DNA of 64,000 bases from Hyalangium gracile (lineage in GTDB: Bacteria; Myxococcota; Myxococcia; Myxococcales; Myxococcaceae), in NCBI RefSeq assembly GCF_020103725.1, contig NZ_JAHXBG010000009.1:124001-188000 (forward strand), given 5' to 3'. The position numbers were made by a program, and so were the translations under genes. The notes beneath the pieces are model-generated. The model was not told the DNA's origin. It did no database searches and saw nothing but the letters and a program-made list of their open reading frames with translations. Below, in pieces: positions 1 through 64,000 of this stretch; position 1 is the first letter of the stretch; each line of letters starts with the position of its first letter.

Positions 1-474
1 GCCCGTGTGCTTCACCATCAGCCCGTTGAGGTAGGCCTTCAGGCGGAGGATCTCCTTGGCCTGGATGTCGATGTCCGTGGCCTGGCCCTGCGCCCCGCCC
101 AGCGGCTGGTGGATCATGATGCGCGCGTTCGGCAGCGCGTACCGCTTGCCCTTCGTCCCCGCCAGCAGCAGCAGCGCCGCCGCCGACGCCGCCTGCCCGA
201 TGCAGATCGTCGACACCGGACACTTCACGTACTGCATCGTGTCATAGATGGCCAGACCCGCCGTCACCACGCCGCCCGGTGAGTTGATGTAGATGTTGAT
301 GCCCTTGTCCGGGTCCTCGGACTCCAGGAAGAGCATCTGGGCGACGATGACGTTGGCCACCTCGTCATTGATGGGCGTGCCCAGCAGGATGATGCGGTCC
401 TTCAGCAGCCGGCTGTAGAGGTCGTACGCCCGCTCGCCGCGGTGCGTGGTCTCGATGACAAAGGGGACGTTCAT
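1..474 (-). CDS. clpP: ATP-dependent Clp protease proteolytic subunit ClpP (partial, C-terminus off window)
   Basis: Cytosolic serine protease that forms the proteolytic barrel of Clp and degrades unfolded substrates fed by a ClpX/ClpA-type ATPase. The 158 visible residues start at ATG 474. They show the oxyanion-region NSPGG (64-68), nucleophile Ser97 in GQAASAAA and the catalytic His122 in MIHQP. The third triad residue (Asp near 170) lies beyond the left edge. The family is about 195-205 residues, so roughly 40 are missing. The segment after the serine (AASAAA) differs from the more usual AASMGA, which may mark one of several ClpP paralogues. Family identity is clear; which paralogue is not. 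Confidence 0.95.
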
Positions 475-576
475 GGCTCCCCTACCCTAATCTCCCCCGC
501 CCCCGCACGCTCGCCTGTTCTTCACGGACCGTACGCTGCGATACGATCGGCCCCCCGCCCCTCGGGTGGGAGCCCC

Positions 577-1263
577 ATGGACGCCTCCGAAATCGACGCC
601 ATCCTGACCGCCACCCTGGCGGACCGGCAGCTCACCCGCTCCGAGCGCCGCGCCCTCCAGACCGTCCTCGAAGACAGGCGGGCAAGCGAGGCCGTGCTCG
701 CCCTGTTCCGCTCCCGCGCCTTCGCCCTGGCGAGGGACTCGGTGACCGACCCTCGCGCCCGCCAGGTCATCTCCTGGCTCGAGGAGACCGTCCAGGCCCT
801 GCTGCCCACCCGCCGAGTCCCCGATGCCTCGCGCATGGAGGCCCACTTCTCCCCCGGCGACGGGCCCCTGCGCGCCATCGTCAAGCTGATTGGCGAGGCG
901 CGCGGATCCATCAATGTATGTGTCTTCACGGTGACGGATGATCGCCTCACCCGCGCCCTCCTCGAGGCCCACCAGCGCGGCATCCGGGTGCGCGTGGTGA
1001 GCGACGACGACAAGTCGATCGACCCCGGCTCGGACATGGAGCGCCTGCGCGAGTCCGGCATCCCGGTCCGCCTGGACCGCGCCGAGGCCCACATGCACCA
1101 CAAGTTCGCCGTGTTCGACCGGCTGCGCCTGCTCACCGGCAGCTACAACTGGACGCGCTCGGCCGCCGACGTGAACCACGAGAACGTGCTCGTCTCGGAC
1201 GACCCGAGGCTCGTCCAGCCCTTCTGCCGGGCCTTCGACGACCTGTGGACCGCGCTGGAGTAG
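577..1263 (+). CDS. Phospholipase D-like domain protein, single HKD motif
   Basis: A 228-residue protein starting at ATG 577 with GGGAG just upstream. An N-terminal helical part (1-90) of unknown role precedes one PLD-type domain (about 95-225). The domain carries HHK (174-176) with Asp181 at the expected spacing and a downstream GSYNWT, the HxK(x)4D arrangement of the superfamily. Single-HKD members such as Nuc and mitochondrial PLD work as dimers and are often nucleases or phosphodiesterases acting on phospholipid or nucleic acid. No signal peptide is visible, so a cytosolic protein is inferred. Substrate cannot be read from the sequence. It diverges from clpP across about 100 bp. Confidence 0.8.
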   Translation: MDASEIDAILTATLADRQLTRSERRALQTVLEDRRASEAVLALFRSRAFALARDSVTDPRARQVISWLEETVQALLPTRRVPDASRMEAHFSPGDGPLRAIVKLIGEARGSINVCVFTVTDDRLTRALLEAHQRGIRVRVVSDDDKSIDPGSDMERLRESGIPVRLDRAEAHMHHKFAVFDRLRLLTGSYNWTRSAADVNHENVLVSDDPRLVQPFCRAFDDLWTALE

Positions 1264-1270
1264 GGCTCGC

Positions 1271-2752
1271 TCAGGGCAGCGGACGGAACGAGGTGAAGAA
1301 GCGCTCGGCCTCTCCTGGCGCCGCCAGCCGCTGGTCGTACTGCGCGCGCAGGATGTAGCCACGGTCCTCGCGCAGCCCGAACCAGTACTCCTCGCGAACC
1401 TCTCCGCGCGTCACCGCCGAGTCCCCCGAGAAGACCAGGTGACGCCCCGCGATGCCCGCCAGCTCTCGCGGCTCGTCGCTCCTGGCGGGATTGCGCTGCG
1501 CCCGGACCTGGGCGGCCAGCGCGCTCCGGATCTCCTCGAGCACCTGCTCCCGCTCCGCATCCGTCGTCGGTGGCGACTCCAGCTTCCAGGTCGTCACGCT
1601 GTAGTCGTGCTCCTCCCAGAGGCGCACCCCGTGCGTCTCCCCCTCCTGCCGTGAGCTCCGAGCAGGCCCATGCAGCGCCGTCCAGCGCGCGGGAGCCGCG
1701 TCCGGCATGAGGATGGAGAAGCCGGCTTTCGCGTCCTTGTACGAAGACCACTCGGGCGCTTTCGGAGTCCGGCCGCTGCCCACCGTCAGGATGCCCACGA
1801 GCACCAGGACGATGCCCATGAACCACAGGGAGAACAGCCCCAGGCTCGCCAGGATGGACGGCGGGTGCATGCGGACGCGCAGGTGCACCTCCTGCATGGT
1901 CCGGACGTATTGCTTGAGCCGGTTGTCGCCCTTGACCGCGTTGGAGATCAGCTCGCCCACCGCCGTGTACAGGGAGCGCAGCGAGGACTCGTCCATCTCC
2001 AAAGGCTCGCGGTCCACCTCGGGGCTGGAGGCGCGCAGCTCCTTCACGATGCGCAGCACCTTCCACTGCCGGGGCAGGGAGATGAGCAGCAGCCCGGCCA
2101 TGATGCCCAGCGCCCACGTCCCCAGCAGGAGCGCCAGCCCCAGCATGCCCAGCGCCGCGAAGAAGGTGAACGCGAGCTCCAGGAAGCGGTTGCGGCTGAA
2201 GATCAACAGCTGGAAGAGCTTGCCTCCGTCCAGCGGAGACATCGGCAGCATGTTGAAGGCGTTGAGGAGCAGCATGATGAGCCCCAGGTGCGCCAGCAGG
2301 TGAGACGGCTCGAAGGCGCTCCTCACCAGCAGGAAGGTCCCCACCACGAGGCCCGGCACCGGGCCCATCATCAGCACCAGCGCCTCCTTCCAGGCCTTCG
2401 CGCTCGCGTTCCGGCCGGAGACCGCCGCGCCAAAGAAGGGGACGAAGAACATCTGCACGTCCTGGAAGCCGAACAGCTTCATCCCCGCCCAGTGCCCCAT
2501 CTCATGGAAGAGCAGCACGCCGATCAGCAGCGCCACGCCCTTCCAGCCCTGGTCCCCCTGCTTCGCCGCCAGGGCGAACAGCCCGATCGTCACCACCAGG
2601 AGCAGGATGCTCTGCCGGGAGCGCTGCGGGGAGAGGAAGCCCGAGCGCACCGCCGCGTACTCGCTCTCGGCCGCATCCACGGCGGCGACGGGGGGAGCCC
2701 CCTCTGGCGGAGCGGTCGGGGCTGGACGGGGGGCTTGGAGCGCGGCGGACAT
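1271..2752 (-). CDS. Site-2 protease family (M50) membrane metalloprotease
   Basis: A 493-residue polytopic membrane protein. A disordered Pro/Ala-rich N-terminus (1-35) leads to membrane segments from about residue 48. The zinc site HEMGH is at 83-87 and the third ligand motif LDGG is at 174-177 within a hydrophobic helix (preceded by NMLPMSP), as in S2P/SREBP-type proteases. A further membrane helix near 295-320 is followed by a soluble C-terminal domain (about 335-493) with no motif I recognise. Start ATG 2752 has GAGGAG six bases upstream. It lies 16 bp downstream of the molybdoenzyme large subunit on the same strand and may be co-transcribed. The natural substrate is unknown. Confidence 0.85.
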   Translation of the reverse strand: MSAALQAPRPAPTAPPEGAPPVAAVDAAESEYAAVRSGFLSPQRSRQSILLLVVTIGLFALAAKQGDQGWKGVALLIGVLLFHEMGHWAGMKLFGFQDVQMFFVPFFGAAVSGRNASAKAWKEALVLMMGPVPGLVVGTFLLVRSAFEPSHLLAHLGLIMLLLNAFNMLPMSPLDGGKLFQLLIFSRNRFLELAFTFFAALGMLGLALLLGTWALGIMAGLLLISLPRQWKVLRIVKELRASSPEVDREPLEMDESSLRSLYTAVGELISNAVKGDNRLKQYVRTMQEVHLRVRMHPPSILASLGLFSLWFMGIVLVLVGILTVGSGRTPKAPEWSSYKDAKAGFSILMPDAAPARWTALHGPARSSRQEGETHGVRLWEEHDYSVTTWKLESPPTTDAEREQVLEEIRSALAAQVRAQRNPARSDEPRELAGIAGRHLVFSGDSAVTRGEVREEYWFGLREDRGYILRAQYDQRLAAPGEAERFFTSFRPLP

Positions 2753-2768
2753 CGTCTCTCCTCACTGC

Positions 2769-4955
2769 CTACGTGGCCGGGACAAGGGTGAGCGGCAGGT
2801 CCCGCAGCCGCTTCCCCGTGGCGGCGAAGACGGCGTTGGCCACCGCGGGCGCGATCACCGGCACGCCTGGCTCACCGATGCCCGTGGGCGGCGCCTCGTT
2901 GTGGCGGATGTGGCACTCGATCCTCGGGCTCTCGTGCATGCGGATGAGCTCGAAGTCGTGGAAGTTGCCCTGCTGCACACGCCCCTTCTCCAGCGTGATG
3001 TGATGCTTCAGCGCCGAGGACAGGCCGAACACCGCGGCCCCCTCGAGCTGGGCCTCCACCAGGTTCGGGTTGATGACGCGTCCGCAGTCGGCCGCCATGA
3101 CGATGCGGTGCACCCGGATCGTCCCGTCCTCCACCGACACCTCCGCCACCGCCGCCGCGTAGCTGCCGAAGCTCTTGTGCACGGCCACGCCCCGGAAGCG
3201 GCCCTCGGGGAGCGGCGTCCCCCAGCCGGCCTTCTCGGCCGCGAGCTCCAGCACCCACCGGTGCCGGTGCTCGTACTTGAGCAGCTCGCGGCGGAAGGCC
3301 ACCGGGTCCTGTCCCGCCGCGTGCGCGGCCTCGTCCACGAAGCTCTCGGTGGCGAACGCCGTGTGCGAGTGGCCCACGCTGCGCCAGAACAGCACGGGCA
3401 CTCCCGTCTCGTGGCGGATGAAGTCCACCGCCACGTTGGGAATGCGATACGGCAGGGTGTCGATGCCCTCGAAGGCGGTGTCGTCCTTCGACGCGAGCAA
3501 GGGCACCGCCACTCCCGCCGTCAGCGCCCTCATGAAGCCTGGAGCCCCAGCGAACATGGTGTGCACCCACTCCTTGCCCACGTCGCCGAGGATGGACTGC
3601 GTCACCACCGTGTGCTTCCACGCCACCAGACGCCCGTGCGCATCCAGCGCCCCCTGCACCCTGTGGGTCGCCGCTGGCCGGTAGGGCGAGTGCCGCATGT
3701 CATCCTCGCGGCTCCAGATGACCTTCACCGGCTTGCCCACCGCCCGGGAAACCTCCACGGCCTCGAGGGCATACTCCTGCGAGAGCCGCCGGCCGAAGCC
3801 GCCACCAATCCACGTCTGATGGACGATGACGTCCTCACCGGCACAGCCGAGCAGCTTCTTCACCTGCGCGTGCAGCATGCCCGGGCTCTGCGTCGGAGCC
3901 CACACCTCGCACTTCGCGTCGGTGACGTGCGCGGTGGCGTTCTGGGGCTCCAGCGGCGCGTGGGCCACGAAGGGGGCGGTGTACTCGGCCTCGAGCACGC
4001 GGGCGGCCCTTCCGAACTCGGCCTCCGCATCGCCCGTCGAGTGCACGCGCTTGCCGCCTCCCTCTCGGGCCAGCTTGCGGTGCGTCTCCAGCATCGCCGC
4101 CGTGGAGAAGGTGGCCAGCGGTCCCTCGTCCCAGTCCACCTTCACCCGGGCCGCCGCCTGCCGCGCGTGCCAGTACGTCTTGCCCACCACCGCCACGCCC
4201 GAGGAGATGGGCACCACCTGCTCCACCCCGGACATGGCCTTCGCTGCGGCCGCGTCGAAGGACTTCACCTGGCCGCCGGGCACCGGGCAGCGCACCACCA
4301 CCGCCACTCGCGCCTCCGGCACCTGCACGTCGATGCCGAAGACGGCCGAGCCGTCCACCTTCGAGGCGGAGTCGATGCGCGGCACCGGCTTGCCGATGAC
4401 GCGGAAGTCCCGAGTCCTCAAGGTGACGTCGGGGACCGACAGGCGCGCGGCGGCCTCGGCGAACTGCCCGAAGCGCCCGGAGCGCTTCGTCGGCGGGTGG
4501 TGGATGGCGCCCTCCTCCGCCACGCACTCCGACTTCGGCACGCCCCAGCTGCGCGACGCCGCCTCCAGCATCATCTCTCGCGCGGTGGCGCCCGCCATGC
4601 GGTAGGGCTCCCAGCTCGTCGGCGTGGACATGCTCCCGCCCGTCACCTGGAAGCCGAGGACCGGGTGGTCGTAGCGCCGATCCGCCGGGGAGAACTCCAC
4701 CACCATCTTCGCCGGATCGATGCCCAGCTCCTCGGCGATGAGCTGCGCGTGAGAGGTCGCCACGCCCTGCCCCATCTCCACCGGGCGCAGGATGAAGGTG
4801 ACGACATCCTCCGAGGTGATGCGCAGGAAGGCGTTGGGCGCGAAGACCTGGGGCGCGGTGGCCGCCTGCGCCGAGGGCAGGGACACCTCGACGAGCAGTC
4901 CGCCTCCAATGGCCAGCCCCGCCTTGAGCAACGCGCGCCGCGAGAGCGTCGTCAT
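2769..4955 (-). CDS. Xanthine dehydrogenase-family molybdopterin-binding subunit (isoquinoline 1-oxidoreductase beta type)
   Basis: A 728-residue catalytic subunit of a molybdenum hydroxylase. It begins [11 protein letters not shown], a twin-arginine signal (Arg6-Arg7) followed by a hydrophobic stretch ending near AQA, so export by Tat to the periplasm is expected. Molybdopterin-binding signatures are present: GGGFGRR in the middle, CGRVINP, and near the end GEPGVP, whose Glu is the general base in the family. The start at 4955 overlaps the stop of the 2Fe-2S gene (TGATG). The reading frame stays open upstream to 5345, but that part is antisense-like to the 2Fe-2S gene frame and has no RBS. 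Members oxidise N-heterocycles or aldehydes; the substrate here is unknown. Confidence 0.9.
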   Translation of the reverse strand: MTTLSRRALLKAGLAIGGGLLVEVSLPSAQAATAPQVFAPNAFLRITSEDVVTFILRPVEMGQGVATSHAQLIAEELGIDPAKMVVEFSPADRRYDHPVLGFQVTGGSMSTPTSWEPYRMAGATAREMMLEAASRSWGVPKSECVAEEGAIHHPPTKRSGRFGQFAEAAARLSVPDVTLRTRDFRVIGKPVPRIDSASKVDGSAVFGIDVQVPEARVAVVVRCPVPGGQVKSFDAAAAKAMSGVEQVVPISSGVAVVGKTYWHARQAAARVKVDWDEGPLATFSTAAMLETHRKLAREGGGKRVHSTGDAEAEFGRAARVLEAEYTAPFVAHAPLEPQNATAHVTDAKCEVWAPTQSPGMLHAQVKKLLGCAGEDVIVHQTWIGGGFGRRLSQEYALEAVEVSRAVGKPVKVIWSREDDMRHSPYRPAATHRVQGALDAHGRLVAWKHTVVTQSILGDVGKEWVHTMFAGAPGFMRALTAGVAVPLLASKDDTAFEGIDTLPYRIPNVAVDFIRHETGVPVLFWRSVGHSHTAFATESFVDEAAHAAGQDPVAFRRELLKYEHRHRWVLELAAEKAGWGTPLPEGRFRGVAVHKSFGSYAAAVAEVSVEDGTIRVHRIVMAADCGRVINPNLVEAQLEGAAVFGLSSALKHHITLEKGRVQQGNFHDFELIRMHESPRIECHIRHNEAPPTGIGEPGVPVIAPAVANAVFAATGKRLRDLPLTLVPAT

Positions 4956-5470
4956 CAGGGCTCCTCTTTCGCCTGGGCCACGCCGATGGCCGCCTTGAGG
5001 TCCACGCGCTCCTGCTTCGCCAGCTCGGAGGCGCGGTGGATGGCGGCGCGGATGCGCGGATAGGTGCCGCAGCGGCAGAGGTTGCCGGCCATCACCGCGT
5101 CGATGTCCTCGTCCGTGGGCTCCGGCTGAGCCGCCAGCAGCGCCGAGGCCGACATGATCTGCCCGGACTGGCAGTAGCCGCACTGCGGCACGGAGAGCTC
5201 CGTCCAGGCCCGCTGACAGGGGTGCCTCACTCCGCCCTGGGCCAGCCCCTCGATGGTGGTGATGCGCTGGCCGACGAGGGTGCCCACGGGCATCACGCAG
5301 GCCCGGGTGGCGATGCCATCCACATGCACCGTGCACGCGCCACACAGCGCCGCGCCGCAGCCGAACTTCGTCCCGGTCATCCCCAGCACTTCACGCAGGG
5401 CCCACAGGAGCGGCATGTCCTCTGGGACGTCGAGCTCCCGCTCGACACCGTTGATCACGAGCTTCACCAT
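4955..5470 (-). CDS. (2Fe-2S)-binding subunit of molybdenum hydroxylase (isoquinoline 1-oxidoreductase alpha type)
   Basis: A 171-residue electron-transfer subunit. The N-terminal plant-type ferredoxin fold has [15 protein letters not shown]. The C-terminal helical domain has CGYCQSG and CRCGTY. Together these hold the two 2Fe-2S clusters of the xanthine oxidase family. No FAD subunit is encoded nearby, as in IorAB-type enzymes, so electrons probably pass to the cytochrome encoded just upstream. There is no signal peptide; it would be carried out by its Tat-tagged partner. Start ATG 5470; the gene ends in a one-base overlap with the catalytic subunit. Confidence 0.93.
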
Positions 5471-5485
5471 GGCTTCAGGTCCTCG

Positions 5486-6061
5486 CTACCTGGACGCGGG
5501 CGGCGGCGTCTGCGCACTGCTGGGGGGCGTACTCCGCGGGCAGGGGGCGCCCGCGGCCAGCCAGGCATCCACGCGCTGGATGAACTCCGCATGAGAGAGC
5601 GGCGGCACGGTCCGCCCCTCGCCCGGCGAGAAGCCCCACTTCACGATGGCGTCCTCGGCCATGTGGGTGCGCAGCTGGGCGAGCGTGCGGTTGCCGTTGG
5701 CCCCGGGGTCCTTGAGCTGCTCGCAGAGCTGCTGGGGCGTGCGCTTCTCGAAGACCATGGGCAGGCGCGCGGAGGGCATGTGCCAGTGGGGAGCGCCGGG
5801 CGGCATGTTGGCTCCGGGCACCGCCTTGGCGGGGTGGCACGTGGTGCAGGCGTGCCCCAGCTTCTCGATGTTCCGGCTGACGTTCTGCTTGTGGACCACC
5901 GGCTTGTCCTTCTGGAGAGGACGGTCCCCTGCCGGGTGGCAGTTCATGCAGCGCGGGTGCAGCAACACCCTGGCCACATCGTCGAACGGGTGGCTCTCCG
6001 TCCCGGCGGTCGCCGGGGCCTGAGCCAGGGTGAGCAGCACCAGCGCGGAGGACAGCAGCAT
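5486..6061 (-). CDS. Periplasmic c-type cytochrome with two CxxCH heme motifs, partner of the molybdoenzyme
   Basis: A 191-residue exported cytochrome. A signal peptide (about 1-19, hydrophobic, ending ATAG) is followed by heme motifs CMNCH (38-42) and CTTCH (72-76), with several nearby His/Met residues that could be axial ligands. The C-terminal 30 residues are Pro/Ser-rich. It is the first gene of the molybdoenzyme operon and lies 15 bp upstream of the 2Fe-2S subunit, so it most likely accepts its electrons and delivers them to the respiratory chain. Start ATG 6061 follows GAGAGG. The 84-bp divergent gap to the lipoprotein at 6146 must carry the promoter. Confidence 0.85.
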   Translation of the reverse strand: MLLSSALVLLTLAQAPATAGTESHPFDDVARVLLHPRCMNCHPAGDRPLQKDKPVVHKQNVSRNIEKLGHACTTCHPAKAVPGANMPPGAPHWHMPSARLPMVFEKRTPQQLCEQLKDPGANGNRTLAQLRTHMAEDAIVKWGFSPGEGRTVPPLSHAEFIQRVDAWLAAGAPCPRSTPPSSAQTPPPASR

Positions 6062-6145
6062 CCACCTCTCTATATCAGCGCCGGCCGTTCGGGAGTATGG
6101 AGGGAGCGTTTGGGGTAGAGTGCGCCCCGTCGGAGGAGAGACCGC

Positions 6146-6571
6146 ATGTCACGCGCAGTCCTGATCGCAGCCCTGGGCTTCTCGTTGTTCGCAGGCTGTG
6201 GCGGACCCAAGAGCAGTCCCGAGGGGACGGTGAAGTCCTTCTACTCCACCATCGAGTCCCAGGACTGGTTGGATCTGGCCGAGATGGTCGACGCGGACAG
6301 CCTGTCGAAGTCCGGCGGCCCTCAGCGCGTCGCGGCCTTCTACTACAGCATCTTCCAGGACGTCCGGGACATCGACCTCACCATCGAGGAGGCGCTCGTG
6401 CAGGTCCCGAACCAGCAGGCGGCGGTGAAGTTCAAGTGCACCGCCACCTTCCGCGCGCTCGGCGAGATGCCGTACGACCGCGACTGCTCGGACATCCTCC
6501 CCCTGAGGTGGCGAGACGGGAAGTGGTACATCGTGGTGCCCGGCACCGGCGGACTGCGGCCCTCGCTCTAG
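6146..6571 (+). CDS. Small lipoprotein with NTF2/DUF4878-like fold
   Basis: A 141-residue lipoprotein. The signal sequence ends in LFAGC, placing the lipidated Cys near residue 18. The mature part begins a helix with GTVKSFYSTIESQDW and ends in a strand containing WRDGKWYIV, the pattern of small cone-shaped NTF2-like domains such as DUF4878. Two Cys (KCTATF, RDCSD) may form a disulfide. The start ATG 6146 has GGAGGAG eight bases upstream. No enzymatic residues are evident. It diverges from the cytochrome gene and converges on fumC. Confidence 0.75.
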   Translation: MSRAVLIAALGFSLFAGCGGPKSSPEGTVKSFYSTIESQDWLDLAEMVDADSLSKSGGPQRVAAFYYSIFQDVRDIDLTIEEALVQVPNQQAAVKFKCTATFRALGEMPYDRDCSDILPLRWRDGKWYIVVPGTGGLRPSL

Positions 6572-6583
6572 CAGGGCCGCCGC

Positions 6584-7981
6584 CTACAGGTTGCCGATCA
6601 TCTTCTCCGGGCGGACCCACTGGTCGAACTGCTCGGCCGTCAGCAGGCCGAGCTCCACCGCCACCTCCTTCAGCGTCTTGCCCTCCTTGTGGGCCTTCTT
6701 CGCGATCTTCGCCGCGTTGTCGTAGCCGATGTGCGGATTGAGCGCGGTGACGAGCATCAGCGAGCGCTCCAGGTTCTCCTTCAGCCGCGCCCGGTTCGGC
6801 TCGATGCCCACCGCGCAGTGCAGCCGGAAGCTGCGCATCCCATCCGCCAGCAGCCGGCAGCTCTGCAGGAAGTTGTGGATGATGAGCGGCTTGAAGACGT
6901 TCAGCTCGAAGTTGCCCGAGGCCCCGCCCAGGCCGATGGCCACGTCGTTGCCCATCACCTGGGCGCACAGCATCGTCATCGCCTCGGACTGCGTCGGGTT
7001 CACCTTGCCCGGCATGATGGAGCTGCCCGGCTCGTTCTCCGGGATGGTGATTTCGCCAATCCCCGAGCGCGGCCCCGAGGCCAGCCACCGCACGTCGTTG
7101 GCGATCTTGAACATCACCGCCGCCAGGCCCTTGAGCGCCCCGTGGGCCTGCACCAGCGCGTCATTGGCCGCCAGCGCCTCGAACTTGTTGGGCGCCGTCA
7201 CGAAGGGCTGCCCCGTCAGCCGGGCAATCTCCTGCGCCACCCGCTCGGCGTAGCCCCTGGGCGCGTTGAGCCCCGTGCCCACCGCGGTGCCGCCCAGCGC
7301 CAGCTCGAGCAGGTGCGGCAGCGTGCGCTCGAGGTGGCCGCGCGCGTGCTCCAGCTGCGCCACATACCCGCTGAACTCCTGGCCCAGCGTCAGCGGCGTG
7401 GCGTCCTGCAGGTGCGTGCGGCCCACCTTCACGATGTCCTGGAAGTCCCGTGACTTCTTCGCCAGCACGTCGCGCAGCTCGGCGAGCTCGGGGAGCACGT
7501 CGCCCACCACCGCCCGCACCGCCGCCACGCTCATCGCCGTGGGGAACACGTCGTTGGAGCTCTGCCCCTTGTTCACGTCGTCGTTCGGGTGCACCCGGCG
7601 GCCCTCGCCCCGCTCGCCGCCGAGCAGCTCCGAGGCGCGGTTGGCCAGCACCTCGTTGCAGTTCATGTTCGTCTGCGTGCCGCTGCCCGTCTGCCACACC
7701 AGCAGCGGGAACTCCTCGTCGTGCTGGCCGGCGAGCACCTCGTCCGCCGCCTTCACGATGGCCTCGCCCTTCTGCTTGTCGAGCGTGCCGTTCTCCATGT
7801 TCACCAGGGCCGCCGCCTTCTTCACCAGCACCAGCGCGCGCACGAGCGCCGGCGGCATCCGCTCGGTGGAGATGGCGAAGTTCTGGCGGCTGCGCTGCGT
7901 CTGCGCGCCCCAGAGGCGATCTGCCGGCACCTCGATGGGGCCGAAGGTGTCCTTCTCGATACGAACGTTCTTCGTGCTCAC
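6584..7981 (-). CDS. fumC: Class II fumarate hydratase FumC
   Basis: A 465-residue cytosolic enzyme of the TCA cycle that interconverts fumarate and L-malate. The fumarase/aspartase signature [11 protein letters not shown] is near 317-327, and GSGTQTNMN and [12 protein letters not shown] mark the other two active-site regions. The length matches class II fumarases. The start is GTG 7981, with AGGAGG about 12 bases upstream. Malate made here feeds the same pool as the malate synthase encoded about 2 kb away. Confidence 0.97.
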
Positions 7982-8100
7982 GGGTCAGCCTCCTGGGCCC
8001 GGCCCGTATCACGGAAGGCGCCCTGCCGCCGCGCGCTCCGGCCTCGCGCGAGAATGAGCGTCCAGCCGTGAACCCTGCCCTGGGACTGTCGTGAGCCTTC

Positions 8101-8667
8101 CTACCGCTTCCAGAGCGCGCCCAGCTCCAGCGTGATTCCCCCGAAGGGCTCGGCTCGCACCCGCTGGGAGCCCTCGTGCACGTCCAGCAGCGCCCAGGCC
8201 CCCTCCTCGTAGCGGTAGACCTCCAGCGTCCTCAGGTCCGGGTCCATCAGCCACACGTGCTTCACCCCCACCCGCGCATAGGCCAGCATCTTGAGGCCCC
8301 GATCGAGCGCCACCGTCTCTGGCGAGAGCACCTCGCAGACCCAGTCGGGAGCGAGCGTCATCACCGTCACGTCCGGCAGCTCCGGCACCCGCTCGCGGCG
8401 CCACCCCGCCAGCTCCGGCACGAGGAGCTCTCCGCTGAGGTGCAGCTCCGGCGAGAAGAGCAGCAGCCAGCTGCCGGCCCCGCCCCGCCGCTTCACGAGA
8501 GCACCCGACAGCCTGGCCAGCAGCACGGAGGCCGCCAGCGTCTGCACCATGCGCGGCCGGGGGCTGTCCACCAGTTCGCCGCCCAGGATCTCCGCCACCA
8601 CGTTGGAGGGGAAGGCGCCCAGGGCCGGGGACCTCTCTGGGAACGACAATGCAGGGCGAGCAGGCAT
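8101..8667 (-). CDS. Uma2 family (DUF820) restriction-endonuclease-fold protein
   Basis: About 188 residues with the Uma2/DUF820 core. PDWVCEVLSP holds an Asp and Glu of a PD-(D/E)xK-like site, followed by YARVGVKHVWLMDPD and LEVYRYEEGAW. Such proteins are numerous in myxobacteria and cyanobacteria, and their function is mostly unknown. I choose ATG 8667 (MPARPALSF); a GTG at 8682 would add five residues, and neither has a strong ribosome site. It lies downstream of the PspC gene in the same direction with a 56-bp gap. Confidence 0.82.
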   Translation of the reverse strand: MPARPALSFPERSPALGAFPSNVVAEILGGELVDSPRPRMVQTLAASVLLARLSGALVKRRGGAGSWLLLFSPELHLSGELLVPELAGWRRERVPELPDVTVMTLAPDWVCEVLSPETVALDRGLKMLAYARVGVKHVWLMDPDLRTLEVYRYEEGAWALLDVHEGSQRVRAEPFGGITLELGALWKR

Positions 8668-8723
8668 GGCTACAGCATGCACCCTACCTGTTGCATTCTC
8701 AAGAGCGGAGGAGACCTTTCAGG

Positions 8724-9083
8724 TCAGACCCGGCGTTCCACCTTGGGCTCGCCCGAGCCCTCCGCCGGCCCCACCATCCAGTCCACCACCCGCTGGATTG
8801 GCGCCTTGCCGATCGCCGACGGAGGCGTGAAGGCCCACAGCAGCAGGTACACCATCAAAGGAGTTCCCCCGAACACCGCCAGCAGGATGACGAACGCCAC
8901 GCGCACCAGCGCCACGTCCAACCCGAAGTGGCGGCTGAGCGCCAGGCACACGCCCAGGAGCTTCCGTCCCTCGCCTCCGCGGTGCATCACCGCGCCCGGC
9001 TGCACCGCCCGGCAGTGAGGGCACCGCGTCGCCTCATCCCTCAGCTCCATGGCGCAGGCCGCGCAGCGTTTCGTGGAGTCCAT
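8724..9083 (-). CDS. Zinc-ribbon plus PspC domain membrane protein
   Basis: A 119-residue protein with an N-terminal zinc ribbon (CAACAMEL then CPHC, two CxxC pairs) and then a PspC domain: RKLLGVCLALSRHFGLDV leading into a long hydrophobic helix ending LLLWAF. PspC proteins sit in the inner membrane and act in envelope-stress responses. ATG 9083 (MDSTKR) is preferred over the GTG at 9104 because AAAGGA lies eight bases before it. The zinc-ribbon fusion is common in Gram-positive and delta-proteobacterial relatives. No other psp gene is nearby. Confidence 0.85.
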   Translation of the reverse strand: MDSTKRCAACAMELRDEATRCPHCRAVQPGAVMHRGGEGRKLLGVCLALSRHFGLDVALVRVAFVILLAVFGGTPLMVYLLLWAFTPPSAIGKAPIQRVVDWMVGPAEGSGEPKVERRV

Positions 9084-9347
9084 GACGCCCGTCCTTTCGT
9101 ACACGCCCGGGGTGCCTTGTCGATCCCGGGCCTCAGTCCTACCTACGCAGGCCTGCCGGAGACGATTGCGCCCGGACTCCCGGTGAAGATTGTTTGGCAG
9201 TCCGCTGATTTACAACTTATCAATCCCAGGTGTTGACGGGCTTACAAGCAACCAGGCCTCTTTTTCACAGCCCCTTCCTTCCCTCTCGGGTATGGACAAT
9301 TTCTCTGCCATAGGCCATTTTACAACGCGACACGTCAAGGAGGCGTC

Positions 9348-10970
9348 ATGCGAGACCCAGTGTCCTCTCCGAAGCCGCCGGATCTTCCCCCCGGCGTGGT
9401 GCTCCATGGCGCCTGGTCCTCGGATTACGCCTCCGTGCTCACCCCCGCGGCGCTCGACTTCGTCGCGAAGCTGACACGTGCCTTCGGTGAGCGCCGCGAG
9501 GCCCTGCTGGCTCGCCGGCAGGAGCGCCAGGCCGCCTTCAACCGTGGCCTGCGGCCCCACTTCCTCCCGGACACCCAGGCCATCCGCGACGGCGACTGGA
9601 AGGTGGCCCCGCTGCCGCGAGATCTGCTCGACCGGCGCGTGGAGATCACCGGCCCGGTGGAGCGCAAGATGATCATCAACGCGCTCAACTCGGGCGCCAG
9701 CGTCTTCATGGCGGACTTCGAGGACGCCAACAGCCCCACCTGGGACAACGTGGTGCGCGGGCAGCTCAACCTGATGGACGCCGTCCGCAGGACCATCACC
9801 TTCACCGCCGACAACGGCAAGCACTACGCGCTGGTGGAGAAGCCCGCCGTCCTCTTCGTGCGGCCCCGGGGCTGGCACCTGCCGGAGCGCCACCTCGAGG
9901 TGGACGGCAAGCCGGTGCCCGGCGCCTTCCTCGACTTCGGGCTCTTCTTCTTCCACAACGTCCACGAGCAGCTCGCCCGCGGCACCGGCCCCTACTTCTA
10001 TCTGCCCAAGATGGAGAGCCACCTGGAGGCCCGGCTGTGGAACGACGTGTTCCTGCTGGCCCAGAGCGAGCTGGGCGTCGCTCGCGGCACCATCAAGGCC
10101 ACCGTGCTCATCGAGACGCTGCCGGCGGCCTTCGAGATGCACGAGATCCTCTACGAGCTGCGCGAGCACTCGGCGGGGCTGAACTGCGGCCGCTGGGACT
10201 ACATCTTCAGCTTCATCAAGAAGCTCCAGTCCGACCCGGCCTTCCTGCTGCCGGACCGCGGGCAGGTGACGATGGACAAGGCGTTCCTGGACGCCTACTC
10301 GCGGCTGCTCATCCAGACGTGCCACCGCCGCGGCGTGCACGCCATGGGCGGCATGGCGGCCTTCATCCCCATCAAGGGGGACGCCGCCGCCAACGAGAAG
10401 GCGCTGGCGCAGGTGCGCGCCGACAAGCTGCGCGAGGTGAGGAACGGCCATGACGGCACCTGGGTGGCGCACCCGGCGCTGGTGCCGCTGGCGCGCAACG
10501 TCTTCGACGAGCACATGCCGGGCCCCAACCAGCTCCACAACCTGCGCGCCGACGTGAAGGTGGGCGAGAAGGAGCTGCTCGCCGTGCCCCAGGGCACCCG
10601 CACCGAGGAGGGCCTGCGCCACAACATCCGCGTGGGCGTGCAGTACATGGCCGCCTGGCTGGACGGGCTGGGCTGCGTGCCGCTCTACAACCTCATGGAG
10701 GACGCGGCCACCGCGGAGATCTCCCGCGCCCAGGTGTGGCAGTGGATCCACCACGGCGCCACGCTGGAGGACGGCCGCCACGTCACCCCGGAGCTGTTCC
10801 GCCAGGTAATGGCCGAGGAGATGGAGGAGCTCGAGCGGGAAGGCGCTCCGAGCCGCTATGGCGAGCGCTTCACCCAGGCTCGCCACCTCTTCGAGCGCCT
10901 GTCCGTCACACCCACCTTCGAGGACTTCCTCACCCTTCCGGCCTACGAGGCCTTGGACCCGCAGTACTGA
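9348..10970 (+). CDS. aceB: Malate synthase A
   Basis: A 540-residue cytosolic enzyme that condenses glyoxylate with acetyl-CoA to malate in the glyoxylate shunt. The family core is clear: [21 protein letters not shown] near 170, [13 protein letters not shown] and [14 protein letters not shown], followed by RGVHAMGGM. Length is typical of malate synthase A (about 530-540). ATG 9348 has AAGGAGG six bases upstream. It is followed after 26 bp by isocitrate lyase, so the two shunt enzymes form one operon. The 264-bp upstream gap is unusually AT-rich for this genome and probably holds the regulated promoter. Confidence 0.97.
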
Positions 10971-10996
10971 TTTCCCCTAACCAGAGGAGCTTGCGC

Positions 10997-12283
<1,287 letters not shown>

Positions 12284-12293
12284 TGCGGCTCGT

Positions 12294-12322
12294 GGGCACG
12301 GGGGCCCCAGGCCTCCGTGCTC
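12294..12322. terminator. Strong hairpin between convergent genes (bidirectional terminator candidate)
   Basis: A 13-bp stem (two G-T pairs) closes on a three-base loop, CCA. It sits 11 bases after the aceA stop and touches the stop of the leftward gene at 12321. No T-run follows, so it is a structural candidate only. Confidence 0.55.
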
Positions 12323-12890
12323 ACTCCCAGCGGATGTCGAAGTCCGTGTCCTCGGGGCTCTTGCGCACGAAGGTCATGCTCACCTTCTTGATGCCCATGA
12401 CCTCGAAGGAGGCCTCGCACAGGCCCTGGTAGAACTCGGGCGGGATGGGGACTTCTCGGAAGATCATCCGCCAGTGGCGAGGGGCTACCTGCTCGGTGGT
12501 GCGCTCGCCGAAGTTGCTGTTGCGCCCGATGAAGTCCCCCACCTTGCGCATCAGCCGATCCGGGCCCATCAGGTTCAGCGCCTTGAGCTGGATCTGCCCC
12601 AGCAGCGTCTGCCGGTAGCCGTGGAGCATGCGCATGCCCACGCACCGGATGCCCTCGGGCTGCGGCAGGCTCGTGTAGTGGCGGCGCGCCAGCCATTCGA
12701 TGAGCTGGATGTAGCGGTCCACCGGCACCTCGACGGGCAGACCGCCGGTGCCACCCAGGAGCTCGATGACCTCCAGCATCTCCGCTGAGCCGGGCCCTAC
12801 TCCGAAGCCGCGCAGCAGGCCCTCGACGGCGCTGTTCTTGAGCGCGCGTCCGTCCTTGCTCGGCGTCTGCTGCGGTGGCCGTGGTTGCAT
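12321..12890 (-). CDS. DUF2378 / TIGR02265 family protein (Myxococcales paralogous family)
   Basis: A 189-residue cytosolic protein of the myxobacterial paralogous family TIGR02265/DUF2378, of which each genome carries many copies. Recognisable stretches are the N-terminal VEGLLRGFG, a central DRYIQLIEWLARRHY, and a C-terminal PRHWRMIFREVPIPPEFYQG leading to a short strand-rich tail. No catalytic residues are known for the family. ATG 12890 is the only good start; the frame stays open upstream through the neighbouring lipoprotein gene by base composition. It follows the lipoprotein at 12938 in the same direction. Confidence 0.85.
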   Translation of the reverse strand: MQPRPPQQTPSKDGRALKNSAVEGLLRGFGVGPGSAEMLEVIELLGGTGGLPVEVPVDRYIQLIEWLARRHYTSLPQPEGIRCVGMRMLHGYRQTLLGQIQLKALNLMGPDRLMRKVGDFIGRNSNFGERTTEQVAPRHWRMIFREVPIPPEFYQGLCEASFEVMGIKKVSMTFVRKSPEDTDFDIRWE

Positions 12891-12937
12891 GTCCGTCCCG
12901 GGTGAGCTCGCCCTCGAAGTATACCCGGCGGCGCGCG

Positions 12938-13363
12938 TCACTCGTACCAGGTGGGGACGATTCGCGCGATGGCCGGCTCCAGCGCGATGCGGCAGACCTT
13001 CCGCCAGGCCGCATCCGTCAGCGCCGCGGTGCCGCTGACGCACTCCTGCTCCGGACGCGTGTCGAGGAAGTAGAGCGCCTCCCGCGTGAGGTCGCAGCCG
13101 GCCCGCCCTCGCCCTCCTCCCGCGGCGCGGAGCTCCGGCACCGCCGCACGGAGCCGCTCCAGGAGCTGTGGGTCCCCCTTCGGCACGCAGAACTCGAGCG
13201 AGCCATCGGAGCGGCAGCCCGTGGCCTGGGTGAAGGCAAGCTTCTCCGTGGGGCAGTCCCCTGCTGGCGAGGTCGGCTGGGGCTCGGCGACGGGACTCGT
13301 AGGCGTGGAGGCGCATGCCCCCAAAAGACCGCAGACCATCAGGCACGACAGCGTCCAGCGCAT
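12938..13363 (-). CDS. Small Cys-containing lipoprotein
   Basis: A 141-residue secreted lipoprotein. The signal peptide ends in the lipobox LLGAC (Cys17), followed by a Thr/Pro-rich tether. The mature domain has five more cysteines (GDCPTE, TGCRSD, EFCVPKG, GCDLT, QECVSG) plus VCRIALEP, suggesting disulfides. I recognise no family. It lies upstream of the DUF2378 gene by 47 bp and could be co-transcribed with it. Confidence 0.7.
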   Translation of the reverse strand: MRWTLSCLMVCGLLGACASTPTSPVAEPQPTSPAGDCPTEKLAFTQATGCRSDGSLEFCVPKGDPQLLERLRAAVPELRAAGGGRGRAGCDLTREALYFLDTRPEQECVSGTAALTDAAWRKVCRIALEPAIARIVPTWYE

Positions 13364-13421
13364 CCGGGCACCTCCTGGAGTGCTCGGATCCTACGCTCCG
13401 GCGCCCCCGGTCGTCCCCGGC

Positions 13422-13667
13422 TCAATCCACCTTCTTGCGGTCGCTCTTCTCGTTGAAGGCGTCGCGCTGGCCGCGCTGCACGTCCCCCTCGCCGTCGTAG
13501 GGCCGCCCCACCTCCGTGCGCTGCCCGCCGTTCTGCCCGGAGATGTCGGTCAGCGCCTCCCGCCCACCATCTCCTGGCAGCCGATCCTCCGAGTCGTCCG
13601 GGTCCTTCTGCTTCGCGGGATCCAGCGGCATGCCGACGCTGCGCTGCTTCCACTCCTTCGGATCCAT
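13422..13667 (-). CDS. Small highly charged hypothetical protein
   Basis: An 81-residue, hydrophilic, probably disordered protein starting MDPKEWKQR, with many Asp, Glu, Lys, Arg and Gly residues and no cysteine or hydrophobic segment. ATG 13667 has AAGGAG at good spacing; a TTG at 13706 would add 13 residues but lacks such support. Its composition resembles small stress-associated or spore-associated hydrophilic proteins, but no family is recognised. Confidence 0.6.
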   Translation of the reverse strand: MDPKEWKQRSVGMPLDPAKQKDPDDSEDRLPGDGGREALTDISGQNGGQRTEVGRPYDGEGDVQRGQRDAFNEKSDRKKVD

Positions 13668-13756
13668 GGCTCGCTCCTTCGAGGCCTCGTTCACCTCTGC
13701 TCCCAAAGGTGCGGACGGAATGGTCTCGGGCAGCGAGGGCTCGCAGGCCTGCCTGC

Positions 13757-14110
13757 TCAGTTCAGCAGCGGAGGCTTCGACCTGGGCATCCGCGGGGGAG
13801 GTGGTCGGGCCTCCATCATCTCCAGCCCCTGCCGCGTCAGCAGGAACCGCACCACTCCGGAGCCTCGCTCCGTGTCGATCTCCGCCTCGAAGGCCGGCCC
13901 GACGATACCGCCCAGGTGGACGTCCTTGCGGAGGTTGCGCACCTTGCCGGAGATGAGGTCTCCCGCTACCTGTCCGACCGAGTCGTCTCGCTGGTAGAGC
14001 TCATACGCCGTCTGATGCAGCGTCATCGCCAGCGTGGGCGTGAGCGGCTGCGTGCTGAACAGCACCGAGATGAGCGTCCAGTAGGGAGGTGTCTCAGAGT
14101 CGTCGGACAT
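13757..14110 (-). CDS. Hypothetical protein, about 117 residues
   Basis: A mixed alpha/beta small protein starting MSDDSETPPYW. It contains DLISGKVRNLRKDVHLGGIVGPAFEAEID and ends in a Pro/Arg-rich tail. No family, signal peptide or membrane segment is visible. ATG 14110 is chosen; the codon before it is GTG, which could also start. Co-directional with the radical SAM gene 15 bp upstream, so probably transcribed with it. Confidence 0.6.
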   Translation of the reverse strand: MSDDSETPPYWTLISVLFSTQPLTPTLAMTLHQTAYELYQRDDSVGQVAGDLISGKVRNLRKDVHLGGIVGPAFEAEIDTERGSGVVRFLLTRQGLEMMEARPPPPRMPRSKPPLLN

Positions 14111-14125
14111 CACACCCCATCCTAA

Positions 14126-15421
14126 TCAAGCCCGTCCCCGCGCGCGTGGCTGTCTTCGCTGGACGATCTGCTCGGCGAGCGTCGCCTGCTGCTTCCAGTG
14201 CCCGTAGAGGCGCCCCTGCGAGGCCAGCCGGTCCAACCGGCGCTGCGTCTCCTCATCCACCCGGCCCGCGGGAGCATCCCGGTATGGCGTCCCCGGCAGC
14301 GGCATGAAGGTGTGCCCGTGCACGCGCGCGCCCAGCTCCGACAGCTGCTCCATCAGCCGGAGCGTCGCGTCGATGTCCTCCCGCTCCTCGCCCGGCAGCC
14401 CGAGGATGAAGTCCACGTTCGGAAGGAAGCCCGCCTCCAGCGCCAGCCGCGCGGCCCGCACCACCGCCTCCGTGTCATGGCCCCGGTGGCTGCTCCGGAG
14501 GATGCGCTCGGAGCCGGACTGCCCGCCGATGATGAGGTTGTCGTTGTCCACGTACCGCTCGAGCAGCGCCAGCGACTCCGGCGTCACGTGCTCCGGCCGC
14601 ACCTCCGAGGGGAAGGTGCCGAAGAAGATGCGCCCATCCGGCCCCATCGACTCGCGCAGCGCCGCCAGCAGCTCCTCCACCGCCGCCAGGTTCACCGACT
14701 CGTCCGGCGAGCCGTAGGACAGGGAGGTGGGCGTGATGAAGCGCACGTCCCGCCGCCCCGAGCGCCGCAGCACCCGGGCCCACTCGGCCACGTTGCGCAC
14801 GCTCCGGTGTCGGAACCGCGCCTTGTTCAGGAACGGCGTCTGGCAGAACCGGCACGCGTAGATGCAGCCCCGGGTGATTTCGATGGCCCCGTACTTCGCG
14901 TGCTCCGCCGCGAACGGCGGGAAGGCGTCCAGGTCCACCACGCCCTCGCCCCGCCCGTTCAGCACCACCCGCCCCTCCTCCAGCCGCGCCATCCCCCGAG
15001 TCCCCTTCGGGTCCTCGCCGCGCTTGAGTCGGTGGAGCAGCTCGCGCAGCAGGTGCTCGCCCTCGCCCACCGCGACCAGGTCGAAGCCCGCGCGCAGCGT
15101 CTGCTCCGTCTCCGCCGTGGCGTGCACTCCGCCCGCGATGCAGAGCACGCGCCGGCCCTCCAGCCGCTCGCGCACCCAGGCCAGCTCCTCCGCCGCGGCG
15201 CCGAAGCTCGCCGAGTAGAAGGACCAGGCCGCCACCACCGTGGCGCCCTCATCCGCGCACTGCCGCAGCGTGGTCAGCAGCGACTCGCGATCGCGCGGGA
15301 AGTGCAGGGCGACGTCCGCCAGCGAGGCGTCCGCCTCCACGGCGCCCGCCAGGACCGTGAAGGCGTACTTGCCCGGGTACTGGTAGCTCAGGACGAGCGC
15401 GACCTTCCCGTGGGAGCTCAT
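14126..15421 (-). CDS. B12-binding / radical SAM protein
   Basis: A 431-residue protein with an N-terminal cobalamin-binding Rossmann-like domain (about 1-150: VALVLSYQYPGKYAF, AAWSFYS, CIAGGVHATA) and a radical SAM core starting near 185 with CIYACRFC, the CxxxCxxC that holds the 4Fe-4S cluster. FILGLPGE and a C-terminal PGTPYRDAP complete the core. It resembles the MJ_1487/TIGR04013 group of B12-radical SAM proteins, whose reaction is unknown. ATG 15421 (MSSHGK) is chosen over a GTG at 15442. No obvious substrate gene lies beside it. Confidence 0.85.
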   Translation of the reverse strand: MSSHGKVALVLSYQYPGKYAFTVLAGAVEADASLADVALHFPRDRESLLTTLRQCADEGATVVAAWSFYSASFGAAAEELAWVRERLEGRRVLCIAGGVHATAETEQTLRAGFDLVAVGEGEHLLRELLHRLKRGEDPKGTRGMARLEEGRVVLNGRGEGVVDLDAFPPFAAEHAKYGAIEITRGCIYACRFCQTPFLNKARFRHRSVRNVAEWARVLRRSGRRDVRFITPTSLSYGSPDESVNLAAVEELLAALRESMGPDGRIFFGTFPSEVRPEHVTPESLALLERYVDNDNLIIGGQSGSERILRSSHRGHDTEAVVRAARLALEAGFLPNVDFILGLPGEEREDIDATLRLMEQLSELGARVHGHTFMPLPGTPYRDAPAGRVDEETQRRLDRLASQGRLYGHWKQQATLAEQIVQRRQPRARGRA

Positions 15422-15443
15422 GGGCGCGCGATGATGCCACACC

Positions 15444-16844
15444 CTAGGGCGTCAGGCGCTGCGCCGCGAACCGCGAGGCGTCAGTGTCCGGGTAGCGGTG
15501 GACGATGTAGCGATACACGCTCTGGGCCCGCGCGGGGTCGCTCATCCGCTCGGCGCACAGGCGCGCCAACAGCACCAGCGCCTGGGGCGCCACGGGCGAT
15601 TCCGGCGCCACGTCCGCCGCGGTCTCGAAGGCCTTGGCCGCCAGCGCGAAGTCCCCACCGCTGGCCGCCGCCCGCCCCACGAAGAGGTGCTGCTCCGGGG
15701 CCAGGCGCGCGTGGGACGAGGACTCCAGCCCCCGGTAGGCCAGCACCGCCCCCGCGGTGTCACGCGCCGTCACGGCGTCCACCACCGCCCTCAGGGACTC
15801 GCTCGGGTCCCCCACGGGCGCGCTCGGCTCCAGGTTCGACAGCACCGCCGCCATGCGGGACGCCACACCGCCCTCCTCGCGCCGCGGGGGCGGGGCGCTC
15901 TTCGCCTTGGAGGGCAGACGGCCCTGAGGGCGAGCCCCGGGGAGCACAGGCTCGTAATAGTCCTCCTCGACGCCGTAGCCGAGCTTGTCGCCCCGCACGA
16001 AGAGGAGCTGTCCCAGCACGTGCGCCATGAAGAAGGGCATCACCAGATCGAGCGTCCGCGAGACGACGGGGACTCCCGCGCTCGACAGCGCACCGCCCAG
16101 GAGGCCGAGCAGCACATCCAGGCCGAGCGACACCACCACCACCACGAGGGCGAGGAGGTAGTCCGTGCCCAGCCTGAAGGCCCAGAGCACCAACGCCACC
16201 GGGTTGAGCAGCACCCACAGCGAGGTGGGCGTGGCCGCGACCATGAAGGCCATGGGCCCGTAGAAGAGGCACCAGCCGAGGATGAGATAGAGGATCGGAT
16301 CCGAGAGCGCGGCCTCGAACCCTCCGCCCGGCTCCCAGTTCCCGCTGAAGATGACGTAGAGCACCGCGGGGGCCCAGACATAGAAGGAGCCGGCCAGCCC
16401 GCGCAGCAGGGGCGTGATGATGTCCGAGAGCGAGGAGAAGTCCGGCACGTCCAGCTCCACGCCCCGCGCCGACGACAGGAACACGTAGAACAGGTAGGCC
16501 CAGGTGCCGCCTGCCATGAGGACCCAGCCGATGAAGCCACCAAACCAGCCCATCAGGGAGCAGAAGACTCCCAGCCCCACGAGAGAGAACAGCGTGGAGG
16601 GCTTCACCAAGAAGCGCACCGAGTCGATCAGCCGGGACGCGTAGGAGCGGTGCGAACGATGGTGCTTCAGCCGAACGGCACGTCCTCCACAGAGCGAGCA
16701 CACCTCCACGGCCACGGCCGTGGGCCCGTACGTCTGCTCCGCGACACACTCAGGACACAGCCGGGACTGGCACGCCTCGCAGGTCCAGCCCGCGAGGCTC
16801 GTCGCGTGCGTCCGGCATCGCTCGGGGCGAGGAGATGAAGCCAT
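15444..16844 (-). CDS. B-box-like zinc finger, multi-pass membrane and TPR-like protein
   Basis: A 466-residue inner-membrane protein in three parts. Residues 1-55 carry a B-box-like zinc site: CRTHA, WTCEACQSRLCPECV and CSLCGG. About 75-300 form several transmembrane helices of the Yip1/DUF4013 kind with a long hydrophobic stretch LVVVVVSLGLDVLLGLLGG. Residues 380-466 form TPR-like helices ending RYIVHRYPDTDASRFAAQRL. ATG 16844 is chosen; the open frame upstream overlaps the divergent promoter. The layout suggests a scaffold that links a cytosolic zinc domain to a membrane platform, but that is inference. Confidence 0.65.
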   Translation of the reverse strand: MASSPRPERCRTHATSLAGWTCEACQSRLCPECVAEQTYGPTAVAVEVCSLCGGRAVRLKHHRSHRSYASRLIDSVRFLVKPSTLFSLVGLGVFCSLMGWFGGFIGWVLMAGGTWAYLFYVFLSSARGVELDVPDFSSLSDIITPLLRGLAGSFYVWAPAVLYVIFSGNWEPGGGFEAALSDPILYLILGWCLFYGPMAFMVAATPTSLWVLLNPVALVLWAFRLGTDYLLALVVVVVSLGLDVLLGLLGGALSSAGVPVVSRTLDLVMPFFMAHVLGQLLFVRGDKLGYGVEEDYYEPVLPGARPQGRLPSKAKSAPPPRREEGGVASRMAAVLSNLEPSAPVGDPSESLRAVVDAVTARDTAGAVLAYRGLESSSHARLAPEQHLFVGRAAASGGDFALAAKAFETAADVAPESPVAPQALVLLARLCAERMSDPARAQSVYRYIVHRYPDTDASRFAAQRLTP

Positions 16845-16991
16845 GGCCCCGCAGCCTACCCTGCCCCATGCCTGCTCCCAACCCCCCGGAACCATTGGAA
16901 AAACAGAGGTCGCAACTCCGGGGCGTTCCTGGCGGATAATGGGGGAGGGAGCCGAGCTGTGATCCAGGTCGGCCCCGCCTGCGGAGGAACC

Positions 16992-17492
16992 ATGCAAGTC
17001 AACAACCTGGGCGGCGTGCGGATGCCCGTCACCACCACGGACAGCACGGCCCAGACCGCTCGAGCCAGCTTCAGCACGCGCCTGCAGGGCAGCGCGGGTG
17101 CCCCCACCACCGGCCGCGTGGGCATTGCCGGCTCCAGCATCGTCTCCACGGCGATGGTGAACTCCGGCGCGGTTCCGGGCTCCGCCTTCGGTGGGCCCTA
17201 CATGCAGGCGAGGAGCGCGGGCGTGCCGGGCATCGGCGTGCCGGGCACGACCACCACGACGCCCCAGAGCCAGGTTCCCGGCACGGGCACCCCGGCCACC
17301 CAGGGCCCGAACTACGGCACCACCACTCCCCCCGCCGCCGGCTCCGAGTTCAATGGCGAGCTGCAGGCCATGTTCGCGGAGCAGAAGGCCATGAACGACA
17401 TGAAGGAGCTGATGAAGATGTCGCTCCTGTCGTTCGTGAGCAGCACCTTCGCGATGGGCCAGAGCCGCGGAAGCATCGAGGCGCTGGACTAG
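16992..17492 (+). CDS. Hypothetical low-complexity protein with helical C-terminus
   Basis: A 166-residue protein. The first two thirds are low-complexity, rich in Gly, Thr, Pro and Ser. The last third is a predicted amphipathic helix (MFAEQKAMNDMKELMKMS). No signal peptide. ATG 16992 with GGAGGA seven bases upstream is a strong start; an earlier frame-open GTG lies at 16959. The shape (flexible head, helical tail) resembles some secreted structural or secretion-chaperone substrates, but no family can be named. Confidence 0.55.
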   Translation: MQVNNLGGVRMPVTTTDSTAQTARASFSTRLQGSAGAPTTGRVGIAGSSIVSTAMVNSGAVPGSAFGGPYMQARSAGVPGIGVPGTTTTTPQSQVPGTGTPATQGPNYGTTTPPAAGSEFNGELQAMFAEQKAMNDMKELMKMSLLSFVSSTFAMGQSRGSIEALD

Positions 17493-17519
17493 CTTCTCCG
17501 ACGAGGCGCTCGCGGCCCG

Positions 17520-19034
17520 TCACTCCCCGACGAGCCGTTGGAGCGCTTCCCAGCAGGCGCGGACGTGGCGCTCCTCCGTGCGAGGGGCGCCGATGGCCAT
17601 GCGCAGCACGTACCGCGCGGGCGCACCGTCCACCCCAGGCAGCACCGTGTGCGAGAGGAAGGCGCTGCCAGTGGCGTTCAGCCGCTCCAGCAGGCCGCGG
17701 TTGCGCGCATCCGTGGCCTCGGGTGGCTCGCCCGGGCGCGGCGCGAGGCGGAAGCACACCAGGCTCAGCGAGCGCGGCACCGCCAGCTCGAAGCGCCCAT
17801 CCTCGCGCACCCAGGACTCGAACAGCCCGGCCAGGCGGATGTGCTCGCGCAGATAGGCTCGCAGGCCCTGCGCGCCGTAGTGGCGCAGCACGAACCACAG
17901 CTTCAGCGCTCGGAAGCGGCGGCCGAGCTCCACCTGCCAGTCCCGGTAGTCGATCACCGCGCCGCTGGCGCTGGCGGCGTTGCGCAGGTACTCCGGCGTC
18001 ACGCTGAGCGCGTCCACCAGGCCGGCCCGGTCTCGCGTGTAGAAGGCGTCGCAGTCGAAGTTGGTCAGCAGCCACTTGTGCGCATCGAAGGCGACGGAGT
18101 CCACCGCCTCGATGCCCGCGGCCAGTCCCTGGTGCTCCGGGCACAGGAGCGCCGAGCCCGCCCAGGCCGCGTCCACATGCAGCCAGCCTCCCATGGCCGT
18201 CAGGCCCGTGCGCTCCATCACCTGGCTGATCGGCCCCAGCGGATCCATCGCTCCCGAGGAGGTGGTGCCGAGCGTGGCGCAGACGAAGAAGGGCTGGCGG
18301 CCCGCGGCCAGGTCCTCGGTGATGGCCCGCTCCAGCAGCTCCGGCCTCAGGGCGTAGCCGGCGTCCGTCTCCAGCAGGCGCACGTGCGTGGTGTCGCTGG
18401 CGTCCCTCGCCACTCCGGACAGCATGGCCGCCTTGAGGACGGAGGAGTGCGCCTGCGTGGAGGAGTACGCGACGAGGGGCGCATGGCCGGGGCGCTTGCG
18501 CCGCACGCGCGCGCGGGCCGCCACCATGGCCACCAGCGTGGCCTCGCTCGCGGTGCCCTGGATGACGCCGCCCCCCGTGCCCGAGGTGGAGCGGAAGGAC
18601 TCCGGCAGCCCCGTGAGCTCCGCCAGCCAGTCCAGCACCCGCGTCTCCAGCTCCGTGCACGAGGGTCCCGTGGACCACAGCATCCCCTGGACGCCCAGCC
18701 CCGAGGACAGCAGATCGCCGAGCACCGACGGGCCCGAGGCGTTCGCCGGGAAGTAGGCGAAGAAGGAGGGGGACTGCCAGTGGGTGACGCCCGGCAGCAC
18801 CACCGAGTCGAGATCCTTGAAGACGGCGTCCCAGCCCTGCGCCCCACCGAGCCCCTGCTCCGGTGGGTGGACTGGCAGCTTCGCCAGCACCTCGCCCGGC
18901 TTCACCTGGGAGCGCACGGGGAAGGACTCCATCCGCTCCCAGTAGTCCGCGATCCAGTCCACCATCTGGTGGCCCAGGCGGCGGAAATCCTCGGACTTCA
19001 GATGCGGCACTTCCTCGTCGCGTTCCTGGCTCAT
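17520..19034 (-). CDS. PLP-dependent aromatic-L-amino-acid decarboxylase family protein
   Basis: A 504-residue group II decarboxylase that removes the carboxyl of an aromatic amino acid such as Tyr, Trp or DOPA. The PLP lysine is in FDAHKWLLTNFDC (near 317), preceded by LHVDAAWAGSALLCPEH with the conserved Asp. THWQSPSFFAYFPAN and GTASEATLVAM are further family blocks. Length matches the eukaryote-like AAAD class (about 475-500). ATG 19034. No transporter or operon partner is adjacent, so the physiological amine is unknown. Confidence 0.9.
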   Translation of the reverse strand: MSQERDEEVPHLKSEDFRRLGHQMVDWIADYWERMESFPVRSQVKPGEVLAKLPVHPPEQGLGGAQGWDAVFKDLDSVVLPGVTHWQSPSFFAYFPANASGPSVLGDLLSSGLGVQGMLWSTGPSCTELETRVLDWLAELTGLPESFRSTSGTGGGVIQGTASEATLVAMVAARARVRRKRPGHAPLVAYSSTQAHSSVLKAAMLSGVARDASDTTHVRLLETDAGYALRPELLERAITEDLAAGRQPFFVCATLGTTSSGAMDPLGPISQVMERTGLTAMGGWLHVDAAWAGSALLCPEHQGLAAGIEAVDSVAFDAHKWLLTNFDCDAFYTRDRAGLVDALSVTPEYLRNAASASGAVIDYRDWQVELGRRFRALKLWFVLRHYGAQGLRAYLREHIRLAGLFESWVREDGRFELAVPRSLSLVCFRLAPRPGEPPEATDARNRGLLERLNATGSAFLSHTVLPGVDGAPARYVLRMAIGAPRTEERHVRACWEALQRLVGE

Positions 19035-19094
19035 GGTGGGGTCGCGGACCCTAGGACGCCCCTCGGGCGGTGCGCAACGCCTCCTCCAGGGTGC

Positions 19095-20084
19095 TCAGCG
19101 CGAGCGACGCAGGCGCAGCATTCCGAGCAGCGCCAGCAGGGACATGAGCGCGAGCGGACTTCCACTCGCGGAGCAGCCGTACTGCACGGCCTCCTCCGAC
19201 TCCGTGTCCGGTAGCCCGGCGTTGCCGCCCGGCATCCCCAGGGGGGGAGTCGTTCCGGCGTCGCCCGCGGACTCCCCGGGAGTGCCCGTGCCCGCGTCCG
19301 GGCTGGACGGCGTGCCCGCGTCCGACGCGGGTGTGCCCGCGTCCGGCGTGCCCGCGTCCGGCGTGCCCGCGTCGGGCGGAGGGCTCGGTGGCAGCACGTC
19401 CTCCAGCCGCGTCGCCTGGGTGAACCCGTCGTGGTAGACGACGCCCGTCTGGGAGATGGTGTCGCTGCGGTACAGCCCCAGCTTCAGGTAGACCTTCGAC
19501 GCCGGGTACATCGTCGCCAGGTTCCGCTTGGGCAGCACCCGCTCGCGGTTGTGCCACAGCTCCACGAAGCCCACGCTGGGGTCCGCCGACCACTTCACTC
19601 GGAAGATGAACTCGTGCCACACCCCGCGCGTCAGGGGCATGCTCCACGGAGTGATGCTGTCCGTGAGCGTCAGCCGGATCTCCTCTCCGTAGACGAAGAA
19701 CTCCACCGGCGGCGAGCCACAGCACCCGTCATGGTGCCACTGGGTGAAGACCTGCCAGGTGCGCACGCTGGGGAAGTCCGGCGCGAACATCACCTTCCAC
19801 CGGTAGTAGTACTCCGAGCCCACCGCCTCGTTGCCCTGGTACACCAGCTCGTTGCGGTTGCCGCTGGAGTTGATGGGGTCGTCCCCCTGCTTCACCGTGG
19901 CCTTGAGCGCGTAGCGCCCCTCCGCCACCGGCGACGTCACCACCTGGAGCCGGTCCGCGCTCACCATCTGGGCTCCGGAGTACTGAGAACGGTCGCCCGT
20001 CTCGAAGTCCCCTCGCCAGACGACCCCGGCCACGGCCGGGCTGGAGACCAGGAGCGCTGCAATCCAGAGCGGGAGGATTCTCAA
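19095..20084 (-). CDS. Exported polysaccharide-lyase-like protein with MYXO-CTERM-type tail
   Basis: About 329 residues from TTG 20084 (AGGA ten bases before), giving a clean signal peptide ending SSPAVAG. Residues about 20-225 match the heparin-lyase-I-like fold (Polysacc_lyase family): DFETGDRSQY, NRNELVYQG, WQVFTQWHHDG and KLGLYRS. Next comes an Asp-Ala-Gly-Thr-Pro linker (DAGTP repeats). The end is Cys-Ser-Ala-Ser-Gly, a hydrophobic helix and an Arg cluster (RLRRSR), the MYXO-CTERM sorting pattern for surface display. An ATG at 20150 is an alternative start. It could be a lyase for uronate polymers or just a binding domain. Confidence 0.72.
   Translation of the reverse strand: MRILPLWIAALLVSSPAVAGVVWRGDFETGDRSQYSGAQMVSADRLQVVTSPVAEGRYALKATVKQGDDPINSSGNRNELVYQGNEAVGSEYYYRWKVMFAPDFPSVRTWQVFTQWHHDGCCGSPPVEFFVYGEEIRLTLTDSITPWSMPLTRGVWHEFIFRVKWSADPSVGFVELWHNRERVLPKRNLATMYPASKVYLKLGLYRSDTISQTGVVYHDGFTQATRLEDVLPPSPPPDAGTPDAGTPDAGTPASDAGTPSSPDAGTGTPGESAGDAGTTPPLGMPGGNAGLPDTESEEAVQYGCSASGSPLALMSLLALLGMLRLRRSR
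19333..19377. repeat. Three tandem 15-bp repeats encoding the DAGTP linker
   Basis: The 15-mer GTGCCCGCGTCCGGC occurs at 19333-19347 and 19348-19362, and with one mismatch at 19363-19377. Each encodes Asp-Ala-Gly-Thr-Pro in the lyase-like gene; further degenerate copies lie to the right. This is a coding tandem repeat prone to length change, not CRISPR. Confidence 0.85.
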
Positions 20085-20137
20085 TTCGGGGGTTCCTCGC
20101 GAAGGTTGGTCACTCAACGATCGGAACCCTAGCCGAA

Positions 20138-20147
20138 AAACATGTTT
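20138..20147. promoter_or_regulatory. Palindrome AAACATGTTT, candidate operator site 1
   Basis: A perfect 10-bp palindrome in the divergent region between the lyase-like gene and astA. It overlaps the 10-mer ACATGTTTCA (20140-20149), which recurs exactly 82 bp to the right at site 2. Confidence 0.4.
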
Positions 20148-20217
20148 CATTCCTGCGACGAAACCTTCCCGCTCCCTCGACGCCAGAGCAGGCGAGCGGG
20201 CAGAGGCACGGAGGGTA

Positions 20218-20231
20218 TGAGACATGTTTCA
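20218..20231. promoter_or_regulatory. Near-palindrome TGAGACATGTTTCA, candidate operator site 2
   Basis: Six of seven base pairs match across the dyad. It contains the same ACATGTTTCA (20222-20231) as site 1, on the same strand, 82 bp away. Two matched dyads in a 310-bp divergent promoter suggest binding of a dimeric regulator. The regulator is unknown. Confidence 0.4.
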
Positions 20232-20393
20232 CGCGTGAGCTGGATTTGGGAGGCCTCCGGCCGGGGGGCCGAGGGTGCCCGATTGACGCACGGCGCCATG
20301 CCGGGACGCGTTCACAAGAGGCTGACGCGTGGCGGGTGTGGTGTATGGTCCCCACCCCTGCGGCGCCCTCCAGACGGGCGTCCCAGGTGTCCC

Positions 20394-21419
20394 ATGCTCG
20401 TCCTGCGCGACGTCCAGAAGAGCGACCTGGCTGGCCTGAAGCGGCTGGCCGCCGTGCTCAACACCGTCAACCTCCCCAACAACGAGGAGACGCTGTCGAA
20501 CATCATCGACAAGTCGGTGAAGAGCTTCGCCGGCAAGGTGAAGAACCCGCTGGAGCGCGAGTACCTCTTCGTCCTCGAGGACTCCCGCAACGAGATGATC
20601 ATCGGCACGTCGATGGTCATCGCGCAGCACGGCACCTACGAGGCCCCGCACATCTATTACGAGGTGAGCGAACGCGAGCACTACTCGGCCTCGCTGGAGC
20701 GACACCTGCGGCACAAGGTGCTCTCCATCGCCTACAACTACGCGGGCCCCACGGAGATTGGTGGCCTGGTGGTGGATCCGCCCTACCGCGCCACGCCGGA
20801 CAAGCCGGGCAAGCAGTTGTCGTACGTACGCTTCCTGTTCATCGCCATGCACCGGCGCATGTTCCGGCCTCGAGTGCTGGCGGAGTTGCTGCCGCCGCTG
20901 CTGCCGGACGGGCGCAGCCTGCTGTGGGAGGCCTGCGGCCGGAAGTTCACCGGGCTGAGCTACCAGGAGGCGGACCGGCTGAGCCGGCAGAACAAGGAGT
21001 TCATCAAGGAGCTGTTCCCCTCCTCGGACATCTACGCCTCGCTCTTCCCGACGCGGGTGCAGAAGGTGCTGGGCGAGGTGGGGCCGCAGACGCGGGGCGT
21101 GCAGCGGATGCTGGAGCGCATCGGCTTCCGGTACGTGGAGCGCATCGATCCGTTCGACGGCGGGCCGCACTTCGAGGCCAACGTAGCGGATGTCACCCTG
21201 GTGCGCCGCTACCGCACGGTGAAGCTGGCCGAGGACGACTTCGAGCAGGAGGGCGATGACATCCTCGTGGCCTGCGAGCGGGAGTCCGGCCGCAATCGCT
21301 TCCGCGCCGTGCGCACACAGGGCCGGGTGGACGATCAGATCGTCTACCTGCCCGGCCCCGCCAAGGAGATGCTGGGCGTGTCGGCCGGGGCGCGGCTGTC
21401 GCTCATTCCGTTCGAGTGA
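20394..21419 (+). CDS. astA: Arginine N-succinyltransferase
   Basis: A 341-residue cytosolic acyltransferase that transfers succinyl from succinyl-CoA to arginine, the first step of the AST arginine-degradation route. Family blocks are clear: MLVLRDVQKSDLAGLKRLA, EIGGLVVDPPYR, LPPLLPDGRSLLWEACGRKFTGLSYQEADRLSR and FDGGPHFEA. Length matches AstA (about 340). ATG 20394 has AGGTG seven bases upstream; the frame stays open upstream only through the promoter. No astB-E gene is adjacent, so the pathway is either scattered or this enzyme has another role, as in some bacteria that use AST-like enzymes on ornithine. Confidence 0.9.
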   Translation: MLVLRDVQKSDLAGLKRLAAVLNTVNLPNNEETLSNIIDKSVKSFAGKVKNPLEREYLFVLEDSRNEMIIGTSMVIAQHGTYEAPHIYYEVSEREHYSASLERHLRHKVLSIAYNYAGPTEIGGLVVDPPYRATPDKPGKQLSYVRFLFIAMHRRMFRPRVLAELLPPLLPDGRSLLWEACGRKFTGLSYQEADRLSRQNKEFIKELFPSSDIYASLFPTRVQKVLGEVGPQTRGVQRMLERIGFRYVERIDPFDGGPHFEANVADVTLVRRYRTVKLAEDDFEQEGDDILVACERESGRNRFRAVRTQGRVDDQIVYLPGPAKEMLGVSAGARLSLIPFE

Positions 21420-21426
21420 GGGGCTG

Positions 21427-22401
21427 TCAGTTCTTCTGGCGCTCTCGGAGCGCTCGAGCCGCGTCGCGAAAGACCTTGGCGCTGACCGACTCCTCCGGAC
21501 AGTGATCCGTCAGGAACGCAGCATCCTCGGGGCGCCCTACCAGCTCGAGGATGGTAGCCGCGCGCAGAGATGGGTCTGGATAGGTGGTCACGATCACCTC
21601 GAGAGCCAAAGCTCGCAGCGCGGAGCGCAGCGCCTCAGGCGCTGCACCCACGAAGCGGTCCCGATCCTGTAGGAGCACACTGAACAAGCGCTCGCAGTAG
21701 GTTCTGGCATCCGAGCGGGCGTCCTTCATCTGCCCGCTCACGGCCTGCGCCGTGGCAATGAACGCGGGCATCACGGTCAGCAGTTCGTCGGGTACATCTT
21801 CCTCGGCGACCGCGAGCACCTTCCGCTTGTGCGCCAGGCTCACGGACGAGTCACGTACCCATGCATCGAGCTCCTCTGGTGACTTCTCCAGCAGTGTCAG
21901 CAGTCCGTGAAGACCGTGCGGCGCCTGCAAGGTGAGTTTCTCCAGGCTCGCACGCACGGCGGGAATCAGATCCGGGTGCCGTTTCCTCCAGAGGGCTTCC
22001 GCCAGATCGTTGACGTCCGCGAGTTCCGGCTTGCCGGCCACGAGCCGCTCCAGCCTCTTCACCAGGCTCGCCCTGGCTTTCGCTCCGTTGATGCGACCGA
22101 GCGCGCGAGTGATGTCCTCCACGACAGCAGCCCCGTCGTAATCCCCACGCGCTTCCTCGATGGCAAGTTGTGCCTCCAGGCGTTTGACGCTGGCGGCTCC
22201 TCCCAGCTCCCCCAGCCCGAAGGCCGCTGCCTGCCGTACGAGACCATCCGTGTGGGTCAGCATCGTCTCCAACGCCGCCCGCACCTGCCGAGGTCCCGAG
22301 CCAAGCTGGCGCATCAGGCTGCGGACCTGTGCCTCATCCCCCAGCTTGAACATCCGAACCAGCTCTTCCTGGATCTGCGTCACATCCGCCATGCGTGCCA
22401 T
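21427..22401 (-). CDS. HEAT-repeat protein
   Basis: A 324-residue all-helical protein. The N-terminal half shows PBS/HEAT-type repeats, for example THTDGLVRQAAAFGLGELGG and VEDITRALGRINGAKARASL. The C-terminal half is helical and ends in a domain scoring damage-like loss (GRPEDAAFLTDHC). No signal peptide or membrane helix, so a cytosolic interaction scaffold is inferred. Codon use is less GC-biased in places than the neighbours, which may reflect later acquisition. ATG 22401; a second ATG three codons in is possible. Confidence 0.7.
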   Translation of the reverse strand: MARMADVTQIQEELVRMFKLGDEAQVRSLMRQLGSGPRQVRAALETMLTHTDGLVRQAAAFGLGELGGAASVKRLEAQLAIEEARGDYDGAAVVEDITRALGRINGAKARASLVKRLERLVAGKPELADVNDLAEALWRKRHPDLIPAVRASLEKLTLQAPHGLHGLLTLLEKSPEELDAWVRDSSVSLAHKRKVLAVAEEDVPDELLTVMPAFIATAQAVSGQMKDARSDARTYCERLFSVLLQDRDRFVGAAPEALRSALRALALEVIVTTYPDPSLRAATILELVGRPEDAAFLTDHCPEESVSAKVFRDAARALRERQKN

Positions 22402-22521
22402 CGATGCTCTCGCCGTCCCTCTACGGGTAGTTCACTCCACGAGGCACGTACCGCCTGGGGTCAGTCTCCACATGACTCCGCAGCTTAGCCCCCCACTGCT
22501 GGCTTCCCGGTCTGCCACAGC

Positions 22522-23616
22522 TCAGGGGCGCCGGACGATGCGGTGCGTTCCTCGCAGCAGCTCCAGCCAGCGCTCACCCGCCTCGAGCGGGGAGCCTCGT
22601 GGATCCACCAGCGCCAGCGGCAGGTGAGTCTCCGGACGCACCCCATCCAGCGAGGTGGGGTCCAGCTCCAGCACTCCCCCTCCCTCCAACGCCACCCGCA
22701 CCCAGGCATGAGGACGCGCCGGGCCTCCGTCCACCACCAGCAGGCCGTGCACCATCCCTACCTTGTGCCCGAGCTTCGCCGCCTCCGCCGCGAAGCGCAG
22801 CGCGTGGGCCAGGCACCCTCCCGCCTCGCCCTCTCCTCCCTCGCGCCAGTCCGCCGCCCCCGGGCCCTTCTCCGGAAAGGCCGCATGCACCCGCTTCGCC
22901 AGCGCTCGGGCCGCGGCCGCATCCCACGGCGTCATCCCCGGCAGCCGCTCTGCCACCGGCCAGGCCGGCACGAAGGTCAGCGCTCCCCGCTCGCCCTCCA
23001 CCGGCACGCCCTCCGCGAACAGCTCCGGCGGCGCGCGCAGCCGCTCGCCCGAAGCCGCCACCGTGAACCGGGACTCGCCCACCTCCAGCACCTCGAGCCG
23101 CCCCTTCGCGTCGTACCGGGCCTGGAAGGGCGTGCCCATCATCACCCCCTCCACCACCCGCTCCCGAACGGCCGTGACACAGTGCGGCCCCTCGCGGCCC
23201 GTCAGCTCCTCCCGCCCCGTCACACAGCCCGCGCGCGGCGGCCCCCGCCACAGCCACAGCGCCTGCGGCACGCTCTGCGTCCCCTCCACCCGGCCCCGCG
23301 CATCCACCGTGAGCTTCACTTCCCGTGTCAGTGCCCCCACCTTCCCCTCTCGCGTGTGCAGGTGGACCGACGTATAGGTGAAGCGTCCCTCCGCTCTCGC
23401 CAGCGTCACCGTCCCCACCGGCACCCCGCGCCACGCGAAGAGGTAACGTGTTGGGTCCTCTCCCCCCTGGGGCAAGGCGGACCCTCCCCCTGAAAACCCT
23501 GTCGACGTGGCAGGTAGGACCAGGGAAAGGCAGACGAGCAGGGCCCACCCCGGCCCCCGACATGAACGGTTTTGAGGAACGGCGCGGAAAGGCGGAGTAG
23601 CTTCGCGGCTGCTCAT
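22522..23616 (-). CDS. Exported transglutaminase-like (papain-fold) protein
   Basis: About 364 residues. A signal peptide (WALLVCLSLVLPATSTG) follows a 20-residue cytosolic lead. The N-terminal half is strand-rich, with a DUF-like beta region. The C-terminal part carries the transglutaminase-like triad: Cys in GGCLAHA, His in RPHAWVRV and Asp in LELDPTS. Such enzymes are usually periplasmic proteases or amidases. ATG 23616 shares two bases with the ATG of the divergent chemoreceptor gene; an ATG at 23703 would overlap that gene further. No good ribosome site supports either. Confidence 0.72.
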   Translation of the reverse strand: MSSREATPPFRAVPQNRSCRGPGWALLVCLSLVLPATSTGFSGGGSALPQGGEDPTRYLFAWRGVPVGTVTLARAEGRFTYTSVHLHTREGKVGALTREVKLTVDARGRVEGTQSVPQALWLWRGPPRAGCVTGREELTGREGPHCVTAVRERVVEGVMMGTPFQARYDAKGRLEVLEVGESRFTVAASGERLRAPPELFAEGVPVEGERGALTFVPAWPVAERLPGMTPWDAAAARALAKRVHAAFPEKGPGAADWREGGEGEAGGCLAHALRFAAEAAKLGHKVGMVHGLLVVDGGPARPHAWVRVALEGGGVLELDPTSLDGVRPETHLPLALVDPRGSPLEAGERWLELLRGTHRIVRRP

Positions 23617-26600
23617 GGGAGCCAAACGGTACCTCTTCGGCTTCGGCCTCGGTGGAGGGCTCGCAACCGCGCTGATTCTAGGCGGGCTGCTGCGCGCGTT
23701 CACGGGAGAGCCGCGCTCCCTCGGAGGATGGCTCCTCCTCCTGCTGCTCCTGCCGTCGCTCTACCTGCTGGGTGGGTGGCTCACCTGGTACGCCTGGGCC
23801 GGACGACGCCTGCGCATGCGCCGCCGCGTCATCACCCGCCTGGCCGAGGGCGATCTCGCCATCTCCACCCGCGACGAGTTCGAGGGGCGCGATGACGTGC
23901 ACCGCCTCCTCGTCTCCCTGCGCCGCGCCATCTCCCAGGTCCAGCGCGTCACCGTCAACCTGCACCGCACCAGCACCAGCGTCTCGGACCAGGCCCGCAT
24001 GCTGATGGAGGCCGCGCGGCGCCAGGGCCTGGCGGTGGACCACTCCCTGGGCGCCGTCACGAGCATGGGCGAGAGCCTCCACGCCACCGGCCAGCGCGTG
24101 GGGCAGATGGACTCGTTCGCCGATGAGACGACCAACGCCCTGGGCGAGATGACGGAGCGGCTCCAGCAGGTGGGCCACGCCCTCTCCATCCTCGACGAGT
24201 TCTCCCACAACACCAGCGAGCTGGTGCAGGCCATGAGCGAGCGCCTGGCCCACATCGCCATGGCCGGCGACGAGCTGGCGCGCTTCGCCAACGAGGCCGA
24301 GAGCTTCGTCTCCGTGGTCAGCACCGGCATCGACGCCGTGCGCCGCCGCGCCAGCGAGACGAACGAGCTGTCCATGGCGGTGACGGAGACCGCCCAGCGC
24401 GGCGAGGAGCTCGTCAACGACAGCGTCAAGGGCATGTACCGCGTCGAGGAGACGGTGCGCAAAGCCGCGGAGATCGTCGACTCGCTCGGCGTGCGCTCCA
24501 CGGAGATCGGCCGCATCGTCGACGTCATCCAGGAGATCGCCGATCAGACGAAGCTGCTGGCGCTCAATGCCTCCATCATCGCCGCGCAGGCCGGCGAGCA
24601 CGGGCGCCCCTTCGGCGTGGTGGCCAACGAGATCCGCGGGCTGGCCGAGCGCACCGCGCGCTCCACGCGGGAGATCGCCTCCATGGTCACCGGCGTGCGC
24701 GAGGCGGTGGGCACCGCCGTGGCGCTGGTGAAGGAGGGCCGAGCGCAGGCGACCATCGGCGTCCAGTTGGGAGACCGGGCCGCCGCCGCGCTGGTGGAGA
24801 TCCGCAGCATCACCCAGCGCACCTTCGCGGCCGTGGAGTCCACCGTCGAGGAGACCAAGCGCCTGGAGCAGCACGGCTCCTCCGTGGCGGAGGCCAGCCG
24901 CCGGGTGGCGCTGCAGGTGGACGACGTGACGCGCGCTGCCATCGAGCAGGTGGGGCACGCGCGCGAGCTGGTGCGCCAGACGGGCGAGATGGCGCGGCTG
25001 GCCCGAGAGGCCACGGACAAGGTGGAGGGCCAGGCCCGCACCGGCCACCAGCTCTCCGAGGCCGTGGTGCGGCTGACGGCCGCCATCGACGACATCCGCA
25101 AGGCGCACGGCGTGCTCACCCGGGGCGAGACGGCCATCCGCGAGGAGGTCTCCCGCGTGCGCGAGGACGCCCGCCGCGTCATCCGCATCGGCGACGAGCT
25201 GAGCCGCACGGTGGATCAGCTCGGCAACGAGACGGTGAGCCTGGAGGCGGAGGTGTTCCGCTTCCGCCTGCCCCGGCCTCGGCCCGGCGGAGAGCTGCGC
25301 ATCGGCATCCACCAGGCGGCGGCGCTGCGCGCTCGCAACACCCTGGATCCGCTCTTCAGCGTGGAGAACCAGCTGGCGGAGATCTGCGCGTGCGTCTTCA
25401 CCAGCCTGCTCCGGCTGGAGGATGGCGTGCTGGCGCCGGACCTGGCCGAGCGGTGGGAGATGGACTCCTCGGCCCGCGTCTTCCGCTTCTTCCTGCGCCG
25501 CAACGTCACCTTCCACGACGGGGTGCGGCTGACGGCGTTCGACGTGAAGCGCCACTTCGAGCGGCTGCTGAGCCCGGACGTGCGCTCGCCGGACCGCACC
25601 CTGCTGGAGGACATCGCCGGCGTGCCCGACTACGTCAACGGCACCGCGCGGGAAGTCACCGGCCTGCACGCCATCGACGATGGGACGCTGGAGATCCGGC
25701 TCCGGGAGCCCAAGGCCTTCTTCCTCCACCTGCTGACGCTCCCTCCCACGGCCATCGCCCGCGAGGACAGCAGCGGGCGGCTGCTGGGCACCGGCCCCTA
25801 TCGGCTGGACCGCTTCGACACGGAGCGCGTCACCCTCGAGCGCAACCCCACCTACTTCCGCGAGGGGATGCCGCTGCTGGATCGGCTCGAGTTCCGGCTG
25901 CTGGACTCCAGGCAGGCCGCCGTCGAGCAGTTCCAGGCCGGCCAGGTGGACTTCATCTCCTACCTCCACGCCGAGCACGCCCGGGCTCCCGGCATGGAGA
26001 TGTTCCAGGTCATCGCCAGCTCCACGCCCTCCACCTCCTTCGTGGGCCTCAACCTGCGCGAGCCGCTCTACGACGACGTGCGCGTGCGCCAGGCCATCCG
26101 CGCCGGCGTGGACATCCCCCGCCTGGTGGAGCGCTTCCACCCTGGCGCGCGCATGGCCTCCACGCTCACTCCGCCGGAGCTGTTGCAGGACTCGAGCCCC
26201 GCCACCGTGTCGGGCCCGGACGTGGCCCGGGCCGAGCAGCTGCTGCGCGAGGCGGGCGTGCGCAAGATTCCCCTCACCATCTACTACCCCGCCGGGCGAG
26301 ACACCTCCGAGGAGGATCAGGTGCTGTTCGCGCCGCTCATCGAGGCGGGCCTGCTGGAGCTCCACCATGTGGAGCTGCCGCCGCAGGACTACACGACGCG
26401 GCTGCGCGCCGGGCGCATCCCCGCCTTCCGGACGCTGTGGCTCGCCGACTACCCGGACCCGGACAACTTCCTCTACTTCCTGCTGAACTCCAGCGCGCAG
26501 ACCATCTACCCGCTCGGCTACCAGAACCCGGAGCTGGACAAGCTGACGGCCGAGGCTCGCATCTCCATCGATCCCGAGCGGCGCCACGAGCTCTACCGCC

Positions 26601-26761
26601 GCGCCGAGGAGATCTTCGAGAGGGACTGCCCGCTCATCCCGCTGTACCACGACCGCATCTACGCCGTGGCGAGCCCCACGGTGCAGGACGTGCGGCTGCA
26701 CATGACGCCGCCCCAGGTGCGCTTCGAGGACCTGTGGCTCGACACGGATACCCGGCCCTGA
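23615..26761 (+). CDS. Chemoreceptor fused to a C-terminal family 5 solute-binding domain
   Basis: A 1048-residue single frame. Two membrane helices (about 8-28 and 38-58) are separated by only about nine residues, so there is no periplasmic sensor. A HAMP domain (about 58-112) leads to a long MCP coiled coil with hairpin tip IADQTKLLALNAS (about 308-322) and GEHGRPFGVVANEIRGLAERT after it. From about 557 to the end lies a complete SBP_bac_5 (peptide/nickel-binding) domain: GGELRIGI, FRFFLRRNVTFHDG, LGTGPY, DVRVRQAI, WLADYPDPDNFLYFLL. By topology this binding domain is cytosolic. Inference: it senses an internal peptide-like ligand and reports through CheW/CheA. No che gene is adjacent. Confidence 0.88.
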   Translation: MGAKRYLFGFGLGGGLATALILGGLLRAFTGEPRSLGGWLLLLLLLPSLYLLGGWLTWYAWAGRRLRMRRRVITRLAEGDLAISTRDEFEGRDDVHRLLVSLRRAISQVQRVTVNLHRTSTSVSDQARMLMEAARRQGLAVDHSLGAVTSMGESLHATGQRVGQMDSFADETTNALGEMTERLQQVGHALSILDEFSHNTSELVQAMSERLAHIAMAGDELARFANEAESFVSVVSTGIDAVRRRASETNELSMAVTETAQRGEELVNDSVKGMYRVEETVRKAAEIVDSLGVRSTEIGRIVDVIQEIADQTKLLALNASIIAAQAGEHGRPFGVVANEIRGLAERTARSTREIASMVTGVREAVGTAVALVKEGRAQATIGVQLGDRAAAALVEIRSITQRTFAAVESTVEETKRLEQHGSSVAEASRRVALQVDDVTRAAIEQVGHARELVRQTGEMARLAREATDKVEGQARTGHQLSEAVVRLTAAIDDIRKAHGVLTRGETAIREEVSRVREDARRVIRIGDELSRTVDQLGNETVSLEAEVFRFRLPRPRPGGELRIGIHQAAALRARNTLDPLFSVENQLAEICACVFTSLLRLEDGVLAPDLAERWEMDSSARVFRFFLRRNVTFHDGVRLTAFDVKRHFERLLSPDVRSPDRTLLEDIAGVPDYVNGTAREVTGLHAIDDGTLEIRLREPKAFFLHLLTLPPTAIAREDSSGRLLGTGPYRLDRFDTERVTLERNPTYFREGMPLLDRLEFRLLDSRQAAVEQFQAGQVDFISYLHAEHARAPGMEMFQVIASSTPSTSFVGLNLREPLYDDVRVRQAIRAGVDIPRLVERFHPGARMASTLTPPELLQDSSPATVSGPDVARAEQLLREAGVRKIPLTIYYPAGRDTSEEDQVLFAPLIEAGLLELHHVELPPQDYTTRLRAGRIPAFRTLWLADYPDPDNFLYFLLNSSAQTIYPLGYQNPELDKLTAEARISIDPERRHELYRRAEEIFERDCPLIPLYHDRIYAVASPTVQDVRLHMTPPQVRFEDLWLDTDTRP

Positions 26762-26824
26762 GGGCCGCCGTCTTCGACTCGAGCATGCAGGAGCTCCTCC
26801 GCGCCCTGCCGAGGACGTAGCGCC

Positions 26825-28963
26825 TCAGGGCACGGCGCGCCGGTTCCCCGAGACACCGTGTCGCTGGGGCCAGCCTCGCGTCTCGGCGACTCCGAATGAG
26901 CCCAGGTCGAACGCCTCGAGCCGCCACACGCCCTCGCGCTCGAGGACGACATAGAGGTAGCGACCTACGTGCGTCGCGCCCGCGATGCGGGGCCGGTCCT
27001 TCAGCGGGCAGATCGCCACCCGCTCTCCCTGGGCGAAGAGCTGGACGTGGGCCATCGGGCCCCCATCCAGGGCCACGTCCGTGAGCGTGCCCACCGCGCC
27101 TCCTTGCACCAGCGAGGCCTGATGGAGCGTGCCAGGAGCATCCACGGGTAGCACGGAGACCTCCCAGGCCGCCTCCCCCGTCCGCGCATCCATCGCCCGC
27201 AGTACCAGCCGCTCGAGCTCGCGCGGACAGGGCGCGCCGCCGTCCGGGCACGTCCGCGCGAAGGCATAGCCCACGTCGTTCAGCAGGAGCGCCGGCTCGT
27301 CAATCGGAGTGAGCTGCCGCACGCCCCCATCCCAGGAGACGCGCGCCAGGCTCCCGCCATCCGTGCTGGCGAAGAGCCTGGCTCCCGCGAAGAGCCGTCC
27401 TCCCGCCACCGCCAGCGAGGAGCCACCCTCCTCCTCCACGTCCACCAGCGGGAGGGTGACGAAGCCCGTGCCCGCATCGTTCGGCGCCGGCTCGGCCCGC
27501 GAGACACGCCCGGCTCCCTCGGCGCACAGCAGCACCGTGCCCTGCTCCTCGAGCGCCACGCGCGCGCCCTCGCCGCCAAAGCCCTCCACGGGTCCAGCCC
27601 GGCGCACACCGCCGTCCGTGCCGAGCACCACGAGCGTCGCAGGCCATCCCGGCGTGCCCGCATCCATGCCTCCATCACCCGTCACACCGGCGTCCTCGGG
27701 CCCCCGCCACGACACGAGCGCCACCACCTCGCCCTCGGCCGTCAGCGCCACTTGGCCCGCTCCCGTCGAAGGCGCCACGCCTCCATCGCGCGCGGCTTCA
27801 TCCGCCAGCGGGAACTGCCAGAGGCGCTGGCCCGGACCGGCCAGGGAGTAGCTCTCCAAGGCCTCGGGCTCGCGCATCAGGACGCCCGCGTCGGACACGG
27901 TCAGCAGCGTGCGCGGCCCTCCATCCTCATAGGGGGCCTCGAAGCGCAGCAGGCCGTTCTCCGTGAAGGCCACCAGCCGGCAGCCCGCATCCTCCGCGCA
28001 CACGGAGGTGTAGAGCGATTGCCCGTGGACGAGCAGGACGGGCCCTCCAGGCTCCGCCACGGGCACCCCACCGAGCGTCTGCGAGAAGAGCGCGGGCAGC
28101 TCCTCCGGCTCCGGCCGGACACACTCTCCCGAGGTGCACTTGCCCTCGCCCTGACAGGGAATGGCGGGCGCGCACAGGAAACCCTCGGGAGTGGGGAAGG
28201 TACTGCAGGTGCCTCCGAAGCAGAGGTCCGCCGTCTTGCAGTCCGCACTGCCGCAGAGGCTGAAGTCCTCCGCGTCCTGCTCGCCACAGCCGCTCGTCCG
28301 CCGGCACACCCCCACCTTGCACGGGTTCGAGGGCCGAGGGCATATGACGGGCGTCGTCACACAGCCCTCCGTGGGCGAGCACGCATCCACCGTGCACGGA
28401 TCGTCGTCGTCACACAGGCGCGGCGCTCCGACGCACACGCCCTGCTGGCAGCGCCCCCGCTCCTCGCACCGGCTGGTCGGGATGCAGATGGTCCCGTCCG
28501 GCGCCAGCGTCTCCACGCAGATGCCGGGCTCGAGCTCGAAGCGGGACTCGCGGCACTGCATCGTGGGCATGCAGGCCAGCGGCCTCACCCCTTCCCCCCT
28601 GAGCACGACGGTCTCGGTGCGACGGCCCGAGGTGAGCACCAGCGTCCCCTCCACCGGCGTGTCCCCCGCGGTGAACACCACCTCCAACCCCACCGTCCCG
28701 CCTCCCGGCACGGACGCGGAGCTCTCCGTCACGGAGAAGGGACTGCCCGTGGTCGCCGTCACCGTGACGCCAGCGCGCCCGGTGCCCACCAGCGTCACCG
28801 TGCGGCGTGACTGCTCGCCCTCCAGCACCCGGCCGAAGTCCACCTCCGTCTCCTGCGGACGGAAGTCCCCTCGCGCCCCGCCGAGGCCTGGATCGTCACA
28901 CCGGCAGGCGCCGGCAAGCACGAGCGCCACGAGGAACAGGAGCCAGGGCCGATTGCGGAGCAT
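26825..28963 (-). CDS. Large surface lipoprotein with choice-of-anchor-like domain, Cys-rich repeats and beta-propeller-like region
   Basis: A 712-residue lipoprotein. The lipobox LAGAC sits at about 16-20, followed by two more Cys-Asp. Residues about 35-125 resemble the ASPM/Hydin-like Ig fold common in myxobacterial secreted proteins (FGRVLEGEQSRRTVTLVGTG). About 130-285 is Cys-rich with DDPCTVDACSP-like units, as in Dickkopf/EGF-like repeats. About 290-700 has blade-like strands with AWEVSVLPVDA and GRYLYVVLEREGVWRLEAF, a PQQ-like propeller pattern. Likely displayed on the cell surface as a binding scaffold. ATG 28963. It converges on the chemoreceptor gene. Confidence 0.75.
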   Translation of the reverse strand: MLRNRPWLLFLVALVLAGACRCDDPGLGGARGDFRPQETEVDFGRVLEGEQSRRTVTLVGTGRAGVTVTATTGSPFSVTESSASVPGGGTVGLEVVFTAGDTPVEGTLVLTSGRRTETVVLRGEGVRPLACMPTMQCRESRFELEPGICVETLAPDGTICIPTSRCEERGRCQQGVCVGAPRLCDDDDPCTVDACSPTEGCVTTPVICPRPSNPCKVGVCRRTSGCGEQDAEDFSLCGSADCKTADLCFGGTCSTFPTPEGFLCAPAIPCQGEGKCTSGECVRPEPEELPALFSQTLGGVPVAEPGGPVLLVHGQSLYTSVCAEDAGCRLVAFTENGLLRFEAPYEDGGPRTLLTVSDAGVLMREPEALESYSLAGPGQRLWQFPLADEAARDGGVAPSTGAGQVALTAEGEVVALVSWRGPEDAGVTGDGGMDAGTPGWPATLVVLGTDGGVRRAGPVEGFGGEGARVALEEQGTVLLCAEGAGRVSRAEPAPNDAGTGFVTLPLVDVEEEGGSSLAVAGGRLFAGARLFASTDGGSLARVSWDGGVRQLTPIDEPALLLNDVGYAFARTCPDGGAPCPRELERLVLRAMDARTGEAAWEVSVLPVDAPGTLHQASLVQGGAVGTLTDVALDGGPMAHVQLFAQGERVAICPLKDRPRIAGATHVGRYLYVVLEREGVWRLEAFDLGSFGVAETRGWPQRHGVSGNRRAVP

Positions 28964-28979
28964 GGCCCCGACTTAACCA

Positions 28980-29001
28980 GCTTCAGGTGGGAGCCTGAAG
29001 C
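28980..29001 (-). terminator. Hairpin between dedA and the downstream lipoprotein gene
   Basis: An 8-bp perfect stem (GCTTCAGG/CCTGAAGC) around a 6-base loop, 17 bp before the start of the lipoprotein and downstream of the DedA gene. No T-run is present. It could be a DedA terminator or an mRNA 5' leader structure. Confidence 0.4.
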
Positions 29002-29119
29002 GGAAGCCTCCGCCCACTGCACGGCCGTGGATACCCGCCCGCGGCAAATGCCTGCTCGGTGCGGCAACCGCCGCGCGTCCGCACGAGGCGGGTGGCCACC
29101 AGTGGACGGAAGGCCCGGC

Positions 29120-29731
29120 TCAGGTGGCCGGCGTGCGTCGCGCCAGCGCCCGGACCACCACCGCCAGCACGCCGACGAGCACGAGCACCACCACGGCCAT
29201 CTGGTACCGCGACACCAGCGACTCCAGCCGCTCGAGGTTGCCGCCCACCGCACGGCCCACCGTCAGCACCAGGGCGTTGTGGGCCATGGCGGACACCGCG
29301 CCCAGCAACAGCGCGTTGCGCCGGGGGATGCGCGCCGCCCCCGCCGCGATGAAGATGACGCCGCGAATGCCCGGCAGGAAGCGGTTGACGAGCAGCAGCC
29401 ACGGCCCGTTGCGGCGCATCCGCGCCTGCACCTCCTCCAGCTTCGCGTGGGTGAAGCCGAGGAAGCTCGCCTGCGGGTGGGCCTCGAAGCGCCGGGCCAG
29501 CCACATGCCGAACCAGTAGTTGATGGCCGCCCCGGCCAGGCTGCCCAGCGTCACGATCAGGAAGACGAGCGGCCACGGGTGATCGCCGCGCACCGCGTAC
29601 ACCCCGCCCAGCAGGGTGATGGTGTCTCCCGGGAAGGGGGGCACCACGTACTCCAGCATCGCCGCCAGTCCGAGGACGAGCAGCCCTGCCATTCCCATCG
29701 TCATGATGAAGTGATCAATGGACTCCACCAT
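29120..29731 (-). CDS. DedA family membrane protein
   Basis: A 203-residue multi-pass inner-membrane protein of the DedA/VTT group. The re-entrant motif MLEYVVPPFPGDTI with PGD, GAAINYWFGMWLARRF and NRFLPGIRGVIFIAAGAARIP with its conserved Arg are all present. DedA proteins act as lipid scramblases or transporters, for example for undecaprenyl phosphate or phosphatidylethanolamine. ATG 29731 has GGGAG near it; the GTG at 29743 is an alternative four codons upstream. Confidence 0.9.
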   Translation of the reverse strand: MVESIDHFIMTMGMAGLLVLGLAAMLEYVVPPFPGDTITLLGGVYAVRGDHPWPLVFLIVTLGSLAGAAINYWFGMWLARRFEAHPQASFLGFTHAKLEEVQARMRRNGPWLLLVNRFLPGIRGVIFIAAGAARIPRRNALLLGAVSAMAHNALVLTVGRAVGGNLERLESLVSRYQMAVVVLVLVGVLAVVVRALARRTPAT

Positions 29732-29889
29732 GCTCGCTCCCACCTCCGCGGGGACTCGACGCCTGCCTGCCCCTTCTTAACAAGGCGCGCGCGGGCGCCG
29801 TACCGTTCCCGGATGGGGACAGGCTGCCGGGCTCGGCAACCCGGTTCGGCACTTTGCACCGTGTCGCCGTAAGATGGCGGACACCTACC

Positions 29890-30387
29890 ATGACTCCTGC
29901 CCCCTACCTCGCCCCACCTCCGAGCCCTGATGCTCCGGTCGCCTCGCTGCCCACCGCGGCTCCGGCACCGCAGCCCGCCGCACGCCTGATGGCGCACGCC
30001 GCCGCCTGGCTGATGCTCGTGGGGCTGCTCACCGGTGGCTACGTCTCGTCGGCCATGACGGGCAAGGTGCCCGCGGATCCGCACATGGCGCTGGCCGCCC
30101 ACCTCAACGCGCTGATGGGCACCTTCTTCCTGCTGGGTGTCGCCTGGACGCTGCCCATGCTGCGCTACGGCCCGGTGGGGCAGCAGCGCCTGGCCTGGCT
30201 CGTCATCGGCGCCAACTTCGCCAACTGGGGCGTCACGTGCGTGAAGGCGTGGCTGCGCGTGTCGGGCGTGGACTTCATCGGCCAGCCGGCCAATGACGCC
30301 ATCTTCGTCACGCTCACCGTCACCGTGGTGCTGCCCGCGCTCGCCGCCGCGGGAGCGTGGGTGTATGGCTTCCGCCGGGCCCACTGA
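29890..30387 (+). CDS. Four-helix membrane protein, hydroxylaminobenzene mutase-like
   Basis: A 165-residue protein with a Pro/Ala-rich cytosolic N-terminus (1-32) and four membrane helices. The spacing and motifs (LVGLLTGG, AAHLNALMGTFFLL, NFANWGVTCVKAW, a last helix ending YGFRR) resemble the HAB family, in which HabA converts hydroxylaminobenzene to aminophenol. No other nitroaromatic gene is nearby, so the family name does not fix the role. ATG 29890. It is followed after 15 bp by rraA in the same direction. Confidence 0.6.
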   Translation: MTPAPYLAPPPSPDAPVASLPTAAPAPQPAARLMAHAAAWLMLVGLLTGGYVSSAMTGKVPADPHMALAAHLNALMGTFFLLGVAWTLPMLRYGPVGQQRLAWLVIGANFANWGVTCVKAWLRVSGVDFIGQPANDAIFVTLTVTVVLPALAAAGAWVYGFRRAH

Positions 30388-30402
30388 GTGAAAGGGAGCG
30401 TC

Positions 30403-30888
30403 ATGGCGTTCGCCACATCCGATCTCATCGACCAGTTCGACGCGCAGTTGTCCAGCTGTGAGACGCAGTTCCGGCAGTTCGGCGGCCGGCGGGCGTTCCA
30501 TGGCCGCATCGCCACCATCCGCTGCTTCCAGGACAATGTCCTGCTCAAGAGGACGCTGTCGGAGCCCGGCGCGGGCCGTGTGCTGGTGGTGGACGGCGGC
30601 GGCTCGCTCGGCTCGGCCCTGATGGGGGATGTCATCGCGGGCATCGGGCAGAAGAGCGGCTGGGCGGGGATCATCCTCCACGGCGCCGTGCGTGACACCG
30701 TGGCCCTGGCGAAGCTCGACATCGGCGTCAAGGCGCTGGGGTCCAACCCTCGCAAGAGTCGCAAGACGGGCGCCGGCGAGGTCGACGTGCCCGTCAACTT
30801 TGGCGGCGTCACCTTCACGCCTGGCCACTGGCTCTACAGCGACGAGGACGGCATCGTCGTCTCCGCCACCCAGCTGGCGCCGTCCTGA
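30403..30888 (+). CDS. rraA: Ribonuclease E activity regulator RraA family protein
   Basis: A 161-residue protein. The family core is intact: [32 protein letters not shown], and a closing EDGIVVS. RraA proteins bind RNase E and lower its activity; close relatives are metal-dependent 4-hydroxy-4-methyl-2-oxoglutarate/oxaloacetate aldolases with a GD and RD pair, which this protein also has. So the aldolase role cannot be excluded. ATG 30403 has AAGGGAG at good spacing. It follows the HAB-like gene by 15 bp. Confidence 0.85.
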
Positions 30889-30892
30889 GCCA

Positions 30893-30910
30893 CTCCCGCT
30901 CCGGCGGGAG
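30893..30910. terminator. Short hairpin downstream of rraA
   Basis: A 7-bp perfect GC-rich stem (CTCCCGC/GCGGGAG) with a TCCG loop, starting four bases after the rraA stop. No T-run. Confidence 0.4.
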
Positions 30911-30948
30911 CAGCGACGGCGACTTCCTCATGCCACGCGCCGGGTCGA

Positions 30949-30985
30949 CAGCCCTCGGGCCCCGGGGGATTGAACCCGAGGGCTG
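30949..30985. terminator. Long hairpin between convergent rraA and surE
   Basis: An 11-bp perfect stem (CAGCCCTCGGG/CCCGAGGGCTG) with a 15-base loop, seven bases from the surE stop. Placed between two convergent genes, it probably ends transcription from both sides. Confidence 0.5.
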
Positions 30986-30991
30986 CCGGCC

Positions 30992-31936
30992 CTAGCGCAG
31001 GCGCGCGTGGATGCGCGCCAGGAGCCACAGCCGCAGGGAGCCGTCCACGACCACGGGGGAAACAGAGATCGCCCCCGCCTCCAGCGCGGTGGTGTCCGCG
31101 TTCCACTGAGTCTCGGGAGCGCACGCGACCTGGAGGCCGCAGATGGGGCCGGAGGCGACGTACAGGTCAGCCGAGTTCGCCACCTTCGTGTACGTCGGAT
31201 GCACCACCTCCCCATGCCCCACGGCCGTCACACGCGCGCCCTGGACGAGCGTGGGGGCGAACAGCCCGTCCGTGCCGAGGATGACGGGGTAGTTGACGTT
31301 GAGCATCACCCGGTCCGGCAGCAGGGGCTCCCCGGGCTGGGCCGTCTGCCGCAGCTTGCTGATGAGCTGGTTCACGTACGCCGCGGCGTAGGGAGCCGCC
31401 GCCACGGTCTGCGAGAAGCCCGTCGCCGCGTCCTGAGGGTTGATGGCCACGCTCACGGCGAAGGAGGGCACCCCCTCCTCCGCGGCCGTCACCGCCGCGC
31501 CCACCGTGCCCGAGTGGTTCACCGCGCGCCCCACGTTCTGCCCGAGGTTCATCCCCGAGATGACCAGGTCCGGGCGGTTCTGCTCGCCCAGCATGGACAG
31601 CCCGAAGAGGACCGAGTCCGAGGGCGTGCCGCCGATGGCCCACATCTCGCTCACTGCGGTGCCGCAGGTGAACTCCGTGCGGGTGGCGCGGATCGTCACG
31701 TTGAGGTTGAGCGCGCCGCTGCTGCCGCTGCGGTCGCCCGAGGGCGCGAAGACGAACACCTGGTGGCCGGCGGCGCACAGCGCGTCGCGCAGGGTGCGCA
31801 TGCCCGAGCCATTCACTCCATCGTCATTGGTCAGGAGGATGCGCAGGGGGGGCTCGGAAGTCTGCGCCTGGGCCGTGGAGCCCAGGCTCAGGAGCGCCAG
31901 GGTGAGGAGGGAAGAGAGGGTGAGATGGGTGCGCAC
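30992..31936 (-). CDS. surE: Exported SurE-family 5'/3'-nucleotidase
   Basis: About 314 residues from GTG 31936. A signal peptide (TLSSLLTLALLSLGSTAQAQ) precedes the SurE domain: LLTNDDGVNGSGMRTL with the metal-binding Asp-Asp, the PSGDRSGSSG loop and SGMNLGQNVGRAVNHSGTVGAA. SurE dephosphorylates nucleoside monophosphates and is normally cytosolic, about 250 residues. This one has an export signal and an extended C-terminus, suggesting a periplasmic or secreted phosphatase. An alternative frame-open start at 32017 would hide the signal and is rejected. Confidence 0.85.
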   Translation of the reverse strand: MRTHLTLSSLLTLALLSLGSTAQAQTSEPPLRILLTNDDGVNGSGMRTLRDALCAAGHQVFVFAPSGDRSGSSGALNLNVTIRATRTEFTCGTAVSEMWAIGGTPSDSVLFGLSMLGEQNRPDLVISGMNLGQNVGRAVNHSGTVGAAVTAAEEGVPSFAVSVAINPQDAATGFSQTVAAAPYAAAYVNQLISKLRQTAQPGEPLLPDRVMLNVNYPVILGTDGLFAPTLVQGARVTAVGHGEVVHPTYTKVANSADLYVASGPICGLQVACAPETQWNADTTALEAGAISVSPVVVDGSLRLWLLARIHARLR

Positions 31937-32061
31937 AGGAGGACTCCGGGGGATGTGGAAACAGGGCGGAACCGCTGCCCTTGAATGCACAACGGAGCTC
32001 CCCCGGATTTGTCGCAAACATTTCTCGCCGGACCGGATCCAGGCTCAGCCGTGGCCGCAGC

Positions 32062-35019
32062 TCACTTCGCGTGCTGGGCGAGCCACGCGTCCACGTCCTT
32101 CAAGAGGCGGATGGCGGTAGGGTTCCGGGGGTTCACCATGCTGTGCACCTCCTTGGCGAGTTGCACCGCCTTCTGCTTGTCCCCTCCGGACTTCCACAGG
32201 GCATCGGCCAGGAAGAAGCGCGCGGCGGCTCCCGCCAGGGGCGACACCCGGAAGTTCGGCCGGCCGTCGACCAGCTGGGTGAGCGGCACCACGGCGTCCT
32301 TGGGCCGCTGGAGCTCCAGGTACAGCCTGCCCAGCTCCATCATGGACTGTACCCACATGCCGCGGACATCCTCCGGCTGGGCATTCTGGATGGCGGCGGC
32401 CCGCTCCAGGTGCGGCAGGGCCTCGGTGGGGCGGCCCAGCTGCCGCTGCACGGAGGCCAGCCCGAAGAGGACCACGACGAGCGTGGGGTGCTCCGGGCCC
32501 AGCTGGCGCTCCATGCGCGCCAGCGCGTCGGTGAGGTGTCGCTCCGCCTCCGCCCAGCGCCCCGCCCTGCCCAGCGTGGTGCCGATGTTGTTGACGAGCA
32601 CCGCCGTGTCGGAGATCTCCGGGCTCCCGCTGGACTCCATGATGCGCAGCGCCCGCTCCAGCAGGGGCAGCACCGTCTCCGGCTTCTGCTGCAGGGACAG
32701 GCGCGCCATGGCCAGCGTGTTGAGCGCGGAGACGAGCCCCGGGTGCTCTGGCCCGAGCGCCCGCTCCAGCACCTCCAGGGCCTGCGTGGAGCGCTGCTCC
32801 GCCTCCATGTACTCGTTCCGGTAGGAGCGCACCTCGGCGAGATCCGCCAGGGCCATGCCGGTGTCCGGGTGATCCGGCCCCAGGGCTCGCTGGCGCAACG
32901 CCAGGGCCCGCTCGGCCAGATCGAGCGCCTCCGCGCCGTGGCGCTGCGCCGCACGGGCCTGGCTCAGCTCGAGCAGGACGTCCGCGAGCTCCAGGCTCTC
33001 CAGGCCCAGGGTGCGCTCCAGCAGCACCAGGGCCTGCGCGTGCTGCTCAGCCGCCTCGCCGTAGCGGCCCTGGGCAAAGAGGACCCGCCCCACGTTGCCG
33101 TGGAGCCGCGCGCGCAGCACGGGGTCTCCTCCCAGCCGGGTGATGGCCGCCTCCGCTCGCTCGCGCCAGCGGGTGGCCAGGGCGAACTGCTCGAGCCGCT
33201 CGCCCGAGAGGCGCACCGCCAGCGTCCACCCGCGCGCGGCCACATCATCGTTGCGGCTGGCCTCGGCGGACGCGAGCGCGTCGAAGAGGGTCTTCTCCGC
33301 GCTCCGGTAGTCCCCGGCCTGCTCGAGCAGCTCGGCCAGCACGAGCAGCGACTCGGCCATCGCCGCCGGATCGCCCGCCTGACGCGCCTTGTCCGCCACG
33401 GGCTGGGCCAGGGCCAGTCCCTCCTTATAACGACCCGCCGCGCCCAGGGCCCGAGCGCGGACCAGCTCGGCGCGCAGCCCATCCACCTGGGCACCTCCGC
33501 TCTCCGGTGGCGCCGCCGCGCCCACGCAGCTGGCCGGTGAAGGCAGGGACTCCACCGCGCGCAGGGCCCGCCCCATCACGTCCGCGTCCGCCTGGGACAG
33601 CACCTGCGTGAGCGCCGCCATCTCCGCCAGGCGCCCGTCCAGGCAGCGCATCCGCCCCGCCAGCAGCTCCTCCGGCTGCTCTCCGCCAGTCCGTGTCGCC
33701 TCGCAGGTGGCGGTCCGCGTCGTCACCCATGCGGAGGTGTACGCATCCAGCGAGCGCCGCACCTGGGCCCACGCGGCGGTGGCGAAGGGCCGGCCCGTGC
33801 CGAGGAAGGCCGCCTCCACCGCCTGCTGCCGGGGCGCATCCCAGACACCGGCCAGCGCGCGTCCGGCGGCATCCGCGCAGGCGCGGGCCTGGCGGACATT
33901 GAGGGCGTGCGTGACGCCCACCGCGCCCAGCAGCACCGTCAGGCCGATCCCTCCTCTCACCCACAGCCGCCGCCGCACCGCTGGATCCTCCAGCAGCGCG
34001 GACAGCAGCGCCTCGATCGAGGCATGGCGCCGAGCGGGATCCGCGTCCAGTCCTTGCAGCACCACGCGGTGCAGCCACCCCGGCACGGGGGTGCCGCGAG
34101 GGACAGGCCGCACCCGTCCCGCGCGCATCTCCTGGGCCAGCTCCGTGACGGTGGAGCCGTTGAAGGGACGCTCTCCGTAGAGCCCCTCGAACAGGGCGGC
34201 GCAGAAGCTGAACTGGTCGCTGCGCCCGTCCGCGTGCCGCTGGTCCGCGAGCTGCTCGGGCGCCATGTAGGCCGGCGTGCCTCCCGCCACCTGGGGCAGC
34301 TCCTCTCCCGGCTTTCCGGGCATGGTGGTGCGGGCCAGACCGAAGTCCGTCACGCGCACGCGCCCGTCCTGGCCCACCAGCAGGTTCTCCGGCTTGATGT
34401 CTCCGTGGACGATGCCCACCGCGTGCGCGGCGGCCAGCCCCCTGCCCGCCTGCACGAAGGCGTCACGCACCTCGCGCCAGGAACGAGGCGCATCGCGCAG
34501 CCACAGGCGCAGCGTCCGCGCCTCCACCAGCTCCATGGTGAGGAAGACCTGCTCGCCATAGGTGCCCACGTCGTAGACAGGCACCACATTCGGGTGGGAG
34601 ACGCGGGCCATGGCCTGGGCCTCGCGCAGCAGGTGGGCGCGGCCGTCCTCGGCGTCCAGTCCCAGCGCTCCGGTGCGCAGCAGCTTGAGCGCCACCTGGC
34701 GGTTCAGCTCGGGATCATAGGCGGAGTACACCATGCCCATCCCTCCCACGCCGAGCCGCTCCAGCACGAGGTAGCGTCCCACCGTGGTGCCGCGCGCCAG
34801 GGGCGTGTCTTCGGTGCCCGTGGCTCGAGAGGGGGAAGGCACGGTGGTGGCGGTCGCGGCATCCTTGAGCTGCGAGGAGGCCTGCGCATCGAGCGCCTGC
34901 GCCATCATGCGCCGACACGCGGGGCAGGAGTCGAGGTGCGCGTCCACCTCGGCGGCGCGAGCCGGTGGCAAGCCGCCGAGCAACAGCTCCATGAAGGTGG
35001 CTTCGTCCAGGCAGTGCAT
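32062..35019 (-). CDS. Zinc-finger Ser/Thr protein kinase with TPR-like C-terminal domain
   Basis: A 985-residue protein. Residues 1-40 carry an anti-sigma-like zinc site (His28, Cys32, Cys35 in HLDSCPAC). The kinase (about 82-345) has GVGGMGMVY, Lys112 in VALK and HGDIKPEN at 205-212, with Gly instead of Arg before the catalytic Asp, then DFG at 225-227. A membrane helix sits at about 357-373, and many TPR-like repeats fill the rest (ALDLAERALALRQRALGPDHPDT style). The kinase is cytosolic and the repeats probably periplasmic. ATG 35019 lies eight bp after the sigma factor gene, so the two are likely one operon. Confidence 0.9.
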   Translation of the reverse strand: MHCLDEATFMELLLGGLPPARAAEVDAHLDSCPACRRMMAQALDAQASSQLKDAATATTVPSPSRATGTEDTPLARGTTVGRYLVLERLGVGGMGMVYSAYDPELNRQVALKLLRTGALGLDAEDGRAHLLREAQAMARVSHPNVVPVYDVGTYGEQVFLTMELVEARTLRLWLRDAPRSWREVRDAFVQAGRGLAAAHAVGIVHGDIKPENLLVGQDGRVRVTDFGLARTTMPGKPGEELPQVAGGTPAYMAPEQLADQRHADGRSDQFSFCAALFEGLYGERPFNGSTVTELAQEMRAGRVRPVPRGTPVPGWLHRVVLQGLDADPARRHASIEALLSALLEDPAVRRRLWVRGGIGLTVLLGAVGVTHALNVRQARACADAAGRALAGVWDAPRQQAVEAAFLGTGRPFATAAWAQVRRSLDAYTSAWVTTRTATCEATRTGGEQPEELLAGRMRCLDGRLAEMAALTQVLSQADADVMGRALRAVESLPSPASCVGAAAPPESGGAQVDGLRAELVRARALGAAGRYKEGLALAQPVADKARQAGDPAAMAESLLVLAELLEQAGDYRSAEKTLFDALASAEASRNDDVAARGWTLAVRLSGERLEQFALATRWRERAEAAITRLGGDPVLRARLHGNVGRVLFAQGRYGEAAEQHAQALVLLERTLGLESLELADVLLELSQARAAQRHGAEALDLAERALALRQRALGPDHPDTGMALADLAEVRSYRNEYMEAEQRSTQALEVLERALGPEHPGLVSALNTLAMARLSLQQKPETVLPLLERALRIMESSGSPEISDTAVLVNNIGTTLGRAGRWAEAERHLTDALARMERQLGPEHPTLVVVLFGLASVQRQLGRPTEALPHLERAAAIQNAQPEDVRGMWVQSMMELGRLYLELQRPKDAVVPLTQLVDGRPNFRVSPLAGAAARFFLADALWKSGGDKQKAVQLAKEVHSMVNPRNPTAIRLLKDVDAWLAQHAK

Positions 35020-35027
35020 GGCGGGGC

Positions 35028-35915
35028 TCAGTCGAGGCGGGAGCGCAGCAGCCGACTGAGGTTCACGTCGAGCTGGCTGGAGATGAGGCGCAGCACGCTG
35101 TCGAGCTGCGTGTGGGTGAGGCGCAGGCGCTCGGTGAGCAGCCGGCGCGTCTCCTCGAGGAGGGCTTCCTGAGCGGACACGACCCAGCGGGCCGCGGTGG
35201 CGCGGTGCACGCCATATAGGGCACCGAGCTGCTCGATGCGCAGGCCATCCAGGTACTTGAGGCGCAGCACGTTGCGCTGGCGCGGAGCGAGCGCGGTGAG
35301 GGCCTGGGCGAAGGCGGCGTTGAACTCGGCGCGGTAGGTCGTCTTCAGGTAGGCGAGCTCAGGGTCATCCCCGGGCTCGACGAGGAGCGGGAGGGCGGAG
35401 TCGTCCGACTGGGACTCGCCCGACTGGCGGCGCTGCATGTCCAGGGCGAGCCAGAGCGCGGCGGCGCGCACCCAGCCGGAGAGCGTGCCCGTCCCGGCAT
35501 AGGTCGCCAGCTTCGCCGGCATGTCCGGAGTGGAGACGAGCATCTTCTGGCGGAGCTGCTGCCGCACGTCGTCCACCGTGGCCGCGGGGAGCCTCAGGCG
35601 GGCCACCGCCACGCCTACCTCCGGGAGGAAGCGGGACTCGAAGGCGGTGAGCGCCGACGGCACTCCCTCGGTGCAGGCACAGGCGAGGTAGAGATCTCCG
35701 AGGTGGAGCTGCTCCAGGGCCTCGGGGGAGCTGTCGGGCGAGAGGTGGCGGCCCAGGTGCGCGGCGAAGCGCGGGCCGTCGAGCTCTACCCCGGGCCAGG
35801 CCGCGCGAGCCATCTCCAGGGCCCGGGCCAGCCGCGCCTCCAGCTCGGGGAGCTGCTCCGGACCTGCGTCTCCCTCACGAGCGGAGAGGAAGGCATGTGC
35901 GAGTTCCTGCGGCAT
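35028..35915 (-). CDS. Sigma-70 family RNA polymerase factor, Myxococcales family 1 type
   Basis: A 295-residue sigma factor. The N-terminal third is divergent. The region around WVRAAALWLALDMQRRQ looks like region 2. The C-terminal LTALAPRQRNVLRLKYLDGLRIEQLGALYGVHRATAARWV is a clear sigma region 4 helix-turn-helix. Length and layout fit the TIGR03001 (Sig-70_gmx1) myxobacterial family. It is directly upstream of a zinc-finger Ser/Thr kinase, which probably controls it. Start ATG 35915. Confidence 0.85.
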   Translation of the reverse strand: MPQELAHAFLSAREGDAGPEQLPELEARLARALEMARAAWPGVELDGPRFAAHLGRHLSPDSSPEALEQLHLGDLYLACACTEGVPSALTAFESRFLPEVGVAVARLRLPAATVDDVRQQLRQKMLVSTPDMPAKLATYAGTGTLSGWVRAAALWLALDMQRRQSGESQSDDSALPLLVEPGDDPELAYLKTTYRAEFNAAFAQALTALAPRQRNVLRLKYLDGLRIEQLGALYGVHRATAARWVVSAQEALLEETRRLLTERLRLTHTQLDSVLRLISSQLDVNLSRLLRSRLD

Positions 35916-36059
35916 GACGGCCAGTCTCCGGGTGGGAAGGGCCCATCAGAGCATGGGTTACCTCCGTCGACACCAGGATGCCGCCACGGCTGCTCCTCGG
36001 CCTACCCAGGCAGACAGAAGGGCTGAGCGGACGGCTGCCCCCTCGTGGCCCTGTCCCGT

Positions 36060-36385
36060 CTGGGTCGAGTGAATGGGCCAGAGAAACCCGTCCCCCGCGT
36101 CGCGAGCTTGCCCGCGGGCCGCCAGCGATTTTCCTGGGGGTACCAGCCCCAGGCGCGCGCGCCGTCGACCATCGGGACCGAGCCATCGGGCAGCAGTGCC
36201 AGGCGGTGGGTGGTGCCGCCGGGCGCGGACTGGAGCGAAGCCGCGGCCTCCCAGGCTCCCGAGGCGTGCTCGAAGCGCCTCATGTCCGACAGGAGCGTGG
36301 CCGCGTGCCCGGCCACCGTGCGCTCCGAACGTCCGGTAGCCGACCCGCCGAGGATGAAAACCGGGACGAGCGCTGGGAACCTCCA
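36060..36385 (-). pseudogene. Remnant of a kelch-repeat-type protein
   Basis: On the minus strand this stretch reads like kelch units from myxobacterial secreted proteins: FILGGSATGRSERT, AGHAATLLSDM, HASGAWEAAASL, HRLALLPDGS and WGWYPQENRW. There is no usable start codon upstream (the frame runs into the promoter of the MBL gene) and only one or two units remain. The 500-bp gap between the sigma factor and the MBL lipoprotein is otherwise empty, so this looks like a decayed fragment. Confidence 0.45.
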
Positions 36386-36415
36386 GGTATAGGTTTCGGA
36401 GACAAAGGGGACCCC

Positions 36416-37213
36416 ATGCTCAAGGCTCGACTCCTCGCGCTCTCCGCACTCTCCGCGCTCTGTCTCTCCCTCACTCTCTCGGCGTGCGACGACGATGATG
36501 ACACCACGCCCCCTCCCGAACCGCCCATCTCGGGAGACGCCATCCCCACCGCCCAGGGCGACCTGATCATCCATCCGATCAATCACGCCACCTTCGCCAT
36601 GGCCTGGGGCGGGAAGATCATCTACGTCGACCCCGTCGGCGGCGCCGCGCCCTTCGAGGGGCTCCCGCGACCGGATGTGATCTTCGTCACCGACATTCAC
36701 GGCGATCACCTGAACGCGGACACCCTGACCGCCGTCGCCCAGACGCAGACGGTGATCATCGCGCCCCAGGCCGTCAAAGACATGCTGCCCGCGGCGCTCC
36801 AGGGGGCGACGCAGGTCCTCGCCAACGGAGCGACGACGACCGTGGCGAACATCGGCGTCGAGGCGATCCCGATGTACAACATCACGCCCGAGCGCCTTCA
36901 GTACCACGTGAAGGGCCGTGGCAATGGCTACGTGCTGACCTTCGGGGGCAAGCGCGTCTACATCGCGGGGGACACGGAAGACATCCCCGAGATGCGGCAG
37001 CTGCGCGACATCGAGGTCGCCTTCGTCCCGATGAACCTGCCCTTCACCATGACGGTGACGCAGGCGGCGGACGCGGTGCGCGAGTTCAAGCCGAAGATCG
37101 TCTACCCCTACCACTCACGCGGCAGCGACCTGAACGAGTTCACCCGGCTCGTCGGCACGGATGTGGGCGTCGAAGTGCGCGTGGGGAACTGGTACCCACC
37201 GGCCCAGCCCTGA
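36416..37213 (+). CDS. MBL-fold metallo-hydrolase lipoprotein (UlaG-like)
   Basis: A 265-residue exported protein. The signal ends LTLSAC, followed by five Asp and a Pro-rich tether. The fold is metallo-beta-lactamase of the UlaG type: INHATFAMAWGGKIIYVDP, then the metal motif TDIHGDHLNAD, VYIAGDTED and a final YPYHSRGSD. UlaG-like enzymes hydrolyse lactones or phosphodiesters in the cytosol; this copy is a lipoprotein, so its substrate is outside the cytosol. The Asp after the Cys would favour inner-membrane retention if Lol rules as in E. coli apply. ATG 36416. Confidence 0.88.
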   Translation: MLKARLLALSALSALCLSLTLSACDDDDDTTPPPEPPISGDAIPTAQGDLIIHPINHATFAMAWGGKIIYVDPVGGAAPFEGLPRPDVIFVTDIHGDHLNADTLTAVAQTQTVIIAPQAVKDMLPAALQGATQVLANGATTTVANIGVEAIPMYNITPERLQYHVKGRGNGYVLTFGGKRVYIAGDTEDIPEMRQLRDIEVAFVPMNLPFTMTVTQAADAVREFKPKIVYPYHSRGSDLNEFTRLVGTDVGVEVRVGNWYPPAQP

Positions 37214-37237
37214 CGGGCGAACGGTCAATACCGTCAG
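37210..37237. terminator. Hairpin between convergent MBL and rlmN genes
   Basis: A 7-bp stem (CTGACGG/CCGTCAG) with a 14-base loop that spans the stop of the MBL gene (37211-37213) and reaches the rlmN stop. No T-run; modest candidate. Confidence 0.35.
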
Positions 37238-38307
37238 GAAGGCTGCTCCACGTTGGGAGCCGGCGCCGTCAGCACCTGGCCGCCGTACTGGCTCGCCTCC
37301 AGCGTGCCGCACGCCGCGCCGATGTCCTTGCCTCCCGAGTACCGCCGCGCAATCGGCGACTTCAGCACCTGCAGGTGGTCCCGAAACGCCTTCAGCTCCT
37401 CCGCCGTCGGCGGCAGGTACTTCCCCGTCGGATCCGTCACGTCGATCAGATCCACCTTGATGGGGATCCCCTCGAACGTGTCCTTCAGCGCCAGCGCGTC
37501 CTCGAGCCCCAGGTTGAACCCCGAGATCGCCACGTACGCGATCATCGCCCGCTCGCGCCGCACCTGCGTGTACTCGCGAATCGCCTCCACCAGCTCCGGC
37601 AGCGGGTGCGCCTTCTCGATGGGCAGCACCTTCGCCCGCTTCTCCGGAATCGCGCTCGTCACCGAGAACGCCAGCCGGTACGGGTGGCCCTCTCGCGTGT
37701 AGCGCCGGATGGCCGGCACCATCCCCGCCGTGGAGAAGGTGATAGACGTCCCCGAGATGGAGAACCCCGCCGGGTGCGACAGTATCTGCGCCGCCCGCAG
37801 CGTCTCCGCGTAGTTGATCAGCGGCTCCCCCATCCCCATGAACACCACGCCGCGCACGGGCCGGTCCGCCTCCGCGCGCACCTGCAGCACCTGATCCAGG
37901 ATCTCCCACGTCCGCAGGTTGCGCTGGAACCCCAGCTTCCCCGTCATGCAGAAGTCACACGCCAGCGCGCAGCCCACCTGGCTGGACACGCAGACGATGT
38001 ACTTCTCGTCGAAGATCGGAATCCGCACCGCCTCCACCCGGCCCCCCAGGGGCGAGGCGAACAGGTACTTCACGAACCCGTCCTCCGCCTTCCGCCGCTC
38101 CACCACCTCCAGGCGCGGCAGCTCGGCGTGGGCTCTCAGGTGCTCGGCCACCCGCTTGGGCACCTGCGGCGCCTGGCACACCTGCTCCACCGTCTGCGCG
38201 CCATGCGCGAAGACGGCGGCGAACACCTTGCGGATCGCCGTGGGCGTGGGAGCCAGCGGCGCCAGCGCCTGCTCCAGCTCCGGGAGCGACAGTTGTTTCA
38301 GGTTCAC
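37234..38307 (-). CDS. rlmN: 23S rRNA (adenine-2503-C2)-methyltransferase RlmN
   Basis: A 357-residue radical SAM enzyme that methylates A2503 of 23S rRNA (and A37 of some tRNAs in relatives). Cluster cysteines are in CALACDFC (113, 117, 120). The two mechanistic cysteines are also present: Cys106 in CVSSQ and Cys333 in AACGTL. FMGMGEPLINY and FSTAGM are further family blocks. The start is GTG 38307; its last three bases overlap the stop of the zinc-finger gene (GTGA), so translation is coupled. Confidence 0.95.
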   Translation of the reverse strand: MNLKQLSLPELEQALAPLAPTPTAIRKVFAAVFAHGAQTVEQVCQAPQVPKRVAEHLRAHAELPRLEVVERRKAEDGFVKYLFASPLGGRVEAVRIPIFDEKYIVCVSSQVGCALACDFCMTGKLGFQRNLRTWEILDQVLQVRAEADRPVRGVVFMGMGEPLINYAETLRAAQILSHPAGFSISGTSITFSTAGMVPAIRRYTREGHPYRLAFSVTSAIPEKRAKVLPIEKAHPLPELVEAIREYTQVRRERAMIAYVAISGFNLGLEDALALKDTFEGIPIKVDLIDVTDPTGKYLPPTAEELKAFRDHLQVLKSPIARRYSGGKDIGAACGTLEASQYGGQVLTAPAPNVEQPS

Positions 38308-38543
38308 GACGCGGACTTGATCTTCGACCGGAGGAACTCGGTCAGCTTGGAGGACATCTCCTGAGGCATCCGGTGCGCCAGCGCCTTCTTGCACAGGCCC
38401 GGCGTGGCCCGGTACGTGCGCAGGAAGTCCACGCAAGGCGCGCAACCCTGAAGGTGCTCCTTCAGATGTTGCGCATCCTCCGGCGACAGTTCGCCGTCGA
38501 GGTAGTCCAGCAGGAGGTTGATTGAGTCTTTGCAGGTATACAT
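38304..38543 (-). CDS. Zinc-finger anti-sigma-like protein
   Basis: A 79-residue protein of the zf-HC2 type. The zinc motif is in HLKEHLQGCAPCVDF (His, Cys-x2-Cys), followed by a short helical tail without a membrane segment. Such small ZAS proteins usually bind and hold an ECF sigma factor. The sigma gene lies 73 bp upstream in the same direction, and rlmN overlaps the 3' end by four bases. Inference: cognate anti-sigma for that sigma. Confidence 0.85.
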   Translation of the reverse strand: MYTCKDSINLLLDYLDGELSPEDAQHLKEHLQGCAPCVDFLRTYRATPGLCKKALAHRMPQEMSSKLTEFLRSKIKSAS

Positions 38544-38616
38544 CCGAACCTCGACCGCGGACTTCCCCGACGAATCGCTTCCTCACTTCCGATGATGCTC
38601 AGGGCTCCCGAGCGTT

Positions 38617-39249
38617 TCACTCCGCCAGAGCGCCCTGATTGTAGAACAGGTCGATGGCTTCCCTCAGGGCAAGCCTCGCCCGGTGCAACCGGCTCTTGAT
38701 GGCCGGAACAGAGTCCCCTGTCAGCTCGGAGATCTGTTCGTAACTGAGGCCCTCCACATCTTTCAAGAGAAAGACCTCGCGGTACCCCTCAGGCAGCCGA
38801 TCCGTCGCCTGCTGGATGGCCTGCCCCAGCTCCGCGTCCAGCGCCTTCTCCTCGGCGTCCCGGCTCCAGTCACGCTCCGGGTAATCGGCCAGGGAGCCAA
38901 GCTCGGTGAACTCCGGGCCCTTGATGTCGTCCTCCACCGCCTGGACCACCCGCCGGTGGCGCAGCCGCATCAGCGCGTGGTTTGCCGCGATGCGGTGTAC
39001 CCACGAGCCGAACGCCGCATCCCCGCGAAAATCCTTGAGGTGCTGGTAGGCCGACAGGAAGGTGTCCTGGGTGATCTCCGCCGCGTCCGCCTCCGAGCGC
39101 GTCATCCGCAGCGCCAGGCCGAACACCTTGTCACGGTGCGCCTCGACCAGCTGCTCGAAAGCGGCCATGTCTCCCGTCTGGGCCCGCGACAGAAGCCGCC
39201 GGTCCTCTTGCTGCCGGTCTTCAGGCTGGGTGGCGAGCTCTTCGGACAT
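38617..39249 (-). CDS. ECF-type RNA polymerase sigma factor
   Basis: A 210-residue sigma factor. Region 2 is in FEQLVEAHRDKVFGLALRMT and AEITQDTFLSAYQHLKDF. Region 4 is in LPEGYREVFLLKDVEGLSYEQISELTGDSVPAIKSRLHRARLALRE. Length and pattern match RpoE-like ECF factors. ATG 39249 is chosen; the upstream extension to 39369 has no matching domain. It forms an operon with the zinc-finger gene and rlmN. The target regulon is unknown. Confidence 0.9.
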   Translation of the reverse strand: MSEELATQPEDRQQEDRRLLSRAQTGDMAAFEQLVEAHRDKVFGLALRMTRSEADAAEITQDTFLSAYQHLKDFRGDAAFGSWVHRIAANHALMRLRHRRVVQAVEDDIKGPEFTELGSLADYPERDWSRDAEEKALDAELGQAIQQATDRLPEGYREVFLLKDVEGLSYEQISELTGDSVPAIKSRLHRARLALREAIDLFYNQGALAE

Positions 39250-39284
39250 GACCAGACGCAACCTTCCAGTCAGGACGGCCGCCG

Positions 39285-39863
39285 TCAAGGACGACGGGCA
39301 GCCCTGGAAGGCACCTTGCTCACGTGGCGACTGTCCTTCACCCACAGCCGGAAGGGCTCGGCCGCCCACTCGCCTGCATAGTCCACCCCGATCCGAGGCC
39401 CCCGCGCTACCCGCGCCTCCGGCACCCGCTCCCCCTCCGTGAGGAACAAGGGGGATGATTTGAGGTCAAACCTGTTGTGCGCCAGGGTGATGCCGAACGC
39501 CCGGCACAGACGCCCGGGCCCGTCCGTCCGCGCCCCTGGGGGGAAACCATCGAGGGGTTCCACGGCTCGCACCAGCACCGCGGCGCCCACCCCGGGCGCA
39601 TCCGTCACCACGTTGAAGCAGTGGTGCATGCCATAGATGAGATAGACGTAGGCGCGCCCGGGAGGCCCGAACATCACCTCCGTGCGCGGGGTGAGCCCCT
39701 TGGCGGCGTGGCACGCCAGGTCATGCTCCCCGATATAGGCCTCCGTCTCGACGATGCGCCCCACCCGGCGCCGGCCCCCTTCCTCCATCACGAGGTGGGT
39801 GCCGAGCAGCTCTCGGGCAACGGTGAGCGCCGGGCGCGCATAGAAGGACTCGGGAAGGTTCAC
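39285..39863 (-). CDS. DNA-3-methyladenine glycosylase (AAG/MPG type)
   Basis: About 192 residues. It excises alkylated purines and starts base-excision repair. Family motifs: LPESFYARPALTVARELLGTHLV at the N-terminus, RIVETEAYIGEHDLACHA with the catalytic Glu, GRAYVYLIYGMHHCFNVV, DGPGRLCRAFGI and GPRIGVDYAGEWA. I choose GTG 39863, which gives the usual N-terminus; a TTG at 39893 would add ten residues. Single-domain length matches the family. Next gene upstream, malQ, is divergent. Confidence 0.92.
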   Translation of the reverse strand: MNLPESFYARPALTVARELLGTHLVMEEGGRRRVGRIVETEAYIGEHDLACHAAKGLTPRTEVMFGPPGRAYVYLIYGMHHCFNVVTDAPGVGAAVLVRAVEPLDGFPPGARTDGPGRLCRAFGITLAHNRFDLKSSPLFLTEGERVPEARVARGPRIGVDYAGEWAAEPFRLWVKDSRHVSKVPSRAARRP

Positions 39864-39991
39864 GGTGGGCAGGAAAATTGTCCTCCGGTACAACGCCCGT
39901 CAACACCGCCGCCATCCCCCGAGCGGGCATCCGAGCAGCCGGGGGCGCCAAAACGGTTTGCAGTCGCCAATGGCTGGGGCAGATTGCGCGC

Positions 39992-41542
39992 ATGCTCCCT
40001 ACCGGCCGGCTCTCCGGTCTTCTTCTCCCAGTCTTTTCGCTGCGTTCCCGCACGGACTTCGGCATCGGCAACTTCGGCGCCATGGAAGGCCTCTTCCGGT
40101 GGATGACGGAAGCCCGGCAGAAGCTGCTGATGGTGCTGCCGCTGCTGCCCACCGCGCCGGGCGACCCGAGCCCCTATGCCACGCGCTCCGCGTTCGGCCT
40201 CAACCCGCTCTTCATCGACCCGCACCAGCTGCCGGAGTTCCAGGCCACGGGCGGCGAGGGCGCCTTCTCGGACGAGCAGAAGCGCCAGCTGGCCGAGGCG
40301 CGCGCGGCCCCACGCATCCGGTATGACCTGGTGTTCCCGCTCAAGGACGCCGCCTTCGACCGGGCCTTCTCGCACTTCGACAAGCACGAGTGGGCCTCGA
40401 AGTCGGCGCGGGCCCGCGAGTTCCAGGCCTGGCGCGAGGCCCAGGGCGAGTGGCTGGAGAGCTACGCCCTGTTCACCGCCATCTCCGAGGACCAGCAGCG
40501 CCGCGCGTGGTGGGAGTGGCCGGAGCCGGTGCGCACCCGCCAACCCGAGGCGCTGAAGGCGGAAGGGGCTCGGCTGGAGCGCCGGGTGCGCTACCACGCC
40601 TGGCTGCAGTGGGTGGCCGAGCAGCAGTGGAACCAGGTGCGCGCGCAGGCCAAGGCGCGCGGCATCCTGCTGTGCGGCGACGAGCCCTTCATCATCGGCC
40701 AGGACAGCTCGGACACCTGGGCGCACCCGGACATCCTCCGCCGGGACGCGCGCCTGGGCGTGCCGCCGGATGACTTCTCCGCCACCGGCCAGGACTGGGG
40801 CCTGCCCTACTTCGACTTCGCCGCGATGGAGAAGGACGACTACCGCTGGCTCAAGGCGCGGGCGGCCAAGGCGGCCAGCTACTACGACTTGCGCCGGGTG
40901 GACCACGCGGTGGGCTACTTCCGCCAGTGGATCCGCGACGAGAAGACGCCCACCGGGCGCTTCATCCCCCCGGACGAGGAGAGCCACAAGCGGCTGGGCG
41001 AGAAGCACTTCCGCCTGCTGTCCGAGGGCGCCGGCATCATCGCCGAGGACCTGGGCGTCATCCCCCCGTTCGTGCGGAGGATCCTCGCGGACCTGGGGCT
41101 GCCCGGCTACCGGGTGATGCGCTGGGAGCGCGATGACCTGGTCTACCGCAACCCGCACCAGTACCCGGCCATCTCGCTGGCCACCACGGGCACCCACGAC
41201 ACGGAGCCCATGGCGGACTGGTGGGACGCCAGCCGCGACGACGAGCGCGCCGCCGTGGCCAAGGCCTGGCCGGAGTTCCAGGGCGTCACCGTCACCAAGG
41301 AGTTCACCCCCGAGGTGCACCGGGCCATGCTGGCCGCGGCGCTCAACTCCAGCAGCAGCCTGTGCGTGCTGCCCTGGCAGGACATCCTCGGCACGCGCGA
41401 GCGCATCAACCTGCCGGGCACCATGAGCGACAGCAACTGGGCCTACCGCATCACCCAGGACGTGGACGCCCTGCTGGAGGATCCGCAGTCGCGTGACGCC
41501 GCGCAGCGGCTGGCCTGGCTCACCGCCTCCGCGCGCCGCTGA
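39992..41542 (+). CDS. malQ: 4-alpha-glucanotransferase MalQ
   Basis: A 516-residue GH77 amylomaltase that moves maltooligosaccharide segments between glucans in glycogen and maltose metabolism. Catalytic residues fit: nucleophile Asp304 in LRRVDHAVGY, acid/base Glu352 in IIAEDLGVIP and the stabilising Asp403 in THDTEP. The N-terminus GRLSGLLLPVFSLRS and SPYATRSAFGLNPLFI are typical. ATG 39992 is chosen; an open frame back to 39878 overlaps the glycosylase promoter. Cytosolic. Confidence 0.95.
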   Translation: MLPTGRLSGLLLPVFSLRSRTDFGIGNFGAMEGLFRWMTEARQKLLMVLPLLPTAPGDPSPYATRSAFGLNPLFIDPHQLPEFQATGGEGAFSDEQKRQLAEARAAPRIRYDLVFPLKDAAFDRAFSHFDKHEWASKSARAREFQAWREAQGEWLESYALFTAISEDQQRRAWWEWPEPVRTRQPEALKAEGARLERRVRYHAWLQWVAEQQWNQVRAQAKARGILLCGDEPFIIGQDSSDTWAHPDILRRDARLGVPPDDFSATGQDWGLPYFDFAAMEKDDYRWLKARAAKAASYYDLRRVDHAVGYFRQWIRDEKTPTGRFIPPDEESHKRLGEKHFRLLSEGAGIIAEDLGVIPPFVRRILADLGLPGYRVMRWERDDLVYRNPHQYPAISLATTGTHDTEPMADWWDASRDDERAAVAKAWPEFQGVTVTKEFTPEVHRAMLAAALNSSSSLCVLPWQDILGTRERINLPGTMSDSNWAYRITQDVDALLEDPQSRDAAQRLAWLTASARR

Positions 41543-41547
41543 GCGCT

Positions 41548-41575
41548 CCCCGCGCGGGGCTCCCCTGCCGAGGGG
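41548..41575. terminator. Two adjacent GC hairpins between convergent malQ and lipoprotein
   Basis: A self-complementary 12-mer (CCCCGCGCGGGG, 41548-41559) is followed by a CCCCT/AGGGG stem with loop GCCG (41562-41575), both between two stops. No T-run; weak to moderate candidate. Confidence 0.4.
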
Positions 41576-41587
41576 CTCCGCCGGGCG

Positions 41588-41893
41588 CTACTCGTCGTCG
41601 ATGCAGCGCAGCTGGATGGGGATGCCGTCGAACAGGACGCAGCGCTTGCCCTGGGACACGCACTCGAGCCGCTCGCAGATGTCGTCCGTCACGCACAGCG
41701 GCGGCGAGCGCCCGTACTCGAAGAGCAGCTCCGCGCAGAACTCCAGCTCCCGCCCGCAGAGCAGGCCCGGGCACTCGTCGATGTCGTCCAGGTTCTGCCC
41801 CTCCCGGAGCCGCACCGAGTCATCCTTGCCAGGCCCGCAGGAGAGCACCACCGCCAGGGCCGCCCCGAGCAACCCTCTGATTCGCCAGGTCAT
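41588..41893 (-). CDS. Small cysteine-rich lipoprotein
   Basis: A 101-residue lipoprotein from ATG 41893. Signal and lipobox are AALAVVLSC. The mature part has eight more cysteines (ECPGLLCG, FCAELL, LCVTDDICERLEC, RCVLF, RCIDDE), probably all disulfide-bonded, in an EGF/Cys-knot-like spacing. No family is recognised. It lies between malQ (convergent) and the barrel gene (divergent). Confidence 0.65.
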   Translation of the reverse strand: MTWRIRGLLGAALAVVLSCGPGKDDSVRLREGQNLDDIDECPGLLCGRELEFCAELLFEYGRSPPLCVTDDICERLECVSQGKRCVLFDGIPIQLRCIDDE

Positions 41894-42059
41894 ACCCGGA
41901 CACTCTGGCCCAAGCCGGAGCGGCTTGCACGTGTGACGACGCCAAGTGTCCGGGATCTGCCCTTCCGGCCATGGCCAGGATCGCGAAACGCGACAGTGCC
42001 CCGGCTTTGATGCACCGCGGACAGGCCAAGGCGTGGACGAATGGATATGTACAGGGTCT

Positions 42060-44168
42060 GTGGACGTCGCCCTTCTCCGACATCGACTCCGAGCCCCCCT
42101 CCTCCTCCTGCTGGCGCTTGCCTGTGCGTGCGCCACCACCAAGCCTCAGCCAGATGCCCTCGAGGTGAAGGACCTGAAGATCGAGGGCACCGACAAGGTG
42201 AGCGAGGGCGACATCAAGGCGAAGATCCTCACCACGGACACGCCGTGGTGGGAGCCGCTCTGGCCCTTCGACAAGGGGCCCTCCTACTTCGACCCGAACG
42301 CGTGGCAGGCGGACCTGCGGCGCATCGAGCGCTACTACCAGGCGCAGGGCTACTACCAGGCCCAGGTCGTCTCCAACACGGTGAAGCCCGAGGGAAAGGA
42401 GGCGGTGGAGCTGGTGGCCCAGGTGCGCGAGGGCGAGCCCACGCGGATCGGCACCATCGAGCTCTCCGGGATGGAGCAGCTGCCCGACGACCACCAGCGC
42501 CGGGTGAAGGCGGAGCTGCCGCTGAACAAGGGCGACGTCTTCCTGGAGGAGAACTGGCAGGGTGTGAAGGAGCTGCTCCAGGGGCGGCTGCGCGAGCTGG
42601 GCTACGCGGAGGCGGAGGTGGGCGGCGAGGTGCAGGTGGACGTGGACACGCACCTGGCCTCGGTGGCGCTCCAGGTGCAGCCGGGCCCGCGCTACAAGTT
42701 CGGCAACATCTTCGTCGCCACGGACGCCAACCCGCAGGTGGCGCCCAAGCGCATCATCGAGCAGGCGCAGGGCGCGGTCCGCAAGGGCGACTGGTACAGC
42801 GAGACGGCGCTCGCCGAGGCCCAGGCCCGCGTGTTCGGCATGGGCGTCTTCGGCGCGGTGAAGGTCAACCGCGGCGGGCCGGATCGCGAGGCGGCCACGG
42901 TGCCGGTGGTGGTGGATGTGCGCGAGGCGCCGCTGCGCTCGGTGCGCCTGGGCGGAGGCCTGGGTGTGGACGCCGCGCGCCAGGAAGGCCGCGTCCTGGG
43001 TGAGTGGACCAACCGCAACATCTTCGGAGGGCTGCGCCGGCTCACGGTGAGGGGGCGCCTGGGCTACGCCTTCCTGCCGTCCATCTACGGGGTGAGCACG
43101 GGCCAGGAGAACTCCAAGAGCGGCCTCATCTTCGAGGCCACCACCGAGTTCGAGCAGCCGCGCTTCCTCTTCCGGGACTTGCGCCTGCAGGCCTCCCTCA
43201 ACGGGGAGAAGGGCCTGGAGCAGGCGTACTCCTTCGTCGGCGGGCGCCTGCGCACCGGCGTCATCTGGCAGCCGCACCCGGACCTGTCCGTCTTCCCGGC
43301 CTACAACCTGGAGTTGTACGAGCTGAAGGGGCGGGTGGGCGCCAACGAGCAGGGAATTCCCCTCATCACGCTGGGTTGCCGCAACAACAACTCCGATGAC
43401 CCGAACAAGCCGTGCGCCATCCAGCTCAGCTACCTGGAGACCACCGTCGAGTGGGACCGGCGCGACGACAAGATCGAGCCGCGCGCCGGCTACTACGCCG
43501 CGCTCTCCGTGCAGGGCGGCGGCGGGCCGCTGTTCGGCGACTTCACGTACATCCGCCTGCTGCCGGACCTGCGCTACTACCAGTCCTTCGGCCTGGAGCA
43601 GCGGCTGACGGTGGCGGGCAAGGTGCGCCTGGGCACGCTCATCCCCTACCGCAACAAGAAGACGGGGCAGCGGCAGAGCTCCATCGTCAACCGCTTCTTC
43701 TCCGGCGGCGGCTCGTCCATGCGCGGCTTCAACAGCCAGCGGCTGTCTCCCCAGGTGGCCATCAATCCGGCCGACCCGGAGGCGGGCACCGTGCCCATCG
43801 GCGGCAACAGCCTCTTCGAGACCTCACTGGAGGTCCGCTACCGGATCACCGACAGTATTGCGCTGGCCAGCTTCTGGGACACGGGCTTCGTGGGCGCCGA
43901 GTCGCTGTCCCTGGGAGGCCGGAACGCCTTGAGTAACAGCCTGTACCACGCACTGGGAGTGGGGCTGCGCTACATCACCGTGGTGGGGCCCATCCGAGTA
44001 GACATCGCCCGACGGTTGCCGATCGGCCCCCCCTTGCCCGTCGAGGGCGCGGGGTACACCTATCCTGCCGGCGGTACCTGCTTCGGCCTGGGAAGCAAGA
44101 AGTCGACCTACGCGGGAGCCCCGGACGGGCTCTGCACGTTCCAGCTGTCGATTGGAGAGGCGTTTTGA
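42060..44168 (+). CDS. BamA/TamA-family outer-membrane assembly barrel
   Basis: About 702 residues from GTG 42060. The signal LLLLLALACAC could be cut as an ordinary signal or at a lipobox Cys. POTRA-like repeats follow (DLKIEGTDKVSEGDIKA; YYQAQGYYQAQVV; RIGTIELSG). The C-terminal barrel (about 330-702) has the family loop FFSGGGSSMRGF and VGLGLRYITVVGPIRVDIARR-type closing strands. It inserts or exports outer-membrane proteins. The stop overlaps the start of the TamB-like gene by four bases (TTGA), so this is most likely the TamA of the pair. ATG 41946 would also be in frame but gives no signal peptide. Confidence 0.87.
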   Translation: MDVALLRHRLRAPLLLLLALACACATTKPQPDALEVKDLKIEGTDKVSEGDIKAKILTTDTPWWEPLWPFDKGPSYFDPNAWQADLRRIERYYQAQGYYQAQVVSNTVKPEGKEAVELVAQVREGEPTRIGTIELSGMEQLPDDHQRRVKAELPLNKGDVFLEENWQGVKELLQGRLRELGYAEAEVGGEVQVDVDTHLASVALQVQPGPRYKFGNIFVATDANPQVAPKRIIEQAQGAVRKGDWYSETALAEAQARVFGMGVFGAVKVNRGGPDREAATVPVVVDVREAPLRSVRLGGGLGVDAARQEGRVLGEWTNRNIFGGLRRLTVRGRLGYAFLPSIYGVSTGQENSKSGLIFEATTEFEQPRFLFRDLRLQASLNGEKGLEQAYSFVGGRLRTGVIWQPHPDLSVFPAYNLELYELKGRVGANEQGIPLITLGCRNNNSDDPNKPCAIQLSYLETTVEWDRRDDKIEPRAGYYAALSVQGGGGPLFGDFTYIRLLPDLRYYQSFGLEQRLTVAGKVRLGTLIPYRNKKTGQRQSSIVNRFFSGGGSSMRGFNSQRLSPQVAINPADPEAGTVPIGGNSLFETSLEVRYRITDSIALASFWDTGFVGAESLSLGGRNALSNSLYHALGVGLRYITVVGPIRVDIARRLPIGPPLPVEGAGYTYPAGGTCFGLGSKKSTYAGAPDGLCTFQLSIGEAF

Positions 44169-47100
44169 CACCACCGAAGGCGCACAAGCATGCCCGATGG
44201 AGGCGCTGGGTGCGCCGCATCGTCTGGGGCGTGCTGGGGCTGGTAGGCCTGGTGCTGCTGCTGGTGGCCGGCGCGCTGGCCTGGCTCACCTCGCCCGCGG
44301 GCGAGCGGTGGGTGCTCGGCAAGGCCCTGCCCCTGGCGAACGAGCAGCTCTCCGGGCGACTGGAGGCGGGCGCGGTGGAGCTGAGCCTGTCGGGGCTCAC
44401 CCTGCGGGACGCCAAGCTCTACACCCCCGAGGGGGACCTGGTGGCCGAGGTGGCCCTGGTGGACGCGCGCCTGTCCCTGGCGCCCCTGGTGGCCCAGCAC
44501 GTGGTCATCACCTCCGCCCGGCTCGAGAAGCCGCGCCTGTACCTCGTGCAGGACGAGCGCGGCCTCAACCTCATGCGGGCGCTGGAGCCCCGCAACCCCA
44601 AGCCCGAGGAGCCGTCCACGGGCCGGAGCTCGCTGCGGCTCTCGCTGAGGGACCTGCGGCTGGAGGACGGCTACGTCGACTTCGAGGGAGACACCGCGGA
44701 GGGCACCCGCCAGGTGCGGCTGGAGGACTTCGACGCCCAGGGCGCGGCCAGCTATGGCGCGGCGAAGCAGGCCTTCGACGTGCGGCTGGACGCCACCGGT
44801 GGGCTCTCCCGCCCCCTCACCGGCCCGGTGAAGCTGACGCTCCGGGGCCAGGGCGAGGAGCAGAACCTCTCCACGGACGTGGACCTCACCGTGGCGGGGC
44901 TCGTGCTCCAGGCCCGCGGTGGCATGCGCGGGCTGAGCGAGGCGTGGATGGAGCTCGAGCGCCTGTCGCTCGAGCCAGCGACGGCTCGGGCCTTCGTGCC
45001 CACCTATCCATTGATCGCGCCCGTCAGCGTGGAGGGTAACGGCCAGAAGCAGGGCGACGTCGCCCGCACGAGCCTGACGGTGAAGGCCGGGAGCGCCACG
45101 ATGAACGTGGATGGCTCCTTCAACGTCGCCACGATGCGCAGCGACGGCGTCACCGTGCGGGCCCGGGACATCAACCTCGCCGAGCTGATGGAGAACGCGG
45201 CGACCACCTCCATCGTCGCCAACCTCAACGCGAGCGGCGGAGGCACGAGCCTGGAGACGCTCGACGGCCAGGTGGAGCTCAACGTCTCCCCGTCGAAGTT
45301 CAAGGGACAGCCGCTCGGGCCGGTGGAGCTCAAGGCGAGCGCGAAGGACGGCTACTACACGCTCTCGCGCCTGCGGGTGCTGCTGCCGGGCGCCTCGCTG
45401 GACGCGCGCGGCCAGGGCAAGGTGGACCACATCCAGATGAAGGGCAGCCTGAGCGCGTCGGATCTCGCCGTGCTCGGGCAGACGGTGGGCCGGCTGGGCC
45501 CGGGCCCAGCGCTGCCGCTGTCCGGCAGTGGCGCGCTGGATTTCCAGGTGGAGGGGCCGCTGCGCACCCCGGGAGTGGAGCTCTCGGGCACCTTCGCCAC
45601 CCTGGGCTACGAGGACAACCTCATCAAGGACCTCAACCTGAAGGCCTCGCTGCCGGACGTCACCAGGCCGCTGTCCGCGGATGCCTCGCTGGTGGTGGGC
45701 GAGCTGCAGACGGGCGGCCGCACCTTCCAGAACCTCTCGGCCGCCATCATCACGCGGGGCCGGGAGCTGGAGGCCACCGTGAAGACCGCGGGCGACGCGG
45801 TGCTGGGCCTCACGCTGGCCGGCACCGTGGACGAGGACCAGGAGGGGCTCGCGGTGAAGGCGATGACGCTCGCCTGGCCCGAGGGCACCTGGACGCTGCG
45901 GGGCACCTCTCACGTGGGCTTCGGCGGCGGCAGGCTTGAAGTGAAGCCCGCCCTCACGCTCGTGTCCGACCAGCAGCGCCTGGCCGTCACGCTCGTGAAG
46001 GAAGGCGAGCACGTGGACGGGCGCGTGGAGGCGGACGCGCTGGACCTCACGAAGCTCCCCAGGTCCTTCATCCCCGAGACGCTCAAGCTGGGCGGCACCG
46101 TCTCCGCGCGGGTGAGCGCGCGCGGGCGGCTGCCTCGCCCGGACGCCGACATCTCCCTCACGCTCGCGGACGTCCGCTTCCAGGAGTACTCGGACATCAA
46201 CGCCACGCTGAAGGGCACCTACGTGAAGGACCGCGCCAGCGGCACCCTCACCGCGAACGTGCCGGCAGCCAGCATCACCGCGGACTTCGACGTGCCGGTG
46301 CAGGGCCTGCTGCGGCACCGCAAGGATGAGATGAGCCTCCGGGTGAACCTCGCCCGCCTGAGCATCGAGGAGACGCGGAAGATGCTCGGGCGCCCGGAGC
46401 CCGTGAGCGGAGAGCTCAGCGGCGTGCTGGAGGTGAAGGGGCCCGCGAGGGAGCCACGCCTCACCTTCACGATGAAGGGCGAGGGGCTGGTCTATGGAGG
46501 CCTGCCGCAGGGCGTCCTGAAGGATCCGCTCGCCTTCACGCTGACCGCCGCGTCCGATGAGGCGACCGGAGCCCTGGGCGCGCGCTTCGAGCTGCAGGGC
46601 CTGGCGAAGCAGACCTACGTCACCCTGAAGACGCCCTTCACGCTGGGCCAGTTCCTCATCAAGCCGCCCACCGCGGACGAGGTGATGCGCGCCCGGCTGA
46701 ACGTGGAGGGCGCCATGGAGGAGCTGGCCCTCGCCCAGGTGGGGGCCCTGGCCGGGCTCCAGAATGCCGAGGGCACCGTCACCGCGACGTTCGCCCTGTC
46801 CGGCTCCGTCCTCGTGCCCGAGGCCCGGCTGAACGTGCAGGCCCGCCGCGTCAGCGCCAACGGGCTGCCGCCGCTGGATGCCAACCTCTCCGTCAACGGC
46901 GGAGGAGACGACATCCGCGCGGAGCTGACGACGCTCCGGTACGACGGCGACAAGACCGCGCCCCTGGCGCAGCTGAGCGCCACGCTCGACGCGCCGCTGG
47001 GCGCCATCCAGGACCAGGACGTCATCGGCTGGGTGCCCTTCGAGCTCAAGGGACGCCTCCACCCCACGGCCCTCAAGGAGCTGATGGGTCTGGCCGAGGC

Positions 47101-48868
47101 CGACCCCACGCTGCGAGAGCAGGGGCTGCAGGGCATCGTCTCCCTGGAGGTGTCCGCGCGAGGCACTCCCGCAACGCCGGAGGTCGTCCTCGACGTGGGC
47201 CTCCAGCAGCTCGGCGTGGGCAGGCTCGCGCTGGGCCAGGCCCACGTCCACTACACCTACGCGGACGCTCGCTCCGACCTGGACGCGACCGTCTCCGCTC
47301 CCTCGGGAGGCAGCCTGCTCGTCCGGGCCGGCATCCCGCTGGACCTGTCCCTGCCCGCCGTGCAGCAGGGGCTGGAGGTGAAGAAGGTGCCGCTGGACGT
47401 CAAGGTGGTGGCCCGGCGCTTCGACATGGGCTTCCTCTCCGGCGCCACCGAGATGGTGCGCAGCCTGGGCGGCGTGCTCGAGGCGGACGCGGCCATCGCC
47501 GGCACCGTGGGCGCGCCCACCCTCAAGGGCACCGTCAACTGGAAGGACGGCCGGCTGGGGCTGATGGGCTTCGGCGAGTACCGCGACATCCAGGTCGCCC
47601 TCGGCGTGACGGAGGAGCGCATCCACCTGCAGCAGCTCTTCGCGCGTGGCGGCGCCGGCCAGCTGCGCCTCACCGCGGAGGCCGTGCGCTCGAAGACCGG
47701 GGCCTACGAGCTCACCGGCGAGACCCGGCTCGAGAAGTTCCCCATCATCTCGGAGGACCAGCTCGTCGCCGTCGCGTCGCTGCGGGCCTCGCTCGAGGGC
47801 AGCCTGAGCCTCGACACCGTCAACATCCGCAACCTCACCATCCCCGAGGCCCACATCGAGCTGCCGGAGGTGCAGCGCAAGGATCTGCAGCCGCTCGAGC
47901 CCGCCAGCGACATCGTCCTGGTGCGCAACGGCGTCCCGGTGGACAAGCGCCGCCGCAAGCGCAACGAGCCTCCGAAGGACGGCACGCCCACCAGCGGCAC
48001 GGCCGAGGACACCGCCTCGGCCAGCAACACCGACACGCCGGTCACCGGGAAGCCGAGCGTCGCGGGCACGGGCGGCGCGGGTGCCCAGCCGAGGGACCTG
48101 GTGGACACCTCCGACTCCGAGGAGGAGGTCCAGCGCACCTACCGCATCCTCATCAACGCGCCGAGGAACCTCTGGGTCCGCGGCTCGGACGTGAACATCG
48201 AGCTGGGGCTGTCGCAGAACTTCGAGGTCTCCTACACGGACCAGCCCTTCCTCGCCGGAGAGGTCATCGTCCAGCGCGGCCGGGTGGATGCGCTGGGGCG
48301 CCGCTTCGACGTGCAGCGCGAAAGCCGGGTGAACTTCACCGGGCCGCCGCTGGCGCCCTACCTCAACATCACCGCCGAACACGTCAACGAGCGGGAGAAC
48401 GTCACCGTCTTCATCCACGTGCGCGGCCAGGGCAAGGACTTCACCATCGAGCCCACGAGCGATCCGCCGATGTCCGAGACGGAGATCTACACGCTGCTGG
48501 CCACGGGCCGGCGGACGCTGGAGCGCAACTCGGGCTCGTCGATGACGGGCGCGCAGGCCGCGTCGGTGGTGGGCTCGCTGGTGGCCTCGCAGGCCAAGAA
48601 GGCGCTGTCGGCCGAGCTGCCCCTGGACGTGTTCTCCATCGAGGCGGGCGACAGCGGGCTGGCCGGCACCAAGCTCGAGGTGGGCAAGTACCTCACGGAC
48701 AAGATCTACGTGGGCTACACGGGCCGCGTGGGCACCGCGGCCCAGAGCCGCGAGAACGCCAACGCGGTCCGCTTCGAGTACCAGTTCACCCCGGCCTGGA
48801 GCCTCGAGGCCAACTACGGCGACGCGCGCTCCGGCGGCCTGGACCTCATCTGGAGCAAGGACTACTGA
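44165..48868 (+). CDS. TamB-like (DUF490) translocation and assembly protein
   Basis: A 1567-residue protein. An N-terminal signal anchor (about 16-42, IVWGVLGLVGLVLLLVAGAL) is followed by a very long AsmA/TamB-like beta-solenoid of repeating strands and, from about residue 1320, a Thr/Ser/Pro-rich linker. The C-terminal DUF490 region (about 1320-1567) holds the final TamB block: DPPMSETEIYTLLATGRR, SVVGSLVASQAKKALS and FEYQFTPAWSLEANYGD. TamB bridges the periplasm and carries lipids or proteins to the outer membrane. Start TTG 44165 overlaps the stop of the barrel gene and follows GGAGAGG, so the two are translationally coupled. Confidence 0.92.
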   Translation: MTPPKAHKHARWRRWVRRIVWGVLGLVGLVLLLVAGALAWLTSPAGERWVLGKALPLANEQLSGRLEAGAVELSLSGLTLRDAKLYTPEGDLVAEVALVDARLSLAPLVAQHVVITSARLEKPRLYLVQDERGLNLMRALEPRNPKPEEPSTGRSSLRLSLRDLRLEDGYVDFEGDTAEGTRQVRLEDFDAQGAASYGAAKQAFDVRLDATGGLSRPLTGPVKLTLRGQGEEQNLSTDVDLTVAGLVLQARGGMRGLSEAWMELERLSLEPATARAFVPTYPLIAPVSVEGNGQKQGDVARTSLTVKAGSATMNVDGSFNVATMRSDGVTVRARDINLAELMENAATTSIVANLNASGGGTSLETLDGQVELNVSPSKFKGQPLGPVELKASAKDGYYTLSRLRVLLPGASLDARGQGKVDHIQMKGSLSASDLAVLGQTVGRLGPGPALPLSGSGALDFQVEGPLRTPGVELSGTFATLGYEDNLIKDLNLKASLPDVTRPLSADASLVVGELQTGGRTFQNLSAAIITRGRELEATVKTAGDAVLGLTLAGTVDEDQEGLAVKAMTLAWPEGTWTLRGTSHVGFGGGRLEVKPALTLVSDQQRLAVTLVKEGEHVDGRVEADALDLTKLPRSFIPETLKLGGTVSARVSARGRLPRPDADISLTLADVRFQEYSDINATLKGTYVKDRASGTLTANVPAASITADFDVPVQGLLRHRKDEMSLRVNLARLSIEETRKMLGRPEPVSGELSGVLEVKGPAREPRLTFTMKGEGLVYGGLPQGVLKDPLAFTLTAASDEATGALGARFELQGLAKQTYVTLKTPFTLGQFLIKPPTADEVMRARLNVEGAMEELALAQVGALAGLQNAEGTVTATFALSGSVLVPEARLNVQARRVSANGLPPLDANLSVNGGGDDIRAELTTLRYDGDKTAPLAQLSATLDAPLGAIQDQDVIGWVPFELKGRLHPTALKELMGLAEADPTLREQGLQGIVSLEVSARGTPATPEVVLDVGLQQLGVGRLALGQAHVHYTYADARSDLDATVSAPSGGSLLVRAGIPLDLSLPAVQQGLEVKKVPLDVKVVARRFDMGFLSGATEMVRSLGGVLEADAAIAGTVGAPTLKGTVNWKDGRLGLMGFGEYRDIQVALGVTEERIHLQQLFARGGAGQLRLTAEAVRSKTGAYELTGETRLEKFPIISEDQLVAVASLRASLEGSLSLDTVNIRNLTIPEAHIELPEVQRKDLQPLEPASDIVLVRNGVPVDKRRRKRNEPPKDGTPTSGTAEDTASASNTDTPVTGKPSVAGTGGAGAQPRDLVDTSDSEEEVQRTYRILINAPRNLWVRGSDVNIELGLSQNFEVSYTDQPFLAGEVIVQRGRVDALGRRFDVQRESRVNFTGPPLAPYLNITAEHVNERENVTVFIHVRGQGKDFTIEPTSDPPMSETEIYTLLATGRRTLERNSGSSMTGAQAASVVGSLVASQAKKALSAELPLDVFSIEAGDSGLAGTKLEVGKYLTDKIYVGYTGRVGTAAQSRENANAVRFEYQFTPAWSLEANYGDARSGGLDLIWSKDY

Positions 48869-48880
48869 GGTCCACGCTCA

Positions 48881-49921
48881 TCAGAGCGCGTGGATCTCGT
48901 AGCAGGTGCCCACCGGGCCGCTGCCCGTCGTGGGGGCGTTGGGGGCGGACTTCCACGCGCCCTCCACGCCGCACTGGTGCCACTGCAAGTCCCCCGAGGA
49001 CTGCACGCAGGTGCGCGTGGGCACGGGGTGGCCCAGCGTGGCCGACGGGCAGTACGGGTAAGAGGTGGTGCAGCCCGTGGGCTTCGTCGTCGAGCCCCCG
49101 GTGAAGACGCCCGCCACGCACTTGCGCCACAGCGCGTCGGAGGAGCTCTGCACGCAGGTGAACTCGGCGACGTTGGCGTCCACGGTGCCCGAGTAGCACG
49201 AGGTGCCGCCGGTACCCCACGCGTACTCGCCCTTGAAGCGGTTGTACGCCGAGGCCACCAGCGACGAGCCACCCACCGTCTTCCTCCCGCACTGCGTCGC
49301 GTAGGCGCCCACCCACGGCGTGTACGTGTAGAGCGCGGCGGTGGCCTTGGTGGCCGGCCGCACCGAGCACGGATCCAGCGAGCTCTTCGTCACGCCCACC
49401 TTCCACCCGGAGATGGTGGAGCCGCCCGAGTCCAGGGACGTGAAGTAGCCGCGCATCTTCTTCGCCGCGCACTCCACCTGGTTGCCGAAGCCCGTGTAGG
49501 CCGCGTCACAGCCGCTGCTGTCCGGACAGCCGCAGCCACACGCCTTGGCCAGGTTGGAGGAGGTGCCGCTGGTGATGAGGCTCGACTCCGTCTGGATGCG
49601 CGCCAGCATGTAGAGCGGGCTGATCTGGTACGCCTTGGAGCGCTCGACGATGAGCGCCGCCGCCGTCTTGCCCCACGCCGGATCCGTGTACGTGGCCAGG
49701 TAGCTGCCCTTCTGCTGGAGGAACTGCTGCACCTGCGCGGTGGTGATCCACTGCCCCCCCGTGATGTCCGCGTCCTCCAGCAGCCGGTTCATGTCGTACG
49801 TGGTGGTGGCCTCCTGCAGCACCTCTCCCGTCAGCTCATCCACGACGGGCGCTTGTTCGGTGGGACCACAGCCGAGGGAGTACAGCACGGGCAGCAGGAG
49901 CAGCGAGACTCGAAGCTTCAT
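48881..49921 (-). CDS. Lysozyme-like exported lipoprotein with two C-terminal Cys-Trp repeats
   Basis: A 346-residue lipoprotein. Lipobox YSLGC puts the lipid on Cys18. The central domain (about 55-225) has SPLYMLARIQTESSLIT, resembling the glutamate motif of SLT/glucosaminidase enzymes (Glu112), with a CGCGCPD disulfide loop. Two related C-terminal units follow (FTCVQSSSDALWRKC and RTCVQSSGDLQWHQC), probable wall-binding repeats. Likely a cell-wall hydrolase on the outer face, useful in predation or remodelling. Convergent with the TamB gene and divergent from the expansin genes. Confidence 0.65.
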   Translation of the reverse strand: MKLRVSLLLLPVLYSLGCGPTEQAPVVDELTGEVLQEATTTYDMNRLLEDADITGGQWITTAQVQQFLQQKGSYLATYTDPAWGKTAAALIVERSKAYQISPLYMLARIQTESSLITSGTSSNLAKACGCGCPDSSGCDAAYTGFGNQVECAAKKMRGYFTSLDSGGSTISGWKVGVTKSSLDPCSVRPATKATAALYTYTPWVGAYATQCGRKTVGGSSLVASAYNRFKGEYAWGTGGTSCYSGTVDANVAEFTCVQSSSDALWRKCVAGVFTGGSTTKPTGCTTSYPYCPSATLGHPVPTRTCVQSSGDLQWHQCGVEGAWKSAPNAPTTGSGPVGTCYEIHAL

Positions 49922-50186
49922 CGCGACCTCTCTGGTGGGGGGGCGCGCGTCTTAGTCCCTCACACGGGTTTCTCAAAGAAGTCATTTATTTCCAGGATTG
50001 ATACATTGTTTTCACGGGAGCGAAGTTTCAGCTCCTCGGCGTTGCCGCGCGGGCGGAGCATTGCGACTCGATTGCACCTGGAGACCAGTCAAGCAGCCCT
50101 CCGGGACAGGACGTGACACAGCAGCGAGAGACCTCGTTAGCATCCAGCACCACCAGCGCGAGCAAGCCTGGTCAAGGAGCCTGTGG

Positions 50187-50894
50187 ATGCGAGCCTCTTC
50201 CCTCTTCTCCCTTCGAAACCTCGGCACCGCGGCGTGGGTGCTGACCCTGGCGGCGTGCTCCTCTTCCAGCGAGGAGATCTACGGAGAGATCCGCGCGCTG
50301 GGCGACTTCCGCGGTGGCATCGCCACCTGGTACGACGCGACGGGCGCGGGGCACTGCGGCTACGACGCGAGCCCCAACGACATGGACGTGGCGGCCATGA
50401 ACGCGCCGGAGTTCTCCAACAGCGCGGTGTGCGGCTCGTGCGCGGAGGTGGAGGGGCCGCAGGGCACGGTGCGCGTGCGCATCGTGGACAGCTGCCCCGA
50501 GTGCGCCTCCGGACACCTGGACCTGAGCAAGCAGGCCTTCGCGAAGATTGCCCCCATCAATGATGGGCGCGTGACGACGCAGTGGCGCCTGGTGAGCTGC
50601 GCCGTGCAGGGCCCGGTGCGCTACCGCATCAAGGAGGGCAGCTCCGAGTGGTGGGTCGGCATCCAGGTGCGCAACCACCGGCTGCCCATCCAGAAGTTCG
50701 AGTACCAGAAGAACGGCTCGTGGGTGGAGGTGAAGCGCGAGCCCTACAACTACTTCGTGGCCAGCTCCGGCATGGGCCCCGGCCCGGTGAAGGTCCGCAT
50801 CACCGCCACCGACGGACAGAAGCTCGAGGACACCCTGCCCGAGATCAAGGCGGAGAAGACCTTCGACGGCGCCGCGCAGTTCTCCCTGCAGTAG
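50187..50894 (+). CDS. Expansin-like lipoprotein (copy A, catalytic Asp present)
   Basis: A 235-residue lipoprotein; ATG 50187 has AAGGAG eight bases upstream. The lipobox is LAAC. The mature protein matches bacterial expansins (EXLX1 type): domain 1 has GGIATWYDATGAG, RIVDSCPEC and HLDLS, which supply the Asp pair of the active groove. Domain 2 (CBM63-like) has EWWVGIQVRNHRLPIQK and PYNYF, the aromatic cellulose-binding face. Expansins loosen polysaccharide networks without hydrolysis. It is the first of two tandem copies. Confidence 0.82.
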   Translation: MRASSLFSLRNLGTAAWVLTLAACSSSSEEIYGEIRALGDFRGGIATWYDATGAGHCGYDASPNDMDVAAMNAPEFSNSAVCGSCAEVEGPQGTVRVRIVDSCPECASGHLDLSKQAFAKIAPINDGRVTTQWRLVSCAVQGPVRYRIKEGSSEWWVGIQVRNHRLPIQKFEYQKNGSWVEVKREPYNYFVASSGMGPGPVKVRITATDGQKLEDTLPEIKAEKTFDGAAQFSLQ

Positions 50895-50933
50895 ACGCAC
50901 CCATCCGTCCCCCCCACAACGAGGTCCTCACAT

Positions 50934-51638
50934 ATGCGATTCGAGAACGTCCTCTCCCCTCACGTACTCATCGCGGTCGGAGTGCTGGGCCTGACCGCCT
51001 GCTCCGACTCCAACCCTCCGGAGGAGCCTGTCGCTCCGCTCTCGGAGGAGAAGACCAGCACCGCCACGCGCGTGGTCTCCGACGGCACGGGCAACTGCAA
51101 CTTCGATCCGAGCCCGGAGGATCTACACGTGGCCGCGCTGGATGCCACCGCCTACGGAGACTCCGGGCTGTGCGGCGCCTGCGCGGAGCTGGAGCTGCCC
51201 GCGGAGAAGAAGAAGGTGCGCGTGCGCATCGTCGACAGCTGCTCGGGGTGCACGCCGGATCAGCTCGGCCTCAGCCCGCAGGTGTTCGACTCCATGGGCG
51301 GCAGCAATCTGATCACGGCCAGCGTCCGCTGGCGCTACATCACCTGCCCGGTGCAGGGCCCGCTGCGCTACCGCTTCAAGGAGGACAGCAGCCCGTACTG
51401 GGTGGCCATCCAGGTCCGCAACCACCGGCACCCCATCCAGAAGCTGGAGTGGGAGAAGGACGGCACCTGGATCGAGGTGAAGCGCGAGGCCTACAACTAC
51501 TTCGTCGAGCCCGCGGGCATGGGCCCCGGCCCGCTGCACCTGCGCTTGACGTCCACCACGGGGAGGGTCATCGAGGACACCCTGCCCGTCGTGATCCAGG
51601 GCACCGTCGTGGATGGCAAGGCCCAGTTCGAGGACTGA
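50934..51638 (+). CDS. Expansin-like lipoprotein (copy B, key Asp lost)
   Basis: A 234-residue paralogue of copy A, 39 bp downstream. Lipobox LTAC. Domain 2 is conserved (PYWVAIQVRNHRHPIQK, YNYF), so binding should be kept. In domain 1 the Asp of the HLDLS motif is Gly (QLGLS) and the WYD loop is RVV, while VDSC is kept. By comparison with EXLX1 this should weaken or abolish expansin activity. It may be a binding or competitor form. ATG 50934. Confidence 0.78.
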   Translation: MRFENVLSPHVLIAVGVLGLTACSDSNPPEEPVAPLSEEKTSTATRVVSDGTGNCNFDPSPEDLHVAALDATAYGDSGLCGACAELELPAEKKKVRVRIVDSCSGCTPDQLGLSPQVFDSMGGSNLITASVRWRYITCPVQGPLRYRFKEDSSPYWVAIQVRNHRHPIQKLEWEKDGTWIEVKREAYNYFVEPAGMGPGPLHLRLTSTTGRVIEDTLPVVIQGTVVDGKAQFED

Positions 51639-51656
51639 AGCTCTGAAAATCCCGCT

Positions 51657-51699
51657 CTCCGCGTGCATTTCGATCAGAATGTTGATCGAGCACGCGGAG
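51657..51699 (+). terminator. Long hairpin after the expansin pair
   Basis: A 10-bp outer stem (CTCCGCGTGC/GCACGCGGAG), a three-base bulge on the 5' side, a 7-bp inner stem (TCGATCA/TGATCGA) and a 6-base loop, 18 bases after the copy B stop. No T-run. Terminator or stable 3' mRNA end. Confidence 0.6.
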
Positions 51700-51759
51700 C
51701 CCTCCGGCGCTCTCATCGCAAAACCATTCGGAACGAAATCTTCTCAGGACCGCGCAACT

Positions 51760-51773
51760 TGATTCTCGAATCA
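51760..51773. promoter_or_regulatory. Palindrome TGATTC-TC-GAATCA upstream of the lysin
   Basis: A perfect 6-2-6 inverted repeat 43 bp before the lysin start, in the AT-rich 178-bp gap. Candidate operator. The nearby ribosome site GGAGAG (51804-51809) can pair with CTCTC at 51795-51799, so mRNA folding may also limit translation. Confidence 0.35.
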
Positions 51774-51816
51774 GCCGAAAAAGCAGGCACGTCACTCTCA
51801 AACGGAGAGAAATCTC

Positions 51817-53514
51817 GTGTCCACTTACTCGGTCCGCAGCGGCGACACCCTGAGCGCCATCGCGGCGCGCTTCAAGACCACGGTCTCGGCCCTGGCCAAG
51901 GCCAACGGCATCTCCAACCCCAACCGCATCCTGGCGGGACAGAAGCTGACCGTCCCTGGCCGGGGCGACAGCTTCGAGCAGAAGCCGGGTGGCTCCAAGC
52001 CCGCGTCCTCGCCGGCTCCGGCGCCGTCCGCGGCGGCCGGGGGCCCGGTGAAGGACAGCACGGGCCGCCAGTACCCCACCTCCAAGGACGGCACGCCGAT
52101 GTTCCGCCAGGGAGATCCGGCGTGGGGCAGCCGGCGCCTGGGCACCAGCTCGAGCCTGTCCGCGGCGGGCTGCGCGATGACGGCCACCGCCATGGCCGTC
52201 AGCAAGATCTCCGGCAAGCCCATCAACCCCGGGCAGATGGACCAGTACCTGGACACCCACGGCGGCTACTCGGGCAACGCGCTGATCTGGGGCAAGGCGG
52301 CGGCGGCGCGCGGCATGGGCGCGACCAAGGCGGCCTGGAACCTGAACACCATCAACAAGCAGCTGGACGTGGGCCGCCCGGTGGTCATCGGCGTGGACTA
52401 CAAGGCCGGCAGCAACGGCGGCTCCAACGGCACGGACCACTGGATCACCCTGACCGGCCGCGGCCGCGAGGGCGGCAAGCCCGTCTACTACGCGAATGAT
52501 CCGGCCACGGGGAAGCAGGTCACCCTGCGCCAGGTGGGCAGCCAGCTGGTGGGCGGCCCGGCCAACTACAAGACGACGGGCCAGCTGGTGACGTTCTCCG
52601 GCGGCAACCCGCGTCCGGGCACGGCCAAGCCGCCGTCCACGCCGACCAAGCCGCCGTCCACGCCGGCCAAGCCGCCGTCCACGTCGCTCAAGGGCACCAC
52701 GGTGCCGGCTGGGGACTTGAAGCGCGGCTCGCAGGGCGCGGCGGTGAAGCAGCTGCAGGCGGCGCTGGTGAAGGCGGGCAACCTGACGCAGAAGGAGATG
52801 AACACGGGCCCTGGCGTCTTCGGGCCTCGCACCGAGTCCGCGCTGAAGGAGTTCCAGCAGAAGCACGGCGTGCCGGCCACGGGCTACTACGGGCCCAAGA
52901 CGCGCGCGGCGTTCGAGAAGCTGGGCGCGAAGACGGCCAAGACGGGCGGCACGGGGCCCGTGACGGGTCCGACGCCGGGCCCGGTGAAGGGCGGCGTGTC
53001 GCTGGCGCAGCTGAAGAAGATCATGCCGAACCTGTCGGACTCGAAGGCGCGGCAGGTGCTGCCGCACCTGAACAAGGCGATGGTGGACGCGAAGATCAAC
53101 ACGCCGAAGCGGCAGGCCGCGTTCCTGGCGCAGCTGGCGCACGAGAGCGGCGAGCTGCGCTACTTCGAGGAGATCGCCTCGGGCGCGGCGTACGAGGGCC
53201 GCCGGGACCTGGGCAACACGCAGCCGGGTGACGGCGTGCGGTTCAAGGGCCGCGGGCCCATCCAGCTGACCGGCCGCGCCAACTACCGGGCGGCGGGCAA
53301 GGCGCTGGGCATCGACCTGGAGAACAACCCCAAGCGCGCCGCGGACATCGACGTGGGCTTCCGCACGGCGGCGTGGTTCTGGAACAGCCGCAACCTGAAC
53401 ACCTACGCGGACGCGGGCAACTTCCGTGAGGTCACCCGCCGCATCAACGGTGGCTACAACGGCCTGGCCAGCCGCGAGGCGTACTACCGCCGCGCGCTGA
53501 ACACGCTGGGCTGA
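51817..53514 (+). CDS. Modular cell-wall lysin: LysM, C39-like peptidase, PG-binding and GH19 domains
   Basis: A 565-residue protein from GTG 51817. LysM (about 4-47) binds peptidoglycan. About 85-260 looks like a C39-type cysteine peptidase with Cys119 (AAGCAMT), His208 (TDHWITLTG) and Asp228 (YANDP). A PPSTPTK-type linker (265-292) leads to a peptidoglycan-binding domain (about 295-370). The last part (about 390-565) is a GH19 endolysin-like domain with Glu443 in HESGE and [14 protein letters not shown]. There is no signal peptide, so export would be by another system or by lysis, as for phage endolysins. Confidence 0.8.
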
Positions 53515-53523
53515 TTTTCGAGG

Positions 53524-53588
53524 CACCCCATGGTGGGGTGAGGTACAGGCGCGGGGCCTGGAGATCGTCTCCAGGCCCCGTTGCTTTT
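53524..53588 (+). terminator. Tandem hairpins ending in a T-rich tail, terminator of the lysin gene
   Basis: A small hairpin (53524-53540, CACCCCA/TGGGGTG) is followed by a 13-bp perfect stem (53552-53580, CGGGGCCTGGAGA/TCTCCAGGCCCCG, loop TCG) and TTGCTTTT. This is the clearest intrinsic terminator in the window. Confidence 0.85.
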
Positions 53589-53619
53589 GCGGGCGCTCGG
53601 CGGCGCCTGACGAAGCCGC

Positions 53620-54345
53620 TCACTGCACGGTGATGGGGATGTTGTAGAGGAAGCACACCGGCACCTTCTGCGGCTTGTACTCCCAGCCGTCCTTGATGCC
53701 GCTGATGATGTCCTGGTCCGCGCCCGGCACCGCCTTCACCGGGATGACGTCGTAGACCTTGCCGTCAGTGCCCACGCAGATCTTGTACATGCCCAGGAGG
53801 GTGCCGCTGTTGCGGTGCGCCTGCTTGAACACCTCGGACAGCTTCGGCGGCACCTGCCGCACCACGTCTCGCTGGATGACGAACGGCGGCACGTTCTTCG
53901 GCTTCACCGGCTCGGCCACCGTCCCCGTGCTCCCCACCACGCCACCCACCACCCCGCCGATCACTCCGCCCTCCACGCCGCCTTCCTGACCGCCCTCCAC
54001 CGCCGCGGGCTCGGGCTCCGGCTCCGGCTCCGGTGGCGGCTCATCCTTGGGAGGCTCGATGGGCTTCACCTCCTTGGGCACCACGATCTCCTTCGGCTTC
54101 GGGGTGACCTTGGGAGTCGTCTTCGGAGTGACGCGGGCCGCGGGCGGCGGGGGAGGCGGCGGCGGGGGAGGCGGCGGCGGGGGCAGCGCCGCCATGAAGG
54201 TGACCTTCACCTCCTTCTCCTGCTGCTCGTTGCCCGGCTTGGCCCAGAGAACGAGCGCCGCGATGACGACGACATGGAGCACCACGGAGAGGACCGTGAA
54301 GCCAGCGAAGCGCGAGGGGGGAGGAGCGAGTTGCTGCGCGAACAT
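53620..54345 (-). CDS. TonB-family energy transducer
   Basis: A 241-residue protein from ATG 54345. A cytosolic start and one membrane helix (about 15-33, VLSVVLHVVVIAALVLWA) are followed by a 14-residue proline run, a Pro/Lys/Glu-rich periplasm-spanning stretch and a Gly/Val-rich segment (GGVIGGVVGG). The C-terminal TonB domain contains VVRQVPPKLSEVFKQ, GTDGKVYDVIPVKAVPGADQ and IKDGWEYKPQKVPVC. It passes proton-motive force to outer-membrane receptors. It diverges from a lipoprotein/receptor pair, so it probably energises that receptor. No exbB/exbD nearby. Confidence 0.88.
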   Translation of the reverse strand: MFAQQLAPPPSRFAGFTVLSVVLHVVVIAALVLWAKPGNEQQEKEVKVTFMAALPPPPPPPPPPPPPPAARVTPKTTPKVTPKPKEIVVPKEVKPIEPPKDEPPPEPEPEPEPAAVEGGQEGGVEGGVIGGVVGGVVGSTGTVAEPVKPKNVPPFVIQRDVVRQVPPKLSEVFKQAHRNSGTLLGMYKICVGTDGKVYDVIPVKAVPGADQDIISGIKDGWEYKPQKVPVCFLYNIPITVQ

Positions 54346-54507
54346 GGATGGGCAGGGGACGGCGCGAGTGCCCTCGGGCCATACCACAGCCCTGGGGTCT
54401 CCTCCCAACGCCCCAGGTAAACCCCCGCCCCTGCTCATACCGCCAGTCACATCTCCGAATCTGTGTCAATACCGTTTCATTTGAGTGTCAGATAGATTCC
54501 ATAAGCC

Positions 54508-54526
54508 GTACGTATCGCCTACGTAC
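54508..54526. promoter_or_regulatory. Perfect dyad GTACGTA-N5-TACGTAC between tonB and receptor genes
   Basis: A 7-5-7 inverted repeat in the divergent gap 54346-54607, 82 bp before the lipoprotein start. Its location suggests one site that could regulate both the TonB protein and the receptor operon. It does not look like a Fur box. Confidence 0.45.
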
Positions 54527-54607
54527 TGGGTGGGGCTGGTGATCGGGAGTGGACACATGGCAGGGTGCGCGCGCCCATCTTCGTCCTCCCTCCCGAAGAG
54601 GTTTCGC

Positions 54608-55585
54608 GTGCAGATTTCATGGAAGCAGACGCTCGGGCTCGTAGCGGCCCTGAGCGCGATGTCGTGTGGTGACTCCGAGCCGACTGGTGACACGTTCCAG
54701 GGCTATATCGACGGCAGCGTGCTGGATACGCGGTTCCAGCCGGCGGGCACGTGTGGCAGCAACATCAAGTGCTACGTGCCGCAGACGGCCACCGTGAACG
54801 GAGACCCGGTGGTCTTCTACAACATGGGCCTGGTCGCCAACCCGAACACGGACAAGAGCAAGCCCCCGGCTCCCACCAAGGTGGAGAGCATCGCGACCAC
54901 GGTGTACGAGTTCCCCGAGGGCTGCATCGCCGGCCCGGAGTATGACCCGCGCACCGACGCGTACGAGCAGACCAGGCAGTACCCGGTGTACTCGAGGCTG
55001 CCGGTGACCAGCACCTCGTCGCCGCCGGTGCCTCTGGCGAAGGTGGTCTACTGGAGCGGCTCGGACAAGTACGAGTGCAACGCCATCAAGAGCGCCACCA
55101 GCGTGGACGAGGGCAAGTTCTCCCTCACCCAGCAGGAGGGCAGCGTCATCTCCATGCGCGCCATCATCGCCCCCTTCGAGATGCGCCGGGGCGACGGCAC
55201 GACGTACACGCCGCCGCTGGGCTGGTACAAGGGGCTGCTGCTCAACTACGTGGACGCCGGCCAGGTGCCAGTGGAGACCGTCCAGGACAACCCGGAATCC
55301 GAGCCCTACCAGGTCCTGGCCCCGATGGACGGCGTGCTGGTGCACCCCTCCGGCACGGGCACCTCGCAGGCGACGGCCAACAACGTGCTGGTGCTGCGCG
55401 CGCGGCCCGGCGAGCAGGGCTGGTCCCCGGTGGTGAAGCTGCGTGAGTTCCGGGCCACCGCGCCGAACTCGCCCTCCTTCTACAAGAGCCTCTGCTACGA
55501 CCCGCCCTGCGCCACGAACGCCGTGGACATGACCAAGGCCACCACCTACGCCGGCACGCTCTACCTCACCACGGGTGCGCCGTGA
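54608..55585 (+). CDS. Lipoprotein upstream of TonB-dependent receptor
   Basis: A 325-residue lipoprotein from GTG 54608 (AGAGG six bases before). Lipobox SAMSC. The mature part has strands and two short Cys pairs (GTCGSNIKC near the N-terminus; CYDPPC near the C-terminus). No family is recognised. It sits 32 bp before the receptor gene, the position of surface substrate-binding lipoproteins in other TonB systems, so a ligand-capture role is inferred. Confidence 0.6.
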   Translation: MQISWKQTLGLVAALSAMSCGDSEPTGDTFQGYIDGSVLDTRFQPAGTCGSNIKCYVPQTATVNGDPVVFYNMGLVANPNTDKSKPPAPTKVESIATTVYEFPEGCIAGPEYDPRTDAYEQTRQYPVYSRLPVTSTSSPPVPLAKVVYWSGSDKYECNAIKSATSVDEGKFSLTQQEGSVISMRAIIAPFEMRRGDGTTYTPPLGWYKGLLLNYVDAGQVPVETVQDNPESEPYQVLAPMDGVLVHPSGTGTSQATANNVLVLRARPGEQGWSPVVKLREFRATAPNSPSFYKSLCYDPPCATNAVDMTKATTYAGTLYLTTGAP

Positions 55586-55617
55586 GCTCCTCCCCTTCTT
55601 CCCGCGAGATTGGCCCC

Positions 55618-58434
55618 ATGAAGAACTCCCTCCTGACTCTCGGCGGCCGGGCGCTGGTCCTGGCGCTGCTGGCGATCACCTTCCTGCCCGTGTCCGCGCT
55701 GGCGGCGGGCGAGAACTACGGCCAGGTGGCTGGCTACGTGTATGACCCGACGGGCGCCCCGATCGCCGAGGTGCCGCTGACCCTCTCCGGCCCGGCGCTG
55801 CAGCAGCCCCAGACGACCACCAGCGGCGAGGACGGCCGCTTCGAGTTCGCGCTGGCCCCCCCGGGCGAGAACTACACGCTCGAGGTGAAGGTGGAGGGCT
55901 TCGCCCCCATCAAGAAGACGGGCATCATCGTGCTGCTCGGCCGGACCTCGCCGGTGGACGTGAAGCTGGAGGTGCTCACCGAGACGCAGGCGGTGGCCAC
56001 CTACGAGATCGTCACCCAGGTCAACCCGCTCATCAACCCGGACTCGGCGCAGACGGGCGCGGTGCTGACCGCGGAGAAGGTCGCCTCGACGCCGGTGTTC
56101 ACCCAGGTGCAGGCCATTCCCCAGCTCGTCGCGGGCGTGGGCCCGGGCAACGCGCCCAGCAGCCGCGGCGGTCTGTCGCGCTACGGCAAGAGCTTCGTGG
56201 ACGGCATGGACACCACGGACGTCACGGACGGCAGCATCACCGCGCCGCTCAACTTCTACGCCGTGGAGAACTTCGAGGTCATCACCGGCGGCATGGACGC
56301 CCAGTACAACAGCCTGGGCATGATCGAGAACGTCGTCACCAAGAGCGGCTCCAACGAGTTCACCTATGACGTGACGATGGTGCTGTCGCCGGCCTGGGCC
56401 AACGCCAAGGGCTTCTCGGCCTCCAACCAGAGCCCCGCGGTGGGCTCCTTCACGCAGAACACCACCCCCCAGTCGGAGACGAGCTTCTACAGCCCGCTGG
56501 TGTCCGTCGGCGGTCCCATCATCAAGAACCGGCTCTGGTTCTACGCCAGCGGTCAGTGGAACCTGTCTCACCAGGAGACGCCCATCACCCTGCCGGGCGA
56601 GGCGCTGGAGAACCGTCCCAAGGACACCGACACGCGGCTGGCCCGCCTGAAGCTGACCTACCAGCCCACGGACAAGGACCGCATCTCCGTGGCGTTCAAC
56701 TACGACCGCAACCAGATCGACAACAACAACTCCAATTCCAGCACGGCGCTGGACGCGGAGTCGAACATCGACCGCGGCGGCTTCTTCCTCATCGCCAACT
56801 ACGACCGGACCATCACCGAGAACATGCTCTTCCAGCTCTCGGCGGGCACCACCTACAAGAGCGCGCACTTCGGTCCCCAGAGCGGGGATGAGAATGCCAT
56901 CTCGCACAACGACGGCAGCGTCACGCGCTTCAGCCCGGGCGGCCTGAACGGCAAGGTGAGCAACCTGCAGGACGAGAGCAAGCGGCGCTTCCAGTTCGAC
57001 CCGACGCTGACCTTCAAGATGGACAAGCACCAGATGAAGGGCGGCCTGCAGTTTGGCTACCTCACGGGCGACATCACCCAGAGCGTCACCGGCAACCAGC
57101 GCTACCAGGACCGCAACGGCATCTGCGACCCGGAAGACCCGACTACCTTCCAGTTCTGCCAGACGCGCACCGACTTCTACGATCTCAACGGCGAGCAGAA
57201 GCCGCTGACCACGGACGCCTCGGTGATGACGCTGGGCGCGTTCCTCCAGGACCGCTTCACGATCAACCGCTACCTGACGGTGGTGGGCGGTCTGCGCTTC
57301 GACGCGGGCCGGCTGTACTCGGACGATGGCCAGTTCATCACCAACCTGACCGGCTTCGGGCCCCGCCTGTCCGGCACGTACGACGTGTTCGGCGACCGGA
57401 ACACCCTGATCACCGCGTTCTACGGCCGCTCCAACGACATCGGCGACGTGTTCGTCGCCCAGAGTGCCAACCCGGAGCTGGCGCAGGTGACGGCCTCGTG
57501 GACGGGGACTGCCTTCGCGGAGTGCGCGCCGTTCGTCGCGGCGACTGGCTGCAGGAACGCGGGAGGCGCCACCGGCCGCGTCTTCGACAAGGATGCCAAG
57601 ACGCCGCACGTGGACGAGCTGAGCTTCGGCCTGCGCCAGGCCGTGGGCGACAAGGCCGCGGTGGGCGCGGACTTCACCTACCGCAAGTACTCCAACATGT
57701 GGGTGGACGAGGAGATCAACCAGCTCTGGGATCCTTCCGGCACGCGCATCATCGGCTACGTCGACCCGTCGCAGCCGCAGGCCATCGTGAAGCTCACCAC
57801 GCCGGACGACGCGTGGCGTGACTACAGGGGCATGGACCTGTGGGTGCAGGGCAAGGCGGGCGCGTGGGACCTGCTGGCCAACTACACGCTGGCCTTCGCC
57901 AATGGCACGGTGGGCAACTACTTCGACGGCTATGGTGACAACCCGCGCATGAAGTCGTTCTTCAAGGGCCCGAACCCGGACGACATCCGCCACACCATCA
58001 AGGGCTCCATCGGCTACGTGACGGACTTCGGCCTCGATTTCGGCTTCCGGTTCCGCTACCTGACGGGCACGCCGCTGTGGATGACGATGCAGAACCCGAC
58101 CCCCAACAACGGGTCGCTGTACCGCTCGCCGCGCGGCACGGGCTACACCGTCAACGCGAACACGGGCCGGGCGGACCTCAACGAGCCGTCCAACGTGGCC
58201 ATCCTCCGCAACCCGGACCAGTTCATCATCGACGCGCAGGCCCGCTATGACGTGGGCCGGCCCCTGGGGCTGAAGCAGAAGCTGGAGCTGACGTTCCTGG
58301 TGGTGAACCTGCTCAACAACACCGACGCCACGGCGCTGAACCAGACCTACAACACCGCCAACCAGCAGTACGGCAGCGTGTTCAGCCGCAGCCGCCCGCT
58401 GCAGGCGGAGTTGCTGCTGCGCTTCCGCAACTGA
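55618..58434 (+). CDS. TonB-dependent outer-membrane receptor with carboxypeptidase-regulatory-like N-domain
   Basis: A 938-residue protein. Signal peptide (about 1-29, ending ALAA). A CarboxypepD_reg-like domain (about 33-115: GQVAGYVYDPTGAPIAEVPLTL) is followed by the plug (about 120-240: GKSFVDGMDTTDVTDGS and NFEVITGGMDAQYNSLGMIENVVTKSGSNEF). A large barrel ends LLLRFRN. This layout fits Oar-like/SusC-like receptors that take up or export large ligands. Forms a unit with the lipoprotein upstream and the divergent TonB. The ligand is not evident. A strong hairpin follows the stop. Confidence 0.9.
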   Translation: MKNSLLTLGGRALVLALLAITFLPVSALAAGENYGQVAGYVYDPTGAPIAEVPLTLSGPALQQPQTTTSGEDGRFEFALAPPGENYTLEVKVEGFAPIKKTGIIVLLGRTSPVDVKLEVLTETQAVATYEIVTQVNPLINPDSAQTGAVLTAEKVASTPVFTQVQAIPQLVAGVGPGNAPSSRGGLSRYGKSFVDGMDTTDVTDGSITAPLNFYAVENFEVITGGMDAQYNSLGMIENVVTKSGSNEFTYDVTMVLSPAWANAKGFSASNQSPAVGSFTQNTTPQSETSFYSPLVSVGGPIIKNRLWFYASGQWNLSHQETPITLPGEALENRPKDTDTRLARLKLTYQPTDKDRISVAFNYDRNQIDNNNSNSSTALDAESNIDRGGFFLIANYDRTITENMLFQLSAGTTYKSAHFGPQSGDENAISHNDGSVTRFSPGGLNGKVSNLQDESKRRFQFDPTLTFKMDKHQMKGGLQFGYLTGDITQSVTGNQRYQDRNGICDPEDPTTFQFCQTRTDFYDLNGEQKPLTTDASVMTLGAFLQDRFTINRYLTVVGGLRFDAGRLYSDDGQFITNLTGFGPRLSGTYDVFGDRNTLITAFYGRSNDIGDVFVAQSANPELAQVTASWTGTAFAECAPFVAATGCRNAGGATGRVFDKDAKTPHVDELSFGLRQAVGDKAAVGADFTYRKYSNMWVDEEINQLWDPSGTRIIGYVDPSQPQAIVKLTTPDDAWRDYRGMDLWVQGKAGAWDLLANYTLAFANGTVGNYFDGYGDNPRMKSFFKGPNPDDIRHTIKGSIGYVTDFGLDFGFRFRYLTGTPLWMTMQNPTPNNGSLYRSPRGTGYTVNANTGRADLNEPSNVAILRNPDQFIIDAQARYDVGRPLGLKQKLELTFLVVNLLNNTDATALNQTYNTANQQYGSVFSRSRPLQAELLLRFRN

Positions 58435-58457
58435 GCCCAGCCTGAAGCGATGAATCC

Positions 58458-58495
58458 GAGGGGCTCCCGCATCATGTGGGGGCCCCTCTCTTTTT
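58458..58495 (+). terminator. Intrinsic terminator after the TonB-dependent receptor
   Basis: GAGGGGC/GCCCCTC stem extended by about seven inner pairs (some G-T), then TC and TTTTT. Begins 24 bases after the receptor stop. The downstream gene starts within 21 bases of its end. Confidence 0.85.
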
Positions 58496-58515
58496 CCATG
58501 CTCCCCTCCTCCTCC

Positions 58516-59757
58516 ATGCGCCCGTCCTCCCTGCTCGTCCTCTCCCTCGCGCTCGCGTGCGCCACGCCCGCGCCCCGTCCGCTGGCCGCCGAGTCCACCT
58601 CCGCCACCGCCGAGCCCGACCTGGTGCTCGTGGAGAGCAGCCCGGTGGAGACGCCCATGGATCACCCGGACATCCCGGATGCCTGGCGCGTGTGGCCGGA
58701 GATGATCGGCTCCGCCACGCGCACGCTGGACATCGAGCAGTTCTACGTGAGCAACACGCCGGGCGGTCGGCTGGAGCCCGTCATCCAGGCCATCGAGGCC
58801 GCGGCGGACCGCGGCGTGCGCGTGCGGCTGCTGGCCGAGGAGAAGTTCGCCAGGCAGTACCCGGAGACGCTGGAGCGGCTCGCGGCCCGGCGCGGCATCA
58901 CGGTGCGCCGCATGGACACGGCGAAGTCCATGGGCGGGGTGCAGCACGCCAAGTACTTCGTCGTGGACGGACGCGAGGCGTACTTCGGCAGTCAGAACTT
59001 CGACTGGCGCTCGCTCGAGCACATCCAGGAGCTGGGCCTGCGCGTGCGAGTCCCCGAGGTGGTCCGCGCCCTCGGCGCCGTCTTCGAGTACGACTGGGCG
59101 CTGGCGGCGGGTGCCACGCCCGCTCCGGTCACCTCTGGGACCGGTGGACTCGGGCCCTTTCCAGCGCGCTTCGATGGAGAGACGGTGCGCGTGAGCCCGG
59201 CCTTCAGTCCCCAGGGCTTCCTGCCGGATCCGGCCACGTGGGACCTGCAGCGCATGGTGGGGCTCATCGACAGCGCGAAGCGCTCCGTGCGCGTGCAGCT
59301 GCTCACCTACCGCGCCAAGGCGCGTGACGGCGGCGAGTTCCGCGAGCTGGACAAAGCGCTGCGGCGGGCGAGCGCCCGAGGCGTGAAGGTGGAGCTGCTC
59401 GTGGCGGACTGGAGCAAGCGCTCGGGCACCATCGAGGGCCTGCAGGCGCTCCACGCGCCGCCGGGCCTCACCGTGAAGATGGCCACCATCCCCCGCGCCT
59501 CCAGCGGCTTCATCCCCTTCGCGCGCGTGGTGCACGCCAAGTACATGGTGGTGGACGGCGAGACGTCCTGGGTGGGCACGAGCAACTGGGAGCGCGACTA
59601 CTTCACCCAGACCCGGAACGTGGGCCTCTTCATCGAGGGCCCCGCCTTCGCCCGTCAGCTCGAGCGCTTCTTCTCGGACACCTGGACCAGCCCCTACTCA
59701 GCCGAGGTGGATCCGAAGGCGACCTACACCCCGCCCGCCATCTCCAGCGAGCAGTAG
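58516..59757 (+). CDS. Phospholipase D-like lipoprotein with two HKD motifs
   Basis: A 413-residue exported protein. The lipobox is LALAC. It has two complete HKD sites: HAKYFVVDGREAYFGSQNF and HAKYMVVDGETSWVGTSNWERDY, as in cardiolipin synthase and secreted PLD. Two catalytic halves in one chain form one active site. It probably acts on phospholipids at the cell surface or of prey. Start ATG 58516 is downstream of the receptor terminator; ATG 58498 is also possible. Neither has a purine-rich ribosome site, so translation may be leaderless or weak. Confidence 0.83.
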   Translation: MRPSSLLVLSLALACATPAPRPLAAESTSATAEPDLVLVESSPVETPMDHPDIPDAWRVWPEMIGSATRTLDIEQFYVSNTPGGRLEPVIQAIEAAADRGVRVRLLAEEKFARQYPETLERLAARRGITVRRMDTAKSMGGVQHAKYFVVDGREAYFGSQNFDWRSLEHIQELGLRVRVPEVVRALGAVFEYDWALAAGATPAPVTSGTGGLGPFPARFDGETVRVSPAFSPQGFLPDPATWDLQRMVGLIDSAKRSVRVQLLTYRAKARDGGEFRELDKALRRASARGVKVELLVADWSKRSGTIEGLQALHAPPGLTVKMATIPRASSGFIPFARVVHAKYMVVDGETSWVGTSNWERDYFTQTRNVGLFIEGPAFARQLERFFSDTWTSPYSAEVDPKATYTPPAISSEQ

Positions 59758-59901
59758 CGCGCGCCCAGGCGCCCCGACACACGGCTTACGCTCGGCATGT
59801 CACCGGGCAGCGGAGCACCCGCCCTCCTGCCTTCGCCTCGCGCCAGCGGCACGGCTTGCCCCTCGAAGGCATACCTTCCGCTGGGGGCAGGAGGTCATTC
59901 C

Positions 59902-61968
59902 GTGAAAGCGAATCGCGGAGGCAGGCTCTGGGACACGCTGGGGTTTCGTGCCCTCGTGCTCGCCGTGGCGCTCTTCGCCCTGGGACGGCTCGCGACCGGG
60001 TTCGTCTTCGAGCCCCACCCCAGCTCCGTCCTCTGGCTGCCGAGCGGGCTCTCTCTCGCCTTCCTGGTGTGCACCCAGCCTCGGGAGTGGCCCGTCCTGC
60101 TGCTGGCCATCTTCGTGTCCGAAGTCACCCTGCTTCACTTCGACGGCTCGGGCACCCCCGTCTGGACCGCGATGCTCTGGGGCCTGGCCAACAGCCTGCG
60201 CGCCCTGCTGGGCGCGGCGCTGATCCGTCGCTTCGTGGGGACCTCCGTCCAGCTCTCGCGGAGCTGGGAGGTGGGCGGGCTGCTGCTCTTCGGCGGGCTG
60301 GTGAGCCCCCTGCCCAGCGCCACGCTGGGCGCCCTCGGCAACGTCCTCTGGCGCGGCCCCGAGTCCTTCGGCTCGCATTGGGTGGCCTGGTGGGTGAGTG
60401 ATGGGCTGGGGACGCTGCTGATCGCCCCGCTGCTGCTGACGTGGACCTCCGCGGCCTTCCACCCCAAGCGCTTCCACCGGCTCGCGGAGCTGGGGGCCAT
60501 CCTGGCCGCGACGGCCCTGGGCACCCACCTCCTCTTCAACCACACCGAGCCGGTGGGAATCCGGGCCGCGCTGCTCTACGCCAGCTTCCCCTTCGTCCTC
60601 TGGGGCGCGCTGCGGCTGGGACCGCTCGGCGCGGCGAGCACCTCGGCGGTAGTGGCGGTGCTCGCGCACTGGCACACCCACCTCGGGAGAGGCCCCTTCG
60701 GCGCCATGACCGCCTTGCCGCACCAGAAGCTGTTCACCCTGCAGATCTTCCTGGCGTTCCTCGGGCTGACGGCCCTGATGCTGGCGGCGATGGCCTCCGA
60801 GCGGCGGCGGACCGAGCAGCTCCAGCAATTGCTGGTGGAGGCCGGCACGGTGCTGGCCGCCTCGATGAACGTGCGAGAGACGTTTCCGCGCGTGGCCCGC
60901 CTCCTGGTGCCGCGGGCGTGCACGGGCTTCGCGCTGTGGGTGGTGGGAGAGAGCGGGCTGCTGGAGCGCGTGGCGCAGGCGGGATGGAGCGCCGCTCGGG
61001 AGAGCCGCGTGCGCGGACAGGTGCCGCCGCTGCCCACCACCTCCCGGCGCTGGAGCACCGCGGAGGGCACGGTGGTGCTGGCACCGCTCCGGCTCCGGGG
61101 CAGCGTGCAGGGGGCGCTCGTGCTCATGAGCGATGAGCGGGCCTGCTGGGCGGGCTCGGCGAACCTCCGACTGGCCGAGGATCTGGCGCACCGGTGCGGC
61201 ATGGCGCTGGAGAGCGCTCGTCTCTACACGGAGGCGCAGCAGGCCATCGCCGCTCGCAATGAGTTCATCGCCGTGGCCGCTCACGAGCTGCGCACCCCTC
61301 TGACGGCGCTCACGCTGCGCATGAGGGCGCTGGACGGGCTGCTCCACCGCGAGCGCGCCTCCGAGGAGGCACGGGCCAAGGTCCGCGCGGCATCCCGTCA
61401 GCTCGTGCGCATGGGCCAGCTCGTCGAGCGCCTGCTGGACGTGGGGCGCATCACCTCCGGCCGGCTGGAGCTGCAGCGGGAGCGCGTGGACGTCAGCGAG
61501 CTGGTGGAGCAGGTGGTGGAGTCCTTCTCCGAGGAGGCCACGCGCGCTGGCAGCGAGCTGCGCGTCGAGGCCCGGGCGGGACTCACGGTCTGGTGGGATC
61601 GCGGTCGCATCGAGCAGGCCTTCGCCAACCTGCTGGCGAACGCGCTCAAGTTCGGCGCCGGACACCCCATCGAGATCCACCTCTCGGGCGAGGGGCCGTG
61701 GGTGCGCATCGCGGTGACGGACCACGGCATCGGCATCGACCCGGAGGCCCTGGAGCGCATCTTCGAGCGCTTCGAGCGGGCGGTGTCGTCTCGCCGGTAT
61801 GGGGGCCTGGGCCTGGGGCTGTTCCTCACCCGGCAGATCGCCGAGTCCCACGGTGGGACGGTCCATGTGGAGAGTCACCCCGGCGAGGGAGCGACCTTCA
61901 TGCTGCAGCTGCCCGTGGGCCAGCAGCCCGAGGCCGAGCCGGAGCTCGGCCACCCTGCTGCCTCGTGA
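59902..61968 (+). CDS. MASE1-type sensor histidine kinase
   Basis: A 688-residue membrane kinase. GTG 59902 has GGAGG eight bases upstream; the ATG at 59797 has no such site. MASE1 membrane sensor (about 10-295) is followed by a GAF-like domain (about 315-450), then HisKA with His461 in AAHELRTPL, and HATPase_c with FANLLANALKFG, DHGIGIDPEAL and GGLGLGLFLT. It should autophosphorylate His461. No response regulator is adjacent, so the partner is elsewhere. The signal is unknown; MASE1 proteins occur in many regulators. Confidence 0.9.
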   Translation: MKANRGGRLWDTLGFRALVLAVALFALGRLATGFVFEPHPSSVLWLPSGLSLAFLVCTQPREWPVLLLAIFVSEVTLLHFDGSGTPVWTAMLWGLANSLRALLGAALIRRFVGTSVQLSRSWEVGGLLLFGGLVSPLPSATLGALGNVLWRGPESFGSHWVAWWVSDGLGTLLIAPLLLTWTSAAFHPKRFHRLAELGAILAATALGTHLLFNHTEPVGIRAALLYASFPFVLWGALRLGPLGAASTSAVVAVLAHWHTHLGRGPFGAMTALPHQKLFTLQIFLAFLGLTALMLAAMASERRRTEQLQQLLVEAGTVLAASMNVRETFPRVARLLVPRACTGFALWVVGESGLLERVAQAGWSAARESRVRGQVPPLPTTSRRWSTAEGTVVLAPLRLRGSVQGALVLMSDERACWAGSANLRLAEDLAHRCGMALESARLYTEAQQAIAARNEFIAVAAHELRTPLTALTLRMRALDGLLHRERASEEARAKVRAASRQLVRMGQLVERLLDVGRITSGRLELQRERVDVSELVEQVVESFSEEATRAGSELRVEARAGLTVWWDRGRIEQAFANLLANALKFGAGHPIEIHLSGEGPWVRIAVTDHGIGIDPEALERIFERFERAVSSRRYGGLGLGLFLTRQIAESHGGTVHVESHPGEGATFMLQLPVGQQPEAEPELGHPAAS

Positions 61969-61988
61969 GCCTTCCGCCCCGCGACGGC

Positions 61989-62765
61989 TCAGGGCTGGGA
62001 CGGCCTGCCGCCCGCACCGTCCTGCTGCCGTCCACCCGGGCGCCCGGGGCCGCGATCCTCGCGCCTCAGCGCGTCGTACTTCGCCTTCTGGTCCTCGGAG
62101 AGGATCTGCCGCATCGCCTCGTCCGTCTGGTTCTGCAGCGCGCGGAGCTCCTGCCGCAGCTCTCTCGGCGACTTGCTGCCCGCGCTCACCTCGGCGAACA
62201 GGGCCTGGCGGCGCGCATCCTCCTCCTGGAACCGACGCGTGAACTCCTGCTCCTGGCTGTAGTTCAGGCCCGCCTCGGACACGAACCTGCGCAGTCGCTC
62301 GGAGCGCTCGGTCTGCGCCTGGGCCTGCGCCTGGACCCACTGCTGCTGGCGCTCCTCGCGCTGGGCGGTGCGCATCTCGTCCTGCACCGAGCGCACCATC
62401 TCCTTGAGGTACTCACGGCCGCCCTGCGAGTTCAGCGCCTCGCCCGCGATCAGGCTCCGCACCTCCGTCTTGAGCTGCTCCACCTCCTGCGCGAGCGCCG
62501 CGGGAGGCGCGCCCGCCGCCCCCGTCCCACCACCGGCGGCGCCGGGCTGCCGCTCGAGCGCCATCACCCGGCTGGACAGGAGCACCACCGTGTTCTCGAG
62601 CGCCTTCAGCCGCTTCTCCAAGGCCTCCACCTCGTGCGAGGAGGTGGAAGCCGAGCGCTCGGGGGCAGGTGGAGCCACCGGCACCTCACCTGAGTTCGAG
62701 AGGGCGACACCCAGTGCCACGACTGCCAGTCCCAGCGAGGCGAATCCGAGGATGCGGTTCATCAT
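61989..62765 (-). CDS. Exported coiled-coil protein, Spy/LTXXQ-like C-terminal region
   Basis: A 258-residue protein from ATG 62765 (MMNRILG). An uncleaved or cleaved N-terminal hydrophobic segment (IGFASLGLAVVALGVAL-like) places it in the periplasm. Residues about 45-75 form a coiled coil (EVEALEKRLKALENTVVLLSS). The C-terminal helical part (LRRFVSEAGLNYSQEQEFTRRF and ILSEDQKAKYDALR) resembles Spy/CpxP-type LTXXQ proteins, which act in envelope-stress sensing. Ends with a Gly/Arg-rich tail. Convergent with the kinase gene. Confidence 0.65.
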   Translation of the reverse strand: MMNRILGFASLGLAVVALGVALSNSGEVPVAPPAPERSASTSSHEVEALEKRLKALENTVVLLSSRVMALERQPGAAGGGTGAAGAPPAALAQEVEQLKTEVRSLIAGEALNSQGGREYLKEMVRSVQDEMRTAQREERQQQWVQAQAQAQTERSERLRRFVSEAGLNYSQEQEFTRRFQEEDARRQALFAEVSAGSKSPRELRQELRALQNQTDEAMRQILSEDQKAKYDALRREDRGPGRPGGRQQDGAGGRPSQP

Positions 62766-62820
62766 GGACCCATGGACGGAGGAGGCCCGCAGCCTATTCC
62801 ATCCCCCCTCGGCCCTCCGC

Positions 62821-64000
62821 TCAGAAGAGCCGGGAGTAGGTGGGAGGCTGCCCCGGCCTCGGAGCCCACCGCTGGCCGTCGCGCGGCAGCCAGAGCAGGT
62901 AGAAGGCTCGGGCGCTCCCCTCATAACGCACCGCGTGCTCTCCTTTGCTCAGCGTGAAGACGGGCTCGGTGATGCGGCGCTCGTCGATGAACAGTGCCCC
63001 CTGCTCCAGGGCGCTCGCCGGCTCGATGAAGTAGCGATCGTCCCGGACGGCGAGGAACTTCGCCTCCAGGGCGCCGGGGGCGGGCGCTTCGTACCGCTGC
63101 CCCCACAGGAAGACATCTCCATCGAGCGGCTGGTAGTGCTCCGTGAGGAAGCGCCGCAGCGAGGCAGGCAGCCCCTCCGTGCGCAGGTCATCCACGCGGA
63201 GCACGCAGCCGCTGGCGACGAGCGCCTCGGGGACCTCGCGAGCGAGCGTGTCCGCGATGGCGCCGCGAAGGTATGCGTCCGTGTAGAAGTAGAAGTACGC
63301 GTGCGGGCGGCTCACGTAGCCTCCCGAGTTGTCATAGGCCACATCCCCCGGCGCGGTGAGCGTGGCGACGCGGGCCAGGACGTCTCGCTGGCGCTCATTA
63401 CGGCTTGCCGCGAGGCGCTCCTCCAGGCGCCAGAGCTGCCCTCCGAGCAGCAGCAGGAGGGCACTGGCCCCGGCTACCTTCCACGCCCGTGCCTCCAGTG
63501 CACCGAGCACCGCTGCCGCTCCCCGAGCCGCGAGGATCGCTACGACGCCGAGGAAGGGCAGCAGGCTGTACGGGAACGGGGCGCGCTGGAGCGCGTAGGA
63601 ACCAAACGTGGCGGGCAGCGCCAGCAGGAGCAGCAGGTCCGGCTCACTGAGCATTCGCCGCCCCGCGCTTCCCAACCTCCGCACCGTGGCGGCGAGCCCG
63701 AGCCCCGCCAGCGTGAAGAGCCAGGGATGCTCCTTCCAGACAGGCTCGAAGTACGAGCGCCACGAGAAGCCGGGGTAGTGCCGCTGATGCTCGGACGCCC
63801 AGACGAAGCACCAGTGCCACCACGCCGCCCAGGAGCGCGTCACGGTCAGGTACGCGGCGATGAGCGCCAGCACGGCTCCGGCACCCGCGAGGAAGGCCCG
63901 AGGCGCTGGAAGAAGCGCGGGCTCACGGCCTCGCCGCGCCACCAGGTCCACGGCGAGGGCCAGACCAATGATGCCTCCATGGAAGAGGACCTTCTGCGAG
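62821..64000 (-). CDS. Membrane glycosyltransferase-like protein (partial, N-terminus off window)
   Basis: At least 392 residues; the frame runs past the right edge (visible upstream residues SQKVLFHGGIIGLALAVDLVARR). Several membrane helices (for example AGAGAVLALIAAYLTV, LLLLLALPATFGSYAL and GVVAILAARGAAAVLGAL) are followed by a C-terminal soluble domain (about the last 190 residues) with DNSGGYVSRPHAYFYFYTD. This is the layout of ArnT/GT39-like dolichyl- or undecaprenyl-phosphate sugar transferases, whose catalytic N-terminus is not seen here. So the family is inferred only from topology. Confidence 0.6.
   Translation of the reverse strand, partial: SQKVLFHGGIIGLALAVDLVARRGREPALLPAPRAFLAGAGAVLALIAAYLTVTRSWAAWWHWCFVWASEHQRHYPGFSWRSYFEPVWKEHPWLFTLAGLGLAATVRRLGSAGRRMLSEPDLLLLLALPATFGSYALQRAPFPYSLLPFLGVVAILAARGAAAVLGALEARAWKVAGASALLLLLGGQLWRLEERLAASRNERQRDVLARVATLTAPGDVAYDNSGGYVSRPHAYFYFYTDAYLRGAIADTLAREVPEALVASGCVLRVDDLRTEGLPASLRRFLTEHYQPLDGDVFLWGQRYEAPAPGALEAKFLAVRDDRYFIEPASALEQGALFIDERRITEPVFTLSKGEHAVRYEGSARAFYLLWLPRDGQRWAPRPGQPPTYSRLF

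Follow-up and report, generated by a model that had tools for sequence, protein, structure and literature searches.

A McpK-type chemoreceptor fusion in Hyalangium gracile with a predicted cytosolic SBP_bac_5 domain, and its relatives in Myxococcota and Acidobacteriota

Binding proteins of the SBP_bac_5 type are normally extracellular parts, and their use by a chemoreceptor within the cell would be an unusual placement. The peptide binders OppA, MppA and DppA are exported and have ABC importers as partners. The SgrR (and DsvR) regulators, by contrast with exported members of the family, carry a C-terminal SBP_bac_5 domain within a cytosolic regulator. In Myxococcus xanthus, the orphan chemoreceptor McpK (MXAN_6456; 1048 aa) is listed with a "bacterial extracellular solute-binding proteins domain" and no HAMP domain, and is the sole receptor with an SBP domain among the 21 in Table 1 of that study (Moine et al., 2014; PMC3945109). 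Receptors of the DifA and FrzCD type in the same table likewise have no periplasmic sensor, an internal or unknown input and a short or no membrane anchor, but they have no SBP domain, and the hairpin arms of DifA are longer than those of McpK.

The accessible text of that study gives no ligand or interaction for McpK. Section 7 names the receptor mutants without a defect (McpG, I, J, L and Mcp4), which do not include McpK, and McpK is also outside the list of mutants with S-motility defects; mcpL is in both lists, hence the lists are not fully consistent (PMC3945109). By exclusion from the lists in this text, we infer that a mcpK mutant has a defect, probably a developmental one. Our searches found no other relevant paper on McpK in Myxococcus and none at all for MXAN_6456; in the literature searched, where coverage of subscription papers was limited, no cytosolic-SBP chemoreceptor was found. 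McpK itself has been in print since 2014 (PMC3945109), and we found no description, there in the accessible text or elsewhere, of internal (cytosolic) sensing, of a wider family, of relatives without transmembrane (TM) segments, of an SBP branch inside the cell that serves other outputs, of the Asp conservation described below, or of a doubt on the DifA link. Here we analyze a McpK-type receptor of Hyalangium gracile, which is best explained as a gauge of internal peptides or amino acids that drives a CheA array, a reading to which we give a probability of roughly 55%.

The window, i.e., the whole stretch of DNA analyzed (64,000 nucleotides), contains a fusion gene that forms a single frame of 1048 codons plus TGA, with no internal stops (Table 1). 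By Pfam, the encoded protein has an MCPsignal domain at residues 252-431 (E 4.9e-31; 108.3 bits vs. a curated cut-off of 34.6) and an SBP_bac_5 domain (PF00496) at residues 607-961 (E 1.4e-61; 209.1 bits vs. 32.4), both far above cut-off. When the second half was compared with PDB sequences, peptide-binding proteins matched best. An AlphaFold2 model, calculated as a monomer without membrane (mean pLDDT 77.2), exhibits helices at residues 2-30 and 36-77, a long hairpin (92-325/331-547) with breaks at 206-243 and 406-443 where pLDDT falls below 50, and a two-lobed SBP fold from about residue 556 with pLDDT mostly of 85-95. In a fold search with this model, MppA (3o9p) aligned from residue 553 (Z 33.5, rmsd 2.5, 483 residues), which indicates that the SBP domain is complete; the top matches include MppA, OppA, DppA and other peptide binders, with Z scores of about 33. 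The frame, the Pfam matches and this alignment all agree with the initial annotation, in which one 1048-residue frame joins a receptor to a complete SBP_bac_5 domain.

The MCP part forms the antiparallel coiled-coil hairpin with a conserved tip, although the E and R of the tip read I and Q. The tip sequence is IADQTKLLALNAS, exactly as annotated initially. The HAMP domain of that annotation fared less well: Pfam reported none at E 0.01, but a HAMP-like stretch containing GDL (G79, D80, L81) is near-invariant among relatives. The N-terminal DNA-binding domain of the SgrR family was absent from the window protein, both by Pfam and in the AlphaFold2 model.

Table 1. Features of the fusion gene in the window, with residue ranges of the encoded protein.
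Feature	Position in window	Strand	Basis
McpK-type fusion gene, 1048 aa, MCP + SBP_bac_5	23615..26761	+	frame, Pfam, orthologs
Membrane helix 1, ~residues 7-27	23633..23695	+	hydropathy; helix 2-30 in AlphaFold2 model
Short outer loop, ~9 residues, without periplasmic sensor	23696..23722	+	hydropathy, model
Membrane helix 2, ~residues 37-60	23723..23794	+	sequence, hydropathy, model
HAMP-like segment 61-112, GDL motif near-invariant	23795..23950	+	conservation, model; below Pfam report at E 0.01
MCP coiled-coil hairpin 113-547	23951..25255	+	Pfam, hairpin alignment, model
Hairpin tip, residues 298-345	24506..24649	+	tip reading, alignment
Junction coil-to-SBP, 548-558	25256..25288	+	alignment
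Complete SBP_bac_5 domain 557-1045, peptide-binding-protein fold	25283..26749	+	Pfam, PDB sequence matches, fold searches
WLADYPDPDNF, 942-952	26438..26470	+	alignment, OppA comparison

The window protein is almost certainly the ortholog of M. xanthus McpK (MXAN_6456), a match that rests on the length of 1048 aa, the domains and their order, and the presence of one such gene per genome in most relatives, rather than on the MXAN_6456 sequence. Both are orphan MCPs with an SBP domain, and McpK is listed without a HAMP domain. In print, McpK has three TM segments, belongs to class 44H and is linked to DifA (PMC3945109), whereas the window protein has two TM segments, a hairpin without the DifA insert and a McpJ-like tip.

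Among 147 genomes of the class, searched at a threshold of E 1e-60 or better, 92 had a match to the fusion (88/96 in the family of the window and 4/51 outside it). Both parts lay in one open frame in 85 of these 92 genomes, with three of the 85 matches beginning late, at residues 23, 36 and 56; six genomes had only pieces at contig ends, and in one (G098) the gene was split by a frameshift at the junction. An assembly artefact, a hidden frameshift or stop, or a chimera is excluded by the 85 single-frame genomes, in line with the intact frame in the window. The frameshift in G098 (locus L136, ~6350-6370) may be a sequencing error or a real fission, and in another ortholog (L131, G103) the initial part of the gene lies in a different frame, either naturally or through a sequencing error. 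Four of the six genomes of genus g3 (G043, G044, G046, G047) had two matches each; in G046, both are partial and lie at the ends of contigs. For one of the second copies (L118), the neighborhood was a different one, with PLD-like, FHA and acyl-CoA synthetase-type genes.

The same fusion was found beyond the class, in a sample of 396 Acidobacteriota-group genomes drawn from the phylum of one Acidobacteriota locus: 42 matched at a threshold of 1e-45, and the match spanned both parts in 30. Twenty other Acidobacteriota-group rows listed comprised 14 SBP domains within frames of 1398-2317 residues, four SBP matches in shorter frames and two receptor-only matches. Contigs named among the relatives include Blastocatellia, Thermoanaerobaculum and Aminicenantes. 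Relatives of the fusion thus span two phyla, with identity down to 22-29%. We aligned 75 rows (64 Myxococcota and 11 Acidobacteriota-group), leaving out fragments and frameshifted loci (L042, L136, L147, L148) and same-genome second copies, and with the L126, L128 and L131 rows beginning at a later Met. Mean identity to the window protein over 63 rows was 0.49 for the TM segment, 0.61 for the SBP domain and 0.86 for the tip. The SBP part is under purifying selection, with dN/dS values of 0.23 and 0.37 in two pairs, in both of which it exceeded the value for the MCP part.

To place the receptor among its potential partners, we compared it with the other receptors of the same genome, which has 24, with 21 tips read (all but L219, L228 and L232). 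E and R/K occupy two tip positions in 19 of the 21, positions that we take to be the trimer contacts E385 and R388 of Tsr; McpK has I322 and Q325 there, and the receptor on contig 31 also has I and Q. From a comparison of length and domains with the published table (PMC3945109), the contig 31 receptor is probably McpJ-like and the contig 10 receptor (L216), which adjoins a CheW and a CheA, probably Mcp7-like. DifA was identified, partly by eye, from the cluster order MCP-CheW-CheY-CheA-CheC-like. In an alignment of the 21 hairpins, the McpJ-like and Mcp7-like hairpins were nearest to McpK (32.0 and 29.8% identity), as compared with 23.6% for DifA. DifA has 14 extra residues in each arm, whereas the return arm of McpK has the length seen in receptors without this insert, and both of its arms are collinear with those of the McpJ-like and Mcp7-like receptors.

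These data bear on the published proposal that McpK, placed with DifA in class 44H and group 1, signals with it through the Dif (exopolysaccharide) system (PMC3945109, section 8). Besides the shared class and group, DifA resembles McpK in its two-helix anchor with a short loop (by eye), and a DifA match is present in 91/92 McpK genomes. The hairpin length of DifA, published as class 44H, was nevertheless not found for McpK in our own alignment, DifA retains the tip E and R, for which only two of the 21 receptors read, McpK and the McpJ-like one, have I and Q, and DifA occurs in 42 genomes that lack McpK. The McpJ-like receptor was present in 90/92 McpK genomes and in 21 without McpK (E 1e-90 for both receptors), although co-occurrence with McpK is confounded by kinship for either one. 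On balance, a Dif partnership appears unlikely, and the hairpin comparison leads us to favor partnership with the McpJ- and Mcp7-like receptors, which are part of group 1, over the published DifA link and 44H class. Two published attributes of McpK that form the basis of its DifA assignment, i.e., three membrane segments and class 44H, are in doubt.

The SBP domain of McpK belongs to a branch that is also found beneath other heads. Four of seven other SBP fusions were scanned with Pfam, all of them large Acidobacteriota proteins with a C-terminal SBP_bac_5 domain (L236, L240, L241, L242): one was AAA_16-TPR-SBP, one OmpR-type Trans_reg_C-AAA_16-SBP, and two Ser/Thr kinase-AAA_16-SBP. They share the SBP branch of McpK and differ in their outputs, and no clear membrane segment was seen by hydropathy in any of the seven (top peak 1.74, in L238). 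No description of such kinase, AAA_16 or OmpR-head proteins was found in the literature searched for SBP_bac_5. In a tree of 96 SBP domains, the MCP-fused and other-head domains fell on one side and 60 free SBPs opposite (support 99), the free SBPs being those that surfaced in the homology search rather than an even sample; the domain labeled free in L059 comes from a fragment of an MCP fusion, with a match that spans residues 400-1043. A second tree, with E. coli SgrR, OppA, DppA, NikA and MppA added, dropped 29 of the 60 free SBPs (near-copies or long branches), which the first tree retains, and kept 31; it again grouped the 36 intracellular rows, with a support of 94 that the tool left unstarred.

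SgrR was outside the intracellular group, on a long, separate branch of unsure place. The initial annotation had named it as the nearest parallel, and this holds insofar as the same domain family sits beneath a DNA-binding head; unlike the window protein, however, SgrR has no MCP part, and E. coli SgrR has Asn at the position of the conserved Asp. It is possible, though we propose it tentatively, that an ancestor common to Myxococcota and Acidobacteriota, or exchanged between them, recruited SBP_bac_5 to the cytosol, where the domain became a sensor module of general use for amino-bearing ligands. Its outputs would number three or more, namely chemoreceptor arrays, Ser/Thr kinase-AAA proteins and OmpR-type regulators, with McpK as the chemoreceptor branch, through which a swarming predator would be guided by the peptide supply within its cells.

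Asp419 of OppA is presumably the clamp for the alpha-amino group of the ligand. This residue (numbering of D419 and W416 verified on the E. coli sequence) aligns with D945 of the window protein, a position occupied by D in 63/64 Myxococcota rows (N in one) and 11/11 Acidobacteriota-group rows. W942, D948, D950 and F952 are invariant in 75/75 rows. The equivalent of Asp419 is D in MppA and DppA, which share the fold of the window SBP domain, P in E. coli NikA and N in E. coli SgrR. At the other positions that we take to line the OppA pocket, most residues are changed (e.g., H replaces K307, T replaces H371 and P replaces W397), with R413 kept in most rows; the ligand may therefore be no ordinary peptide. 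The cytosolic SBP_bac_5-family domain of E. coli SgrR can bind glutamate, according to the accessible text of a preprint (PMC13060122). This agrees with an amino-bearing ligand for a family member located in the cytosol, though SgrR lacks the Asp.

Loss of these side chains would also be expected if the SBP domain no longer bound a ligand and served instead for protein-protein docking, e.g., to keep a partner enzyme or transporter component by the array. The higher dN/dS of the SBP part relative to the MCP part points in the same direction, as does the result that Pfam found no ABC permease among 25 neighbor genes (five in the window and 20 in nine related loci). Against this stand the retention of the Asp across two phyla despite the low identity of the most distant relatives, the two-lobed fold that remains intact in the prediction, and the repeated appearance of this domain beneath kinase and DNA-binding heads, which suggests a sensor. 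We therefore regard docking as improbable.

A receptor for nickel or another metal chelate is much less probable still: NikA has the same fold and is among the matches, but the first NikA-type chain ranked only 25th and 28th in two fold searches, below the peptide binders, and NikA has Pro where the Asp is retained. Of the peptide-like or nickel-like ligand suggested initially, the peptide-like part gains from the Asp shared with OppA, DppA and MppA, and nickel as a default was rejected. From the retained Asp, a ligand with a free alpha-amino group appears likelier than nickel. Digested prey had been put forward as its source; Acidobacteriota are not known as predators, and the presence of relatives in that phylum makes prey unlikely as the original source.

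An internal gauge presupposes that the SBP domain faces the cytosol. The window protein has only two hydrophobic peaks, both N-terminal, separated by the short loop predicted initially, and neither hydropathy nor the model gave any hydrophobic segment between the MCP hairpin and the SBP domain. The domain comes after the hairpin and has no export signal ahead of it, unlike OppA, MppA and DppA. K4 and R5 precede the first helix, R27 and R34 flank the loop, and seven Arg lie within residues 64-75, including an Arg-rich RRLRMRRR (64-71) directly after the second helix, as expected on the cytosolic side. Among orthologs, the two-helix hairpin is retained while its sequence drifts.

The strongest evidence comes from relatives without any anchor. 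Among 30 Acidobacteriota loci taken for TM reading, of which 10 were left unread by the filter and one (L178) was in the wrong frame, the N-terminal membrane helix was absent from the receptor-SBP protein in five of the 19 that were readable (L171, L175, L176, L177, L181). Four proteins (L046, L047, L049, L083), partly the same as these five, also combine receptor and SBP domain without this helix. In L047, L083, L176 and L181, one weak hydropathy peak (1.55-1.69) lies at about residue 650-680, within the SBP domain. Together with the kinase- and DNA-binding-head relatives, these proteins make a cytosolic SBP domain, as claimed initially, well supported by sequence comparison.

A third hydropathy peak, at ~353-371, was seen in seven orthologs of genus g19 (L019, L020, L021, L022, L027, L028, L033), which we take to be Myxococcus and Pyxidicoccus; it is missing from the window protein and from the other g19 orthologs. 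Since it lies inside the MCP hairpin, we take it as a false membrane segment, and it may explain the three TMHMM segments listed for McpK in Table 1 of PMC3945109, which would put the SBP domain outside. That the C-terminus is periplasmic and the domain a tethered ordinary binding protein, as this count and the seven peaks might imply, is scarcely credible and was ruled out by hydropathy and the TM-less relatives, the peak being just past the tip; no hairpin could form if the tip lay in the cytosol while the return arm crossed the membrane. A C-terminal McpK-GFP was not among the ten bright fusions listed in the accessible text, which decides nothing on topology (PMC3945109).

We thus return to the internal gauge. 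In the mechanism that we propose, the only evident sensor of this McpK-type receptor, the cytosolic SBP_bac_5 domain, would be joined through a short invariant junction to the returning MCP helix at its membrane-proximal end, and the two-helix anchor would do no more than tie the receptor to the membrane. The two-lobed domain would close on a cytosolic ligand that carries a free alpha-amino group, most likely a short peptide or amino-acid derivative; closure would shift the MCP helix and alter CheA activity in an array to which related receptors also belong. The junction has about 10 residues, and F550, P553, G558 and the next residue, G559, are identical in 75/75 rows. Because it is located at the membrane-proximal end of the hairpin, lobe closure could act directly on the helix. 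Our analysis shows the fusion and how widely it is conserved, the fold as predicted, the retained Asp and the existence of TM-less relatives, whereas we infer the ligand class, closure as the signal, the direction of CheA control and the partner array.

Adaptation may be absent from such a system. The window protein has no strict methylation motif in its whole length and one loose motif, at residue 768 inside the SBP domain, with neither type within 150 residues of the tip. A receptor that reports a level without adapting would fit this, but the sign is weak, since nine of the 20 other receptors read in this genome also have no strict motif near the tip, one other receptor of the 21 (L220) has neither type, and the McpK orthologs L016, L036 and L119 have one or two loose motifs.

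The order of genes around the fusion is largely kept in Myxococcaceae (40 loci; tblastn at E 1e-8, some matches short or distant), with a transglutaminase-like gene at 25, AstA at 23, VTT at 20 and a lipoprotein gene at 17. We set these neighbors aside as clues to function, as they name none and the conserved order looks like shared ancestry. The longest frame of the transglutaminase-like gene (window 22522-23703, minus strand) shares 89 bases with the beginning of the fusion gene, and its true start is therefore probably further in. Between this gene and AstA lies a HEAT-repeat gene (21427-22401) without a tblastn match at E 1e-8 in the 40 loci; as its two flanking genes stand side by side in two loci from the same genus, it is probably a local insertion. 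A large gene at 26825-28963, with matches to ASH/HYDIN-type Ig and Dictyostelium-type repeats, is near the fusion in 17/40 loci. In two Acidobacteriota, ACT-domain and DUF711 genes directly follow the MCP-SBP gene (L044, 9157-10933; L048, 9169-11061), and an alanine dehydrogenase gene lies beside a third; these neighbors give a weak hint of a possible amino-acid link.

The soluble domain makes a ligand search possible, with D945 as a named key residue and the TM-less relatives as natural soluble receptors. The likely role of the receptor would be to report the internal supply of peptides or amino acids to the control of motility and development. How myxobacteria, in which shortage of amino acids starts fruiting, connect their internal nutrient state with group motility and development is a question of long standing. 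If the proposed reading is true, McpK would provide a direct route from the one to the other.
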